The notes under the pieces are model-generated. The model worked only from the letters and a program-made list of their open reading frames with translations. It had not been told where the DNA came from and made no database searches. A DNA stretch of 48,257 nucleotides, taken from assembly GCA_030602585.1 (NCBI GenBank), contig JAUVZJ010000010.1, forward strand, positions 1-48,257, read 5' to 3'. The stretch is from Candidatus Methanophagales archaeon. GTDB lineage: Archaea; Halobacteriota; Syntropharchaeia; Alkanophagales; Methanospirareceae. This document shows, in pieces, positions 1-48,257 of the stretch. A program made the translations under genes and the position numbers. How positions within the stretch are numbered: the stretch's first letter is position 1; each line of letters opens with the position of its first letter.

Positions 1-174
1 TTAAGACCTGGCAGGTTCTCTTCTCGACCGCTGATCTATTAAGCACCGAATATGATGACAGAACACATAGACATACATAAGAGTAATAATAGATATAAGA
101 TGATGCTATATTATCTATATACTTTGCCAACTACTGGTTAAATGCGGGGTATGTGACTTTATGAGGTTATAAAA

Positions 175-1281
175 ATGGAAAGGCAAAAATTTTTAGCTTT
201 TGGCTTGATGATAGTATTGATTATAAGTACTGTGTTTATAAGCGGTTGTCTTCAAGAAGAAAGCGCAACAAAAGCACCAGCAACTACTGAACCACCAGAA
301 ACAAACGTTATCAGTGATCCTGTTGTCCAAAGAGCAGACCCATACATAAGTAAAATTGTTTTTGATGATATAAACCTAAGAACACAAGCCGCTTCTATTG
401 TTAGTGGATGCCCATCGGGCGATAAAGAATGTCAAGTCAACAAATTATATCGATACGTTATAGAGAATTACGATTATTATAGTGATCCGAGGAGCAGGGA
501 ATTTATACAATCTCCCTCCGAAACAATGAAGGTAAAAGGAGGAGATTGTGAAGATTTAACAATTTTACTTAGTTCTCTTTTAGAAAACCTCGGAATAAAA
601 ACTTATCTTGTTTTAACAGAAACCCATGCATATTCTTTAGCTTGCGATGTAGATACTGAAGATTTATGGCAATATATTCAAGAATCTATAATAACGCAGG
701 CTTCAAAAGATCTTGGTCAAAAAGAAGACATGAAAGTGGTTATAGAAAATGGTAATCTTTTTGTCGTGAAGGAAGAACAACAAACTTTCGTTTTAGAGGC
801 AGGGAATATATTTTATTACGGTGGTGAGGGCTCTGAATTTACTTCGCCAATTGAGTATATGAACCTAAAGTACGATGTATCTTCATCTAAACCGCTAACA
901 ATTTACGTAGTTCCGTCAAGAGCAGAATTTGAATTGATGTCTGAAGGTCATACATTTACACATTATCCATCGTGCCAAAAACAAAATATTCTAAAAATAA
1001 GCGATTCCTGTGATGATTTAACGAACCACGGTGGTTTGATTTTAAAGAATGGCAATCGTTATGATGCTACTGTTGATTTAAATATGAACTTTTATTTTTA
1101 TTACTCACCTTACGAATTTCTTGAGGATCAGGAAATATCATATTATGACGTAGATAATCAAAAATGCATAGTTCTCGACGCAACGGCTGGGAACTACGGG
1201 TATCCCGGATATGATGCAAATCCTGAAGGAGAAAAGATCGCCATAGACCCAATAACGAAAGAATATATTTATCTCAAATAA
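175..1281 (+). CDS. Lipoprotein with transglutaminase-like (cysteine protease fold) domain
   Basis: The 368-residue product starts with a signal peptide: basic MERQK, a hydrophobic stretch, then the lipobox ISGC, so Cys25 is the likely lipidated residue and the protein should be anchored outside the membrane. A Thr/Pro-rich linker follows. The core carries GGDCEDLT near residue 125 and a THAYSLACDV segment about 30 residues later, the Cys and His of the transglutaminase-like triad; the acidic residue could lie in that segment or in the later VLDATAG. The C-terminal half is unfamiliar and may be an insertion. The start ATG has no strong Shine-Dalgarno sequence. The gene stands alone and is more AT-rich than the fqo genes further on. 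Substrate is unknown. The fold assignment is good, the biochemical role is not. Confidence 0.7.
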   Translation: MERQKFLAFGLMIVLIISTVFISGCLQEESATKAPATTEPPETNVISDPVVQRADPYISKIVFDDINLRTQAASIVSGCPSGDKECQVNKLYRYVIENYDYYSDPRSREFIQSPSETMKVKGGDCEDLTILLSSLLENLGIKTYLVLTETHAYSLACDVDTEDLWQYIQESIITQASKDLGQKEDMKVVIENGNLFVVKEEQQTFVLEAGNIFYYGGEGSEFTSPIEYMNLKYDVSSSKPLTIYVVPSRAEFELMSEGHTFTHYPSCQKQNILKISDSCDDLTNHGGLILKNGNRYDATVDLNMNFYFYYSPYEFLEDQEISYYDVDNQKCIVLDATAGNYGYPGYDANPEGEKIAIDPITKEYIYLK

Positions 1282-1429
1282 AAGAAATGTCTCCCCCCGC
1301 CTAATTGGTGGCTTTGTTGTGTAGTTGTAACCATCGCAGTCGGTTTAATCTTATAGCAGAATAAAAATAAAATACAAAATCAAAAAGCTTTTATGTATCG
1401 TTTGTCAATAACATAATGATGTGGAAATA

Positions 1430-1660
1430 ATGAAAACCATAATCCAAATCCATAAAGAAGATAAATATTTTGTAGCCATAGACCTGATAACAAATGTAGC
1501 GGACCAGGGACTTACGGAGGTAGAAGCAGTAGCAAACTTAAAAAAGGGGCTTGAAGAACATTATCAAATTCTTATGGAACTCGTTCCAAAGGGTAGAAAA
1601 ATATCATTCTTAGATATTGAGGTAGAAAAATATGCCCAAACTTCCCGTCCTATCGGCTAA
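1430..1660 (+). CDS. hicB: HicB-like antitoxin
   Basis: Short protein starting MKTIIQIHKEDKYFVAIDL, with the partial RNase H-like fold pattern of HicB/UPF0150 proteins: an alternating beta pattern, then a helix containing TEVEAVANLKKGLEEH. HicB proteins neutralise the HicA mRNA interferase and often repress their own operon. An in-frame GTG at 1421 would add three residues; the ATG at 1430 gives the normal family N-terminus. Its last 29 nt overlap the downstream hicA in another frame, which implies translational coupling. The antitoxin-first order is the reverse of the classic E. coli order but is common. A TATA-like TTTTATG lies around 1389. Confidence 0.75.
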   Translation: MKTIIQIHKEDKYFVAIDLITNVADQGLTEVEAVANLKKGLEEHYQILMELVPKGRKISFLDIEVEKYAQTSRPIG

Positions 1661-1856
1661 GGATGTTATTAAAGTTCTAAGGAAGTTTGGATTCCAAGTT
1701 TACCGTCAAACTGGAAGCCATATCCATTTGTGGAATGAAGAGCGAAAACTGCTTGTTACAGTTCCAAATCATCCAGAATTGGCTAAAGGAACATTGATTT
1801 CGGTTATGAAACAAGCAAAGATAAAAAAAGAGGATTTTATCTCAAAATTAAAATGA
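1632..1856 (+). CDS. hicA: HicA-like mRNA interferase toxin
   Basis: 74 residues with the full HicA signature: VLRKFGFQVYRQTGSHIHLW, where the His of GSH is the catalytic residue of this dsRNA-binding-fold RNase family, followed by VTVPNH and KGTLISVMKQAKI. HicA cleaves mRNA to arrest growth when unopposed. It overlaps the antitoxin gene and is of normal family length, so the pair looks intact and possibly active. Confidence 0.85.
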   Translation: MPKLPVLSAKDVIKVLRKFGFQVYRQTGSHIHLWNEERKLLVTVPNHPELAKGTLISVMKQAKIKKEDFISKLK

Positions 1857-2029
1857 TGCCTAACTTGTTGTCCAATGATAGCAATACTAATATCTGGAGC
1901 ATTTTAGAGGCTGTCTGATAATTAATGGAATATATCGCTGTTCTTTTTCTATCCTTTTGTGGCATAAAGCCTACCGTAATTTTTTATGCAAAGCTTTTCA
2001 ACGCATTTTTCGATTTGCACTTTGCAATT

Positions 2030-2062
2030 AATTACACGAAATCCGCAGGATTTAGAGTAATT
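2030..2062 (-). terminator. Hairpin just past the end of the ABC ATPase gene
   Basis: An interrupted inverted repeat: AATTAC, three bases, AAATCC, loop GCA, GGATTT, three bases, GTAATT. It begins a few bases beyond the stop codon of the minus-strand ABC gene. It may end or protect that transcript. No long U tract follows, so its role as a terminator is inferred from position. Confidence 0.4.
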
Positions 2063-2064
2063 AC

Positions 2065-3012
2065 TTATTCCCTTATCCTCCTCCCTGTAAAGTGCAAGAA
2101 GACATCCTCCAGGCTCGGTTTCCGCAAATTCACTGATTTTATCTCTATTCCCGATTTATTCGCAGCCTCTATTATCGCAGGAATTCTTAAATCGCCTCTT
2201 TCCATTTTCAACGTTACAAAACCGTCATGCGCAATGAAGTCGGTAACAAAATCAAGCTTTTTAAAAACACCGTAATCATAACTGCCTCTATTTATATTTA
2301 TCTCCAGACTAACCAAATCCGAGCCTATCAAATCCTTCAGGTTCTGCGGTGTGTCAAGAGCAATTAGCTTCCCACGGTCCATAATCCCTACACGTTCACA
2401 GAGATAATCCGCTTCTTCCATCTGATGCGTGGTTAATATAATCGTTACTCCTTCTCGCGCGTTTAGCTCCTTTATGTAATCCCATATTCTCCTCCTCGTA
2501 TGCGTATCTAATCCTGAAGTCGGTTCGTCCAGGAAGAGGACTTTTGGGTTGTGAATAAAGCCCCTTGCAAGCTCCAAACGGCGTTTCATCCCGCTTGAAT
2601 ACTTATCCACTACTATATCCACTTTATCTTCCAGTTCAACAAGCTTTAGAGCTTCTTCCACCCTCGCATCTCTTTCTCTCCTCTTTATCCCGTACATCCT
2701 GGCATGGAAATCCAGATTCTCTCTACCCGTCAATCTCCAGTCCAGAGCAGGTTCTTGAAATACAATCCCTATGCTCTCTCTTACTTTTTCCTTATCCTTA
2801 CTAACATCAAACCCCGCTACCTTCGCCATCCCCGAAGTCGGCTTCAACAAAGTAGTCAATATTTTTATCAACGTCGTCTTCCCCGCTCCATTAGGACCGA
2901 GCAAAGCGAATACCTCGCCGTCTGCCACACTAAACGAGATATGGTCCACGGCAGCAAAACCACCCTTGCTATTAAACCTCTTTGTCAAATCCTTTAGTTC
3001 TATCGCGTCCAT
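2065..3012 (-). CDS. ABC transporter ATP-binding protein (DrrA/ABC-2 type)
   Basis: 315-residue nucleotide-binding subunit of an ABC exporter. Walker A is GPNGAGKT at 39-46, the Q-loop FQEP is near 86, the signature YSSGMKRR near 138-145, Walker B VLFLDEP at 158-164 and the switch His near 196. The extra C-terminal domain of about 80 residues, ending in SLEDVFLHFTG, is typical of DrrA/CcmA-like ATPases for ABC-2 exporters. Such subunits normally sit next to a membrane permease, but none is seen here: the upstream neighbour is a divergent MscS gene and nothing convincing follows. It may therefore pair with a permease encoded elsewhere. Substrate is unknown. Confidence 0.85.
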   Translation of the reverse strand: MDAIELKDLTKRFNSKGGFAAVDHISFSVADGEVFALLGPNGAGKTTLIKILTTLLKPTSGMAKVAGFDVSKDKEKVRESIGIVFQEPALDWRLTGRENLDFHARMYGIKRRERDARVEEALKLVELEDKVDIVVDKYSSGMKRRLELARGFIHNPKVLFLDEPTSGLDTHTRRRIWDYIKELNAREGVTIILTTHQMEEADYLCERVGIMDRGKLIALDTPQNLKDLIGSDLVSLEININRGSYDYGVFKKLDFVTDFIAHDGFVTLKMERGDLRIPAIIEAANKSGIEIKSVNLRKPSLEDVFLHFTGRRIRE

Positions 3013-3048
3013 CTATTAATAATATTAAAGTGCCAATCCTTTACAAAC

Positions 3049-3060
3049 CTTTTTATATCG
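3049..3060 (+). promoter_or_regulatory. TATA-like box upstream of the MscS gene
   Basis: CTTTTTATATCG lies about 35-45 nt before the MscS ATG, in the 81-nt divergent gap shared with the ABC ATPase gene. It fits an archaeal TATA element giving a short leader. Confidence 0.45.
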
Positions 3061-3093
3061 GATTTTTAAAGTATCGTAACGGACTATAAAAAC

Positions 3094-4131
3094 ATGGCGG
3101 TAGGAATAGAGAGTTTGATTCAGAATGAATATTTTCACTTCCTCTTAATTTTAGCGAGCTCTCTTATTCTTACCAAGATAATTCATTTTATCCTCGTGAA
3201 ATACGTCAGAGGAATTGCTGCTCGAACAAAGACCGATATTGATGATGCCATATTGAAAATAGTTACAAAACCTTTGTGCAGCTTTATCATTTTTGCTGGT
3301 TTTTATTTCGGACTGAAATCTCTATCGGTCCTCGCACCCTATTCCACGAAGATAGACGGAATATTTTTTGTCGTTTCGGCATTGCTGCTGTCTTTGATTG
3401 TATCACGGATTTTGGGCGTGCTGTTAAGTAGCTGGCTAAAGGTGCAGAAGAAATATGAAAAGATGCCGAAGTTGATTGGCAATATGGTTGCGATTGCCAT
3501 TTATTTAATTGCTTTTTTAATGATTTTGGACCATTTCGATAGAGAGATAACGCCTTTAGTTCTGTCTTTTGGGTTAGGCGGTTTGGCGATTGGACTGGCG
3601 CTACAAAACACGCTTTCAAATTTCTTCGCGGGGCTGCATATTATTTCTGACCAACCAATAAACGTTGGAGATTATATAGAGATAGAAAGCGGTATTTCGG
3701 GGTACGTGGAAGACATAGGCTGGCGGTCCACGAGGGTGCGAACACTGCCAAATACGCTTGTCATTGTTCCAAATTCAAAACTTGCGGAAAGTGTAATCAT
3801 AAATAATTCGTTACCGGTGCTGGAGATGTCGGCTGTAATTCAGTGCGGCGTTGCTTACGAGTCGGATTTGGAGAAAGTGGAGAAAGTCACGCTTGACGTA
3901 GCGAAGAAGGTACAGGAGACGGTTCCAGGAGCGGTTAAAACGTTTCAGCCACTTATGAGGTACCACACTTTTGGCGACTCGAACATAGATTTCTCGATTA
4001 TTTTGCGTGTGGAGGAACCCGTGAGCAAATACGTCGTTACGCACGAGTTTATAAAAGCGTTGAAAAAACGATACGATAAAGAAAAGATTGAAATATCGTG
4101 GCCCGTGAGGAAAGTATATTACGCGAAATAG
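3094..4131 (+). CDS. mscS: MscS-family small-conductance mechanosensitive channel
   Basis: 345-residue membrane protein. Four hydrophobic segments lie in the first 180 residues. The last (LSFGLGGLAIGLALQNTLSN) is the glycine/alanine-rich pore helix typical of MscS. It is followed by the beta domain (FAGLHIISDQPINVGDYIEI, GYVEDIGWRSTRVRTL, VIVPNSKLAES) and the alpha/beta C-terminal domain (VRKVYYA end). The channel releases solutes during osmotic downshock. It is monocistronic and divergent from the ABC ATPase gene. Confidence 0.92.
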   Translation: MAVGIESLIQNEYFHFLLILASSLILTKIIHFILVKYVRGIAARTKTDIDDAILKIVTKPLCSFIIFAGFYFGLKSLSVLAPYSTKIDGIFFVVSALLLSLIVSRILGVLLSSWLKVQKKYEKMPKLIGNMVAIAIYLIAFLMILDHFDREITPLVLSFGLGGLAIGLALQNTLSNFFAGLHIISDQPINVGDYIEIESGISGYVEDIGWRSTRVRTLPNTLVIVPNSKLAESVIINNSLPVLEMSAVIQCGVAYESDLEKVEKVTLDVAKKVQETVPGAVKTFQPLMRYHTFGDSNIDFSIILRVEEPVSKYVVTHEFIKALKKRYDKEKIEISWPVRKVYYAK

Positions 4132-4152
4132 AAAATAAAAATAAAAACCGTA

Positions 4153-4164
4153 AAGTTTTAAAGC
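4153..4164 (+). promoter_or_regulatory. TATA-like element before the COG1900 gene
   Basis: AAGTTTTAAAGC is about 30-38 nt upstream of the ATG at 4192, the distance expected for an archaeal TATA box on a leaderless mRNA. Confidence 0.4.
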
Positions 4165-4191
4165 TTTGCTTTCGCATCTTTTACGTATAAT

Positions 4192-5727
4192 ATGGCAGAG
4201 ATAAAGACAGAAAAAAGCATAGAGGAGATAAACGAAAGAATCAAGGATGGCAGCGTTCGCGTAGTGACAGCGGATAGAATGGGTGAGATAGTGAGCGAAT
4301 TGGGTGCAGAAGAAGCGGCAAAGGAAGTAGATGTTGTCACCACAGGGACTTTTGGTCCCATGTGCTCCTCAGGCGTGTTCATCAACTTTGGTCACGCAGA
4401 CCCGCCAATAAAACTGCAGCGGTTATGGCTTAACGATGTAGAAGCGTATACCGGGATTGCAGCAGTAGATGCTTACCTTGGAGCGACGCAATTATCAGAG
4501 GATAAAGGATTGGAATACGGTGGAGGATATGTAATAGAGGATTTAGTGGCAGGTAAGCCGATAGAAATGAGAGCTACCGGCTATGGCACGGATTGCTACC
4601 CTCGTAAAGAGATAGAAACAACAATTACACTCGAGGATTTAAATCAGGCGATTATGTTAAATCCAAGGAATGCGTATCAAAGGTATGTTGTTGCAACAAA
4701 CTCCACAGACAGGACATTATACACCTATATGGGCACACTGCTCCCGGATTACCGTAATGCGAATTATTCCGGTGCTGGCGCACTTTCTCCTCTCTTAAAC
4801 GACCCTGATTTCGAGACCATAGGGGTAGGCACAAGGATTTTCCTCTGTGGCGCCGGAGGACATGTAGCAGGAATGGGGACGCAACACAGCCCTGTTGAGC
4901 ACCTTGGAACGTTAATGGTCTCAGGGAACCTGAAGGAAATGAGTCCTGAATTCCTCAAGGGTGCCACCTTCTACGGGTATGGAGTAAGCCTGTTCGTTGG
5001 TATTGGAATACCGATACCGGTGTTGAATGAAAGGATAGCGAAGAAGGCAGCGATATGCGATGCGGATATTGTAACAGAAGTGATTGACTACGGTGTTTGC
5101 AGGCGGGAACGTCCTGTATTGAGAAAAGTAACATACGAGGAGTTAAAATCCGGGATGATAGAAATAGAGGGTAAAGAAGTGCCAACTTCGCCTCTTTCCA
5201 GTTTTTATATGGCGAATAAAGTTGCGGATGCGTTGAAGAGTAGAATAGAAAGCGGTAAATTTTTACTCTCGCTGCCGGTAGAGAGATTGTCAACCGATAC
5301 AGTGTTCAAGCCGATGAAACAGACGAAAGAGCTGCCTTTAGTGAAGGACGTAATGCTAAGAAAAGTGAAGACGATAAGCGAAAGTGCGAGTATAGCAGAA
5401 GCAGCGAAATTGATAATGAAAACACAATTTACGCATATCCCGGTTATATCAGGAGATGGAAAACTTGAGGGGATAGTAACAGCCTGGGATATATCAGCGG
5501 CGGTAGCGAAGCGACACGAGGGTTTGGCGGAAATAATGACGAGAAAGGTGATAACCGCGGGGTTAGAGGAGCCACTTGAACTGGTGATAAGAAAGTTGGT
5601 GAAAGATAACATTTCCGCATTACCAGTCATAGACGATGATAGAAGAGTTATCGGGATGATAACAAGCGATGAGATAAGCAAATTGGTAGGTAAAAGGAAG
5701 AGATGGCAATGGAAACTAAGGATTTGA
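4192..5727 (+). CDS. Homocysteine-biosynthesis family protein (COG1900/DUF39) with C-terminal CBS pair
   Basis: 511 residues. The N-terminal 370 residues are the HcyBio/DUF39 domain, with conserved cysteines in GPMCSSG (Cys58) and GTDCYPR (Cys135). The last 130 residues are two CBS motifs (VKDVMLRKVKTISE..., LAEIMTRKVITA...), which usually bind adenosyl ligands. In Methanosarcina a COG1900 protein and a NIL/ferredoxin partner are reported to help incorporate sulfide into aspartate semialdehyde to make homocysteine. The ferredoxin partner is not adjacent here. Aspartate kinase, which makes the aspartate-semialdehyde precursor, is encoded about 20 kb away. A TATA-like TTTTAAAG about 30 nt before the ATG suggests a near-leaderless transcript. 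Confidence 0.85.
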   Translation: MAEIKTEKSIEEINERIKDGSVRVVTADRMGEIVSELGAEEAAKEVDVVTTGTFGPMCSSGVFINFGHADPPIKLQRLWLNDVEAYTGIAAVDAYLGATQLSEDKGLEYGGGYVIEDLVAGKPIEMRATGYGTDCYPRKEIETTITLEDLNQAIMLNPRNAYQRYVVATNSTDRTLYTYMGTLLPDYRNANYSGAGALSPLLNDPDFETIGVGTRIFLCGAGGHVAGMGTQHSPVEHLGTLMVSGNLKEMSPEFLKGATFYGYGVSLFVGIGIPIPVLNERIAKKAAICDADIVTEVIDYGVCRRERPVLRKVTYEELKSGMIEIEGKEVPTSPLSSFYMANKVADALKSRIESGKFLLSLPVERLSTDTVFKPMKQTKELPLVKDVMLRKVKTISESASIAEAAKLIMKTQFTHIPVISGDGKLEGIVTAWDISAAVAKRHEGLAEIMTRKVITAGLEEPLELVIRKLVKDNISALPVIDDDRRVIGMITSDEISKLVGKRKRWQWKLRI

Positions 5728-5755
5728 AGGTGGAGGCAGTTTCATCCAAAGGGAG

Positions 5756-6211
5756 ATGATGGTAAGAATATATCTTGATACTTGCGTTTGGTGTCGTCCC
5801 TTTGATGCACCTTCCCGGAGAGTGACGGAAGAAGCGGAGGCATTCTTAAGGATATTGCGTATGGTCAATGAAGGAGAAGTGGTTATTACCAGTTCGGTGG
5901 TTTTAGATGATGAAATTGATAGGATAAGCGGAGATGAAAAGAGAGAGTCGGTAAATGAATTGGTCTCTCGAGCAGTTTCCGAGAGAATAGGATATATCCC
6001 AAAAAGGTATAGGGAGATAATGAACATATTAAAGCTAAAGGTTCGAGATGCAGCTCACTTGGCGTGTGCTTTGGAAAGCAATGTAGAATATTTTATTACA
6101 GGTGATGATAATATATTAAGAAAGAGTAAAGATATAATGCGACGCTACAAGATAAAAGTATGTGCACCTACAGAATTTGTGGAGAGTGATGAAAGGAAAG
6201 ATGATATCTGA
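5756..6211 (+). CDS. PIN-domain ribonuclease (VapC-like)
   Basis: 151 residues. The start IYLDTCVWCRPFD supplies the first PIN aspartate. SSVVLDDEIDRI supplies the second acidic position, VRDAAHLACALE the third and FITGDDNIL the fourth, so the full acidic active site is present. PIN proteins of this type are Mg-dependent RNases, usually toxins. GGGAG precedes the ATG; an adjacent ATG one codon on is equally possible. The following small gene overlaps it and is probably its partner, giving toxin-first order. Confidence 0.75.
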   Translation: MMVRIYLDTCVWCRPFDAPSRRVTEEAEAFLRILRMVNEGEVVITSSVVLDDEIDRISGDEKRESVNELVSRAVSERIGYIPKRYREIMNILKLKVRDAAHLACALESNVEYFITGDDNILRKSKDIMRRYKIKVCAPTEFVESDERKDDI

Positions 6212-6419
6212 TTTGGAAATTAAAGAGAATGAGGTAGTTAAAAAGGCACTGAGCATACTTGGTAAAGAGCTAACGATAGAAGAATATGCCAGATTCCTGG
6301 CAGCAATAACACCTAAAATAGGGGATTCTGTAAAAGAGCTAAGGGAATTCCGGGATGCTGAAACTGAGGAGGAATTCTTAGCAAGGATGAAACGAAGAGG
6401 AGCGAATGTTGTCCCGTAG
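6189..6419 (+). CDS. Small protein paired with the PIN gene, probable antitoxin
   Basis: About 72-76 residues, charged and helical, with LEIKENEVVKKALSILGKEL and TIEEYARFLAAITPKIGDS. ATG codons at 6189 and 6201 are both possible; GGAG sits just before the first. It overlaps the PIN coding end, which argues for coupled expression. I do not recognise a DNA-binding family. The antitoxin role is inferred from size, position and charge only. Confidence 0.55.
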   Translation: MKGKMISDLEIKENEVVKKALSILGKELTIEEYARFLAAITPKIGDSVKELREFRDAETEEEFLARMKRRGANVVP

Positions 6420-6529
6420 TTTTAGTTCAAAAGCGATAAAAAATAGGATTTTACAGATGCGAATGAGTGGGTTTATTATGACTGGATACCCGCTATAAAG
6501 TTATTTTAGCAAATAATCAACGAAACACA

Positions 6530-7591
6530 ATGGAAACTAAAAATTTAAAAGTCGAATTATTAAGTTTGGGCGCAAGAGTATCTGGCGTGAATAAAGGCAG
6601 GAGAGGTGGTGCTGGTCCTGCCGCAGGCGGGATGTTTCTCTTCGGCAATACGGTAGCAAACGTTCCAACACAGAGCTGGTTCGTTTCTCAGTCGCCTTAT
6701 CGCGTTGAAGTCGGAAATGGAAAATACGTAATCACTAGTGCTGGTGAGCGAATCAGTGAAGTTCATTTCCCATCAAAGAAGTTCGAGGAGTTAAAGACTA
6801 AAGATGGCATACCCTATAATAAAATCTCACTTCTGCACGGAAGGAATTGCTTAGCCACTACCACGATACAAACGTGTATGTACTGGAACACGCCGAAGAG
6901 GTGTAAGTTCTGTGCAATCGAACTCTCGCTGAAAAGTGGTGCGACAATAGCGAGGAAGAAGCCGGAGCAGCTTGCCGAAGTGGCACTCATGGCGAAGAAA
7001 TTGGACCAAGTGAAGCACGTGACGCTTACCACGGGCACGACAGCCGCTCCCGACAAGGGTATAAATCACCTTGCGGAAACTGCGAGAGCGATAAGAGCAG
7101 CAACTGGATTGCCTATCCATGCTCAATTCGAACCGCCGAAGGAGTTCAGTATGATAGACGTTCTTTATGATGCTGTGGATACGGTGGGAATACACGTGGA
7201 GAGCTTTGACAGAGAAGTGCTGGAAGAAGTGGCTCTATGCAAGGCGGATATACCGCTTCGGCAATACATAGAAGCGTGGAAGCGATGCGTGGAGATTTTT
7301 GGCGATAGTCAAGTTAGCAGTTACGTAATTGCAGGAATGGGAGAGAGTGATGAATCTATCATAGAGGGTAGCAGGATGTTAGCCGAACTTGGCGTCTATC
7401 CGTTCATCGTGCCTCTGCGTCCTATACCAGGGTCTGATATGGAAAATGAGAAACCACCAAGCCCGGATAGGATGCGTTACATATACGAGGAGGTAGCGGA
7501 GATATTACGTGATAACGGAGTGAGCTGGAGTAAGAATAAGGCGGGGTGTGTGCGCTGCCGAGCTTGTTCGGCGTTGCCGGATTTCGAGTAA
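6530..7591 (+). CDS. Radical SAM protein resembling the MSMEG_0568 family
   Basis: 353 residues. The cluster-binding cysteines are Cys116, Cys125 and Cys128 (C-x8-C-x2-C instead of the usual C-x3-C-x2-C), an arrangement I associate with the MSMEG_0568/BioB-like radical SAM group. The N-terminal GRRGGAGP and the barrel segments LTTGTT, GIHVES, SSYVIAGMGE and PFIVPLRPIPGS fit the group. The C-terminus has CVRCRAC (340-346), enough for an auxiliary Fe-S or metal site. The substrate is unknown. No nitrilase or acetyltransferase partners known from bacterial clusters are near. A dispersed palindromic repeat follows the stop codon. Confidence 0.75.
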   Translation: METKNLKVELLSLGARVSGVNKGRRGGAGPAAGGMFLFGNTVANVPTQSWFVSQSPYRVEVGNGKYVITSAGERISEVHFPSKKFEELKTKDGIPYNKISLLHGRNCLATTTIQTCMYWNTPKRCKFCAIELSLKSGATIARKKPEQLAEVALMAKKLDQVKHVTLTTGTTAAPDKGINHLAETARAIRAATGLPIHAQFEPPKEFSMIDVLYDAVDTVGIHVESFDREVLEEVALCKADIPLRQYIEAWKRCVEIFGDSQVSSYVIAGMGESDESIIEGSRMLAELGVYPFIVPLRPIPGSDMENEKPPSPDRMRYIYEEVAEILRDNGVSWSKNKAGCVRCRACSALPDFE

Positions 7592-7630
7592 AAACCTTTC
7601 TTTACAAAAGAAAGCTTTACCAAAGAAATA
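7590..7630 (-). repeat. Dispersed palindromic repeat, copy 1
   Basis: Read on the minus strand this is TATTTCTTTGGTAAAGC followed by TTTCTTTTGTAAAGAAAGG and a T run. It aligns along its whole length, with few changes, to the plus-strand sequence at 21690-21731. Its core CTTTCTTT-TAC-AAAGAAAG type symmetry can form a hairpin. It starts at the radical SAM stop codon. Confidence 0.55.
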
Positions 7631-7639
7631 AAAAGAAAA

Positions 7640-7762
7640 ATGGTGAAAAAGAAAAGAGTGAAGAAGAAGAAAGGTAGTGGGAGATGGCAGAGAGCGATAA
7701 TAGGCATATTATTGGTGCTGATAATGGTTGGTTCGGTGATTGCGATAATGGTGCAGTTTTGA
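7640..7762 (+). CDS. Small single-span membrane protein, 40 residues
   Basis: ATG at 7640 opens a 40-residue frame. It begins with a strongly basic tail MVKKKRVKKKKGSGRWQR and continues with one hydrophobic helix of about 22 residues (AIIGILLVLIMVGSVIAIMV) to QF. The basic-then-hydrophobic layout predicts a cytoplasmic N-terminus and a membrane anchor. There is no clear ribosome-binding site. It could be a real micro-protein or a chance frame; the sharp charge partition argues for real. I do not recognise a family. Confidence 0.45.
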   Translation: MVKKKRVKKKKGSGRWQRAIIGILLVLIMVGSVIAIMVQF

Positions 7763-8013
7763 AGTCCGGTCCGGGTAGTGGATGCTTTATTAAGTTATCC
7801 AGCTCCTCGAAAATTCTGTATTGAAAAATTTGGTGCTTGGAACTTATGATTTTTGAGGTGGATGTGAGGACAAAACTTTTGGTGGGTTACTTATGTTACC
7901 TATTCTATTAGCTATTGCAACACTTGGATTTTAAGGTTTGATATTACTTGCTTCATGCTTCGTAGGCATACAAATAGGATGTCTTTTTATAAGAAGGTTA
8001 TTATAAATATGGA
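7763..8013. other. Gap with possible gene remnant before the prenyl synthase
   Basis: No full gene. An ATG at about 7849 opens MIFEVDVRTKLLVGYLCYL, which resembles the cytoplasmic edge and first membrane helix of a sensor or chemotaxis-type protein, but it stops after 21 codons. A CTTTTTATAAG element at 7983-7993 is a likely TATA box for the next gene. Confidence 0.3.
7983..7993 (+). promoter_or_regulatory. TATA-like box for the prenyl synthase gene
   Basis: CTTTTTATAAG lies 21-31 nt before the ATG at 8014, consistent with a leaderless archaeal transcript. Confidence 0.45.
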
Positions 8014-9030
8014 ATGGGAATGGAATTGAATGTAATTGAAATGGAAGAGAAGCAGTTTCAAGAAGAGGTGCAATACTTCAACTGCAAGTTATCAGAGGTT
8101 ATCGAGCAAAAGATGCAGGGGTGCTCAAATAAGATTTTATACGATGCGCTGAACTATATAAAAGATACAGGTGGAAAGCGACTGCGTCCTATTATATGCC
8201 TTCTATCCGCAGAGGCGGTTGGTGGCTCACGGGAAAAAGCTTTGTCCACCGCAATAGCGATTGAACTCCTCCATAACGCTTCTCTGGTTCATGATGATAT
8301 TATAGATGAGAATCACGTACGAAGGAGAAACCCATCTAATCCAGCGAGGTATGGCGAAAAAAAGGCGATAGTCATAGGTGATTTCTTGTTTGGGCTTTCC
8401 TGCGAGATGCTTTCAAGGTGCGGAGTCCCGGAAGTCGTGGGTTTGGTCTCGAGTGCTGTTTCTGACATCGCTATGGGACAGTATCTGGAGTTCACGTTAA
8501 GAACCTTACAAGAGGCGACAGAGCAATCTTACATGGAGGTAGCGGAGCTGAAAACTGCTTCTACATTTATGGCGAGCACAGAAGCAGGCGCCGTGCTTGG
8601 CGGTGGAAGCGAAGCAGAAATCGAAGGGCTTCGCAACTATGGTAAAAATTTGGGGATTGCGTTCCAGATTCAGGATGATATTTTAGATATTTGCGGTAAC
8701 CCCGCGAGAACAGGAAAGCCAGTTGGATTGGACATTAAGAATGGAGAGAGAACTATTCTTATCATTCACGCATTAAACCATTCAAAACCTTCAGAAAGGG
8801 AATATATAAAAGAGATTCTGTCAAAGAAAAGAGAGTTTGGCGGTTTTGATATTGATAGAGTGCGGGAAATTTTTGTAAATTCCGGCTCGATTGACTACGC
8901 ACTTCTGCTTTCCAATGAGCTCGTAAAGGAAGCGAAAAATTGTATTGCGGGGCTTGAAGATTCGGAAGCGAAGAGGAAACTTCAGCTCATTACTGACTTA
9001 ACTGCGGAAAGAATAGAAAATCAAGTTTGA
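8014..9030 (+). CDS. idsA: Polyprenyl (geranylgeranyl-type) diphosphate synthase
   Basis: 338 residues, all-helical trans-prenyltransferase. GGKRLRP is at 53-59, the first aspartate-rich motif DDIID at 94-98 and the second DDILD at 221-225, with the GKPVGLDIKNGERT segment after it. It condenses isopentenyl diphosphate with allylic diphosphates to make C20 or similar precursors of archaeal ether lipids and possibly of the quinone side chain used by the downstream Fqo complex. Residues just before the first motif are small (HNASLVH), which fits C20 or longer products, but chain length cannot be fixed from sequence alone. Confidence 0.9.
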   Translation: MGMELNVIEMEEKQFQEEVQYFNCKLSEVIEQKMQGCSNKILYDALNYIKDTGGKRLRPIICLLSAEAVGGSREKALSTAIAIELLHNASLVHDDIIDENHVRRRNPSNPARYGEKKAIVIGDFLFGLSCEMLSRCGVPEVVGLVSSAVSDIAMGQYLEFTLRTLQEATEQSYMEVAELKTASTFMASTEAGAVLGGGSEAEIEGLRNYGKNLGIAFQIQDDILDICGNPARTGKPVGLDIKNGERTILIIHALNHSKPSEREYIKEILSKKREFGGFDIDRVREIFVNSGSIDYALLLSNELVKEAKNCIAGLEDSEAKRKLQLITDLTAERIENQV

Positions 9031-9061
9031 GAGTGAAGTAATGCCACGAAAAAACCGAAAG

Positions 9062-9072
9062 TTTTTTAAATA
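9062..9072 (+). promoter_or_regulatory. TATA-like box of the fqo operon
   Basis: TTTTTTAAATA lies 22-32 nt before fqoJ. The next eight genes have gaps from overlapping up to about 54 nt, so this probably drives fqoJ through fqoI from a nearly leaderless start. Confidence 0.5.
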
Positions 9073-9093
9073 GGTGTTTAAATTTTTAAATCC

Positions 9094-9564
9094 ATGAGTG
9101 TGGAAATGTTGTTGCTGTCCGCCCTTGCGGGTGTAGCCGTGTTGTTCTCCCTGGGAGTTTTGCTCAGCAAAGACAATTTTTACTCGTCTCTGTTCATGGC
9201 TGTAACACTGGTTATTGTAGCAAGCGTTTATGCCTTTTTTGACCTCCAGCCGGTTTTCGTTTTAATCGTGTTTATATTTGTAGGTGCGATTGGAATAGTG
9301 ACGGTGGCGCTTGCGGCAACTTACAGATTCGCACCTGAGCGGCAGGTTTCTGTGCTATGGGCGCTGCCGGTGATTATAACCGCCCTCATTCTTGGTTTTT
9401 CTGTTTACACCACCCAACTTGCTTATGCCGGAGAGATTCAATTTGCGCTTGGGGAGTTTATAACACCAGAATACCTCTTGCTCATTTTATTCCTGACTTC
9501 GCTTATTATACTGCTGATGTTATCAGTTTTAAAAATGGGAGTGGAAGAAGGGGGAAGGAGCTGA
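9094..9564 (+). CDS. fqoJ: F420H2 dehydrogenase membrane subunit J (NuoJ-like)
   Basis: 156 residues with five hydrophobic spans. NuoJ features include SLGVLLSKDNFYSSLFMA and the glycine-containing helix FVLIVFIFVGAIGIVTVALAA, the segment that holds a pi-bulge in complex I. It lies in the membrane arm linking the quinone site to the antiporter-like subunits. Methanosarcina splits J into two genes; here it is one. It begins the cluster and ends one base before fqoK starts. Confidence 0.85.
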   Translation: MSVEMLLLSALAGVAVLFSLGVLLSKDNFYSSLFMAVTLVIVASVYAFFDLQPVFVLIVFIFVGAIGIVTVALAATYRFAPERQVSVLWALPVIITALILGFSVYTTQLAYAGEIQFALGEFITPEYLLLILFLTSLIILLMLSVLKMGVEEGGRS

Positions 9565-9876
9565 ATGCAAGCGATAGATTTATCAATAATATACGTAACG
9601 TCCTTTGCAATCTTGCTCGTAGGATACCTCACCGCGATTTCAAGTAAAGATTTAATCAGACTTCTTATAGCGCTGGAGCTGATGTTTGGCGCTGTATTCC
9701 TGTCCCTGATCCCTCTTTTCTATGCCCTCCCCGATCCCGCTTTTGGTATAGCAATCCTCACGATTTTCACGAGCAGTGGTGAACTTTTAGTCCTTATCGC
9801 CGCTATCGTAACACTGGACAGGCAGAAAAGGAACGTTTACACAAGCTCAGTTACCATAGGCGGTGATAAGATATGA
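9565..9876 (+). CDS. fqoK: F420H2 dehydrogenase membrane subunit K (NuoK/MrpC-like)
   Basis: 103 residues and three membrane helices. The conserved glutamates of NuoK are seen in LIRLLIALELMFGAVFLS and TSSGELLVLIAAIVTL. These buried carboxylates take part in proton coupling. It is packed directly after fqoJ and overlaps fqoM by four bases (ATGA). Confidence 0.9.
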   Translation: MQAIDLSIIYVTSFAILLVGYLTAISSKDLIRLLIALELMFGAVFLSLIPLFYALPDPAFGIAILTIFTSSGELLVLIAAIVTLDRQKRNVYTSSVTIGGDKI

Positions 9877-11327
9877 GTATGCTTTACTTCCTGCTCTTAC
9901 CCTTAATTGTCGTATGTATAGCACCGCTTTTAACACCTAAGAAAGCCACTTACCTCTCCTCCTTAGCTTTTATAGTCCCCTTCTTTTCTATACTATACTC
10001 TCTTCTTTTCAAGAGCGAGCCCTTTGTAATCCCTTTAATGACTTTTTCACCGCCAATAGGCGAGATTTATCTTAATTTTGACTTTATTTCCCATGCGTTT
10101 GGACTCACTATTTGCCTGGTTTCCGCGATGGTCGCCCTTTTTGCTCTGCCCTATATGAAGCATAGATTTGAGGAGATGGAGCGAAATGTAGAAAGCGAGT
10201 TCAGGAAATACATATTCTTATACGACCTCTATGCCGCTTCGATGTTGTGGCTCGTGTACAGTGGAAATCTCATCCTCCTGTATGTCTTCCTGGAAATCAC
10301 GCTGATTACCGCTTTCCTCCTTATCTACTCCTACGGCTATGGTAACCGGAGGTGGGTGGGGCTCCTCTACTTAATCTGGTGTGCCGTCGCAGGTGTTCTT
10401 ACACTTGCAGGATTCATTATAATCGCTTTTGATAATAACACGCTTGCGCTTGACGCATTAAAGAATGTAGGAATGCTCGCTTGGGCTTTTATCTTCGTGG
10501 GTATGTTAATAGAACTTCCTGTTTTAGGACCACATGTATGGCTTCCATGGGCACATGCAGAGGCACCTACACCGGTAAGTGCATTGCTAAGCCCGCTGAC
10601 TGTGGGTCTGGCAGGTTATGTTTTGCTGAGGATTTATCTCGTAGATCCAATTTTTATTGATACTTATCGAATACCGATACTCGCTTATGCGATATTTTCA
10701 AGCATTTATGCCGGTTTTTCGGTCTTCAAGCAAACCGACTTCAAGCGACTGTTAGCTTATTCCACGGTATCGCAGATGGGGTATATGCTGGTAGCGCTCT
10801 GTCTTGGTCCTTTCGGGCTTATAGGTTTAGTTATCCAATACATGTCGCATGCGTTTGGCAAGTCAATCTTGTTCTCGAGCGCGGGCGGAATTATAGCGGT
10901 TCATCATGGTCTGCGCGACATCAATAAGATGGGTGGATTGCATGACTCCATACCGACTATTTCAAATGCCGCCGTGTTCGGGTTCCTGAACTTAGGGGGA
11001 GTCTTAACGGTCGGCATGTTGGGTGAATTTTTCATATTACGAGGTGTTATAGATACTTTCGGCGTCACTACAAGGAGCTTACCAATTATCCTGGCTGTGA
11101 TATTCATGTTCATCCTCTCGGTTTGGTATGGGTTCTATACGATAAGAAAAGTATTTTATGGCAAGCCGAAGGATACAAAGAGGTTGGAAATAAGTAGATA
11201 CTTTTATGTTCCGCTATTTATAATCGGTATTCTTTCAGTGCTGTTATTGTTCCCACCGCTATCAACAGCGTTGATTCAAGGGCTTAATGCAATGCCAGGT
11301 TTAGGGTTAGGAGGTGTCATGCCATGA
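9873..11327 (+). CDS. fqoM: F420H2 dehydrogenase antiporter-like subunit M (NuoM)
   Basis: 484 residues, about 14 membrane helices. The helix-5 glutamate is in LLYVFLEITLITAF, and GPHVWLPWAHAEAPTPVSALLS and FKRLLAYSTVSQMGYM are the diagnostic motifs of the Mrp-antiporter family. It is one of three ion-translocating subunits of the membrane arm. Order K-M-L-N matches the fqo rather than the fpo arrangement. It overlaps fqoK and fqoL by four bases each. Confidence 0.92.
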   Translation: MSMLYFLLLPLIVVCIAPLLTPKKATYLSSLAFIVPFFSILYSLLFKSEPFVIPLMTFSPPIGEIYLNFDFISHAFGLTICLVSAMVALFALPYMKHRFEEMERNVESEFRKYIFLYDLYAASMLWLVYSGNLILLYVFLEITLITAFLLIYSYGYGNRRWVGLLYLIWCAVAGVLTLAGFIIIAFDNNTLALDALKNVGMLAWAFIFVGMLIELPVLGPHVWLPWAHAEAPTPVSALLSPLTVGLAGYVLLRIYLVDPIFIDTYRIPILAYAIFSSIYAGFSVFKQTDFKRLLAYSTVSQMGYMLVALCLGPFGLIGLVIQYMSHAFGKSILFSSAGGIIAVHHGLRDINKMGGLHDSIPTISNAAVFGFLNLGGVLTVGMLGEFFILRGVIDTFGVTTRSLPIILAVIFMFILSVWYGFYTIRKVFYGKPKDTKRLEISRYFYVPLFIIGILSVLLLFPPLSTALIQGLNAMPGLGLGGVMP

Positions 11328-13231
11328 ATGAGTGGGTTTTCCTGCTGCTTTTGTTAGCTCCAGTTGTTAGCAGCATTCCCATTGCTTTAGCATACAAGAG
11401 TAAGGAATGGACGGAGAAATTACCCTACCTTTCTGTCTTAGGTATCTTCGTCTCGGTATTGATGAGTCTTCATATATTCTTCGCCTTGGAAGAGGGGCCA
11501 TATCCTTACGATTGGATTCCAGAGCTTGGGATAAATTTTGTCTTCATGGTTGATTATTTAAGCAGCTACATGGGCGTTATAACAGCAGTTATAGCGTTTT
11601 TCATTGCGATTTACGGCTTGGACTATATGAAAGGCGATTACCGACCCTCGTGGTACTGGTTCTTCTTCAATCTTTTCACTGCTTCCATGCTACTGGTTGT
11701 GTATAGTGATAACCTGCTCTTGCTATTTATAGGCTGGGAAGGACTTGGAGCAGCTTCATGGGGCTTGATCGGACACTGGTTCCGCGATGATGACGAAATT
11801 GCATACGTAGGTAAAACAGGAAGGAAAGTAGGACCACTGGAACTGAGCTGGCCACCGAGCTTTGGCGGTTGGCGAGCAATCTCAACCATAAGATTTGGCG
11901 ACGTGCCCATGTTTTTCGCAATCGCCGCGATATGGGTATTCGCAGGTAATCTCAATATATCCGAAATTGAGTGGGGCACACTTTTTGCAACTATAGGCGC
12001 TGCGGGAACAGTAATTCTTCTGCTTTGTTTACTCATGGGTCTGTTCACAAAATCAGCGCAGGTTCCGTTCAGTGAGTGGCTTATGACTGCAATGACGGGT
12101 CCGACAACCGTTAGCGCACTTCTGCACAGTGCGACAATGGTAGCAGCCGGTGCTTTTGTGTTTATTAAAATTACGTGGTATATTGAACCCTGGACATTGC
12201 ATGGTGTGCCAGGGCTCGAAAGTGTTTATATCCTCGTTCTCTTTGTCGGACTCATATCAGGCTTGTACGGAGCGCTTGCAGGGTCCGGGATGCATGAAAG
12301 AAAAGTTCTGCTTGCTGCAACCACGATGTCAAGCATTGGATTGATGTTCGCAGCGGCAGCCGCTTCTTTCTGGGTGGGGCATTTCGCCGTGCTCGTTGCG
12401 TTCTGGTACATGGCGGTGCATGCATTTGCAAAAGCGAGCTTGTTCCTCGTCAGTGGTCATTTGATTCACGCCACGCACAGCAGGTTCTTATGCGGAGGTC
12501 TCGAGTTTGGGAAAAAGATGAAACCTGCCTTTATCGTTACCATCATCGCTACAACCTTCCTCGTAGGAATGCCCCCTCTTACCGCTTACTGGGTGAAGTC
12601 AGGGATGGACGAAGTCATGGAACATCTGATTCATGATCTTGGCATTGTTCCTCTTGTCCTCCTAATACTTACTTCTTTAGTCTACTCAGGGCTTCTTGCG
12701 AAGTTCCTCAGCTTGAACTTCATAAAAGGAGAGAAACCACACCACGAGCATGTAGAAGGCGGCGGGTTGATGAAATTAGGATACGTAATGATGGTCTCCG
12801 TGCTCTTTTTGCTGGCGTATCTTATTTTTACGAGCGAAGAGACAGCAGAATTTATACACGCGGGAATGGCAGAGGTATCCATCATAGTAGGCATACTAAT
12901 ATTACTGGCGTATGTGGTAGGATTAGTAAAACCAAGGATAGCCGCTCTTTCCAGGCTCGGCACTTTCTTTAGCGACCGAATGTATCTTCCATTTGTTAAT
13001 GATTACATCCTACCGAAGACAGGCTTTTTCGTCTCCCATATCGTCAATGAGTATGGAAACAGGGGTATTGATGGATTCTTCAATACAAAGGTGATGCCAG
13101 GTTTATTCGGCGGTATTTCAAAAGGAATCAGACGTATTCAGGTAGGGGGTCTCACGGCTTATGTCAAAATTGTGCTTGGTCTCGTGATGATATTTCTCAT
13201 AATAGCTTCGATAGGGGGGATGGGGCTATGA
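11324..13231 (+). CDS. fqoL: F420H2 dehydrogenase antiporter-like subunit L (NuoL)
   Basis: 635 residues, the largest membrane subunit. The helix-5 motif LLLFIGWEGLGAASWGLIGHW, the lysine-containing KSAQVPFSEWL, GPTTVSALLHSATMVAAG and the C-terminal extension with a long amphipathic stretch and last membrane helix all fit NuoL. The extension corresponds to the lateral helix HL that braces the membrane arm. It overlaps its neighbours by four bases on both sides. Confidence 0.93.
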   Translation: MNEWVFLLLLLAPVVSSIPIALAYKSKEWTEKLPYLSVLGIFVSVLMSLHIFFALEEGPYPYDWIPELGINFVFMVDYLSSYMGVITAVIAFFIAIYGLDYMKGDYRPSWYWFFFNLFTASMLLVVYSDNLLLLFIGWEGLGAASWGLIGHWFRDDDEIAYVGKTGRKVGPLELSWPPSFGGWRAISTIRFGDVPMFFAIAAIWVFAGNLNISEIEWGTLFATIGAAGTVILLLCLLMGLFTKSAQVPFSEWLMTAMTGPTTVSALLHSATMVAAGAFVFIKITWYIEPWTLHGVPGLESVYILVLFVGLISGLYGALAGSGMHERKVLLAATTMSSIGLMFAAAAASFWVGHFAVLVAFWYMAVHAFAKASLFLVSGHLIHATHSRFLCGGLEFGKKMKPAFIVTIIATTFLVGMPPLTAYWVKSGMDEVMEHLIHDLGIVPLVLLILTSLVYSGLLAKFLSLNFIKGEKPHHEHVEGGGLMKLGYVMMVSVLFLLAYLIFTSEETAEFIHAGMAEVSIIVGILILLAYVVGLVKPRIAALSRLGTFFSDRMYLPFVNDYILPKTGFFVSHIVNEYGNRGIDGFFNTKVMPGLFGGISKGIRRIQVGGLTAYVKIVLGLVMIFLIIASIGGMGL

Positions 13232-14529
13232 TGGAATTGGCGATGATTGCGGCTTTAGCAATTTTGACTCTTGGCTCCGTTTTATCTTTCAAATACCGCC
13301 AGTTGGGATTCTATGGTGCGATAGTTGCTCTTGTAATTGCATTTTCAGCTATCGCATTTTCAGCCTCTCATTTCCTCTATTATGGCATATTTATCCTTGC
13401 AATAGGTATTATCAACCTGGTCTCGCTTAAAGCGATAAAGAGCGAGATTAGGGGTGTTGACTATGGTCTGGTCGGTTTGATGACACTCGCAACCATGTAT
13501 ATCTTCAATACAAACGACCTCGCTATGGTTCTGGCAGCACTCGTCCTCGTTTCTGTGCCCACCTATATCTTAGTTATGATTAGAGAAGGCGGGGCAAACG
13601 TGGAAGTTGGTCTCAAGTATATTACATTTATGGTTTTCGCCACCGTTCTGTTTTTAATTGGTGCAATCATACTGGCATACACCAAAAGCTTGCCTAATGC
13701 GGGTCTTCTGTATGTGCTTGGCTATGTAATGCTCGTTCTGGGTTTGAGTCTTGAAGTGGGCGTTGCACCGCTACACGAGTGGGTTCCGGATGTTTTCTCA
13801 AGTGCCGACCCAATCCCCATTTCGATTATCGCTTCTCTCGCAAAAATCGTGCCATTTATCGCCGCTTTATGGATACTAATTTACACTGCTAATCCTCTAA
13901 CAGCGTCAATAACAATGTTCACTGCCGTGCTCGCAGCTATATCCATGTTTACGGGTAATATAGGCGCTTTGACATCAAAAGAGCATGCAAGAGTCCTCGC
14001 TTATTCTACCGTTGCCAATATGGGTTATGTCTTAGCATGCCTCGTCGCCATTCCCCTTGTTGTCGTTATTGGAGATGGACTTCCAGGGTTTGTTATTAAA
14101 CCGGAATTCATCTATTTAGCACTGGCGGGTGGATTGCTCCTGCTGTTTGCGAATGCGATGGGAAAAATCGGATTTTTCAATGCGATAAAGGAAGAAGGAG
14201 CTTATTCGCCTTTGATGTATATCCTTGCTTTCTCTTTCATCGGTGTGCCACCGCTAATGGGGTTCTGGGGTAAACTCTTCATCCTCCTGCCACTGGTCGA
14301 AGTTGGATATACCTGGCTGGTTGCACTCGTGGTTATAAATTCCGCAATATCCATTCCATATTACATCAGGCTTGCAAGTGAACTCGGTATAGGCTGGAAA
14401 GCAAATCTCACAAACCTTATATGCGTTGCCGTAGTAGTAATAACTTTGGTTACGGTTGCATTTCTACCCGTAGATTGGTTCCTTGAGGGTATGAAGTCCC
14501 TTGCTCAAACCATAGGAGTTGTAATATAG
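13228..14529 (+). CDS. fqoN: F420H2 dehydrogenase antiporter-like subunit N (NuoN)
   Basis: 433 residues and about 13 membrane helices. LGLSLEVGVAPLHEWVPDVF and ARVLAYSTVANMGYVLA are the NuoN/antiporter motifs. It is the antiporter-like subunit nearest the quinone module. Two consecutive ATG codons start it (13228 and 13231), overlapping the end of fqoL. Confidence 0.9.
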   Translation: MMELAMIAALAILTLGSVLSFKYRQLGFYGAIVALVIAFSAIAFSASHFLYYGIFILAIGIINLVSLKAIKSEIRGVDYGLVGLMTLATMYIFNTNDLAMVLAALVLVSVPTYILVMIREGGANVEVGLKYITFMVFATVLFLIGAIILAYTKSLPNAGLLYVLGYVMLVLGLSLEVGVAPLHEWVPDVFSSADPIPISIIASLAKIVPFIAALWILIYTANPLTASITMFTAVLAAISMFTGNIGALTSKEHARVLAYSTVANMGYVLACLVAIPLVVVIGDGLPGFVIKPEFIYLALAGGLLLLFANAMGKIGFFNAIKEEGAYSPLMYILAFSFIGVPPLMGFWGKLFILLPLVEVGYTWLVALVVINSAISIPYYIRLASELGIGWKANLTNLICVAVVVITLVTVAFLPVDWFLEGMKSLAQTIGVVI

Positions 14530-14541
14530 GAGAAGAAGAAA

Positions 14542-14892
14542 ATGATAGAAGCAGTTTTGGTAATCGCAGTTCTGATATTAGTTTGCCTGCTGACAGATGG
14601 TGCACTCCTTATAATCATGAAAATACTGCCGAGGTACAATCCAACGGAGATAAAGATGTCGAGATGGGAGGCAGGAAACATCCCGATAAAGTATCCGAAA
14701 TACACGCTTCCGATGCAGTATTTTGGGTTCATGTTCATGTTCATGGCTGTGGAACCGATTATTGTCATCGTGCTATTGTTCTCCGCATATCCCGGTCCAT
14801 GGTTCCTGGCTCTTTTACTTCTTTCTTTCTTGTTACTCCTGCCTGCAATATACGTGGGTTATAAGATAGCGATGGAGATGTCGGAAGGGTGA
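14542..14892 (+). CDS. fqoA: F420H2 dehydrogenase membrane subunit A (NuoA)
   Basis: 116 residues and three membrane helices. The loop after helix 1 has the sequence EIKMSRWEAGNIPIKYPKY, equivalent to the YECG-containing loop of NuoA but with AGN in place of the usual CG. The second helix carries the conserved acidic MAVEPIIVIVLLF. The subunit helps form the quinone entry region with H and B. GGAGAAGAAG precedes the ATG. Confidence 0.85.
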   Translation: MIEAVLVIAVLILVCLLTDGALLIIMKILPRYNPTEIKMSRWEAGNIPIKYPKYTLPMQYFGFMFMFMAVEPIIVIVLLFSAYPGPWFLALLLLSFLLLLPAIYVGYKIAMEMSEG

Positions 14893-14946
14893 TGCTGAAA
14901 AAATTAGAAAAGAATAAATAGGATGTGAGGTGAAGAGAGAATAAAA

Positions 14947-17271
14947 ATGGAAAATAAGGACGAACATATGGACTTCCTCGATTCCGGAGTCCTTGCACCG
15001 TTCAAGAAGTGGGCGACGAAATGGAGCCTGTGGCCTGTTCATTTTGTAACATCGTGCTGTGGCGTTGAGCTTGCGCATGCTTTTGGATGTGGCTATGATG
15101 GAGAGCGGATAGGTGCCTTGAATTTCGGTATCGCCCGACAGACGAATTTTATAGTGGTTGAAGGCACGATAACGAGGAAAATGGCAAGGGCGCTGAGGCA
15201 GGTCTGGGAGCAGATGCCCGACCCGAAGTTTGTGTCCGTAATAGGTGCATGTGGCGAACGAGGAGGAATATTCTGGAATGGCTATAACATCATTCGCCCT
15301 TATGACGTAGTTCCAGTGGATTTTTTCGTGCCTGGCTGTCCATCAACTCCTGAAGGTATTTTAAGAGGTGTAAGGGCAGTTCAAGATAAGTTAGACGGTA
15401 AAGATAGAACAACAATAGAATTTAAGAATGTGGGATTGCCCTCTGAAGAAGGAAAGGAAAACAGGGTTCCCACTACTCCAAAGATATATTCACCCACACC
15501 TGCGATTAAAGTGGACGTTCGCAGAGATGCAGATTGGGGCACCGGGAAGGAACTTGTGGAGCGGCTAAAGGGTGAACTGAACGGTCTTTATAAATCTATT
15601 ACTATTACAGGCAAGAATAGAATAGCCATTAAGACGACAACAGAGAACGTAGCAGAGATTGCGAGTAAGATGAGCAATGGGGTGGGCATAGACCACGTGA
15701 AGAACGTGAATGTAATAGACGTCCCGCATGAGAGGAAGATGATAGTGGAGTACATGGCCTCAAGCTATGCAGTTAAGGAATTTATGCCTGTTCTTATAAC
15801 CATTTTCGCAGATATAAGAAGAGACGAGTGCAAATTCCCAAGTCTTACGCAATACTGGGAGAATGCGGATTATTCCGAGAGGGAGATGCATGAATTCTTC
15901 GGTGTTTGGTTTGAAGGTAATAGCGAGATGGGCAGGAAATTCCTTTTAGCTCCTGATACGCCTGAATTCCCGCTTAGAAAGGATTTTAAGCTTAAAGAGG
16001 AGATGTATGCCTTTGAAGAAGGGAAGGTTGTTCCTTCCGGTATCTCAGCCAAACCGGCAACTGAGATTTCAGAACTGCCGCTGCCACTTCCAGAAGGATT
16101 TCTGGAGGATGCAGAGAACAGTGATGAGCTCGTTGTGCTGGTTGGACCACACCATCCGGGCAGTGGACATGCCAGATGGGTCGTTCGGTTGAAGGGAGAT
16201 ATAATAACCGAGGTGCTTCCCGACGTCGGATATGTTCACAGGTCAATGGAGAAACTTGCAGAGAACCGGCTTTACATTCAGAACATCCCATTGTTTGAGC
16301 GCGCTTCGATAACTGATTTTGGCAATATCAACCTCGGGTATGTGAGAGCGATAGAGAATGCGCTTGGGATAGAAGTACCTGAAAGAGCGAAGTATATAAG
16401 GACGGTTATAGCGGAAGTGAGCCGAATAAGTGCGTTTTTTTATGATTCCGCAATCGCAGCTATGATGCTCGGGCATTCTACGGGGTTCATGTATGCGTTT
16501 GCGCTCCGTGAAATGATTGTTGAACTGGTAACGAGGATGACGGGAGCGAGGATAACTGCATCGTTCATCGTTCCAGGCGGTGTGAGAAGGGATATTCCAG
16601 CGGATGTGCTTGAAACGGTGGGTAATCTTCAGTCTGCCGTCCAGAAAAGGTGGAAGAAGTTTGAGGATATATTCATAAACAACCCGGTGACAATCGCGCG
16701 ATTGAAGGGTACTGGTGTGTTAACGAAGGAGGAAGCGATAAAATATGGCGTGGTAGGACCGTTCTTGAGAGCATCGGGTGTTGAATATGACGTGCGGAAG
16801 GTAGAACCATACGAGGCTTATGACCGGCTTAATTGGGACGTCCCGATAAGCGATGACGGCGATGCGTTATCACGATTCTTGGTGAGAGTGGAGGAGATGA
16901 AGCAGAGTTTGAGTATTATAAGACAGGCAGTGGATGCATTAAAAAATATGAAGGGTGGTGTTCTGAGTGAAGAATTGCTGGGCGATTATAAAGATGCTTC
17001 GACTGACATAAGGGGGTACTTTTACAGGGTTTTTGGTGACATAGTAATTCCGAAGGGCGAATGGACTTCTATTACCGAAGCCGCTCGGGGTTCACTGATA
17101 TACAGCCTGATAAGCGATGGGGAATCAAATGTTCCTTACCGTGTCAGGATAGTAACGCCGAGTTGGCTAAATCTGAAAGGTTACATGGAATCACTCAAAG
17201 GGAGCAGGTTAGCAGACCTTCAGGCATTATTCCAGACATGGGGTTATTTCCCGCCTGAGGCGGATAGATAG
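14947..17271 (+). CDS. fqoBCD: Fused F420H2 dehydrogenase subunit B/C/D
   Basis: One uninterrupted 774-residue frame carries three peripheral subunits. Residues about 1-165 are NuoB, with TSCCGVEL (Cys37, Cys38), GACGERGG and PGCPSTPEG supplying the N2 [4Fe-4S] ligands. About 180-360 are NuoC, ending in REMHEFFGVWFEGN and PLRKDF. About 390-774 are NuoD, with GPHHPGSGHARWV, DVGYVHRSMEKLAENR, VRAIENALGIEVPERA and the end GYFPPEADR. Fusion of C and D is known, for example in E. coli, and a C/D fusion is reported for Archaeoglobus; a B/C/D fusion is rarer. The D part lacks extensive insertions. No internal ribosome-binding site or stop was seen at the joints. The product bridges electron entry to the quinone site. 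Confidence 0.92.
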   Translation: MENKDEHMDFLDSGVLAPFKKWATKWSLWPVHFVTSCCGVELAHAFGCGYDGERIGALNFGIARQTNFIVVEGTITRKMARALRQVWEQMPDPKFVSVIGACGERGGIFWNGYNIIRPYDVVPVDFFVPGCPSTPEGILRGVRAVQDKLDGKDRTTIEFKNVGLPSEEGKENRVPTTPKIYSPTPAIKVDVRRDADWGTGKELVERLKGELNGLYKSITITGKNRIAIKTTTENVAEIASKMSNGVGIDHVKNVNVIDVPHERKMIVEYMASSYAVKEFMPVLITIFADIRRDECKFPSLTQYWENADYSEREMHEFFGVWFEGNSEMGRKFLLAPDTPEFPLRKDFKLKEEMYAFEEGKVVPSGISAKPATEISELPLPLPEGFLEDAENSDELVVLVGPHHPGSGHARWVVRLKGDIITEVLPDVGYVHRSMEKLAENRLYIQNIPLFERASITDFGNINLGYVRAIENALGIEVPERAKYIRTVIAEVSRISAFFYDSAIAAMMLGHSTGFMYAFALREMIVELVTRMTGARITASFIVPGGVRRDIPADVLETVGNLQSAVQKRWKKFEDIFINNPVTIARLKGTGVLTKEEAIKYGVVGPFLRASGVEYDVRKVEPYEAYDRLNWDVPISDDGDALSRFLVRVEEMKQSLSIIRQAVDALKNMKGGVLSEELLGDYKDASTDIRGYFYRVFGDIVIPKGEWTSITEAARGSLIYSLISDGESNVPYRVRIVTPSWLNLKGYMESLKGSRLADLQALFQTWGYFPPEADR

Positions 17272-17286
17272 GTGGGGTGATGTAAA

Positions 17287-18381
17287 ATGATAGAAACGCT
17301 AATAAATGAGATAAGGAGCAGCATGGCGGAGAACAGGGTGGACATACCACTCTTAGAGCCACTACTTAAACCAGTGCTTACCGCCCCGCTCATAGGCGAT
17401 TTAGTGGCATTTTTATTGTGGAGACCGATTTTAGCATTCTTATTCCTTTTCACCTGCATGATGTTAGTATCAGTTTTTCTGGTCTGGTGGGAGCGAAAAG
17501 CAGCGGCGAGGATACAGTGGAGAGTGGGACCGAGGGAGGTTTCAAGACAGATTGGCGGGTTAATCCAGCCGGTTGCAGACGGGTTGAGATATATGTTCCA
17601 GGAGGTGATAGTGCATAGGGATGCGGATAAATTCTATTTCATACAGATTCCAATCCTTGCGTTCATTCCGTTTCTACTTCCGCTGTTATTCGTTAATGCC
17701 GGGAATCTCGTTCCGATAGAGACACCTTATGGGATACCACTAATGCTTGCGTTAATAGGTTTATTGCCCGTGATGATTGTGGCGGTGGGTTGGGCTTCTA
17801 ACAACCGATTCGGGTTTATAGGCGCAATAAGAGAAGCATTCATGTATTTCGCATACGAAGTTCCCTTTATCATTTCGGTTATCGCAATGCTTGTGCTGTA
17901 TGGGACAGCGAACCCGGTGGAAATAGTAAAGGAGCAAGGCATTTGGTGGGGGATACTTCGCAATCCTATCGCAGCGCTCGTGTTTTTAATCACAGCGGCG
18001 ATGGCGACCTCGAGGTTGCCGTTTGAGATACCAGAAGCGGACCAGGAGATAGCGTTTGGACCAAATGTCGAATATTCGGGTATTATGTTCGGGCTGGTGA
18101 TGATGATGGCATACGAGAAGGCGTTTATTTTGGGGTGCATGATGACCATATTATTCTTGGGGGGCGGTACCGGACCTGCGATTCCGATGTTGGGCGACCT
18201 TTCAGGAGCGCTGTGGTTCTTAATAAAGACGTTAATAGTGCTAATGCTTTTAACGGCGTTTTGCCGGGCTGTGTATCCAAGATACAGGCTGGACCAGGCT
18301 TTGAGTGCAGGGTGGTCTTCAATGCTTTCCTTAGCCTTAATTGCACTTTTGATTTCAGTAATACTGGGTGTGGTGATGTAA
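17287..18381 (+). CDS. fqoH: F420H2 dehydrogenase membrane subunit H (NuoH)
   Basis: 364 residues, eight or more membrane helices. The NuoH landmarks are WWERKAAARIQWRVGPREV, QPVADGLRYMFQE, FAYEVPFIIS and LPFEIPEADQEI. The last two acidic motifs form the path between the quinone cavity and the proton channels. It is preceded by GGTGGGGTGATG, a good ribosome-binding site, and ends six bases before fqoI. Confidence 0.93.
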   Translation: MIETLINEIRSSMAENRVDIPLLEPLLKPVLTAPLIGDLVAFLLWRPILAFLFLFTCMMLVSVFLVWWERKAAARIQWRVGPREVSRQIGGLIQPVADGLRYMFQEVIVHRDADKFYFIQIPILAFIPFLLPLLFVNAGNLVPIETPYGIPLMLALIGLLPVMIVAVGWASNNRFGFIGAIREAFMYFAYEVPFIISVIAMLVLYGTANPVEIVKEQGIWWGILRNPIAALVFLITAAMATSRLPFEIPEADQEIAFGPNVEYSGIMFGLVMMMAYEKAFILGCMMTILFLGGGTGPAIPMLGDLSGALWFLIKTLIVLMLLTAFCRAVYPRYRLDQALSAGWSSMLSLALIALLISVILGVVM

Positions 18382-18386
18382 GTAAG

Positions 18387-19115
18387 ATGAAAAAGATTAC
18401 AGTTCCGGAATATAACGTGGTGGATAAGGCAAAGAAACACACATGCGCTCTGGCTACGGGAGCACGTGAACTCGTAATGCCTGCGACCGTAACGACACAC
18501 TATCCGAGGGAAAGGAGAAAGGTAGCGGATAATTTCAGGGGCTATATCTTATTTGAGGTAGAGAAGTGCATAAATTGTTTTCAATGCGCTTTTGTATGTC
18601 CTGCGAATGCGGTTTGCATGAAAGAAGCGCCGAATAAGAAGTATTATCCCACGATAGATTATGCGAAATGCATTTTCTGCCATTTCTGTATTGATTCTTG
18701 TGCTGGCGGTGCGTTAAAGCCGACAAAGATTCTTGATGTGGCGTATAAAGACATAGATGAAATGCTTACGCTTACGGAAGAGATGATAGAACAACCGGAG
18801 ATAATCCGCGAGGATGTGCGGTCCGTGGAGTATGTGCTGACGAAAGAAGACCTCGTTCTGAAAAGGAATCCGGGAGAGGATTCCCTATTCGTTAAAGTCA
18901 CACCGCCACCGGAGATTCCGATGGTGAGCCAGTGCGTGGAGCCTGAGAGCTGTCTTGGATGTGGTATTTGCGAGGAGATGTGCGAAAGTGCTGCGATTTC
19001 GTCTTTAAAGGAGGATGGTATGGTGAGGATGAAGATAGATACTGATAAGTGCACGGGATGTGGGTTGTGCGTTAAGGAGTGTTCGATGCAGATATTAAGG
19101 TTAGTGAGGAAGTGA
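18387..19115 (+). CDS. fqoI: F420H2 dehydrogenase Fe-S subunit I with extra ferredoxin domain
   Basis: The ATG at 18387 gives 242 residues. The first half is NuoI: CINCFQCAFVCP (61-71) and CIFCHFCIDSC (95-105) bind two [4Fe-4S] clusters. A second 2[4Fe-4S] ferredoxin follows: CLGCGICEEMC (189-199) and CTGCGLCVKEC (222-232). NuoI normally stops after one pair, so two extra clusters are predicted. The added domain might replace a separate ferredoxin-like subunit or provide the docking path from FqoF. Longer in-frame sequence upstream overlaps fqoH and is unlikely to be translated. Confidence 0.88.
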   Translation: MKKITVPEYNVVDKAKKHTCALATGARELVMPATVTTHYPRERRKVADNFRGYILFEVEKCINCFQCAFVCPANAVCMKEAPNKKYYPTIDYAKCIFCHFCIDSCAGGALKPTKILDVAYKDIDEMLTLTEEMIEQPEIIREDVRSVEYVLTKEDLVLKRNPGEDSLFVKVTPPPEIPMVSQCVEPESCLGCGICEEMCESAAISSLKEDGMVRMKIDTDKCTGCGLCVKECSMQILRLVRK

Positions 19116-19188
19116 AGAGTTACACAAGAGGAAAGAAATAAAAGGCGGGATAAAGCATTCAAATATGATTTCTGTGTAAGAACGTGAT

Positions 19189-19494
19189 ATGCAATTGAAC
19201 GTAGAAAACATAAAAGGAAGAGAGCAAATAAAATTCACAGACCATGCGAGAATTGAAATGGCAAAGGATGGCATAAGTGCTGATGGAGTGCTGAAAGCAA
19301 TTGAAAATGGTAAAGTTATAGAGGAATATGTGGACGATAGACCATTCCCAAGTTGCCTTTTGTATGGAACATCAGATGAAAAAACGATGCATGTGGTTTG
19401 TGCGTTGCCCCAGCACATTAATATGTTAATAGTCATAACAGTATATATACCAGACCCGATGAAATGGATAGACTTTGAAAGGAGGAGGAAATGA
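19189..19494 (+). CDS. DUF4258 family protein, probable toxin
   Basis: 101 residues. FTDHARIEMAKDGISADGVLKAIENG followed by the beta segments SCLLYGTSD and MHVVCALPQHINMLIVITVYIPD fits DUF4258, a RelE/BrnT-like RNase-type fold often found with YgiT-type zinc-finger proteins. It overlaps the following gene by four bases. It lies between fqoI and fqoF and has no role in electron transfer. The toxin function is inferred from family and partner. Confidence 0.7.
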   Translation: MQLNVENIKGREQIKFTDHARIEMAKDGISADGVLKAIENGKVIEEYVDDRPFPSCLLYGTSDEKTMHVVCALPQHINMLIVITVYIPDPMKWIDFERRRK

Positions 19495-19733
19495 GGGTGG
19501 AGAAGTGCCCAATTTGTGGTGGAGATACGAAAGAAGACATTGTAGAGGTGCAAGAGATGATTGAAGGGGATGCCTATATTATAAAAGGGGTGAAAGCAGA
19601 GGTTTGTGTTCAGTGTGGTGAGAGGATGTATTCATTGGATGAAATGAGGAGGATTGAGAAAGCAAGAGAAAAGATAAAAAATAGGATGATAAAGCCGATA
19701 GAGGTGAGGAAGGTGGCGGTGGTATCTTTATAA
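19491..19733 (+). CDS. YgiT-type zinc-finger protein (MqsA N-domain-like), probable antitoxin
   Basis: 80 residues. CPICGG near the start and CVQCGERMYSLDE make a four-cysteine zinc site, as in the N-terminal domain of MqsA/YgiT antitoxins. The helix-turn-helix half of full MqsA is absent, so it would bind the toxin but probably not DNA. Overlap with the DUF4258 gene implies coupled translation. Confidence 0.75.
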   Translation: MRVEKCPICGGDTKEDIVEVQEMIEGDAYIIKGVKAEVCVQCGERMYSLDEMRRIEKAREKIKNRMIKPIEVRKVAVVSL

Positions 19734-19783
19734 TAACCGGTAATTATTATGCGGAAAGATGTTATAATCAAAAAATCGAAAAG

Positions 19784-19792
19784 CTTATATAA
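19784..19792 (+). promoter_or_regulatory. TATA box for fqoF
   Basis: CTTATATAA lies 25-33 nt upstream of the fqoF ATG. It implies that fqoF has its own, leaderless transcript and is not simply read through from the fqoJ promoter past the inserted toxin-antitoxin-like pair. Confidence 0.55.
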
Positions 19793-19816
19793 CCTCTTCC
19801 TAATACTACCTTAAAA

Positions 19817-20851
19817 ATGGCAACAGCAATAGGAAAATCGGAATGGGAAGTAAAAGTTCCCGAAAAAACGTTGAAGGAAAAATTGTATTTTGAGAATTTG
19901 AAAGCCACGGTTATAGATACAAAGTTATGCAGCCGGTGTTTGACATGCGCATGCGTATGCCCCGTGGATGGAATAATAGCACCAGATGGCGTGGAATTTC
20001 CGAATTATGAAGATGAATGCACTGATTGCGGTGCCTGTGTGAGAGTATGTCCAAGGTTTGTTTACGAGCCCAAAAGTGGTTTGGGCGATTATACGGACTT
20101 CATTGCCGGGCAGTCAAAGCGGTTCAAAGGACAGGATGGGGCAATGGTGACCGAACTCATCGTTTCTGCAATGGAGATGGGAATGATAGACCGTGGTTTG
20201 TTTGTTGGCAGGGATGAGCAGTGGACGACCGAGATTTTCCATGTGCGCGACCCTGAACAGCTTGAAATTCCCACGCTCGGCGGGACAAAATATACGTTTG
20301 CGAGTGTGCTTCCGGAGTTGAAGAAAGCGGCGAGGTTCACAAAGAAGGGTGTAGCTATTGTCGGAACGCCATGTATGGTTTCAGGAGTTAGAAAACTACA
20401 GCAGGAGTTCCCCTTTTTCCGTGAGAGGATAAAACTCGTTGTGGGTTTGTTCTGCACTGAAAATTTTCATTACGATGAGCTCACAAAATATCTAAAAGAG
20501 AAAGGCGTTGATTTCTCTAAACTCATTAAAACAGATATAACGATGGGTAAGTTCATCGCTACTATGACTGACGAAGAAGAAGTGAAATTCAAGGTGAAAG
20601 CACTTGAAGAGATACTTCCAAGCGGGTGCAATGTTTGCACGGACTTTACTGCGGTGGAAAGCGATGCGAGTGTGGGCAGTGTGGGTAGTGCAGCGGGATT
20701 TTCAACGGTAGTGGTGCGCGAAGAGAATGCGAAGAAGATTATAGATTTCATCAAAAAGAAGGGCTATGCGGAGTTTGGTGAGGCAAAGCCGGAAGAACTG
20801 GGCTTCCTTATCGGGCATAAGAAGAAGAGGGAGGGGAATATTGTAAAATAA
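19817..20851 (+). CDS. fqoF: F420H2 dehydrogenase electron-input subunit F (FrhB-like)
   Basis: 344 residues. Two ferredoxin motifs open the protein: CSRCLTCACVCP (38-49) and CTDCGACVRVCP (68-79). The rest is the FrhB/FdhB domain that binds FAD and F420: GQSKRFKGQDGAMVTELI, VGTPCMVSGVRKL, GLFCTENFHYDEL and CNVCTDFTAVESDASVGSVGSA. It oxidises reduced F420 and passes electrons to the clusters of FqoI. Its position directly after the fqo genes, as in A. fulgidus, supports the assignment over other FrhB paralogues. Confidence 0.92.
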   Translation: MATAIGKSEWEVKVPEKTLKEKLYFENLKATVIDTKLCSRCLTCACVCPVDGIIAPDGVEFPNYEDECTDCGACVRVCPRFVYEPKSGLGDYTDFIAGQSKRFKGQDGAMVTELIVSAMEMGMIDRGLFVGRDEQWTTEIFHVRDPEQLEIPTLGGTKYTFASVLPELKKAARFTKKGVAIVGTPCMVSGVRKLQQEFPFFRERIKLVVGLFCTENFHYDELTKYLKEKGVDFSKLIKTDITMGKFIATMTDEEEVKFKVKALEEILPSGCNVCTDFTAVESDASVGSVGSAAGFSTVVVREENAKKIIDFIKKKGYAEFGEAKPEELGFLIGHKKKREGNIVK

Positions 20852-20852
20852 T

Positions 20853-21644
20853 CTATTCCTCCAAATCACATACTTTTCCTATATACGTCCCATCCAACAA
20901 GTACACTTCCATATCCTCCATGCGAAGAAGCTTTGAGGCTATGGGTCCCAGAAGCGTTTTATTCGCGGAATTAAAAGTTACGCCACCACATATTTCGTTA
21001 AACGCAGGCATTATTATTACACGGGGGTCACTCCAACTGCTTATCTCCGGATATTGCTTCTTTACCGCTTCATAATCGCATTTAGCACGAATCCATACAC
21101 TTTTTATGCTCGTATAATTTGTGCCTGGACTTACAAGTCGTATCCTTGGATGATTGTGCCCAACCAGAATATATTTTGCAGAGAATAAATCTTGTGAAGG
21201 CCATGAATGCCCATGTGTATATCCCACGTGGTCCAGCAAAAATCCTTTTGCACTTTTAATATATATCTGGTGCTTTGGCTTCCGCTCTGGCTCTGTCGCT
21301 TCTGGCAGCAGTTTGTTTAAACGTCCATCGTGATTCCCTTTAGCCACGTACACAGGAGCATACTCAGCCAGCTCGGTTAAGAAAAAGGGCACTTCTTTTC
21401 TATCCAGAAACGATATTTTTGGGACTGCGTGCTTTACGTCGCCCAGCAAGACTATCACATCAGGTTCAGCAGCTTTTACACACTTTATCGCTTTTTCTAA
21501 CAATTTATCCGTTTGACTGCCGATATTTATTCCTTTTTGTCTTAGTTCCGCTTCTATGCCTAAATGCAGGTCTGCAATCACTAAAGCTTTAAGTTCATTC
21601 TCTACAACCATCGCCGCTTCGTCTATCAATGGTTTTATTTCCAT
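20853..21644 (-). CDS. Calcineurin-like metallophosphoesterase
   Basis: 263 residues from the ATG at 21644 (MEIKPLIDEAAM). The metallophosphoesterase motifs appear in order: ADLHLGIE, LLGDVKH, AKGNHDGR, GYTHGHSWPS and LVGHNHPRI. It fits the archaeal group of predicted phosphoesterases (COG1407-like). Substrate is unknown. A longer frame upstream overlaps the 5' end of pelota on the other strand and is unlikely. The gene ends two bases after the convergent fqoF stop codon. The two genes flanking the 88-nt gap (this one and pelota) are divergent. Confidence 0.85.
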   Translation of the reverse strand: MEIKPLIDEAAMVVENELKALVIADLHLGIEAELRQKGINIGSQTDKLLEKAIKCVKAAEPDVIVLLGDVKHAVPKISFLDRKEVPFFLTELAEYAPVYVAKGNHDGRLNKLLPEATEPERKPKHQIYIKSAKGFLLDHVGYTHGHSWPSQDLFSAKYILVGHNHPRIRLVSPGTNYTSIKSVWIRAKCDYEAVKKQYPEISSWSDPRVIIMPAFNEICGGVTFNSANKTLLGPIASKLLRMEDMEVYLLDGTYIGKVCDLEE

Positions 21645-21689
21645 TTTCTTTATAACCGCAAGATCACACGGATATTCATTAAAAATAAA

Positions 21690-21731
21690 TATTTCTTTTG
21701 GTAAAGCTTTTTTTTCTAAGAAAAGGTTTTT
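21690..21731 (+). repeat. Dispersed palindromic repeat, copy 2
   Basis: TATTTCTTTTGGTAAAGC, then a T-rich core, CTAAGAAAAGG and a T run. It matches the reverse complement of 7590-7630 nearly throughout. It ends one base before the pelota ATG, so it forms that gene's leader or promoter-proximal DNA and could fold over the start region. Confidence 0.55.
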
Positions 21732-21732
21732 G

Positions 21733-22851
21733 ATGAAGGTCGTAAAGAAGAAGCTGAAAACGAAGGAGAAGGAGAGCGGAGAAAGAAAGCGTATAGGTGA
21801 AATTTCTCTAATCCCCGAATCGTTAGACGATTTATGGCATCTCAAGCATGTGATAGAAGAAGGTGACCTCGTGTATTCGGTTACGTATAGGAGGATAGAA
21901 GAGGCAACCGATAAGATAAGACCGGATAAGGCAGAAAAAAAGCCGCTTAAATTGGGTATAAGAGCGGAAAGCATTGAATTTCACAAATTCTCTCGCAGAT
22001 TGCGTATAAAGGGCGTGATTGAGATGGGATTGGATACTGAATTAGGCTCTTATCATACATTTAACGTCGAACCCGGTGTGGAGCTTTCCATCGTGAAGGA
22101 CTGGAAAGAACATCAGCTAAGAAGGGTGAGAGAAGCGGAAAAAGCCGTGGCGTCTCCTGATGTAATTGTAGTTACAATAGAAGAAGGGGAGGCAGTTGCC
22201 GGTATAGTAAGACAGTATGGAGTGGATGAGCTTTTTTCAATAAGGTATGGTTCCGGGAAAGGTATGGACAAAGGAGAGGGTAGTAAAAAGGACTTTTTTT
22301 ACGAGGTGTTGAAGCAGTTAAAAAACTCTTTTCTATCTACTGGTGCAGAAGCAGTAATCATTGCGGGTCCCGGCTTCATAAAGGACGATTTCTTTTCTTT
22401 ATTGAAGGATAAGGATGTGGAATTAGCGAATCGGGCAAGAATAGAGCAGGCTTCTTCAATAGGCATGTCCGGGTTCATGGAAGTGTTGAAAAGAGGAGCT
22501 GTGGAAGAACTAAAAAAGGAGGAGCGGCTAACAAAGGAAGTTAAGCTGATGGACAGGTTAATGGAAGAGATAAGCAAGGAAAAGGATGGAAAGGCGGTGT
22601 ATGGAAAAGAAGGGGTGAGAATGGCGTTGGAGTATGGTGCAATAGAAACATTACTGGTCAGTGATGAAAAGCTCATGAAGGCGAAAATGGAAGAAGGAGA
22701 GAAAGAATCAGAGATAGAAAGCATGCTCGAAGCAGTAGAAAGAGAAAGAGGGAATATAGTGGTGTTCAGCACCGAGTTCGAGCCGGGTAAGAGGCTAAAC
22801 GCCTTAGGAGGAATTGCAGCAATACTGCGATTCAGGATTAAACCCTTTTAG
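21733..22851 (+). CDS. pelA: Pelota (Dom34/aRF1-like) ribosome rescue factor
   Basis: The ATG at 21733 gives 372 residues, normal for archaeal pelota. The N-terminal Sm-like domain has ISLIPESLDDLWHLKHVIEEGDLV, a strong signature. The middle eRF1-like domain has VAGIVRQYGVDEL and VIIAGPGFIKDDF, and the C-terminal domain has ALEYGAIETLLVSDE and VFSTEFEPGKRLNALGGIAAILRF. It lacks GGQ, as expected. With aEF1A and ABCE1 it splits stalled ribosomes. The leader consists of the palindromic repeat described at 21690. Confidence 0.93.
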   Translation: MKVVKKKLKTKEKESGERKRIGEISLIPESLDDLWHLKHVIEEGDLVYSVTYRRIEEATDKIRPDKAEKKPLKLGIRAESIEFHKFSRRLRIKGVIEMGLDTELGSYHTFNVEPGVELSIVKDWKEHQLRRVREAEKAVASPDVIVVTIEEGEAVAGIVRQYGVDELFSIRYGSGKGMDKGEGSKKDFFYEVLKQLKNSFLSTGAEAVIIAGPGFIKDDFFSLLKDKDVELANRARIEQASSIGMSGFMEVLKRGAVEELKKEERLTKEVKLMDRLMEEISKEKDGKAVYGKEGVRMALEYGAIETLLVSDEKLMKAKMEEGEKESEIESMLEAVERERGNIVVFSTEFEPGKRLNALGGIAAILRFRIKPF

Positions 22852-22990
22852 AAAAAGCGTTTACGGAAAAAATATATATTTTCGAAGACCTATTTGGATG
22901 GACGGTGATACAATACATATAAACTTGAATGAGACAGAGCCAGACCAATTCCATCTTATAGATTACTCCATTACGTAAGTAGATAATTAA

Positions 22991-23046
22991 CACTAATGCG
23001 ATAAATGATTTTTCTAACTCTCTGCGTTCTCTGCGGTAAACAAGTA
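22991..23046 (-). repeat. Dispersed CGCAGAG-type repeat, copy 1
   Basis: On the minus strand: GTACTTGTTTACCGCAGAG, AACGCAGAGAG, then AGAAAAATCATTTATC. The same sequence, with extra CGCAGAG/ACAGAG units, recurs at 44961-45020. It lies between the convergent pelota and lonB 3' ends. Confidence 0.65.
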
Positions 23047-23057
23047 CGATTAAACAA

Positions 23058-25004
23058 TTATTGCTGGACTATCTGTTTATCCACAACACCCTCGGGAATA
23101 ATCTTCTCCACTCCCGTTGTGAAACTCCTTATCTTCTCTATGAACTTCTTTTTCATTTTTCCCACCAAAGCACGTTCAAGCACGTCCTCTATTGTCACCA
23201 CAGGTATTATTTTCACCTTATCCTTATACCTGTCTTCGATAAGCACATCATTCAGGTTTGCCTGTGGTATTAATACTTCTCCAAAGCCAGCCTGTACTGC
23301 CGCCTCCACCTTCGGCGTTATTCCTCCCACTGGCAACACGTCACCTCGCACGGACAAAGAACCAGTCATCGCCACACTCTGGTCCACCGGGATATTCTCC
23401 AGTGATGATATAACCGCAGTAGCAACGGAAATGCTGGCTGAATCTCCCTCCACTCCTTCATGCGTGCCTACAAATTGAATGTGAATGTCTTTGCTGGATA
23501 TGTCCTTCCCGGTGAATTTCTTGAATATCGCCGAAACATTTTGCACCGCTTCCTGTGCTATTTCCTGCAATCTACCAGTTGCTATTACCCGTCCTTCCTC
23601 TCTCGATTGTGCTGGCGTAACTTCTGCGATTATGGGTAGCATCACACCAGAATCTCCCACTACTGCGAGTCCATTCACCTTGCCTATCGCAAACCCTTCG
23701 GTTTGGAACAATTTATAATCCTTCTTGTGCTCAAGATATTCATCAGCCACTTGCTGCTCCACCGACCTCGCCATCGCCTTTGCATTTATCACGTGTTCGC
23801 CGGTCGTATATTTGGCACCTTCAGCACGAGCAATATCTCCTGCCACACGCACCAATCCACCAAGGTCTCTTAAAATGAGGGTGAGATGCCCTTTTCTGCC
23901 TGACCTTCTCCTCGCTTCCCTTATTAACACTTCCACTCCACTCCTATCAAAATGAGGTATCTTTTTGTCCTTCTTTACCTCCTGAGCAATGAACCTGACG
24001 AGTTTTTTTCTGTTCTCCACCGTATCGTCCATCGTATCTTTCATGTATATTTCGTATCCATAGCCTTTTATTCGAGAACGGAGAGCAGGATGCATACCGG
24101 CTACGGCATCCAGATTGCCAGCCGCGATCATGATGAAATCACATGGTACTGGGTCGGTTTTTACCATAGCTCCTGCACTTCTCTCTGATTGCCCTGTTAT
24201 CTGATATTCCTTCTCCTGCAATGCAGTGAGCAGGTTTTGCTGCGCTTCTATCCTCAACGTGTTTATTTCATCTATGAAAAGAACGCCTTTATGCGCCTTG
24301 TGGATAGCACCCGCTTCTACTCTATCGTGTGCTGGCGTCTCCAATCCTCCTGACTGATAAGGGTCATGCCTGACATCGCCAAGCAAAGCTCCGGAATGAG
24401 TTCCTGTCGCATCCACGAATGGTGCGGTCTCATGTCCAGCATTGGTAACAAGCAACTTCGGCATCATCGTCTCCTCCTTCGGCATTATCCACCTCAGCAC
24501 TAAAAGTACAACAGCAGCGGCAATTATCGCCCATAAAAATGCCATCGGCTGACCTTGAATGGCTAAAACAAAACCAAAGCCAATGATAAGTAAAAAAGTG
24601 AACATAAGAAAAGTATTCCGCATCTGAACGCGTTTTCTCACTTCCAACTTCTGTGCATCTACTATCTCCTTTCCTTTACCACGAGGAACAACCCTTATCT
24701 TTGGATTGTTTTTATCCTCTGCATTGGGATACGTCAGTATATCCTGCAATTCCTCCTTTGGCAGTAATTCCGCCATGCTACTTCCAAGCATTGACTTACC
24801 CGTGCCAGGCGTGCCTATCAGCATCACATGTCTTCTCTGCTTAGCCGCCTTTTTTATCACTTCCACGCCGGGTTCCTGTCCTATTACCTGGTCTATCAGC
24901 AACTTTGGAACTTCTACTTCCTCCGTTGTTTTTGATTCCATACCTGCTAACAGGTCGGTTTCCACTTGCTCATCCTTATCGCTTACCTCATTTGATTCAG
25001 GCAT
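23058..25004 (-). CDS. lonB: Archaeal membrane-bound Lon protease (LonB)
   Basis: 648 residues. Walker A is GTPGTGKS (64-71). Two membrane helices at about 131-150 and 153-174 are inserted between Walker A and Walker B (VLFIDE, near 241-246), the hallmark of LonB. The C-terminal protease domain has HEGVEGDSAS with catalytic Ser near 522 and TPKVEAA with Lys near 565. It is the ATP-dependent protease of the archaeal membrane, degrading damaged or regulatory proteins. GAGGATAATGC precedes the ATG. Confidence 0.95.
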   Translation of the reverse strand: MPESNEVSDKDEQVETDLLAGMESKTTEEVEVPKLLIDQVIGQEPGVEVIKKAAKQRRHVMLIGTPGTGKSMLGSSMAELLPKEELQDILTYPNAEDKNNPKIRVVPRGKGKEIVDAQKLEVRKRVQMRNTFLMFTFLLIIGFGFVLAIQGQPMAFLWAIIAAAVVLLVLRWIMPKEETMMPKLLVTNAGHETAPFVDATGTHSGALLGDVRHDPYQSGGLETPAHDRVEAGAIHKAHKGVLFIDEINTLRIEAQQNLLTALQEKEYQITGQSERSAGAMVKTDPVPCDFIMIAAGNLDAVAGMHPALRSRIKGYGYEIYMKDTMDDTVENRKKLVRFIAQEVKKDKKIPHFDRSGVEVLIREARRRSGRKGHLTLILRDLGGLVRVAGDIARAEGAKYTTGEHVINAKAMARSVEQQVADEYLEHKKDYKLFQTEGFAIGKVNGLAVVGDSGVMLPIIAEVTPAQSREEGRVIATGRLQEIAQEAVQNVSAIFKKFTGKDISSKDIHIQFVGTHEGVEGDSASISVATAVISSLENIPVDQSVAMTGSLSVRGDVLPVGGITPKVEAAVQAGFGEVLIPQANLNDVLIEDRYKDKVKIIPVVTIEDVLERALVGKMKKKFIEKIRSFTTGVEKIIPEGVVDKQIVQQ

Positions 25005-25149
25005 TGCATTATCCTCACTCTCTTTTTTATCCTCTTATTTATTAATATAAATGTCTTCTTAAGATAAATGAATTACCCTTTTTTTCTTATTTAAAGTTAT
25101 TTATCCATTTAAATTTATTTAGGATTTCCCACTCTTTACTTTACGTTCC

Positions 25150-26562
25150 CTATGTTCCCATCTCAAACACATCGTGTATTGCTTGCGCTGCCTTATGTGC
25201 ATCTTCCTTCTTTACTACAAAAGAGATATTAAACTCTGAACTGCCCTGTGAAATCATTATCACGCTTATTCCTTTTTTGCCAAGCGCGGAGAATACTTTA
25301 CCTGCAACACCCGGCGTTCCTGCCATACCGGCTCCGACAACACCCATTGCGCAAACGTTGCTATTGGACGTGTAGTCACGTATCACAGTGCCACCAGAGT
25401 TTATGCTCTGTAGCGCACCAATAGCTCTTTCCAATTGTGAACTATCAATAACAATGGATATGGTCCTTTCAGAGGAGCCCTGGCTTATCATGATGATGTC
25501 CACATTTCCTGCGGCTAAGACAGAAAATATACGTGCTGCAACGTCCGATATACTCCTAACACCAGTTCCTGCGATATTAATAATCGAAGTGTTTTGAATG
25601 AGCGTAATGGCTTTAGCAGCTTTTTTTGTTTTCTCCGGCTCTTCGCCAATAAGCGTGCCCGCGTCTTCAGGGTTGAACAAATTTTTCACCCTTATCGGTA
25701 TCTTCTTTTTCATCACAGGCTCTATTGCCCTCGGATGGAGGACGGAAGCACCGAAATAGGATAGTTCCATCGCCTCCATGTATGATATATAAGGTATCTT
25801 TCTTGCATTTTTTATCATCTTGGGGTCTGCACTCATTATTCCCTCCGTCTCCTTCCAGAGCCATATCTCATCGGCATCTATCGCCGTTCCAATTATGGTA
25901 GCCGTGTAGTCCGAGCCACCCCTGCCGAGTGTTGTTATCGTCCCTTTCTTCGTTTGCCCCGTGAATCCACTCACAACAGGTATCTTATCACCTAACAAAG
26001 GCGTAATTCGCTCTTTTATCTCTCGCTCTACACCCCATATTAATTGTGCGTTGCCATAATCCTCGTTCGTTATTATCCCGGCGTCACCACCTGTAAGATG
26101 CACCGCATCTATTCCTATTGATTGCATTGTGCCAGCCAGTATAGGCGCAGCCAATCTTTCGCCAAAAGAACCGATGTAGTCAAGCGATCTCGATGTTAAT
26201 TCACCTAAAAAGCATATTCCAGTCAAGGCTTTCTCCATCTCCGCTAATCGCTCTTTGACTTCACTCTTCACCTCTTTCAATACATGTACGTTGTCTATCG
26301 CCTCGGACGCCGCTAACTCATGCTTCTTTCTTAATTCTTCCACGAACTCCTTCGCATTTTCCACTTTTCCCTCCGTTGCTACTCTATTCGCATTCTCTAA
26401 CAGCGTGTCTGTGACAGTAGAAAGTGCCGAAGTGACAACAACTATTTCTTTCCTTTCTTCCGTTCCCCCCTCTTCTTTGAATCTTTTTATCAAATTTGCT
26501 ACTGTCTTTATCTTTTCTCCATTTGCAACTGCTCCTCCACCGAATTTCATCACTACTCTCAT
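25150..26562 (-). CDS. lysC: Aspartate kinase
   Basis: 470 residues. The kinase domain begins VMKFGGGAVANGEKI, then VVVTSALSTVTDTLL, FGERLAAPILA and TTLGRGGSDYTATIIGTAIDADE. Two ACT domains follow from about 320 (IINIAGTGVRSISDVAARIFSVLAAG and VCAMGVVGAGMAGTPGVAGKVFSALGKKGISV), which bind feedback inhibitors. It phosphorylates aspartate at the start of Lys/Thr/Met synthesis and supplies the semialdehyde thought to be used by the COG1900 pathway. No downstream pathway genes are adjacent. Confidence 0.94.
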   Translation of the reverse strand: MRVVMKFGGGAVANGEKIKTVANLIKRFKEEGGTEERKEIVVVTSALSTVTDTLLENANRVATEGKVENAKEFVEELRKKHELAASEAIDNVHVLKEVKSEVKERLAEMEKALTGICFLGELTSRSLDYIGSFGERLAAPILAGTMQSIGIDAVHLTGGDAGIITNEDYGNAQLIWGVEREIKERITPLLGDKIPVVSGFTGQTKKGTITTLGRGGSDYTATIIGTAIDADEIWLWKETEGIMSADPKMIKNARKIPYISYMEAMELSYFGASVLHPRAIEPVMKKKIPIRVKNLFNPEDAGTLIGEEPEKTKKAAKAITLIQNTSIINIAGTGVRSISDVAARIFSVLAAGNVDIIMISQGSSERTISIVIDSSQLERAIGALQSINSGGTVIRDYTSNSNVCAMGVVGAGMAGTPGVAGKVFSALGKKGISVIMISQGSSEFNISFVVKKEDAHKAAQAIHDVFEMGT

Positions 26563-26634
26563 TCTCTTCTTATCTTACTCCTCCTCTTCGCCTTCCACCT
26601 TTGCCTCTTTCATCTACCTATCAACAATTTCCGA

Positions 26635-26648
26635 ATATTTATATAAAG
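26635..26648 (+). promoter_or_regulatory. TATA box for the thermosome gene
   Basis: ATATTTATATAAAG in the divergent gap between lysC and the thermosome gene. It lies about 100 nt before the chaperonin start, leaving a long leader that could hold stress-regulation signals. Confidence 0.45.
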
Positions 26649-26749
26649 ACGAAAATTTAAAAATTACATAGCGGTTAGTGCTGGCTATAGTCCAGCGTAG
26701 ATTAATAGGATAAAAAATAGAATAAAAATATAGCGAGGTGAGCATGCAC

Positions 26750-28393
26750 ATGGCAGGACAATTAGGTGGGATACCTATATTAATATTGAAGGAAGGTGGT
26801 GAAAGGACAAGAGGGAGGGAGGCACAGAGTGCGAATATAACTGCGGCGAAAGCAGTTGCTTCTGCTGTTCGTACCACACTGGGACCAAAAGGGATGGATA
26901 AAATGCTTGTGGATTCCCTTGGTGACGTGGTTATAACAAACGACGGTGTGACTATCCTCAAGGAGATGGACATAGAGAGCCCGGCAGCGAAGATGATGGT
27001 GGAAGTAGCGAAAACCGTGGATGAGGAAGCCGGGGACGGCACGACAACCTCCGTGGTTCTTGCTGGAGAACTGCTAAAGAAGGCGGAGGACCTCCTGGAC
27101 CAGGAATTACATCCTGCGGTAATCGCAATGGGCTATAGACTTGCGGCAGAGAGAGCGAGAAAGGTGCTGGATGAAATCGCAATGGATATAAAGATAGAGG
27201 ATGAGGCAGAACTGAAGAAAATAGCAAAAACTGCGATAACCGGAAAATTCGCTGAGGTTTCTCGTGATTTCCTCGCGGAGATTGCGATAAAGGCGGATAA
27301 GGCGATAGCAGAAGAAACTTCTGACGGCAAAAGAGTGATTGACGTGGATAACATAAACATGGAGAAGAAAGTAGGCGGTAGAATAGGAGATACAGAGTTA
27401 GTGCAGGGGATGGCAATAGACAAAGAGATAGTGCATCCCGGGATGCCAATGAAAATAGAGGATGCGAAAATAGCGTTGATTAATGCTGCGCTGGAGGTAA
27501 AGAAAACAGAGATTGACGCAGAAGTAAAAATAAGGTCATCAGACCAGCTAAGAAGTTTCCTTGCGGAAGAGGAGCGAATGATGCGGCGGATTGCGGAGTG
27601 CATAAAAGAAAGCGGTGCGAATGTCGTGATATGCCAGAAGGGGATAGACGACGTGGTGCAGCATTATCTCGCGAAGGAAGGGATTATTGCGGTAAGAAGG
27701 GCGAAGAAAAGCGATATGGAAAAGCTGGAAAAAGCAACCGGTGCTAAAATAGCGAGTAACGTGGAAGAAATGAGTGAAAGCGATTTAGGGTATGCCGGAT
27801 TAGTAGAGGAGAGGAAGATAGCAGGGGATAAGATGTTGTTTATAGAGGAGTGTGAGAATCCACATGCAGTGTCCATTGTGATAAGAGGCGGGACAGACCA
27901 TGTAGTAGATGAAGTTGAGCGGTCTTTACATGATACGCTTCGTGTGGTGGGAAGCATAATCGAGGATGGAAAAGCAGTTGCTGGTGGTGGAGCAGTGGAA
28001 ACGGAGCTGGCACTGCGAATACGGGAATACAGTGCGTCGCTAAAAGGAAGGGAGCAGTTAGCGGTGGAGAAATTCGCAGAGGCGATGGAAATAATACCCC
28101 GAACGTTAGCGGAAAATTCCGGACTCGACCCGATAGACAAGTTGGTAGAGTTGAAAGCCGCGCATGAAAAAGGCAAAAAGAATGCTGGCCTGGACGTTTA
28201 TACCGGTAAAATCGTTGATATGTGGCAACGAGGCGTGATAGAGCCACTGAGAACAAAACGACAATCGGTGGATTCAGCAGTAGAGGCGGCAATGATGATT
28301 ATCAAGATAGACGATGTGATAGCGTCGAAGCGAGGAGCACCTCAAGCACCTCCACCCGGTGGTGGAATGCCGGGCGGTATGCCGCCATACTAA
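26750..28393 (+). CDS. thsA: Thermosome (group II chaperonin) subunit
   Basis: 547 residues from the ATG at 26750, chosen because GAGGTGA lies 8 nt ahead; a GTG at 26738 and an ATG at 26744 are in frame but overlap or crowd that site. All group II landmarks are intact: [21 protein letters not shown] with catalytic Asp65, GDGTTTSVV (95-), [20 protein letters not shown] with Asp395, GGGAVETEL and the GGMPGGM tail. The protein forms ATP-driven double-ring folding chambers. It is divergent from lysC. A second, divergent chaperonin-family gene lies less than 2 kb downstream on the other strand. Confidence 0.95.
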
Positions 28394-28402
28394 TTTTTTA
28401 AA

Positions 28403-28669
28403 ATGAGTGAAGATTGGAAAAGTGATTGGAGAACAGATAGATATTCAGTTGTAATAACAAATCCAAGTACTACACAACCAGCAGCGATTATTTTCCATTT
28501 AAAGAAAGACCCAGAAAAACGTGGGGCTATGAAGCATGCAGATCAGTTAAAACATCCAGTGAGTATGTCAGGAAGAGAAAAAGATGAGTTTGCAAAATTA
28601 ATTGGAAATATAATAATAGAAGATTCTCCAATCTTGAAAAATTGGTTTAAAAATGAGGAGGAAAGATAA
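28403..28669 (+). CDS. Small hypothetical protein after the thermosome gene
   Basis: 88 residues, soluble and charged, beginning MSEDWKSDWRTDRYSVVITN and ending in KNEEER. It starts 9 nt after the thermosome stop, so it is probably co-transcribed. I do not recognise a family. It is AT-rich compared with the thermosome gene, which hints at a different origin. The predicted alternation of beta strand (YSVVITNP, AAIIFHL) and helix (KDEFAKLIGNII) supports a folded protein. Confidence 0.6.
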   Translation: MSEDWKSDWRTDRYSVVITNPSTTQPAAIIFHLKKDPEKRGAMKHADQLKHPVSMSGREKDEFAKLIGNIIIEDSPILKNWFKNEEER

Positions 28670-28716
28670 AAATGAAAAGATATATAAATATAACAAAAAA
28701 GAGGGGGTGAAAGCAA

Positions 28717-29341
28717 ATCTCAACGAAAGGAAGAAGAAAGATCTGGCTTGGTCGAATCAGGGATTTGAGTGCAGATGAACTTGAAGCGCGGAAGCGACTT
28801 AACAAGAAGATAGCGTTTTTTGCAATAGGAATGCTCATTTTTGCGGCATTCATGGCTCTCCTGCCGTCGAATACACCTGAAGCACCGCCACCAACACCTG
28901 TTGCGGTAACGCCTGCAGTAACACAAACACCAAGACCCACACCTATTGTAACGCCTACGCCAACACTGGTTCTAACATATCAAGATTCTGAATACTCAGA
29001 CTGAGGTATAGATATTGTATACAGCATAAGTGTAGATGTGAACTTAATGAAAAATGCTGCCGAGAGACTTGATTATGAAGGCCTTGAGACGTATTCAGGA
29101 ATGCTGTATGACGATGCTAAGAAGGCACTGGACGAAAATAGATCAATTCGATGTATCATCAGCATTAAAACCGTCAAAAGACGAGTTTAAGCTAGGATTA
29201 CAAGATTTTAAGCAGGCAGGGTATTACGGAGAGAAGGGAGCAAGAAATTACGATGCCGATGATCTAGAGACTAGCACTGACTATATGGAAAGGGCTGCTA
29301 GACATATGGAGAGAGCTGCTGATTTGTTACCCAAAGAATAG
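28717..29341 (+). pseudogene. Broken gene for a membrane-anchored helical protein
   Basis: Pieces of one protein lie in two frames. GAGGGGGTGA at 28701-28710 is a strong ribosome-binding site, but at the right spacing the codon is ATC (28717), not ATG. From there the frame encodes a basic tail, a membrane helix (IAFFAIGMLIFAAFMAL) and a Pro/Thr linker, then meets TGA at 29002. The same frame continues past it with GIDIVYSISVDVNLMKNAAERLDYEGLETYSGML. Near 29150 the sense switches by one base to SSALKPSKDEFKLGLQDFKQAGYYGEKGARN, ending at 29341. A TTG at 28765 and an ATG at 29054 give shorter intact frames. Start loss, nonsense and frameshift together indicate decay. Family unknown; the tail looks like a helical bundle. 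Confidence 0.6.
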
Positions 29342-29378
29342 ACTATTTGCTCTAAACCCCAACAAACTGCCAAGGATG

Positions 29379-29398
29379 CCCCGCTTTTCAAAGCGGGG
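29379..29398 (+). terminator. Strong GC hairpin CCCCGCTTT/AAAGCGGGG
   Basis: CCCCGCTTT-TC-AAAGCGGGG is a perfect 9-bp inverted repeat in an AT-rich gap after the broken gene. The surrounding GATG...GGTGGC context also resembles the hairpin ends of IS200/IS605-type elements, so it might be a transposon-end remnant instead of a terminator. Confidence 0.45.
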
Positions 29399-29468
29399 TG
29401 GCCTGGATGTGACTTAGATTTTATACTATGAAATTGTTAATATAAATTAAAGAGGGAGGAGAAATAAA

Positions 29469-29657
29469 ATGACCCATATCGAAATAAATCCCAAAATCTT
29501 ATGCGGGAAGCCTGTGATAAAAGGAACGAGAATACCTGTATATTTGATATTAGAGCTCTTAGCTGCAGGATATGACTTCGAGAGGATAATGGAAGCCTAT
29601 CCAGACCTGAAGAGAGAGGACATAGAAGCGGCGATAGAGTACGCCTCGGGGGTCTAA
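29469..29657 (+). CDS. DUF433 antitoxin-like protein
   Basis: 62 residues with the complete DUF433 pattern: INPKILCGKPVIKGTRIPVYLILELLAAG, then YPDLKREDIEAAIEYA. These winged-helix proteins are usually paired with DUF5615/PIN-like toxins, as here. GGGAGGAGAAATAAA precedes the ATG. Confidence 0.9.
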   Translation: MTHIEINPKILCGKPVIKGTRIPVYLILELLAAGYDFERIMEAYPDLKREDIEAAIEYASGV

Positions 29658-29684
29658 GGGTGAAGAGGTTATAGAGGTCGAAGC

Positions 29685-30035
29685 ATGAAATTCCTTGTGG
29701 ATGAGAATATCTCTCACCGCACTCTCAAGTTTTTGAAGGAGCTGAGCTACGATGTGAAAGGTGTCCCAGAACATCTAAAAAGGTCTGATGACGAAAACAT
29801 TATAAGTCTGGCAATTGAGGAAGACCGATTTGTGATAACTTTAGACATCGATTTCGGTCGGATTTACTATTTTTCTAGGAGAGAAGAAGTCGGAATAATT
29901 GTTTTAAGAGTCCGTTTGCCGACCGTTGAACGAGTCAATCAGGTGCTTGAGAAATTTTTAGGAACGGTAAACTTGGAAGAGTTAGGCAAGTGTTTAATTA
30001 TATTAGATGAAAAGAAGTTTAGAGTAAGAAGATGA
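29685..30035 (+). CDS. DUF5615 PIN-like toxin
   Basis: 116 residues. FLVDENISHRTLKFLKE and FVITLDIDFGRI are the conserved acidic motifs of the DUF5615/Mut7-C-like PIN superfamily, presumed RNases. It follows the DUF433 gene by 27 nt, the usual toxin-antitoxin layout. It looks intact and full length. Confidence 0.88.
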   Translation: MKFLVDENISHRTLKFLKELSYDVKGVPEHLKRSDDENIISLAIEEDRFVITLDIDFGRIYYFSRREEVGIIVLRVRLPTVERVNQVLEKFLGTVNLEELGKCLIILDEKKFRVRR

Positions 30036-30119
30036 GATTTAAAGTGGCAAAAAGATTAGACGAAGTGGGGCGAGGTTGGGGCTTCCCCCACACCGCCACC
30101 AGTGTTTTTTTCGCCTGTT

Positions 30120-31877
30120 CTACTTGTATTTCAATCTTCCACCTTTAAATTTGAACTCTGGCGGATTCCGCTCTGTTTCTATTAATTCTCGTGTTCTGCC
30201 CGAAATCTGTGAGTCGATATCCGCCGCCTCTTTCGCTACTTCACTCTTTGCTATATGCAAATCATCTATTTTTATCATTCCGGTAGCGGCGCCAGCAGCA
30301 GATATAAGAGCCTGCAATTTCACCTGCAACGGGTCTATTATTCCCTCATCCACCATGTCCTTCACCTTCTTGTCACTTCCTGATATACCAGCATTTTTAT
30401 TGCCCGCGTAATGCTCAGCTCGCAGCTTTGTAAGCGTATCAATCTGGTCCATTCCGCTATTCTTCGCTATTGCCTTCGGTATAGACTCCAGAGCGTCTGC
30501 AAAAGCATCTACTGCCAGTTGCTCCTTACTGGGTATAGTTCTTGCGAATTTTCTTAGCACAGCGGCGCATTCTGTTTCCACGGCACCACCACCTGGCACT
30601 ACTCTGTTGTCATCAAATAAACGAGCAACAGCGTGTAAAGCGCTCTTTATCTCGCCCACCATACCTTCTAAAACCCTGATAGACGCGCCTCTTATAATTA
30701 TCGTAGAAGTTTTCTTATACGGACATTGCTCAAAAAATACGTATTTGTCACCGCCTATTTCTCGCTGCGTTACTCTTCCTGCAAAGCTTAATTTATCTTC
30801 GCTCAGGTCACTCACGTCTTTCACTATCTTACCACCTGCTGATTTCTCCAGCCGCTTCAAGTCCGTTAACTTCACACGTTTCATCAGCATTACCCCCGCT
30901 CTTCGGAACTTATCCAGCGCATCATCATCCACACCCCAGCGACAGCAAACCACGTTTGCACCTGATTTTATTACGGGGTCTATGAGTTCATCGAAAAGCT
31001 TCGTTCTTGCCTCCCGGAACTCGCGGAAATGAGTTGGTTTTGAAAAAGTAACGTGAAAATCAACGGCACCAAGCGTTTCACCGGCTTTGCTTCGTTCTCT
31101 TGCCGCTGTTCCTGTTGGCAGCTCCTTCCTACCTTTTACTTTTGGCTCCTTATGTTCAAGGGGGAAATCAAGTAGAGCTATCTTTGCGTTCTCCACTTCT
31201 GTTGGCAGCTCATCCAGAACGTGCCTGTCCACAACAACGCCTTCGGAAAAACTCGTCTCTTCTACCCTTCCTCCTGCTTTTGCCTCTATTAATACATCGT
31301 CCACATCTATCGGCAGCTCGCCGCTTTCGCTTACCCTTTTTATGCTCTTCACTATCGCATCTACTAATTTATCCTCGTCACAATAATCGCTTCTCTTAAA
31401 TGCTGTCTTCGCCACTTTATTCAAATATTCATCGCTTTCTCTTATCTCCACCGGTGAGGCTATATCACTTAAGACCTCTTTCGCCCTCTCCAGTGCCTTC
31501 TCATAGCCCCGCACAATCACATTTTGATGTATTCCTATGTTTTTCAGTTCAAATCCACGCCACACCAGCTCACCGGTCAGAATCATAACCGTAGCTATGC
31601 CATCTCCTACCCTTTCACCTTGTGTTATCCCTGCGTTTATCAATACGTCAACAGCAGGATGCATGTATTTCAATTCCCTTACTATGGTGTATGCGTTACT
31701 GGTTACGAGGTCCTCAATTTCCCCTTTTGTGGCTCCACTGGTTATCAATTTTTTCGACCCAAGAGGACCGATAGTGGATTTGAACATGTCAGAAAAAGTA
31801 ATAGAAACCTGAGCATTGGTTTCCTGAATTTCATCCGGCGGCACTTCCCCCGGCGGCAACTCCTCCTTTATTGTCAT
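30120..31877 (-). CDS. Divergent group II chaperonin paralogue lacking two catalytic aspartates
   Basis: 585 residues, aligned throughout to the thermosome gene nearby: equatorial (FSDMFKSTIGPLGSKKL), ALLDFPLE, apical (GANVVCCRWGVDDDAL) and [17 protein letters not shown]. Catalytic features differ. TNDGVTIL has become TSNAYTIV, so the GroEL Asp52 equivalent is Asn61. LHDTLRVV has become LHAVARLF, so the Asp398 equivalent is Ala416. GDGTTTS has become GDGIATV, keeping one Asp. The GGM tail is replaced by a basic tail, FKFKGGRLKYK. Nucleotide binding may persist but hydrolysis should be crippled. It might be a structural or regulatory subunit of mixed rings, or a stand-alone client binder. The frame is otherwise clean, so selection appears to maintain it. 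Confidence 0.88.
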   Translation of the reverse strand: MTIKEELPPGEVPPDEIQETNAQVSITFSDMFKSTIGPLGSKKLITSGATKGEIEDLVTSNAYTIVRELKYMHPAVDVLINAGITQGERVGDGIATVMILTGELVWRGFELKNIGIHQNVIVRGYEKALERAKEVLSDIASPVEIRESDEYLNKVAKTAFKRSDYCDEDKLVDAIVKSIKRVSESGELPIDVDDVLIEAKAGGRVEETSFSEGVVVDRHVLDELPTEVENAKIALLDFPLEHKEPKVKGRKELPTGTAARERSKAGETLGAVDFHVTFSKPTHFREFREARTKLFDELIDPVIKSGANVVCCRWGVDDDALDKFRRAGVMLMKRVKLTDLKRLEKSAGGKIVKDVSDLSEDKLSFAGRVTQREIGGDKYVFFEQCPYKKTSTIIIRGASIRVLEGMVGEIKSALHAVARLFDDNRVVPGGGAVETECAAVLRKFARTIPSKEQLAVDAFADALESIPKAIAKNSGMDQIDTLTKLRAEHYAGNKNAGISGSDKKVKDMVDEGIIDPLQVKLQALISAAGAATGMIKIDDLHIAKSEVAKEAADIDSQISGRTRELIETERNPPEFKFKGGRLKYK

Positions 31878-31966
31878 CTTTTCTTTTGCCCCTCTCTATA
31901 TATCTTCACTATAATGTGTAAACATAAAAATACATCTAAAATTATCTTTATGAATTTGTCAATTTC

Positions 31967-33787
31967 TCATAACGAAGACTCTTCTTTGATAAGAGACCGC
32001 CTATGGCAGTGTTCCCTTATTATATCAGACCTGCTTATTATTCCAACCAGTTCTTTCTCTTCCTCTTCACTCCCTCCCTTTACCACCGGCACTCTCCCTA
32101 TATTGTAAGCGTCCATCTTATACAGGACATCCTCTAAAGGCTCGTCTGGATATGTTATTATCACATTTTTCATGCACGTTAGCTTTATCATTCTATAATC
32201 CGCTCCTTTTTCCCTTTCTCTCTCCAGGTCCATTATACCCGTTATTCCCACCAAATTCCCTTCTTTATCAACCACCGGATAGGTTACGTGCCCCGCACTC
32301 CTTGCAAAATAAAGTGCCTCTTTCACCGTCTTATCTTCTGGAATAGTGATTACGTCCTTTGCATACGCATCCTTCACTTTTATCCCCTCAAGTAAATCCA
32401 CCATAAATTCCCTCCTATGTGCTGGAGATTCTTTTCTCGTTTTTTTCTGGTTCTCATATATCGTCCATCCACCGGAAAGCGCATAAGCCACTGCTGATGC
32501 AAGCATCAATGGCACCAGCAGGCTGTAACTCCCCGCCATCTCGGAGATCATTAATATTGCTGCAATAGGCACCTTTGCCACACCACTGAAAAAAGCAGCC
32601 ATTCCTACAAGCACAAAAGCCGACATCGTTGCTCCTGTTATTATTCCAGGGAAGAAAAAATGTGCTATTCCGCCAAACAGCCCGCCCAACATCGCTCCTA
32701 TAACCAGAGAGGGAGCAAAAACTCCTCCACTTCCTCCTGACCCGATGGTAAATGACGTAGCAAATATCTTCGCAATGACAATAATAAGCATCACAGAAAG
32801 AGATAATTTCGCATCCATGGCTAACTGAATACAGCCATATCCCAGACCAAGCATTCCATATAACACTTGTTGGTTCCACCAGCCAAGTGACAATACAAGC
32901 ATTCCAAGCATTAATCCACCTATAGCAGGTTTTAGATGATTCGGAATCTTTAATTTCCTGAAAATGTTCCTCGTCCCATAAAATACCTTCACGTAGAAAA
33001 TACCTAATGCCGCGCATGCAATACCTAATATCATGTAAAAAATCAGTTCTGAAGGATGGTTAAAAGCGTATAGGGGCGTTTTAAATATGGGCTCCCAGCC
33101 TATAAGCGGAAAAGAGCAGAATACTGCGTATGCAACCACTGAAGACACAATCGCGGGAATCATGGATGCCATCTCGAAGTCTCTTTTATATAAGACCTCT
33201 ATGCCAAACAATGCACCACCGAGAGGCGCTTTAAATATGGCTCCGATGCCCGCAACAGCACCACAAACCATCATCGTCCTCCTCTCTCTTTCGCTCAACT
33301 TCAAACGAGAAGCTAAAAAAGAGCCGAAACCACCTCCTATCTGCGCAATTGGACCCTCTCGCCCTGCACTACCGCCTGAGCCAATGGTTATGGCTGAGGC
33401 GATTGATTTGACCAGAGGCACTCTTTTTCTTATCTCGCCCCTCTTGTTGTGAAATGCATCAATTATCGCATCAGTTCCATGCCCCTCTGCCTCTGGAGCA
33501 AACGTGTATATAATCAAGCCAGCAATAAGCCCTCCAACTGCTGGAATCAATGCAAGCACCCATAAACGGAATGAATTTGAAGGCAGAGACAAAATACTTG
33601 ATTCACCAGCCGGTAACGCGGGATGGTAGCCAGAAACATAACCCTGAAAAAATGCCGTTGTCGTTTGTAACAATAAATAAAAAGCAATGGCACAGAGTCC
33701 TGCCACTACTCCGATTATTATGCTCCAGAGAACCCATTTCTCTATGTATCGCAGCTCTTTTGTGCTTAGTTCCTCCATACCCGCCAC
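31967..33787 (-). CDS. ClC-type chloride channel/transporter with CBS domains
   Basis: 606 residues. The ClC core has GSGGSAGREGPIAQIGGG (GREGP 142-146 with the gating Glu), ending in GSGGSGGVFAPSLVIGAM, plus about 16 membrane segments. The last 140 residues are a CBS pair (VKDAYAKDVITIPEDKTVKEAL... and MKNVIITYPDEPLEDVLYKMDAYNIGRVPVV) that may sense adenine nucleotides. It transports chloride or other anions. The gene runs in the same direction as the chaperonin paralogue, about 90 nt upstream of it. Confidence 0.93.
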   Translation of the reverse strand: MAGMEELSTKELRYIEKWVLWSIIIGVVAGLCAIAFYLLLQTTTAFFQGYVSGYHPALPAGESSILSLPSNSFRLWVLALIPAVGGLIAGLIIYTFAPEAEGHGTDAIIDAFHNKRGEIRKRVPLVKSIASAITIGSGGSAGREGPIAQIGGGFGSFLASRLKLSERERRTMMVCGAVAGIGAIFKAPLGGALFGIEVLYKRDFEMASMIPAIVSSVVAYAVFCSFPLIGWEPIFKTPLYAFNHPSELIFYMILGIACAALGIFYVKVFYGTRNIFRKLKIPNHLKPAIGGLMLGMLVLSLGWWNQQVLYGMLGLGYGCIQLAMDAKLSLSVMLIIVIAKIFATSFTIGSGGSGGVFAPSLVIGAMLGGLFGGIAHFFFPGIITGATMSAFVLVGMAAFFSGVAKVPIAAILMISEMAGSYSLLVPLMLASAVAYALSGGWTIYENQKKTRKESPAHRREFMVDLLEGIKVKDAYAKDVITIPEDKTVKEALYFARSAGHVTYPVVDKEGNLVGITGIMDLEREREKGADYRMIKLTCMKNVIITYPDEPLEDVLYKMDAYNIGRVPVVKGGSEEEEKELVGIISRSDIIREHCHRRSLIKEESSL

Positions 33788-33854
33788 TTTTTATCCCTTA
33801 TCCTTTTAGAATTATTATGTTACTTTATATCCCACTCTTAATAAATATTCAAAA

Positions 33855-34757
33855 ATGAGGTGCAGTAAAGGAAAATGCAATAATCCGGCAATAATCTATC
33901 AGAACTACTCAGGGCTGCACTTATGCGAAGCTCATTTCGTTGAGGACGTGGAGCGGAAAGTAAAAAAAGAGATGAGGAAACAGTTGATGGTAGAGCGCGG
34001 GGATAAGATTGCAGTGGCACTGAGCGGAGGAAAGGACAGTGCAGCTCTTTTATATATGCTAAAAAAGATATTTCATAATCGTAACGATTTGGAATTCTTT
34101 GCGATTGCGGTGGATGAAGGAATAAAAGGATTTCGTGCGATAACGCTAAGAAATGCGGAAAAAGTGGCAGAGGAGTTGAACGTGGCATTTTTTCTATTTT
34201 CATTTGAACATGAGTTTGGGTTTACGCTGGATGAGATAGTAGCAAAAGGGTTCGAGCAGGCACCTTGCACTTTTTGTGGTGTCCTGAGGCGGAAAATACT
34301 GGATATAAAAGCGAAGGAACTGGGTGCTACGAAGGTTGCAATCGGTCATAATCTGGACGACGAAGTTCAAACGATTTTAATTAATTATATACGTGGTGAT
34401 ATAGAGCGGTTAGGCAGGCTGCGAGGGCGTAGAGAAGAGTTTGTTCCGAGGATTAAGCCGTTAAGAGGCGTTCCTGAGGAGGAAGTTGCTTTGTATGCGC
34501 TTGCAGCGGGAATACAGGTAAATAACGTTTATTGTCCTTACGCCTCGCTCTCTTTCCGTTTCACGGTGAAAAAAATGCTGAATGAGTTTGAAAGAAGACA
34601 CCCCGGGACAAGATATTCGTTGATGCGAGGATACGAAAAGCTGTCTGAATTTTTGCCGACACAAGGAGGGAGAAAGCTTTTGAGGTGTGAGATATGTGGA
34701 GAAGTGTCAGCATCGAGAATGTGCAAGGCTTGCGAGATAATTGGAATGATGAAATGA
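33855..34757 (+). CDS. ttuA: tRNA 2-thiolation enzyme (TtuA/Ncs6/TtcA family)
   Basis: 300 residues. An N-terminal zinc finger (Cys3, Cys8, Cys24, His27) is followed by the PP-loop SGGKDSAALL (57-), PCTFCGVLRR (Cys138, Cys141), GHNLDDEVQTILINYIRGD and the third cluster Cys in VYCPYA (Cys227), then a C-terminal zinc finger C-x2-C-x8-C-x2-C (278-293). The two zinc fingers and three cluster cysteines fit TtuA/Ncs6, which adenylates and thiolates a tRNA uridine. The partner ubiquitin-like sulfur carrier is not in the window. Its stop codon overlaps a truncated reading frame. Confidence 0.92.
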   Translation: MRCSKGKCNNPAIIYQNYSGLHLCEAHFVEDVERKVKKEMRKQLMVERGDKIAVALSGGKDSAALLYMLKKIFHNRNDLEFFAIAVDEGIKGFRAITLRNAEKVAEELNVAFFLFSFEHEFGFTLDEIVAKGFEQAPCTFCGVLRRKILDIKAKELGATKVAIGHNLDDEVQTILINYIRGDIERLGRLRGRREEFVPRIKPLRGVPEEEVALYALAAGIQVNNVYCPYASLSFRFTVKKMLNEFERRHPGTRYSLMRGYEKLSEFLPTQGGRKLLRCEICGEVSASRMCKACEIIGMMK

Positions 34758-34801
34758 AAATCTTGTTAATTGAACCACCGAAAAGTGTTTGGGAATTATA
34801 A
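34754..34801 (+). pseudogene. Remnant N-terminus of a B12-binding radical SAM gene
   Basis: The ATG overlaps the ttuA stop codon as ATGA and encodes MKILLIEPPKSVWEL before TAA. This is the classic first strand and loop of B12-binding radical SAM proteins. Nothing like the rest of such a protein follows in any frame over the next 200 nt. The natural reading is that a deletion removed nearly the whole gene. A coupled leader peptide is the alternative. Confidence 0.45.
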
Positions 34802-35009
34802 GAATTCTTTTAGCTATCGCAGTTCCATTAAATGTCGAAATTTTATGACTTTTATATATATTTTTAACATATGTTATTTCTGCTTAATATTTTTAATATG
34901 TCAAATATCAAACTTATTAGCGCATCATATCTCAAGATTATAGTTTTCCGCAAAACTTAAGCTCGATTATGGAATGTAGGGAGAGGAAAAATGAGAGGAG
35001 GAATAGAAA
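34802..35009. other. AT-rich gap upstream of the GH13 gene
   Basis: Runs such as TTTTATATATATTTTTAAC around 34849-34868 offer TATA-like elements. No gene is visible. The AGAGGAGG ribosome-binding site of the next gene is at 34994-35001. Confidence 0.4.
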
Positions 35010-36839
35010 ATGATTGAATTAAACAAAGTTGGAGCACATGTTGAGGAGAACGAAGTATCTTTCGGGATATACCTTCCAGAGATGAGGGAAAGGGATGGCT
35101 ACCAGGTAAATGTTAGAGTAATTCATGCCAGGGACCAGTTTACCGCAGGCATCGAACCCGAGACTTTCGATTTGACATATCAGCCAGGAGAGTCACTTGA
35201 CCTCTGGAAAGTAGAAATACCGATGCGGGAGGAAAGAGAAGGGCATTTTGGAAGCCCAGGAAAATATTTATACCGCTATGAGTTAATCAAGTCTGGAGAA
35301 CTGATTACCTGGTTTAGTGACCCTTTTGCATTTGAGACCGGACCAGGGACGCTCTCTGCTTTCAGATTCGGAAACCAAGAAACTTTCAAATGGGAGGAGA
35401 TGGACTTTAAAGTCCCTCCTTTAGAAGACCTCGTTGTATATGAACTGATGGTAGCTGAGTTCAACTTGACTTTCGAGGGTGTCGCAGCGAGATTGGACTA
35501 TTTAAAGGGATTGGGCGTAAATGCCATCGGGCTGATGCCTGTGACTAATATCCCGGAACCGCATCGCTGGGGTTATATGCCCCTAAACTATTTCGCACCA
35601 GAAGACCGTTATGGTGGAGCCGAAGCTTTTAAGCATTTAGTAAACGAATGCCACAAGCAAGGAGTGGCGGTAATCCTTGATGCGGTTTACGCACATTGTC
35701 ATCAGAACTTTGGCTATAACGCAGTTTACGATCACCCTAAAATCCCGATCAAGAACCCTATGATGGATCCTTTTGCAGAGGATATGTTCGGCACCGGGAC
35801 CGATTTCTCCAAAGAATTCACTCAGCAGTATTTTTTAAAGGTAAACCAATATTGGCTGGACGAATATCATGTTGACGGCTTCAGGTATGATTATGTGCCG
35901 GGATTCTATGATGGACCTACGGGTGTGGGTTTCGCAAAGCTCACCTATGAAACTTATCAGTATGTAAAGGAGGAGAACATTGAGCGATTCCGTACAAGCG
36001 ATGGGCACATGAACATTGTTCAGTGTGCTGAGCATCTCCCTAATCCAAAGGGAATTCTTACGGAGACTTATGCCAACACATGCTGGCAGAATGATCTTTT
36101 GGATAAAACAATTGATACGGCAAAATGGCGTTATATAGATGACCGGTTTGCTCATCTACTTGACCTAAACTTTTTAAGTTATCCGGGTGAATATGCAAAC
36201 CCCTCTACGGGCGACCGTATGCCAGTCACCGCGTTCCAGTATATAGAATCGCATGACCACAGTCGTCTGATTACCTGCTTTGGTGTGCATCTTAAAGACC
36301 CTTATGGCTTTGACTACGGCGACCGGGGGAACTGGTATTGGCTTCAGCCTTTTATCATCGCCCTCTACACCGCACAAGGCATTCCCATGTTATATCAGGG
36401 TCAAGAGATTTGTGAAAATTACTCCCTTCCAACTGGCGGTTGGGCGAGAGTGCTGGCAAAAAGACCACTTAGATGGGAATACTTCTATGACACGCCTGGA
36501 AGAAGAATAAGGGATTTGCATCGAAAGATGGGAGTTATCCGAAGGGAAAGAAGAGCTCTTAGAAGCAGAAATTCATATTACTATCATACAGAATCGGATA
36601 CAGGAAGAGGGATTATCTTTTATTTACGGGAAGCTCCGGCATCAGACCACACCCCTCAAGAGAAGATAATAGTGGGATTGAATTTCAGTGGCAATGACTA
36701 CAATAACGATTTCCCATTCCCTGACTCAGGGACATGGCGTGATTTATTGCACGGCGAAACAATCTATGTAAGTAAAGCAAACCAGAGGAAAACAATAACA
36801 ATCCCCAGCCACTATGGGAAGGTTTATCTTTTAGGATAA
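35010..36839 (+). CDS. GH13 alpha-amylase family glycosidase
   Basis: 609 residues. A beta-sandwich N-domain (1-130) precedes the catalytic barrel: YELMVAEF, LGVNAIGLMPV, DAVYAHCH (224-), VDGFRYD with nucleophile Asp294, CAEHL with acid/base Glu341 and SHDHSR with Asp416. A C-terminal beta domain ends at GKVYLLG. All three catalytic acids are in place, so the enzyme should act on alpha-glucans; branching enzyme, trehalohydrolase-like or amylase are possible. No signal peptide is visible, so it is cytoplasmic. The strong AGGAGG site fixes the start. Glycogen metabolism is plausible but no other glycogen genes are near. Confidence 0.88.
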   Translation: MIELNKVGAHVEENEVSFGIYLPEMRERDGYQVNVRVIHARDQFTAGIEPETFDLTYQPGESLDLWKVEIPMREEREGHFGSPGKYLYRYELIKSGELITWFSDPFAFETGPGTLSAFRFGNQETFKWEEMDFKVPPLEDLVVYELMVAEFNLTFEGVAARLDYLKGLGVNAIGLMPVTNIPEPHRWGYMPLNYFAPEDRYGGAEAFKHLVNECHKQGVAVILDAVYAHCHQNFGYNAVYDHPKIPIKNPMMDPFAEDMFGTGTDFSKEFTQQYFLKVNQYWLDEYHVDGFRYDYVPGFYDGPTGVGFAKLTYETYQYVKEENIERFRTSDGHMNIVQCAEHLPNPKGILTETYANTCWQNDLLDKTIDTAKWRYIDDRFAHLLDLNFLSYPGEYANPSTGDRMPVTAFQYIESHDHSRLITCFGVHLKDPYGFDYGDRGNWYWLQPFIIALYTAQGIPMLYQGQEICENYSLPTGGWARVLAKRPLRWEYFYDTPGRRIRDLHRKMGVIRRERRALRSRNSYYYHTESDTGRGIIFYLREAPASDHTPQEKIIVGLNFSGNDYNNDFPFPDSGTWRDLLHGETIYVSKANQRKTITIPSHYGKVYLLG

Positions 36840-36846
36840 GAATTCA

Positions 36847-37022
36847 ATGCAATGGTACGGACATGTTTGGCAAGGCGGGAATGGAGTGGCTAAGGAGCTA
36901 AGCTATTTGAAGTGGATCAGTTCATCCTTGATGGTGAGTTCCGTACTATTGAGATATTGAAACGGCTGATAGGGGAAACAGATTGCATATTGCTTGTCTC
37001 CTTTCGGACATACCCAGAATAT
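36847..37022 (+). pseudogene. Possible decayed coding fragment
   Basis: Two short frames read as pieces of one protein: MQWYGHVWQGGNGVAKELSY from the ATG at 36847, and then in another frame FEVDQFILDGEFRTIEILKR with LIGETDCILLVSFRTY, up to a TGA. They adjoin near 36910. I do not recognise the family. A chance frame is possible. Confidence 0.25.
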
Positions 37023-37074
37023 TGAAAAAGCTTTTATTACTCTGAAACATAAGTATTGTTTGGGAAGAATAAAG

Positions 37075-38315
37075 ATGCCCGAAGAAGATTGTATTGTTGC
37101 CGAAGATTTCGACCTTGCATGGAGTAATTTTGACCCGTTTTTTTACCTTACCTGCTAATTGCCCGTTTCACGTAGAGCGAGTAGGTAAGCCTTTAAATAA
37201 GCTAATTAGAGCCCTTTTGCGTCAGCACAGACAGCCGCCTAAGTACTTCTTTTCAGGTCATAGAGGATGCGGCAAGTCAACAGAACTTAACAGGCTTGAA
37301 GCGGATGAGGAAATCAACAAAAAATTTTTTTATTGTGAAGTACTCGGTTAAGGACGTGTGCGACGTTAACAATCTCAATTATGTTGACGTTCTGTTCTCG
37401 ATAGGAGCGCAATTATATATCCAGTATATTAAAGCGGGCAAGGAACTGGAACCAGAGCTAATAGAAAAACTTGAAGGTTGGGGGAGCAGCATTGAGCAGG
37501 AGATGGAAAAAACAGAGTCTGCCAGAGTCTCTATGAAAGGTAGGATTGGTGCGTTTTTCCTCTTGCTACAAGCAAAAATCAAGTCTGAGCATGCTACAAG
37601 GGAAACCATCAGGAAACAAATTGAACCAAAGCTTTCTGAGCTTATTGATAAAATAAATATGATCATTGCAGATATCGAAGGCAAAGAGAAGAAGAACGTG
37701 CTTGTTATAATTGACGATCTGGATAAACCCAGTTTAGAGCAAGCAAAGGCAATCTTTTATAATAACTATACGGCTATTACGCAGCCTGCATGCCATATTG
37801 TTTATACAGTGCCAATTTCTATATTTTTCACCACGGAATTTACTGCGATAAAGGAAACAAGGTTTTTCCTACCGAATATTAAACTGCACGCTAAGAAGGA
37901 TAGAAACAGCATATACGAGCCTGGCTATAAACTGATGAGAACGTTCGTTTTTAGAAGAATGAAAGCGGAGCTAATCGAACCAGAAGCCCTTGATTTAGCC
38001 ATTAAAATGAGCGGTGGTGTGTTCAGAGAAGGTGCACGGATAATGCAAATCGCTGCGGACAGCGCAATAGAACAAGAAAGGAATCGTATAATAAAAGAAG
38101 ATGTGGAAAGGGCAGAGCGAGAAATAAGAAGCGACTTTAAGCGTATTCTAAAATCTGAAGACTATGATACCCTTAAAGAAATCCGTAAGACTAATGATAT
38201 ACGTGGGATAGAGAAGATAGGGGATTTATTGCATAATCTTAGCGTGCTTGAGTATGAGAACGAAGAAAACTGGTGTGATATACACCCTACGCTCGAAGCA
38301 CTATTAGAGAAATGA
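37075..38315 (+). pseudogene. P-loop NTPase interrupted by two frameshifts at T7 runs
   Basis: Three overlapping frames make one protein. MPEEDCIVAEDFDLAWSNFD starts at 37075. The frame shifts at T7 (37138-37144) to FTLPANCPFHVERVGKPLNK and the Walker A FFSGHRGCGKSTELNRLE. It shifts again at T7 (37325-37331) into IVKYSVKDVCDVNNLNYVD, continuing to 38315. In both places removing one T restores a single frame of about 410 codons. Walker B is VLVIIDDLD, and HIVYTVPISIFFT is a sensor-like strand, so it resembles an AAA/STAND-type signalling ATPase. Frameshifts confined to homopolymers may be sequencing errors, phase variation or slippage. The TPR gene begins one base after its stop codon. Confidence 0.7.
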
Positions 38316-38316
38316 G

Positions 38317-39732
38317 ATGGTGGAAGCAAAAGATAATTTCGAAGGGCGAGTTTCAAGGCTTGCCAATTACTTAACCCGCGCCTACAAATATAACAAACCC
38401 TCTATTCTCTTTGCCATGTATCTGAGTGAATTTTTGCGCAGTGACGTTGAGAAATCGCTTAAGAGCGCGTTGATTGAACAGGGGCTCGAAGTTGTGAGCG
38501 TTGACGCAGGGAACAATAAAGACCTGCCATCCTATTTTTCGTCAGTAAACTCCGGCAACACTGTTTTTTCCGTTCATAATATGGAAAAAGGATTTCCCGA
38601 AGCTCTTCAGTATTTAAATTTTAAGCGAGAAGAACTTATCGAGCATCATGTCAAGGCTGTATTCTGGGTAAGAGAAGAGGAACTTGCTCGTATCAGTCTT
38701 GAGGCGCCTGACTTCTTTGCGTTCAGAAACCGCGTGGTAGAGTTTATGGAAGTACCTGCGGCTGAAGAACGCAGACCTGCTCTGGTTGAATTCGCCTTGG
38801 AGACTGAATATATATCTCTGGATGAGATCAAGCGAAGTATAGAACTAAAAGAGAAACTGCTTGCCGAGCTTTCTGCTGAGGATGAAATAAGCGGATACCT
38901 GCTGGGTTCTCTTGGGATATTATACCTTCAAATCGGGTCTTTTAAAAAATCGCTTGAGTATTATGAAAAAGCCCTTAAGATTGCTCAGGATATTGGCAAT
39001 AGACAAAACGAGGGTGCATCGCTCGGAAGCATTGGAAATACTTACCATTATTTGGGGCAGGTGGAACGAGCGATAGAATATTATGAGCAGGCACTCGCTA
39101 TTTCCAGGGAGATTGGAGACAGACGTGGTGAAGGCGCCCGGCTCGGAAACCTCGGACTTGCTTATTCTGATCAGGGGCAGGTGGAACGAGCGATAGAATA
39201 TTATGAGCAGGCACTCGCTATTTCTAAGGAGATTGGAGACAGACGTGGTGAAGGCGCGGATCTCGGAAACCTTGGACTGGCTTACGCTGATCTGAAGCAG
39301 GTAGAACGTGCCATCGAATATTATGAACGGGCACTCGCTATTGCTACGGAGATTGGAGACAGACGCAATGAAGGCAACTGGCTCGGAAACCTTGGAAATG
39401 CTTACGCTGATCTGAAGCAGGTAGAACGTGCCATCGAATATTATGAACGGGCACTCGCTATTGCTAAGGAGATTGGAGACAGACGCAATGGAGGCACCTG
39501 GCTTAATAATTTAGGCGTGACTTTCAAGGATTTGGAAAATTATGATTTAGCATTGGCTTGCTACCTGTTAGCCAGAAAGATACGCATAGAAATCAGAGAC
39601 CCAGAAGTTGAAAGAACAGAAAATAATATTAAAGAATTAAAAAATAAAATAGGAAAGGAGAAATTCCGAGAACTTATGGATACGGTAGAACCGAAGGCAG
39701 AGGAAATTATACAGGGTATTTTAACTGGCTGA
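38317..39732 (+). CDS. TPR-repeat protein, partner of the P-loop NTPase
   Basis: 471 residues. Residues 1-165 form a degenerate NTPase-like domain (ILFAMYLSEFLRSDVEKSLK, VKAVFWVREEELARISLEAPDFFAFRNRVVEF) of a type common in bacterial TPR signalling proteins, but with no Walker A. Then come about six tetratricopeptide repeats of 40 residues, each built around GxLGNLGLAYxDxxQVERAIEYYEQALAIxxEIGDRRxEG. The C-terminal tail is helical. The arrangement, a nucleotide-binding protein followed by a repeat-rich scaffold, recalls STAND-type signalling or defence systems split into two genes. That role is inference; no effector nuclease or protease domain is visible. Confidence 0.75.
   Translation: MVEAKDNFEGRVSRLANYLTRAYKYNKPSILFAMYLSEFLRSDVEKSLKSALIEQGLEVVSVDAGNNKDLPSYFSSVNSGNTVFSVHNMEKGFPEALQYLNFKREELIEHHVKAVFWVREEELARISLEAPDFFAFRNRVVEFMEVPAAEERRPALVEFALETEYISLDEIKRSIELKEKLLAELSAEDEISGYLLGSLGILYLQIGSFKKSLEYYEKALKIAQDIGNRQNEGASLGSIGNTYHYLGQVERAIEYYEQALAISREIGDRRGEGARLGNLGLAYSDQGQVERAIEYYEQALAISKEIGDRRGEGADLGNLGLAYADLKQVERAIEYYERALAIATEIGDRRNEGNWLGNLGNAYADLKQVERAIEYYERALAIAKEIGDRRNGGTWLNNLGVTFKDLENYDLALACYLLARKIRIEIRDPEVERTENNIKELKNKIGKEKFRELMDTVEPKAEEIIQGILTG
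39061..39540 (+). repeat. Tandem 120-bp TPR-encoding repeats
   Basis: Four copies of a 120-bp unit start at 39061, 39181, 39301 and 39421. Copies 1 and 2 differ by two bases in their first 60. Copies 3 and 4 differ by one base in their first 70. Between the pairs divergence is higher. The phase is exactly 40 codons, so repeat number can change without breaking the frame. Confidence 0.85.
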
Positions 39733-39980
39733 CTTCGAAGTTTGGAATTATTTTATGACAGAAAAAAACGAGAGAAGTTTTAATATTCCTCAGAAGTGTT
39801 GTTTATGTATTGTAGTTAGATTCCCTATTATAAATGGAAAAAATCATTTAGGATTTGGTAGTATTTGATTAGGATTTTCTTGCCAACCTCCATGTTCTTG
39901 ACACATGCTCTTTCTACTTAATTCCTTTTATTCCGCTTTTGGAGATATTAAAATGAAAAAAGATAGGAGGATGATAAAAA
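39733..39980. other. Gap without a gene
   Basis: AT-rich; I see no convincing frame. GGAGGATGATAAAA just before 39981 is the ribosome-binding site of the GerW-like gene. Confidence 0.4.
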
Positions 39981-40364
39981 ATGAGCGAGGAGTTAAGTGG
40001 GATAATAAAAAGCATGTGGGAAGAGTTTCGGAAGACGATCACTGTCGAAGCCGCAATCGGGAAGCCCATAGAGATAGAGGATAAGACCCTGATACCCATC
40101 TTCGGAATCGGCTTTGGCGCTGGTGGTGGCGGTGGCAAGGGGAAAGAGAAGGAGGGAGAAGGATATGGTGGAGGCGGCGGCGGTGGAATAGGACCTGTTG
40201 CCCTCGTGGCGGTGTTTAAGGGCATACCTGGACCTGAAGGACTGAAGGTGCTTTCGCTGAAGCCATCAGGCGCAATAGAGAAGATCGTCGGAGAAGCTTT
40301 GCCAATGGTGATGGAGAGTATCAAAGAGATGAAGGAGGGCAAAAAAGCCGAAGAAACCTCATGA
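39981..40364 (+). CDS. GerW/YtfJ family protein
   Basis: 127 residues. ITVEAAIGKPIEIEDKTLIPIFGIGFG is the GerW/YtfJ signature. It is followed by the Gly-rich loop with a KGKEKEGEGYGGGGGGG run, then GPVALVAVFKG and the short helical tail EALPMVMESIKEMKEG. In Bacillus the homologue YtfJ is a spore protein; in archaea the function is unknown. It is followed by a DUF2953 gene, as ytfI/ytfJ are neighbours in Bacillus. Confidence 0.85.
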   Translation: MSEELSGIIKSMWEEFRKTITVEAAIGKPIEIEDKTLIPIFGIGFGAGGGGGKGKEKEGEGYGGGGGGGIGPVALVAVFKGIPGPEGLKVLSLKPSGAIEKIVGEALPMVMESIKEMKEGKKAEETS

Positions 40365-40393
40365 CACCTATATCCGTCTAAACTACGATAGAC

Positions 40394-40996
40394 ATGATGC
40401 TGATTCTCGCGATTGTTTTAGCGATTATATTAGCCTTAATAGCTGCTATGCTCCTAATACCTGTTGACATCGCGTTTAGACTCTTTAAGGAAGAACCTTT
40501 GACACAATTATGCATCTCCTTTGGGTTCTTAATGGGCATTGCTTCGGGACGCATAGACTTTAGCACTGATAAGAGAGAATTTCGATTACGGGTCTTGGGC
40601 GTCACCCTTCTCAGGAGAGAGTTTGAGAAGAGGAAAGAGAAACCGAGAGAAGAGAAGCCCACCGATTGGAAGAAGATCGTAGTGAACGCAAATGAGCTCT
40701 ATGCTGCTGGGAAGGATCTGATCGTAGCGCTCACCAAAAACATATCCATAAAGAGATTAGGAGGTAAGGTGACGGTAGGGCTATCCGATCCGTCCCGGAC
40801 GGGCATGCTGACTGGTTTTCTATACGCAGGCAGCGGCATAGCAAAGGCATTCCTGCCTGAAACCAGCCTTGAAATTGAACCTTCCTTTGAGAAGGAGCAG
40901 ATGGATGCGGATATAGAACTGAGGCTTAGCCTACCTCTATTTAAAACTATCATCCCCTTTATCCGTTTCTTCAGTAGGACAAGGAAGATTTTCTAA
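40394..40996 (+). CDS. DUF2953 membrane-anchored protein
   Basis: 200 residues. One N-terminal membrane helix (LILAIVLAIILALIAAMLL) is followed by beta-rich DUF2953 sequence, including TVGLSDPSRTGMLTGFLYAG and SLEIEPSFEKEQMDADIELRL. It is the partner of GerW-like proteins in Firmicutes. The pair is probably co-transcribed (29 nt gap). Function unknown. Confidence 0.8.
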   Translation: MMLILAIVLAIILALIAAMLLIPVDIAFRLFKEEPLTQLCISFGFLMGIASGRIDFSTDKREFRLRVLGVTLLRREFEKRKEKPREEKPTDWKKIVVNANELYAAGKDLIVALTKNISIKRLGGKVTVGLSDPSRTGMLTGFLYAGSGIAKAFLPETSLEIEPSFEKEQMDADIELRLSLPLFKTIIPFIRFFSRTRKIF

Positions 40997-41014
40997 CGTT
41001 GCGATTTTGAGTTA

Positions 41015-43171
41015 TTAATACGTATAAGTTCTGCGGAACTTAAACGGCGAGAATTCAACCCCGCCGCCCTCATAAAATTTCGTGAACCACTCGTAGAAAT
41101 GCAACCTGATTGCCTGGATACCAGCCATTACCGCCTCAAGTATTATCACGATAACAGTCCCGGCTAAGAACACCACTGTGGCTATCACCGGTCCTATCGT
41201 CGGGTTTATCTGCAAGCACATGAAAGTCAAAAGAATGAAGACCTGGATTAACACTGCATGAGCTAATGCCAGAGCGAGAATCCTGCCATAAGAGACTGTA
41301 TTCGCAAGAAATCTGAAGAAGTTCTCCAGCATTGCATCTATCACGCCATCTATAAGAATGAGGAGGTAGTCCATCATTGACCTCTTTTCTCCATTACTAT
41401 TACCGCCGTGTTCACCCCCTTCTCCATGCTTCAACTCAGAAACTATCTTGAGGATAAACAGCGAAATTATAGGAAGCAGAACGAAAATAGTAGCATTTCT
41501 TAGCAGCACCGGGATATTGCCTTCTTTCAGCTCCACAAAGTAAAAACCAAATAAAACGAGCAAGAAATAAAGAGCGCCGAACAAACACCAGATTTTTACA
41601 AACCCACTTATCCTTTCAAAGACATTTCTATTCGAGAAATTGTTTATCACATTGAGAACTAAGCCAAGCCCCATGTGTGCTGCGCCTATCAACATTGTCA
41701 CGACGAAAAAGAACTCAAGTTCAAGGACGGGCTCGAACGTCAAATCTCCAAGCGGTGCCCAATACGGAATATTCATACCCACCGAATCCGCAACCAACTC
41801 CGATGCAGGGTGGCTGAATCCGAAAAATTCGCCGAATACTACGCCCGCAACCACCGAACAGAATCCGCATAACACTATAATTACGCCCATTTCCCTCATT
41901 CCTTTTCCCAAGCCCTTAAACGCAAACATCAATGCCAGACCGAGCAAAAGTATTAAAAAACCATGCCCCATATCCGGAAACATAAGACCAAAAAGAACGG
42001 GGAATATTATAGCGGTTATCAGCGTTGGGTCTATATCCTTGTATAACGGATGCCCATACATATTCACAATGGATTCAAAAGGCTTTATTATTCGTGGATT
42101 GTTCAGTAAAGAAGGCACTCGCACATCCTCTCGCTTTGGCTCTCGCACCTCAACCACGGAAAATCCACCTGTCTCTTCGCTTATCCCCTCTATTACGTTC
42201 TCAACCTCTTCTTCAGGAGTCCAGCCTTCGATAACCCGCACGCGTTCACTCGTACCGAACAGAATCTTTATCTTTGCCTTGTTTTCCTCTATTTGCACGA
42301 GCTCTTGCATCACGAGCAAGTCCTTAAACCTTGCCCCCCTTATTCCTACTATTTCACGCTCCTTCTCTTTTATCTCGCCCTCAAGCCTCTTAATTCTTGT
42401 CTCTACTTCCACTATCGCTTCCTTTATCCGCACAGGAATATCCGTTGGGGGTCGCTGCCAGAGTTCAAAGTCCAGCCGCATCAGCGCCCTCTCCACTTCT
42501 TCCTTATCCTTCTTTAAAGTTACAATCACCGCAAAAGCAACTTCCTCTTCTTCTTCTTCTTTTCCCTCGGTTATCTCCTTCGACACGACAAAGTGATTTT
42601 CCCCTGCCCCGGATACCGCTTCAAGAGTGCTTCCCAGCTCTTCTAAATTCCTGCCCGGCAACTTACCCGCATACACAGAAATAAATTCCTTCTCACCTAC
42701 AAAATCCAGATCAACGCCAAATCCTTCTAATATCTTTAATACCTCTGATAACTCCTTTGTATTTGATAATTCTTCTCTTAATCTCTCATCCTCCCCCGTT
42801 AACTCGGTTACCGTATCCTCTAATCCACTAAACTCCGTTTCTATCTCTTCTAATCTTATCTCATCTACCTTTATCTTCTCCGCTTTTTCCTCTACCTGCT
42901 CTTTGAACAGCATCTCCTTCAAGCTCTTTTTACCCGCTGTCGGAGGTCGTAACAGAGCTATTATGCTGTCTATCCTCGTCAAGAGTTCAGCGGTTTTTAT
43001 TAATACCGCATCAGCCCTGGAAGGTTCTATTAGCCCTTCCCATTCATCTATGAATTCCTTTATATCTGTAAGATGGACGGAACCCAAAGCATCAATTTTT
43101 TTGATTACACCATCTACATGCCCCTCCAGCGTGACAATTCTCAGTTCCCTCATCTCCGCAGGTCTCAGCAT
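41015..43171 (-). CDS. atpI: V/A-type ATP synthase subunit I
   Basis: 718 residues. The N-terminal 360 residues are soluble and coiled-coil rich (the stator arm). The membrane half begins with the PSLLNNPRIIKPFESIVNMYG and FPVLFGLMFPDMGHG motifs. The proton half-channel helix has SYGRILALALAHAVLI, with the key Arg, and the C-terminus is RLHFYEWFTKFYEGGGVEFSPFKF. It carries protons past the rotor ring. No other atp gene adjoins it, although subunit I is often the first or second gene of the operon. Confidence 0.93.
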   Translation of the reverse strand: MLRPAEMRELRIVTLEGHVDGVIKKIDALGSVHLTDIKEFIDEWEGLIEPSRADAVLIKTAELLTRIDSIIALLRPPTAGKKSLKEMLFKEQVEEKAEKIKVDEIRLEEIETEFSGLEDTVTELTGEDERLREELSNTKELSEVLKILEGFGVDLDFVGEKEFISVYAGKLPGRNLEELGSTLEAVSGAGENHFVVSKEITEGKEEEEEEVAFAVIVTLKKDKEEVERALMRLDFELWQRPPTDIPVRIKEAIVEVETRIKRLEGEIKEKEREIVGIRGARFKDLLVMQELVQIEENKAKIKILFGTSERVRVIEGWTPEEEVENVIEGISEETGGFSVVEVREPKREDVRVPSLLNNPRIIKPFESIVNMYGHPLYKDIDPTLITAIIFPVLFGLMFPDMGHGFLILLLGLALMFAFKGLGKGMREMGVIIVLCGFCSVVAGVVFGEFFGFSHPASELVADSVGMNIPYWAPLGDLTFEPVLELEFFFVVTMLIGAAHMGLGLVLNVINNFSNRNVFERISGFVKIWCLFGALYFLLVLFGFYFVELKEGNIPVLLRNATIFVLLPIISLFILKIVSELKHGEGGEHGGNSNGEKRSMMDYLLILIDGVIDAMLENFFRFLANTVSYGRILALALAHAVLIQVFILLTFMCLQINPTIGPVIATVVFLAGTVIVIILEAVMAGIQAIRLHFYEWFTKFYEGGGVEFSPFKFRRTYTY

Positions 43172-43308
43172 CGTATTCTTTCTCTTCCTTATCTGTAACT
43201 TTACACTTTGGTTACCTATATATACCCAACATATACCGAAAAAATTCTTTCGCTTTTTAATATTTTTGTTTTTGCGCTTTAACCTTTTCTTTTCCGTAAA
43301 AATACGAA

Positions 43309-43320
43309 ATTTTTATATGC
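43309..43320 (+). promoter_or_regulatory. TATA box for the FrhB-like gene
   Basis: ATTTTTATATGC. A transcription start about 25 nt downstream would lie after the first possible ATG (43327), which favours translation from the ATG at 43384. Confidence 0.45.
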
Positions 43321-43383
43321 CGAAGCATGGTTAGGTTATGGTATCAACCAGACAAAAACAAAAGGAAGGAGGGAGTGGAAAAA

Positions 43384-44421
43384 ATGGAAGAGAGAAAGGA
43401 TTTCGGCGATTTGGAGAGAGAAGTAATAGGGATGGGGAAATGCGCACTTTGCGGTGGCTGTGTCGCTACTTGCAGGTTGCTCGATTACGGCTATCTCAGT
43501 GTGGACTTTTCAGAAGAACGACCTGCGATAATAGAAGGGCTGCAGTGCCCGCCGGGTTGTGGATACTGCTATTACCAATGTCCAAGAGTGGAGAAACCGG
43601 AGTTAAAGGAAGGACTGGAAGAAATTTACGAAGTTGTTAGCAAAGATGAGGAGATAAGAAAGGCGTGTCAGGATGGCTGTGTTGCCACTTCGCTACTTGC
43701 TTCCGCACTTGCTGATGCGATAGTGGAGGGCTGTATAACCGTTGCAGACAGAGGGGAATGGGTGCCAGAGGTGCGAGTTGCGATGGATAAATCGGGCTTG
43801 ATAAAGTGTGCGGGTAACAAATATACGCCTGCGGCAACACTTACCGGTATAGCAGATGCTATTTTGAACTACGGACTCTGGAGTACCGCTCTGGTAGGAA
43901 CGCCGTGCCAGATGGCGGCGTATGCGAAAATGCTCGATGTCGGACGGGATACGCACAATGCACATAACTTCTCGTCTAACGTGCGGTTAAGAATAGGTCT
44001 GTTTTGCAGGGGGATTTATTCGTATGAGAAATTGATGAAGGAATATCTTGAACGCAAGCGTGGTATAGATCTAAGTGAGATTACAAAATTAGCGATTAGC
44101 GATGATGTTTTACACGTGTATGCAGGTGATAAAGAGCTGTTAAGTGCAGGAATTAACGAGATAGAGGATTGTAAGCGAGACGGATGCAAGATATGTGAAG
44201 ATTTCACCGGGCTGTTTTCTGACATAAGTGTTGGAAATACAGGCACACCCGCAGGTAAGTCCGCGGTTATAATTCATACTGATTTTGGTAAGGAGGTATT
44301 TGAAAGCGCTTTGGAGTGGGGATTTATAGAGGCGAAGCCGATAGACAAGTCAGGTGCGGATTTTATACGCAGGTTGCAGAACGAGAAGAGAGAAGCGGGG
44401 ATTGCAGTGAAGGATATATAA
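43384..44421 (+). CDS. FrhB-like F420-binding Fe-S protein (orphan)
   Basis: 345 residues from the ATG at 43384, which follows GGAAGGAGGGAG; an ATG at 43327 lies inside the expected leader. Two cysteine motifs open it, CALCGGCVATC and CPPGCGYCYYQCP, followed by the FrhB core: GCVATSLLASALADAI, VGTPCQMAAYAKM, GLFCRGIYSYEKL and CKICEDFTGLFSDISVGNTG. It should oxidise or reduce F420 with FAD and pass electrons to its clusters. No HdrA, Frh or formate dehydrogenase gene is next to it, so its electron partner is unknown. It differs clearly from FqoF in the spacing of the cysteines. Confidence 0.82.
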   Translation: MEERKDFGDLEREVIGMGKCALCGGCVATCRLLDYGYLSVDFSEERPAIIEGLQCPPGCGYCYYQCPRVEKPELKEGLEEIYEVVSKDEEIRKACQDGCVATSLLASALADAIVEGCITVADRGEWVPEVRVAMDKSGLIKCAGNKYTPAATLTGIADAILNYGLWSTALVGTPCQMAAYAKMLDVGRDTHNAHNFSSNVRLRIGLFCRGIYSYEKLMKEYLERKRGIDLSEITKLAISDDVLHVYAGDKELLSAGINEIEDCKRDGCKICEDFTGLFSDISVGNTGTPAGKSAVIIHTDFGKEVFESALEWGFIEAKPIDKSGADFIRRLQNEKREAGIAVKDI

Positions 44422-44492
44422 AACACGTATGTGAAGATTTGACGGGGCCGTTTCACGATTCCCAATTATCTACAAAATTTATTTGCATAAGG

Positions 44493-44509
44493 AAAAACTT
44501 ATATACTCC
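44493..44509 (+). promoter_or_regulatory. TATA box for the winged-helix gene
   Basis: AAAAACTTATATACTCC in the gap after the FrhB-like gene. Confidence 0.4.
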
Positions 44510-44601
44510 TTTTTGTAAATTATGTAGTAACCCGGTGAATTGGAAATCGCAATCGGAAGGTTAGAAAGAAATGCGTGGGTATGGAATTGAGGAAAGGAAA
44601 A

Positions 44602-44940
44602 ATGGGAAAGGGAATAAATCCCAGAAGTAGGTGGGAAATCGTTTTGGATATACTGAGGGAGTTATCCAAAGAAGAAAGGGAGAGCGAAGGTAAAGCGAAA
44701 AAGACACGCTTTATGCAAATGGCATATCTGGATGAGCGGAACTTCCAGAGATATTTTGACTTTCTCATGGAGCAGGGGTTTGTAGGGAGAAGTAATAGTC
44801 CGGAAGAAGGAATGAGCTACGAGCTTACAGGGAAAGGAAAAGATTTGTTGAGAAGATTGATGGAAGTAGAGGATATACTACGACAAACTTTTTATCTTCG
44901 TCCTCCTTTTATTTTTAGCCACGCTAATAAACTCTTGTGA
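44602..44940 (+). CDS. Winged-helix protein, probable transcription regulator
   Basis: About 112 residues from ATG 44602, chosen because GAGGAAAGG sits just before it; ATGs at 44575 and 44581 are in frame. The order SRWEIVLDILRELSKE, KKTRFMQMAYLDERNFQRYFDFLMEQGFV and YELTGKGKDLLRRLMEV matches the ArnR1-like/HTH_45 winged helix of archaeal regulators. The target is unknown; the FrhB-like gene just upstream is the nearest candidate. Confidence 0.72.
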   Translation: MGKGINPRSRWEIVLDILRELSKEERESEGKAKKTRFMQMAYLDERNFQRYFDFLMEQGFVGRSNSPEEGMSYELTGKGKDLLRRLMEVEDILRQTFYLRPPFIFSHANKLL

Positions 44941-44960
44941 TAAGGAAATTTTGGCTTTAA

Positions 44961-45020
44961 GTACCTGTTTACCGCAGAGCCCGCAGAGAACACAGAGACT
45001 CAGAAAAATCATTTATCTCA
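44961..45020 (+). repeat. Dispersed CGCAGAG-type repeat, copy 2
   Basis: GTACCTGTTTACCGCAGAG, CCCGCAGAGAACACAGAGAC, then AGAAAAATCATTTATC. It matches 22991-23046 in reverse complement, with extra repeat units in the middle. It lies between two convergent genes, as does the other copy. Confidence 0.65.
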
Positions 45021-45106
45021 TCTCATTTCAGCGCTCTCCGTGATCTCGGCGATAAATAAATACAGCTTTTTCTTTCTAAGAGAAGATTTGTGGATAAGGA
45101 TGAGCT

Positions 45107-45523
45107 TTATAGTAGTTTTAAAACTTCTCGGGGGGATAAAATCTTAACTGGAGACAGCTTCTTTAATGTTTTGTCGCCAGAAAAAATCGGGCAATTCAAT
45201 CTCAATGCGAGTGCTAAATACGGTACGTCCTTTGAATGTTCTGATAGAAGCCGCTTGGCTTTTGATATACATTCGAGGAATTGTGACATTGGTACGATGG
45301 TTATTTCTTCTACCAAAAATTCCATCACTTCATCAAATTCATCCTTTGGTAATTTTGTTTCCTTTAATAATTCCTCTTTATGTTCCCCAACTTCTATCCA
45401 TAAAAACTCTGGAGCACCGAACTCTAATTTTTTGAGTACGCTATTGAGCAGGAATACGTCAAACGTTACTGCTTTCTTTAGAAGACAAGATACGATAATA
45501 TTGGCATCAACGACGAGCATCAT
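45107..45523 (-). CDS. vapC: PIN-domain toxin (VapC-like)
   Basis: 138 residues. LVVDANIIVSCLL, WIEVGEHKEELL, KDVPYLALALRL and IFSGDKTLKKL provide the four acidic positions of a PIN RNase. It follows its antitoxin gene by six bases. The length and motifs are complete, so it is probably functional. Confidence 0.85.
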   Translation of the reverse strand: MMLVVDANIIVSCLLKKAVTFDVFLLNSVLKKLEFGAPEFLWIEVGEHKEELLKETKLPKDEFDEVMEFLVEEITIVPMSQFLECISKAKRLLSEHSKDVPYLALALRLNCPIFSGDKTLKKLSPVKILSPREVLKLL

Positions 45524-45529
45524 GCTTTA

Positions 45530-45760
45530 TCACTTGAACATCTCTTCATATCGCCTTGCCAAAGATTCACTTATCTTATCTGATAATTCAAGTGCTTTCT
45601 CTTCTGTCAACTCGCTTTTGGACACGATTCTTTTCAGTCGTGCAAGCCTTCCAAACTTCTCTTTAACCAATCTGCTCACCGCTAACGACCAGTCTATTCC
45701 GGAAACTTTTTCGACCTCTAACTTCAAATCTTCTGGAATTTCTAACTTTAACTCCGCCAT
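45530..45760 (-). CDS. vapB: VapB-like antitoxin
   Basis: 76 residues from the ATG at 45760 (MAELKLEIPEDLKLEVEKVSG); a TTG two codons upstream is also in frame. GGTGATTG is the ribosome-binding site. A beta strand then helix start fits a ribbon-helix-helix type DNA-binding antitoxin, and the C-terminal helices would bind the toxin. TTTATATATACG, a TATA box, is about 35 nt upstream. Confidence 0.75.
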   Translation of the reverse strand: MAELKLEIPEDLKLEVEKVSGIDWSLAVSRLVKEKFGRLARLKRIVSKSELTEEKALELSDKISESLARRYEEMFK

Positions 45761-45790
45761 TTTCAATCACCAATAATAATATTTTAGTAG

Positions 45791-45805
45791 CGTATATATA
45801 AATAA
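45791..45805 (-). promoter_or_regulatory. TATA box for vapBC
   Basis: On the minus strand TTATTTATATATACG, about 30-45 nt ahead of the antitoxin ATG. Confidence 0.45.
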
Positions 45806-45892
45806 CCTCGCCTTGACGAAAGTCTTTTGCAGTTGTTTTACATAAAATCAGTTCTGAAAGGAGCTCTGCATCCAGGTTGGAGGGAGTAAGGG

Positions 45893-45967
45893 ATGCCAGC
45901 AGGCAATAACATTAACTATTACAAATGGATGGCTAAGGTTAAAGAAGGGAGGCAAAAACTGCACTAA
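45893..45967 (+). CDS. Possible 24-residue peptide
   Basis: MPAGNNINYYKWMAKVKEGR and QKLH, with GGAGGGAG about 6 nt upstream. It runs into the palindrome at 45964. It may be a real micro-protein, a gene remnant, or chance. Confidence 0.25.
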   Translation: MPAGNNINYYKWMAKVKEGRQKLH

Positions 45968-45992
45968 AACTTTTCTTTTAAGAAAGTTTTAG
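45964..45992. repeat. Palindrome CTAAAACTTT/AAGTTTTAG
   Basis: Arms CTAAAACTTT and AAGTTTTAG flank a short A/T core. It resembles the core of the dispersed palindromic repeat at 7590 and 21690. It lies upstream of the IMPase gene. Confidence 0.4.
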
Positions 45993-46027
45993 AAATCAAT
46001 ACATTAGGAAATGGAAGAGGAAAGAAA

Positions 46028-46834
46028 ATGGAAATAGAAGAATTGTTAGAGATTTCGTCAGAGATAAGGGATTCGATAAGAACATACATTTCAGAAACTG
46101 CGGACTATGGCGAGATAATAGTGAGAAGAGCGAGGGACGTAACGAGAAGAATAGACATGTTTGCGGAAAAGGCATTAGAGAAAGCATTGGATAGTCGTAA
46201 CCTGTGTGCGAGGATAATATCGGAAGAATTGGGCGACCACGTATATCCAAAAGGCGGCGAGCCGAAATTCACGCTTATTTTCGACCCCATAGACGGGTCC
46301 ACAAATGCTATTCTCGGCATTCCGTTCTTCTGCTCCTCCATTGCTTATTCATCGAAAGTGGACCACGTTACTTTTGAGGACCTTCAAGCGAGCGTTGTTG
46401 CAACTATCTACGGGAAGACATATTACGCGGTGAAGGGTGCGAATGCGTTCTCAGACGGTAAGAAGCTTCCTCGTAAAGTGAAAGGGAAGACTAAACTCGC
46501 CCTCTCTGTCTATACTTACGGTGCGGATTCAATACCGGAGTCGCTGATACAATTTCAAAAGGAAGCTAAGAATGTGGTAGTTCGTGTGCTTGGCAGTATC
46601 GCAATGGAGATATGTTTGGTTGCGGAAGGTGCAATGGATGCGGTAATAGAGGTGCGTGGCTTAATAAGCGGGTATGACATTGCAGGTGCCGCGTTAATCT
46701 TAAAAGAAGCGGGAGGAATTATAACTGATTTAAAAGGTAAGGAGTTGAGAACCGAGGTAGGAAAAGCACAAAATATTTCTCTTATCGCGGCTTTGGAGCC
46801 TGAAATCTATAAAAGAATGCTCGGCTTGATATGA
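46028..46834 (+). CDS. suhB: Archaeal inositol monophosphatase/fructose-1,6-bisphosphatase
   Basis: 268 residues. IISEELG (metal Glu66/Glu67), FDPIDGSTNA (Asp86, Asp89) and SGYDIAGAALILKEAGG complete the IMPase metal site. Archaeal members usually hydrolyse both inositol phosphate and fructose 1,6-bisphosphate, so a role in gluconeogenesis or compatible-solute synthesis is possible. GGAAGAGGAAAGAAA precedes the ATG. Confidence 0.9.
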   Translation: MEIEELLEISSEIRDSIRTYISETADYGEIIVRRARDVTRRIDMFAEKALEKALDSRNLCARIISEELGDHVYPKGGEPKFTLIFDPIDGSTNAILGIPFFCSSIAYSSKVDHVTFEDLQASVVATIYGKTYYAVKGANAFSDGKKLPRKVKGKTKLALSVYTYGADSIPESLIQFQKEAKNVVVRVLGSIAMEICLVAEGAMDAVIEVRGLISGYDIAGAALILKEAGGIITDLKGKELRTEVGKAQNISLIAALEPEIYKRMLGLI

Positions 46835-46951
46835 CGGACGATGCAAAATGCGGATAGCGATATTGAATGAAGAGGGATAAGCCAAAGCCACCGACCCTGC
46901 TCTAAATATACGTATTTGCTCAATATCCTGTTGACTTAAATTCCAAACTCT

Positions 46952-47018
46952 GGGGCTCCGCCCCTACCACCCCGCAAGCCCTGTAAGGGCTTAGTTTTCT
47001 TTTTTCTAAAAAAGAAAA
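46952..47018. repeat. Cluster of three perfect hairpins
   Basis: GGGGC-TCC-GCCCC (46952-46964), AAGCCC-TGTAA-GGGCTT (46976-46992) and TTTTCTTTTTT-CT-AAAAAAGAAAA (46995-47018) lie in a row. The last resembles the A/T palindromes elsewhere in the window. They may form a composite terminator after the IMPase gene or the end of a mobile element. Confidence 0.55.
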
Positions 47019-47176
47019 AATGTCTGATAAACACCTGTCTTACATACAATCTCTTTTATTTTCTCGCTCGCATTAACCGCGATATTCATCGCAGGAATAG
47101 AACTATGGAGCCCTTCTTTAATCATCATAAGAGCGAATAAAATTTTACTTTTGCTTTTTATTATTTTTACAGCCAT
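47006..47176 (-). pseudogene. Possible gene remnant, 56 codons
   Basis: Minus-strand frame MAVKIIKSKSKILFALMMIK then EGLHSSIPAMNIAVNASEKI and KEIVCKTGVYQ. It has protein-like composition, and open reading continues upstream of the ATG as NPTKTPSLCKPARGA. It ends in the last hairpin. No family recognised; a transposase tail is one guess. Confidence 0.25.
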
Positions 47177-47241
47177 AGCACCTCTGGCTGGCTTGCAAAG
47201 AGAAGGCGTTTTTGTTGGATTTAGAAAGACAGAATATGAAA

Positions 47242-47253
47242 AATATTTATATC
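47242..47253 (+). promoter_or_regulatory. TATA box for the last antitoxin/PIN pair
   Basis: AATATTTATATC about 33-44 nt before the ATG at 47286. Confidence 0.45.
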
Positions 47254-47285
47254 AGTACATATCAAACAAATAATGGGTGAAGAAA

Positions 47286-47498
47286 ATGGATATAGGCGAG
47301 ATTGAGAAAAGATTGATTGGACTGGATGAAGAAATTCATGGGCTTTTGCAATATATCTCCAGGTCAAAAAAGTCGGAAGTGGAAGCAGAGCTTAGAGATT
47401 ACGAGGATTTGAAGAAAAAGATAGCAAGGGACTTGAAAGAGCCGTTGGACCCTACCGCGGAGATTAGAAGCATGAGAGAGAGGCAATATCTGGTGTAG
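47286..47498 (+). CDS. Small antitoxin-like protein
   Basis: 70 residues from ATG 47286, placed 5 nt after GGGTGA; a GTG at 47277 is in frame but falls in that site. The protein is highly charged and helical (IEKRLIGLDEEIHGLLQYIS, EAELRDYEDLKKKIARDLKE), as PIN antitoxins often are. It precedes a PIN gene by three bases. Confidence 0.6.
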   Translation: MDIGEIEKRLIGLDEEIHGLLQYISRSKKSEVEAELRDYEDLKKKIARDLKEPLDPTAEIRSMRERQYLV

Positions 47499-47501
47499 CT
47501 G

Positions 47502-47810
47502 ATGAAACTAACAATTGATAGTGACGTGCTTGCTTATGCATTTATTGAACCTACCAAAGAGGTTTATAAAGAGAGATTTGACGAGTTCAAAGCCCTGCAC
47601 AATAAGGCTGATTACATATACAAGGCTGTGATTAGGGGTGTTCATGAATTAATAATTCCCTCTACGGTTTTAATAGAAGTGGCAATTGTTATGAGTAGAG
47701 CAGTGGGAGAAGAGATTGCTAAAACTGTTTATGAAAGAGTAAAAAAGCATCATCCTGAAATAAAGACGTATCTTCTCAGAGAAGTGGATATTCAGAAGTT
47801 TAGTTTGTAA
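47502..47810 (+). CDS. Truncated PIN-domain protein
   Basis: 102 residues. LTIDSDVLAYAFIEP gives the first acidic motif and PSTVLIEVAIVMSRAVG the second. The stop comes before the expected third and fourth motifs (D-x-x-x-A and TRD-like), so the catalytic centre is incomplete. No continuation is visible in other frames. It is probably inactive or evolving as an antitoxin partner only. Confidence 0.6.
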   Translation: MKLTIDSDVLAYAFIEPTKEVYKERFDEFKALHNKADYIYKAVIRGVHELIIPSTVLIEVAIVMSRAVGEEIAKTVYERVKKHHPEIKTYLLREVDIQKFSL

Positions 47811-47922
47811 GTGACAACATGTCCGAAATCGTTAATCAAAGCCTGCAAAAAATAGCAAATGCTTTTGTGATTGAAAATAAATAAATCCGTGAAATGGAAA
47901 GATGGTAGGTGAGTGGATGTGG

Positions 47923-48112
47923 GGCAAAAGGCAAAAGGCGAGAGGCGAAAGGCTAATGGGTAAAGGAGGTTTTAAAGAACTTAGAGTTTGGCAGAATGGT
48001 AAAGACCTTGCTGTTTAGAAAGGGTGTATAGAAATATCACGTATGCTTTCAAAATTGATTTCGGCACGGTCTAAAACCTTTTGCCCTTAGCCATTTGCCT
48101 TTCACCCTTTCC
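47923..48112. repeat. Imperfect inverted repeat flanking the IVP-like remnant
   Basis: The left arm 47923-47953 has GCAAAAGGCAAAAGGCGAGA. The right arm 48077-48112 has CCTTTTGCCC, CATTTGCC and TTTCACCC, its approximate reverse complement. Such arms are typical around 23S-IVP four-helix-bundle genes. Confidence 0.5.
47956..48074 (+). pseudogene. Remnant of a four-helix bundle protein (23S rRNA IVP type)
   Basis: MGKGGFKELRVWQNGKDLAV is followed by a stop at 48016. In another frame VYRNITYAFKIDF continues to a stop at 48074. FKELRVWQ-GKDLAVxVYR is the standard start of the family (TIGR02436), which has about 115 residues, so frameshift and truncation have destroyed it. Confidence 0.6.
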
Positions 48113-48125
48113 CTATGTGGAAGGG

Positions 48126-48210
48126 CTCAATACATAGGTAAGTAAAAAAGCTCATTAGATAGGTAAGTGTTATTTGCTGAATTAGGTTCATTACATCGTA
48201 CAGTGTTATT
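48126..48210 (+). repeat. Three degenerate direct repeats near the window end
   Basis: CTCAATACATAGGTAAGT (48126), CTCATTAGATAGGTAAGTGT (48151) and TTCATTACATCGTACAGTGT (48187) align with each other. No gene is present from 48075 to the end. They may mark the end of a mobile element lying beyond the window. Confidence 0.4.
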
Positions 48211-48257
48211 AAGTCTTCCAGATATCCTGTCCAAGAGGTCTGACCTCCTCATTTAGC

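Follow-up and report, generated by a model that had tools for sequence, protein, structure and literature searches.

Fusion of FqoB, FqoC and FqoD in ANME-1 archaea, with a probable stepwise history and a probably altered quinone site

Can three core subunits of a complex I-type enzyme be made as a single chain, and by what route would such a chain arise? The question is raised by a 774-codon open reading frame on contig JAUVZJ010000010.1 of a Candidatus Methanophagales archaeon, positions 1-48,257 of which are referred to here as the window. The original prediction described this frame as homologs of NuoB, NuoC and NuoD joined within an Fqo operon, and both the frame and its assignment were confirmed. 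Pfam and NCBIfam models place the domains in the order B, C, D, with matches to PF01058, PF00329 and PF00346 all above the Pfam gathering score, and the operon content agrees with Fqo. The frame, its parts and its neighbors are as follows.

14947..17271, + strand: fqoBCD triple fusion, a single frame from ATG to TAG; 774 amino acids, calculated mass 86.9 kDa
14947..15396, + strand: B domain (NuoB/Nqo6-like), residues 1-150; PF01058 at 63-144, NF005012 at 17-153
15397..15546, + strand: B-C linker, residues 151-200; dN/dS 0.15; 44-57 amino acids in 38 relatives
15547..16002, + strand: C domain (NuoC-like), residues 201-352; PF00329 at 229-351
16003..16110, + strand: C-D linker, residues 353-388; dN/dS 0.21; 29-48 amino acids
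16111..17268, + strand: D domain (NuoD/49-kDa-like), residues 389-774; PF00346 at 508-774, NF004739 at 396-774
9094..14892, + strand: fqoJ, K, M, L, N and A, upstream of fqoBCD in the same operon
17287..18381, + strand: fqoH (PF00146)
18384..19115, + strand: fqoI, a NuoI core and an additional dicluster domain at the C-terminus, with four CxxCxxC motifs in total
19817..20851, + strand: fqoF, the F420H2-oxidizing subunit by homology (PF04432/PF04422)

We consider it very probable (roughly 0.88) that this F420H2:quinone oxidoreductase has its connecting (quinone) module made as one polypeptide, with a stepwise fusion history and an altered quinone site.

Identity of the complex and translation of the fused frame

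The operon reads fqoJ-K-M-L-N-A-BCD-H-I-F and adjoins a polyprenyl synthetase gene. It combines an FrhB-like FqoF with homologs of NuoABCDHIJKLMN, and NuoEFG are absent from it. In the trees, the window falls with Archaeoglobi Fqo and away from both Fpo and Nuo; in the rooted tree the Fqo rows are split from four separate-gene rows with an SH-aLRT support of 100 and a long stem. Fpo, like Fqo, is an F420H2-oxidizing relative of complex I; the window scored 243.1 bits with the FpoD model NF040602 (cut-off 600) and 60.6 bits with the FpoC model NF040611 (cut-off 220). ANME-1 Fqo has been noted to resemble that of Archaeoglobales (PMC9012536; the accessible part of that paper does not mention the fusion). 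By homology, and following the general scheme for Fqo, Fpo and complex I, electrons from F420H2 would enter at FqoF and travel along the FqoI iron-sulfur clusters to N2, which the B domain carries. Quinone would then be reduced at the B/D/H interface, with this step coupled to proton pumping by the antiporter-like L, M and N subunits. Fqo sits in a main energy-conserving step proposed for methane-oxidizing ANME-1.

Fusions among these subunits have several precedents. A 2024 survey (PMC11237513, cluster 482) reports a BC fusion in 47 archaeal assemblies, with 10 further fused to D; the window's kind is probably included among those ten, for which the part of the survey available to us gives no lineage, history or residues. 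The same source cites Brueggemann et al. 2000 for a fused FqoBC in A. fulgidus, which is the same enzyme with B and C joined and D separate, whereas D is on the chain in the ANME-1 group. Archaeoglobi loci with BC and a separate D (A. fulgidus is not named among them) have the same operon order, with domain identities of 47-69%. In complex I of E. coli and Aquifex (7awt, 7q5y), NuoC and NuoD are fused but B is a separate chain, unlike in the window. A bacterial NuoBCD family (NF009808, 791 model positions) has the same three domains in the same order, and a NuoBCD fusion protein has been detected in Desulfococcus multivorans (PMC5109826).

Several lines of evidence bear on whether the frame is read as one chain. 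When the whole window was shuffled 20 times, no stop-free run exceeded 204 codons, compared with 774 for the frame itself. When the window's own genome (92.7% complete) was searched, the frame matched only itself, and separate B, C and D genes were not found. For dN/dS we used 134 of the 703 pairs from 38 fused relatives, namely those pairs that are 80-97% identical, and obtained 0.054 for B, 0.148 for the B-C linker, 0.101 for C, 0.208 for the C-D linker and 0.068 for D. Both linkers evolve as coding sequence under purifying selection. Their low dN/dS, together with lengths that vary among the fused relatives while the reading frame stays open throughout, indicates that both joins are translated.

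Given that the window is a single metagenome-assembled contig, a sequencing or assembly error that deleted stop codons has to be considered, and the original prediction had named such an error as a way in which it could fail. The same open frame recurs, at 60-69% identity, in dozens of further assemblies; such conservation refutes this explanation and leaves it with practically no probability. The triple fusion is real, common to the window's relatives and of a kind already reported.

Another explanation is that the fused chain is cut, or that its parts are also made from internal starts, such that the working subunits are separate, as D is in Archaeoglobi. We scored as an internal start any SD-like 5-mer located 2-10 nt ahead of an in-frame ATG, GTG or TTG. 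By this rule, the window has no internal start in the B-C region or at the C-D junction, in line with the earlier statement that the frame lacks internal ribosome-binding sites. Other fused rows are less uniform: 12 of the 42 are positive in the B-C region (the window not among them) and 3 at the C-D junction, and 18 have an in-frame ATG 30 nt ahead of the D match, all of which would favor separate products. The rule is also insensitive and misses many real starts, given that it detects the ATG gene starts of just 11 of the 42 fused rows; as far as sequence goes, internal initiation could therefore occur. However, all 24 Archaeoglobi BC-D junctions, where D is separate, are positive by a rule of the same kind (ATG or GTG starts), which argues that the site was lost at the fused C-D junction. 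The window itself lacks a site in either region, and linkers that are under amino-acid selection and variable in length do not resemble a conserved cleavage site. We thus regard separate working subunits as highly improbable and retain the single translated chain. An AlphaFold2 model built on a 39-row alignment was poor (mean pLDDT 58.7, pTM 0.47), so the model lends no structural support to any geometry of the chain.

Several features of the complex vary or recur outside the fusion. The extra C-terminal two-cluster ferredoxin domain of FqoI occupies 18834-19115, and four CxxCxxC motifs are present in FqoI of 39 of the 45 untruncated Fqo rows. At loci L078 and L079, FqoI has two motifs and FqoF instead carries a further two; FqoI has two in L082-L084 and three in L060. 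One ANME-1 FqoBCD (L050) carries a Gly/Ser-rich insertion of ~30 residues within the C domain, as judged by alignment. Outside the operon, a second FrhB/FqoF-like protein is encoded at 43327-44421, and a 636-amino-acid frame on a different contig of the window's genome (G000:C58:5275-6474) matches the NuoF family below the cut-off (471.9 versus 558.65 bits).

Occurrence of the fusion and the order of its steps

The fusion was surveyed across 392 genomes drawn from the phylum. Within the ANME-1 family (f1, the window's own), 46 listed genomes had a match, the window's included: 36 carry full-length single frames, 9 carry unbroken pieces, and one (G184) has only homologs that are 34-41% identical. 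Five further genomes of this family, 59-86% complete, were without a match among those listed, and seven genomes outside the listing had no match either. Both Alkanophaga-type genomes (f2, including G037, identical over D to a Candidatus Alkanophaga volatiphilum record) and both Syntrophoarchaeum-type genomes (f5, including G042, identical to a Candidatus Syntrophoarchaeum record) have the fusion. The single f4 genome has separate B, C and D belonging to a ~32% identical complex, and searches of one genome each from f3 and f6 returned no match; the genomes of these three families are 64-84% complete. Among 48 Archaeoglobi-type genomes (f10 and f33) with a listed D match, D is separate in 41, shares one frame with BC but is divided from it by one or more stops in 5, and is fused in 2 (G046 and G094; loci L078 and L079), where the operon surrounds an unbroken BCD. 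Beyond those 48, G307 had a match and G216 did not. B, C and D are separate in five other loci, and B and D are separate in a sixth.

The suggestion that the fusion may be a lineage marker is accordingly upheld in part. The fusion is present in three of the six families of the class (f1, f2 and f5), but f4 has separate genes, f3 and f6 gave no match, and one Archaeoglobi lineage is fused as well. Nor does the fusion track finer branches, since the operon has apparently recombined between genera (see below).

Three records depart from the general distribution. G299 (L069/L080) is assigned to the genus of the two fused f10 genomes yet has BC with a separate D and falls elsewhere in the tree, a mismatch that would reflect either transfer or mis-binning. 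A record titled "uncultured Flavobacteriales bacterium" (L068) carries an Archaeoglobi-type fqo operon and is probably mis-binned. An f5 genome (G040; L089/L108) encodes the fused Fqo along with a second complex in which B, C and D are separate and D has the H/Y/D set of quinone-site residues described below.

Phylogenetic analysis addressed the order of events. In a rooted tree of 70 rows, Fqo divides into Archaeoglobi (SH-aLRT 93) and the ANME-1 group (91), with the fused L078/L079 inside Archaeoglobi (98); the outgroups sit on very long branches. In a 52-row Fqo tree with bootstraps, the ANME-1-type BCD rows form a single clade (100/100), and both Archaeoglobi BCD rows fall among those with BC and a separate D. 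On these trees the fusion falls into one ANME-1-type clade and a probably independent case in Archaeoglobi. Forcing all BCD rows into one clade was rejected with the longer B+C+D alignment (AU p 0.011), and a single origin of all archaeal BCD fusions was set aside on this result; the group was defined by domain layout and tested after earlier trees had been seen. The D-only tree is too poorly resolved to force two fusion origins, and a parsimony count prefers two fusions over a fusion plus a fission by about one step. Within the ANME-1 group, the deep branches of the 52-row tree have low support (72/28 and 81/49). A clade restricted to the ANME-1 family rows, a group named after the tree was seen, was also rejected (AU p 0.0066), which suggests transfer of the fusion into Alkanophaga and Syntrophoarchaeum.

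The junctions themselves indicate how the steps could have occurred. At all 24 non-redundant BC-D loci, an ATG or GTG preceded by an SD-like site is located between -4 and +15 nt relative to the BC stop; the two genes overlap as ATGA in 9 of the 24 and are in phase in 5. The Archaeoglobi BC protein also has the B-C linker by alignment, and the C-D linker of the fusion is the site of the stop and start in Archaeoglobi. Since gene order equals domain order and the junctions span few bases, a small mutation suffices for fusion. The outgroup has separate genes, and the simplest reading is that B and C were probably fused first and that D was joined later, twice. From the trees and junctions, the B-C fusion would predate the divergence of Archaeoglobi from the ANME-1 group. 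The latter would then have lost the stop and start that separate BC from D, and D would have joined independently in one Archaeoglobi lineage (two genomes). The idea that B had been added to a familiar C/D fusion was not borne out, as Archaeoglobi with BC and a separate D make B-C the likely earlier step. As a case of respiratory subunits joined step by step, the fusion is modest but tidy, and likely intermediates survive in some Archaeoglobi, where one or two stops interrupt an in-phase BC and D.

Acquisition of the ANME-1 fusion from bacteria was also considered and set aside. The window scored 432.9 bits with NF009808 against a cut-off of 1156, and a genome search likewise stayed below the cut-off. 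From these family scores and the position of the fusion in trees that hold no bacterial NuoBCD sequence, we infer that the archaeal fusion is independent of the bacterial one.

What maintains the fusion is a separate matter. The original prediction attributed to it a fixed stoichiometry and assembly of the subunits, and selection for a fixed B:C:D ratio and faster assembly would fit the unbroken state of the gene wherever it was found in f1, f2 and f5, as well as the existence of more than one origin in archaea and of the bacterial family NF009808. On the other hand, Archaeoglobi BC and D are adjacent, nearly or actually overlapping, and in phase in 5 of the 24 loci, so fusion is mutationally easy and a benefit is not required. 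Nearly neutral loss of the stop would explain the pattern as well as a benefit in stoichiometry or assembly, and we hold selection for the fusion to be conceivable but somewhat doubtful. Retention may be nearly neutral or mildly favored by co-assembly.

The N2 cluster and the quinone site

The fusion was also thought to place the N2 cluster and the quinone-site subunits on one chain. Residues relevant to this proposal are listed below; Nqo4 numbers are those of T. thermophilus, in PDB chain numbering.

15055..15060, + strand: Cys37-Cys38, first two N2 cluster ligands, by motif and alignment
15250..15252, + strand: Cys102, N2 ligand (motif GACG)
15337..15339, + strand: Cys131, N2 ligand (motif PGCP)
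16153..16176, + strand: HPGSGHAR, residues 403-410, beta1-beta2 loop of the quinone site, with one residue fewer than in complex I and a gap at the His38 column
16309..16311, + strand: Ile455, at the Nqo4 Tyr87 position; Ile in 67/67 Fqo D
16441..16446, + strand: Tyr499-Asp500, Nqo4 131-132; 67/67 Fqo, absent from six Nuo/Fpo-type rows
16465..16467, + strand: Met507, at the Nqo4 Asp139 position; Phe in the other 66 Fqo
16474..16476, + strand: His510, Nqo4 142; 67/67 Fqo, absent from six Nuo/Fpo-type rows

The N2 half of the proposal stands. The window has the four N2-ligand cysteines of a complex I NuoB (37, 38, 102 and 131). Across a redundant set of 88 chains, the CCGxE motif is present in 86, the other two being cut off at a contig end, and all three N2 motifs are present in 85, the exceptions being these two truncations and L081, where GTCG replaces GACG with the Cys retained.

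The quinone half requires qualification: the canonical D residues are absent from every Fqo compared. In T. thermophilus complex I, Nqo4 Tyr87 is essential and forms a hydrogen bond to quinone. His38, within the loop 33-QHPSTHG-39, assists and forms a pair with Asp139; the protons are proposed to come from Tyr87 and His38/Asp139 (PMC7434922, PMC5552823). None of the 67 non-redundant Fqo D sequences, fused or not, has His38, Tyr87 or Asp139 at the aligned column; all have a gap at 38 and Ile at 87, and position 139 is Phe in 66 and Met in the window. The gap is a one-residue deletion with a His one position on (HPGSGH versus HPSTH), which might be a displaced His38 doing the same work. Around position 87, Fqo aligns free of gaps and Arg84 is kept. 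Six residues are exclusive to Fqo and present in 67/67 (Nqo4 positions His40, Glu83, Asp89, Tyr131, Asp132 and His142) when compared with six Nuo/Fpo-type rows, the hydrogenase-like L090 being left out of this comparison.

As a control, we took the best 30 NuoD-like loci from 100 genomes of the phylum, a set that overlaps the first in a few non-Fqo loci too. At positions 38/87/139, 14 of these loci have H/Y/D, 8 have P/Y/F, 1 has H/W/D and 7 have gap/I/F-or-M; the last seven all belong to Fqo, and six of them also occur in the set of 67. The P/Y/F loci tested (L092, L112 and L114) are FpoD above the cut-off of NF040602 (717-733 versus 600 bits). Those with H/Y/D (L089, L110 and L118) and the H/W/D locus (L116) are not FpoD by that cut-off. 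Fpo, with B, C and D separate in L092, keeps the Tyr, unlike Fqo. Judged by aligned residues, at least three types of quinone site exist, and in Fqo even the Tyr retained by Fpo is gone. Two f10 genomes (G127 and G088; L110 and L111) encode a second NuoD-like protein with the H/Y/D set beside Fqo.

Given the loss of the Tyr/His/Asp set at the aligned positions, Fqo probably binds and protonates quinone differently from complex I. Our search of open-licence full text retrieved no report of these missing Fqo residues. A. fulgidus Fqo "probably" works with menaquinone (PMC3949148). Coupling models for complex I assign two substrate protons to Tyr87 and His38/Asp139 of D, and a menaquinone-working relative without those residues would be a ready-made test of such models.

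An apparently mosaic operon

The window and a congener (G001) share the locus and gene order except for a two-gene insert. At the nucleotide level they are 92-97% identical in the upstream polyprenyl synthetase gene and 84-96% identical across fqoF and the genes that follow it. Between a point within fqoJ and fqoI the figure is 60-91%, with the lowest values (60-71%) in C, D and H. Protein identities are 94% for Lon, 92-93% for FqoF, 65-66% for BCD and 59-60% for H. Identity changes sharply at about 9.25 kb and 19.8 kb, and the insert, at 19189-19733 and missing from G001, sits at an identity breakpoint. The window and G001 form a pair in the F tree (98), whereas the D and H trees join G001 with G018 and G003 from two other genera (100) and have the window branching separately, close to the base but weakly supported (66-67). 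The BCD-H-I core of G001 is 83-93% identical to that of G018. A combined L+M tree was set aside because L043 and L034 probably contributed the wrong antiporter paralogs, and the comparison relies on the F, H and D trees.

An assembly chimera, rather than recombination within the genome, could in principle account for the low identity between fqoJ and fqoI, given that this is a metagenome assembly and the identity steps are sharp. A chimera would require two joins within one operon, though, and gene order is the same on both sides apart from the insert; identity also changes stepwise inside the segment (60-91%), and gene GC and GC3 change little. We therefore view a chimera as unlikely and favor recombination, by which parts of the operon, most of all BCD-H, appear to be passed from one ANME-1 lineage to another. 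Our tentative working model is that Fqo would reduce menaquinone at a rebuilt site by way of the Fqo-only residues (Nqo4 His40, Glu83, Asp89, Tyr131-Asp132 and His142), still pumping protons without the Tyr/His/Asp set, and that the ANME-1 BCD-H module would be exchanged between genera by recombination within an otherwise resident operon.

Of the two genes inserted between fqoI and fqoF, one encodes a DUF4258 protein and the other a protein resembling the MqsA antitoxin (30.1 bits against a cut-off of 30); together they may form a toxin-antitoxin pair.

Follow-up and report, generated by a model that had tools for sequence, protein, structure and literature searches.

What does a chaperonin do once the residues that hydrolyse its ATP are gone? 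The question is raised by a gene of an ANME-1 (Methanophagales) archaeon (genome of 2.05 Mb, 92.7% complete), situated in a stretch of 48,257 nucleotides that we refer to as the window. Of the three group II chaperonin genes in the genome, two encode intact thermosome subunits, one on contig 5 and one in the window (26738–28393, plus strand), and the third encodes the paralogue considered here (30120–31877, minus strand, stop codon included), a protein of 585 amino acids for which an original prediction, made from the sequence, proposed that both aspartates required for hydrolysis had been replaced. The 585-codon frame, described there as intact, is indeed open from ATG to stop. The window thermosome subunit, used as the reference, scores 819.5 bits against the thermosome_beta model (cut-off 400) and probably starts at the ATG at 26750; the two genes are tail-to-tail neighbours. 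Between them lies a gene pair with DUF433 and DUF5615 domains (29469–30035), by its domain pairing a probable module of the toxin–antitoxin type. Further away in the window, a 774-amino-acid frame (14947–17271) matches the NuoB, NuoC and NuoD (FpoC/D-like) models consecutively, as an apparent B–C–D fusion, and adjoins NuoL/M/N-like genes.

Judged by sequence and predicted fold, the pseudo-chaperonin, as we call the paralogue, is a group II chaperonin homologue that has kept the three-domain (equatorial–intermediate–apical) architecture. It matches the Pfam family Cpn60_TCP1 with an E-value of 1.7e-129, and its predicted structure (mean pLDDT 83.5, based on a deeper alignment than the 22 clade sequences, which alone gave a poor model of residues 1–92) reaches Foldseek TM-scores, normalized to target length, of up to 0.93 against Mm-cpn and the T. 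acidophilum thermosome. The best matches, both by sequence in a search of the PDB and by fold, are archaeal thermosome subunits. Among the NCBIfam thermosome models, the alpha model gives 428.8 bits (cut-off 450), the subfamily model 408.9 (cut-off 671.1) and the beta model 409.5 (cut-off 400). The protein is no closer to any CCT (TRiC) subunit class than to thermosomes: these models (409–429 bits) outscore the CCT models (212–274 bits).

In GroEL, the gamma-phosphate of ATP is contacted by D52, G53, T89, T90 and D398 and the magnesium ion by D87 (PMC8440773), and the water attributed the role of nucleophile sits between D52 and D398 (PMC10723157). The counterpart of D52, Asp65 in the window thermosome, is Asn61 in the pseudo-chaperonin (31695–31697, minus strand), as the original prediction had it. 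Across 50 full-length orthologues, members of what we call clade P, this position is occupied by Asn (45), Ser (3) or Lys (2), whereas in 81 other group II sequences it is Asp in 80 and a gap in one, and is never replaced. For the second aspartate (GroEL Asp398, Mm-cpn Asp386, window-thermosome Asp395), the prediction had pointed to Ala416 (30630–30632, minus strand), which faces Val399 of the thermosome and not the catalytic residue. An ungapped alignment anchored on the GGG that follows places Ser412 (30642–30644, minus strand) opposite Asp395, and a comparison of the 50 orthologues with 63 ordinary thermosomes gives the same pairing (Ser412 with Asp395, Ala416 with Val399). The motif had thus been read four residues out of register, but the absence of an aspartate at the position stands: it is Ser in 48 orthologues and Asn in two, and is replaced in only four of the 81 other group II sequences. 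Chance is excluded as an explanation for the double loss, because all 50 orthologues lack both aspartates and the other group II sequences nearly always have them. The central claim, that both hydrolysis aspartates are replaced, is upheld in the form of Asn61 and Ser412.

The rest of the gamma-phosphate shell has changed as well. Where thermosomes have GDGTTT, the pseudo-chaperonin has GDGIAT (residues 91–96; 31590–31607, minus strand), again as predicted; the magnesium-binding Asp87 is kept as Asp92, while Thr89 and Thr90 have become Ile94 and Ala95. Thr89 survives in a single orthologue (Ile or Val in 49) and Thr90 in two (Ala or Ser in 48), and the Gly53 position is Ala in 43 of the 50. The nucleotide-sensor loop around Mm-cpn Lys161 (residues 158–165; 31383–31406, minus strand) is shortened, with Gly160 deleted in all orthologues; in 19 of the 50, Lys161 has a different residue or none opposite it, in a part where the alignment is loose. 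Mutants of this loop have low ATPase activity (PMC5220055). By contrast with these losses, Gly32, Pro33, Gly86-Asp87-Gly88, Gly414, Gly415, Asn473 and Gly475 (the Asn and first Gly of NxGxD) are invariant in the 50 orthologues, and position 495 is Asp or Glu. As aligned, then, the clade P pocket has lost its gamma-phosphate shell and retained the shell that holds the nucleotide. ATP hydrolysis has very probably been lost, and the combination argues for nucleotide binding without hydrolysis. The nearest experimental likeness is Mm-cpn D386A, which lacks the same aspartate and binds ATP with no hydrolysis possible (PMC5019054), although that mutant carries a single engineered change in a normal subunit and clade P lacks nearly the whole gamma-phosphate shell.

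An ATPase that works through other residues might be sought in Asp77, a clade-specific residue that is 94% conserved in clade P and Lys in thermosomes, and the retained nucleotide-holding residues would suit such an enzyme. The gamma-phosphate threonines and the sensor loop, however, have gone along with both aspartates, and we consider residual activity of this kind very unlikely. We know of no precedent in the chaperonin fold for ATP hydrolysis through such residues.

The same losses recur throughout a conserved clade, which is the check that the original prediction had proposed together with an estimate of dN/dS. With a clade profile, orthologues were recovered from 47 of the 51 ANME-1-family genomes (59–95% identical to the pseudo-chaperonin over full length) and, outside that family but within the class, from five of seven genomes (three families, with 2/2, 1/1 and 2/2). 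No orthologue turned up in single genomes of two further families of the class or in some 250 genomes sampled from the rest of the phylum; clade members, long fragments included, score at least 676 bits and everything else at most 465. The four ANME-1 genomes without a copy are 75–85% complete and belong to genera in which other genomes have the gene, and these gaps may reflect assembly loss. One record, L037 (DYFG01000145.1), bears the name Candidatus Nitrosotalea and is an ANME-1 contig, apparently from a misnamed or misbinned MAG. In the sequence tree, clade P is monophyletic and of single origin, set apart from the other sequences by a branch supported at 100/100; its grouping with divergent paralogues of the same class (Q1–Q3) has moderate support (93/88) and involves long branches.

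Within ANME-1, omega is 0.09–0.17 for clade P, and the same pairs of genomes give 0.06–0.16 for the thermosome gene next to it (Nei–Gojobori pairwise estimates, five genomes); the columns that are at least 90% conserved number 231 in clade P and 212 in the thermosomes compared. By these measures, clade P is under strong purifying selection and is not decaying; absence from relatives with relaxed selection, the outcome that had been named as counting against the prediction, is not what is seen. A decaying paralogue or pseudogene would account for one observation, the faster change of clade P at deep distances (apical-domain identity in distant pairs of 54%, vs 70% for thermosomes). It is refuted by the open frames of the retrieved copies and an omega of about 0.1, and the 231 conserved columns and the retention of the gene even in genomes of 1.0–1.3 Mb likewise speak against it, so that we regard decay as having next to no chance of being the explanation. 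That clade P is a conserved, hydrolysis-dead paralogue we hold with high confidence. A role in defence was considered and rejected, as PADLOC gave no match for the paralogue; no relatives of it were found in viral contigs.

If the protein is kept but does not hydrolyse ATP, the next question is whether it still sits in a ring. In group II chaperonins, an intra-ring sheet combines the two terminal strands (N and C) of each subunit with the hairpin of the next, and a DxxGD loop has been described for all human CCT subunits (PMC9113939; PMC5473854). The N-terminus of the pseudo-chaperonin (residues 1–20, MTIKEELPPGEVPPDEIQET; 31818–31877, minus strand) stands in place of the thermosome N-terminal beta-strand (PILILKEG). 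Its residues 3–20 have a mean identity of 89% within ANME-1, residues 1–9 are predicted to be disordered, and the strand is absent from all clade P lineages inspected, which carry ELPPGEVPPEE or a similar sequence instead. The stem-loop (residues 43–60; 31698–31751, minus strand) lacks the thermosome DSLGD motif and is four residues longer; throughout the clade P lineages inspected, the DxxGD loop is absent and the hairpin is longer or altered. At 17% identity between clade P and thermosomes, the stem-loop is among the most different regions, and its identity within clade P is 63%, vs 91% within thermosomes. The C-terminal strand is still recognisable (MIKIDDLHIAK), so ring assembly may still be possible.

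Beyond that strand runs an extension (residues 540–585; 30123–30260, minus strand) of about 40 residues in ANME-1 and shorter elsewhere, which ends in a conserved basic motif, GGRxKY. The original prediction was right that the GGM tail has given way to a basic one; in the pseudo-chaperonin it ends GGRLKYK, the motif plus one Lys. A second addition, the lid insert (residues 244–273; 31059–31148, minus strand), adds some 30 residues where the lid begins. It is basic, largely predicted to be disordered (residues 250–273; pLDDT of about 40), complete only in members of the ANME-1 family and without similarity to any PDB chain. Its mean identity is 84%, vs 73% for the whole protein, and a disordered segment more conserved than the protein that carries it suggests that the insert contains a binding motif.

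These interfaces bear directly on two rival explanations. In the first, the pseudo-chaperonin would enter mixed rings alongside both intact thermosome subunits, where a permanently slow or ATP-locked member would alter cooperativity or create an asymmetric client-binding side, a role resembling one proposed for the unequal subunits of CCT. The predicted full chaperonin fold of clade P and the presence of intact thermosomes in the same genomes fit this explanation, and some P-loop point mutants of one T. acidophilum thermosome subunit still join mixed rings (PMC5983026). However, two elements of the intra-ring sheet, N-terminal strand and DxxGD hairpin, are missing from the lineages inspected, the stem-loop has diverged from that of the thermosome to the extent given above, and clade P does not form an operon with a thermosome gene. 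For these reasons the poisoned subunit in mixed rings, one of the roles originally suggested, is not the one that we favour; it is the chief rival, possible though somewhat improbable. In the second explanation, clade P would assemble into a ring or partial ring of its own, fixed in one state, and only hold clients. Its subunit contacts could have changed in concert as the clade diverged, with which the count of conserved columns (231 against 212 in thermosomes) is compatible, but the lost elements of the intra-ring sheet weigh here too, and we think a homo-oligomeric holdase distinctly unlikely.

Another point for mixed rings comes from sister lineages. In three genomes from other families, a divergent paralogue, Q1, which keeps Asp52 and has no equivalent of Asp386, lies directly downstream of Q3, divergent but intact, on the same strand (L095:1053-4344, L097:997-3601 and L098:3-3074); the Asp386 position is Cys in L095 and Thr in L098, and the region is cut off in L097. 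This conserved adjacent pair of an intact and an Asp386-less subunit suggests that dead subunits can partner live ones in the class, and it counts as a point against a role outside the ring. A separate, very divergent group II chaperonin of 602 amino acids in a related genome (L094:863-2668) carries Arg where Asp386 would stand and Asp in place of Lys161. A wider reading is that, in the class to which ANME-1 and the Syntrophoarchaeum-type alkane oxidisers belong, group II chaperonins expanded into a CCT-like set of six or more paralogues (P, Q1, Q2, Q3 and two ordinary thermosomes). The hydrolysis-dead P and Q1, the latter next to the intact Q3, would work with live subunits in hetero-oligomers, and ANME-1 would have kept only P beside the ordinary subunits. 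We offer this reading as a speculation that is unlikely to hold in full; if true, it would mean that archaea came independently to divide chaperonin work between subunits that cycle with ATP and subunits that do not.

Gene neighbourhoods might be expected to name a partner or a client. Among 25 contexts, clade P has no fixed neighbour gene, and an operon partner is rejected on that ground; the neighbours include genes for a chloride channel and for TtuA-like, CBS and antiporter-like proteins, besides others, all unrelated (the CBS and antiporter-like genes named from their sequence). Five ANME-1 genomes have a thermosome gene no more than about 4 kb from the clade P gene, a further point against a role outside the ring, but the two are tail to tail and so cannot form an operon. 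A dedicated assembly factor for MCR was also considered. All seven genomes of genus g6, within ANME-1, keep clade P, yet six of them (G006, G017 and G042–G045; 73–96% complete) show no McrA match, and in family f6 McrA-like genes are present and clade P is absent. A dedicated MCR assembly factor is rejected on this distribution, and the client of clade P is probably not MCR, since most g6 genomes keep the gene yet show no McrA.

The reading that we prefer, and to which we give an even chance of being correct, is that the pseudo-chaperonin is a nucleotide-holding, non-cycling client binder or adaptor that probably works outside the ordinary ring position. From its sequence, the protein would bind nucleotide and neither hydrolyse it nor respond to the gamma-phosphate. 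No such response would mean no open–closed folding cycle, and the absence of that cycle is what points to a static role. A particular client would be held, or passed to the thermosome, through the apical domain, the lid insert and the tail.

No description of clade P was found in the freely searchable literature, and several known systems resemble it in part. Thermosomes (Mm-cpn, T. acidophilum alpha/beta and Thermococcus KS-1) share its full-length fold, domain order and nucleotide-holding residues. Unlike them, clade P lacks both catalytic aspartates, the gamma-phosphate threonines, the sensor loop, the N-terminal strand, the DxxGD hairpin and the GGM tail, and has a basic tail and, in ANME-1, the lid insert. 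Divergent paralogues retained beside an intact chaperonin are also found in chlamydiae, as GroEL2 and GroEL3; these are group I proteins, and the NCBIfam GroEL2 model matches the pseudo-chaperonin weakly. Lineage-restricted, divergent group II paralogues likewise occur in a Methanosarcina genome with two extra chaperonins (the fourth and fifth, L152 and L153), which we take to be that of M. acetivorans. The gene count agrees (PMC5220055). These proteins keep all three aspartates and are separated from clade P by the 100/100 branch, and orthology with them is rejected. The closest likeness in kind is to MKKS/BBS6, BBS10, BBS12 and CCT8L, whose ATP motif retains its Gly-Pro and whose hydrolysis motif has changed or can no longer be recognised (PMC2846930); clade P, too, retains the Gly-Pro with an altered hydrolysis site. 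The parallel with degenerate CCT-like proteins drawn in the original prediction is thus apt, but it is probably one of convergence: thermosome models outscore CCT models, and clade P is archaeal and sits, with moderate support, among archaeal paralogues (in a tree without BBS sequences), which makes common descent with the eukaryotic CCT8/BBS lineages unlikely and their origins apparently independent.

Dead or divergent group II paralogues have so far been a eukaryotic story (MKKS, BBS10, BBS12 and CCT8L), and clade P indicates that archaea came independently to this kind of specialisation among chaperonin subunits. With the gamma-phosphate shell gone and the nucleotide-holding shell intact, its pocket is a clean natural experiment, and the clade offers a small prokaryotic system in which to ask what the chaperonin fold does without its ATPase, a question that bears on how uncultured methane oxidisers handle their proteome.
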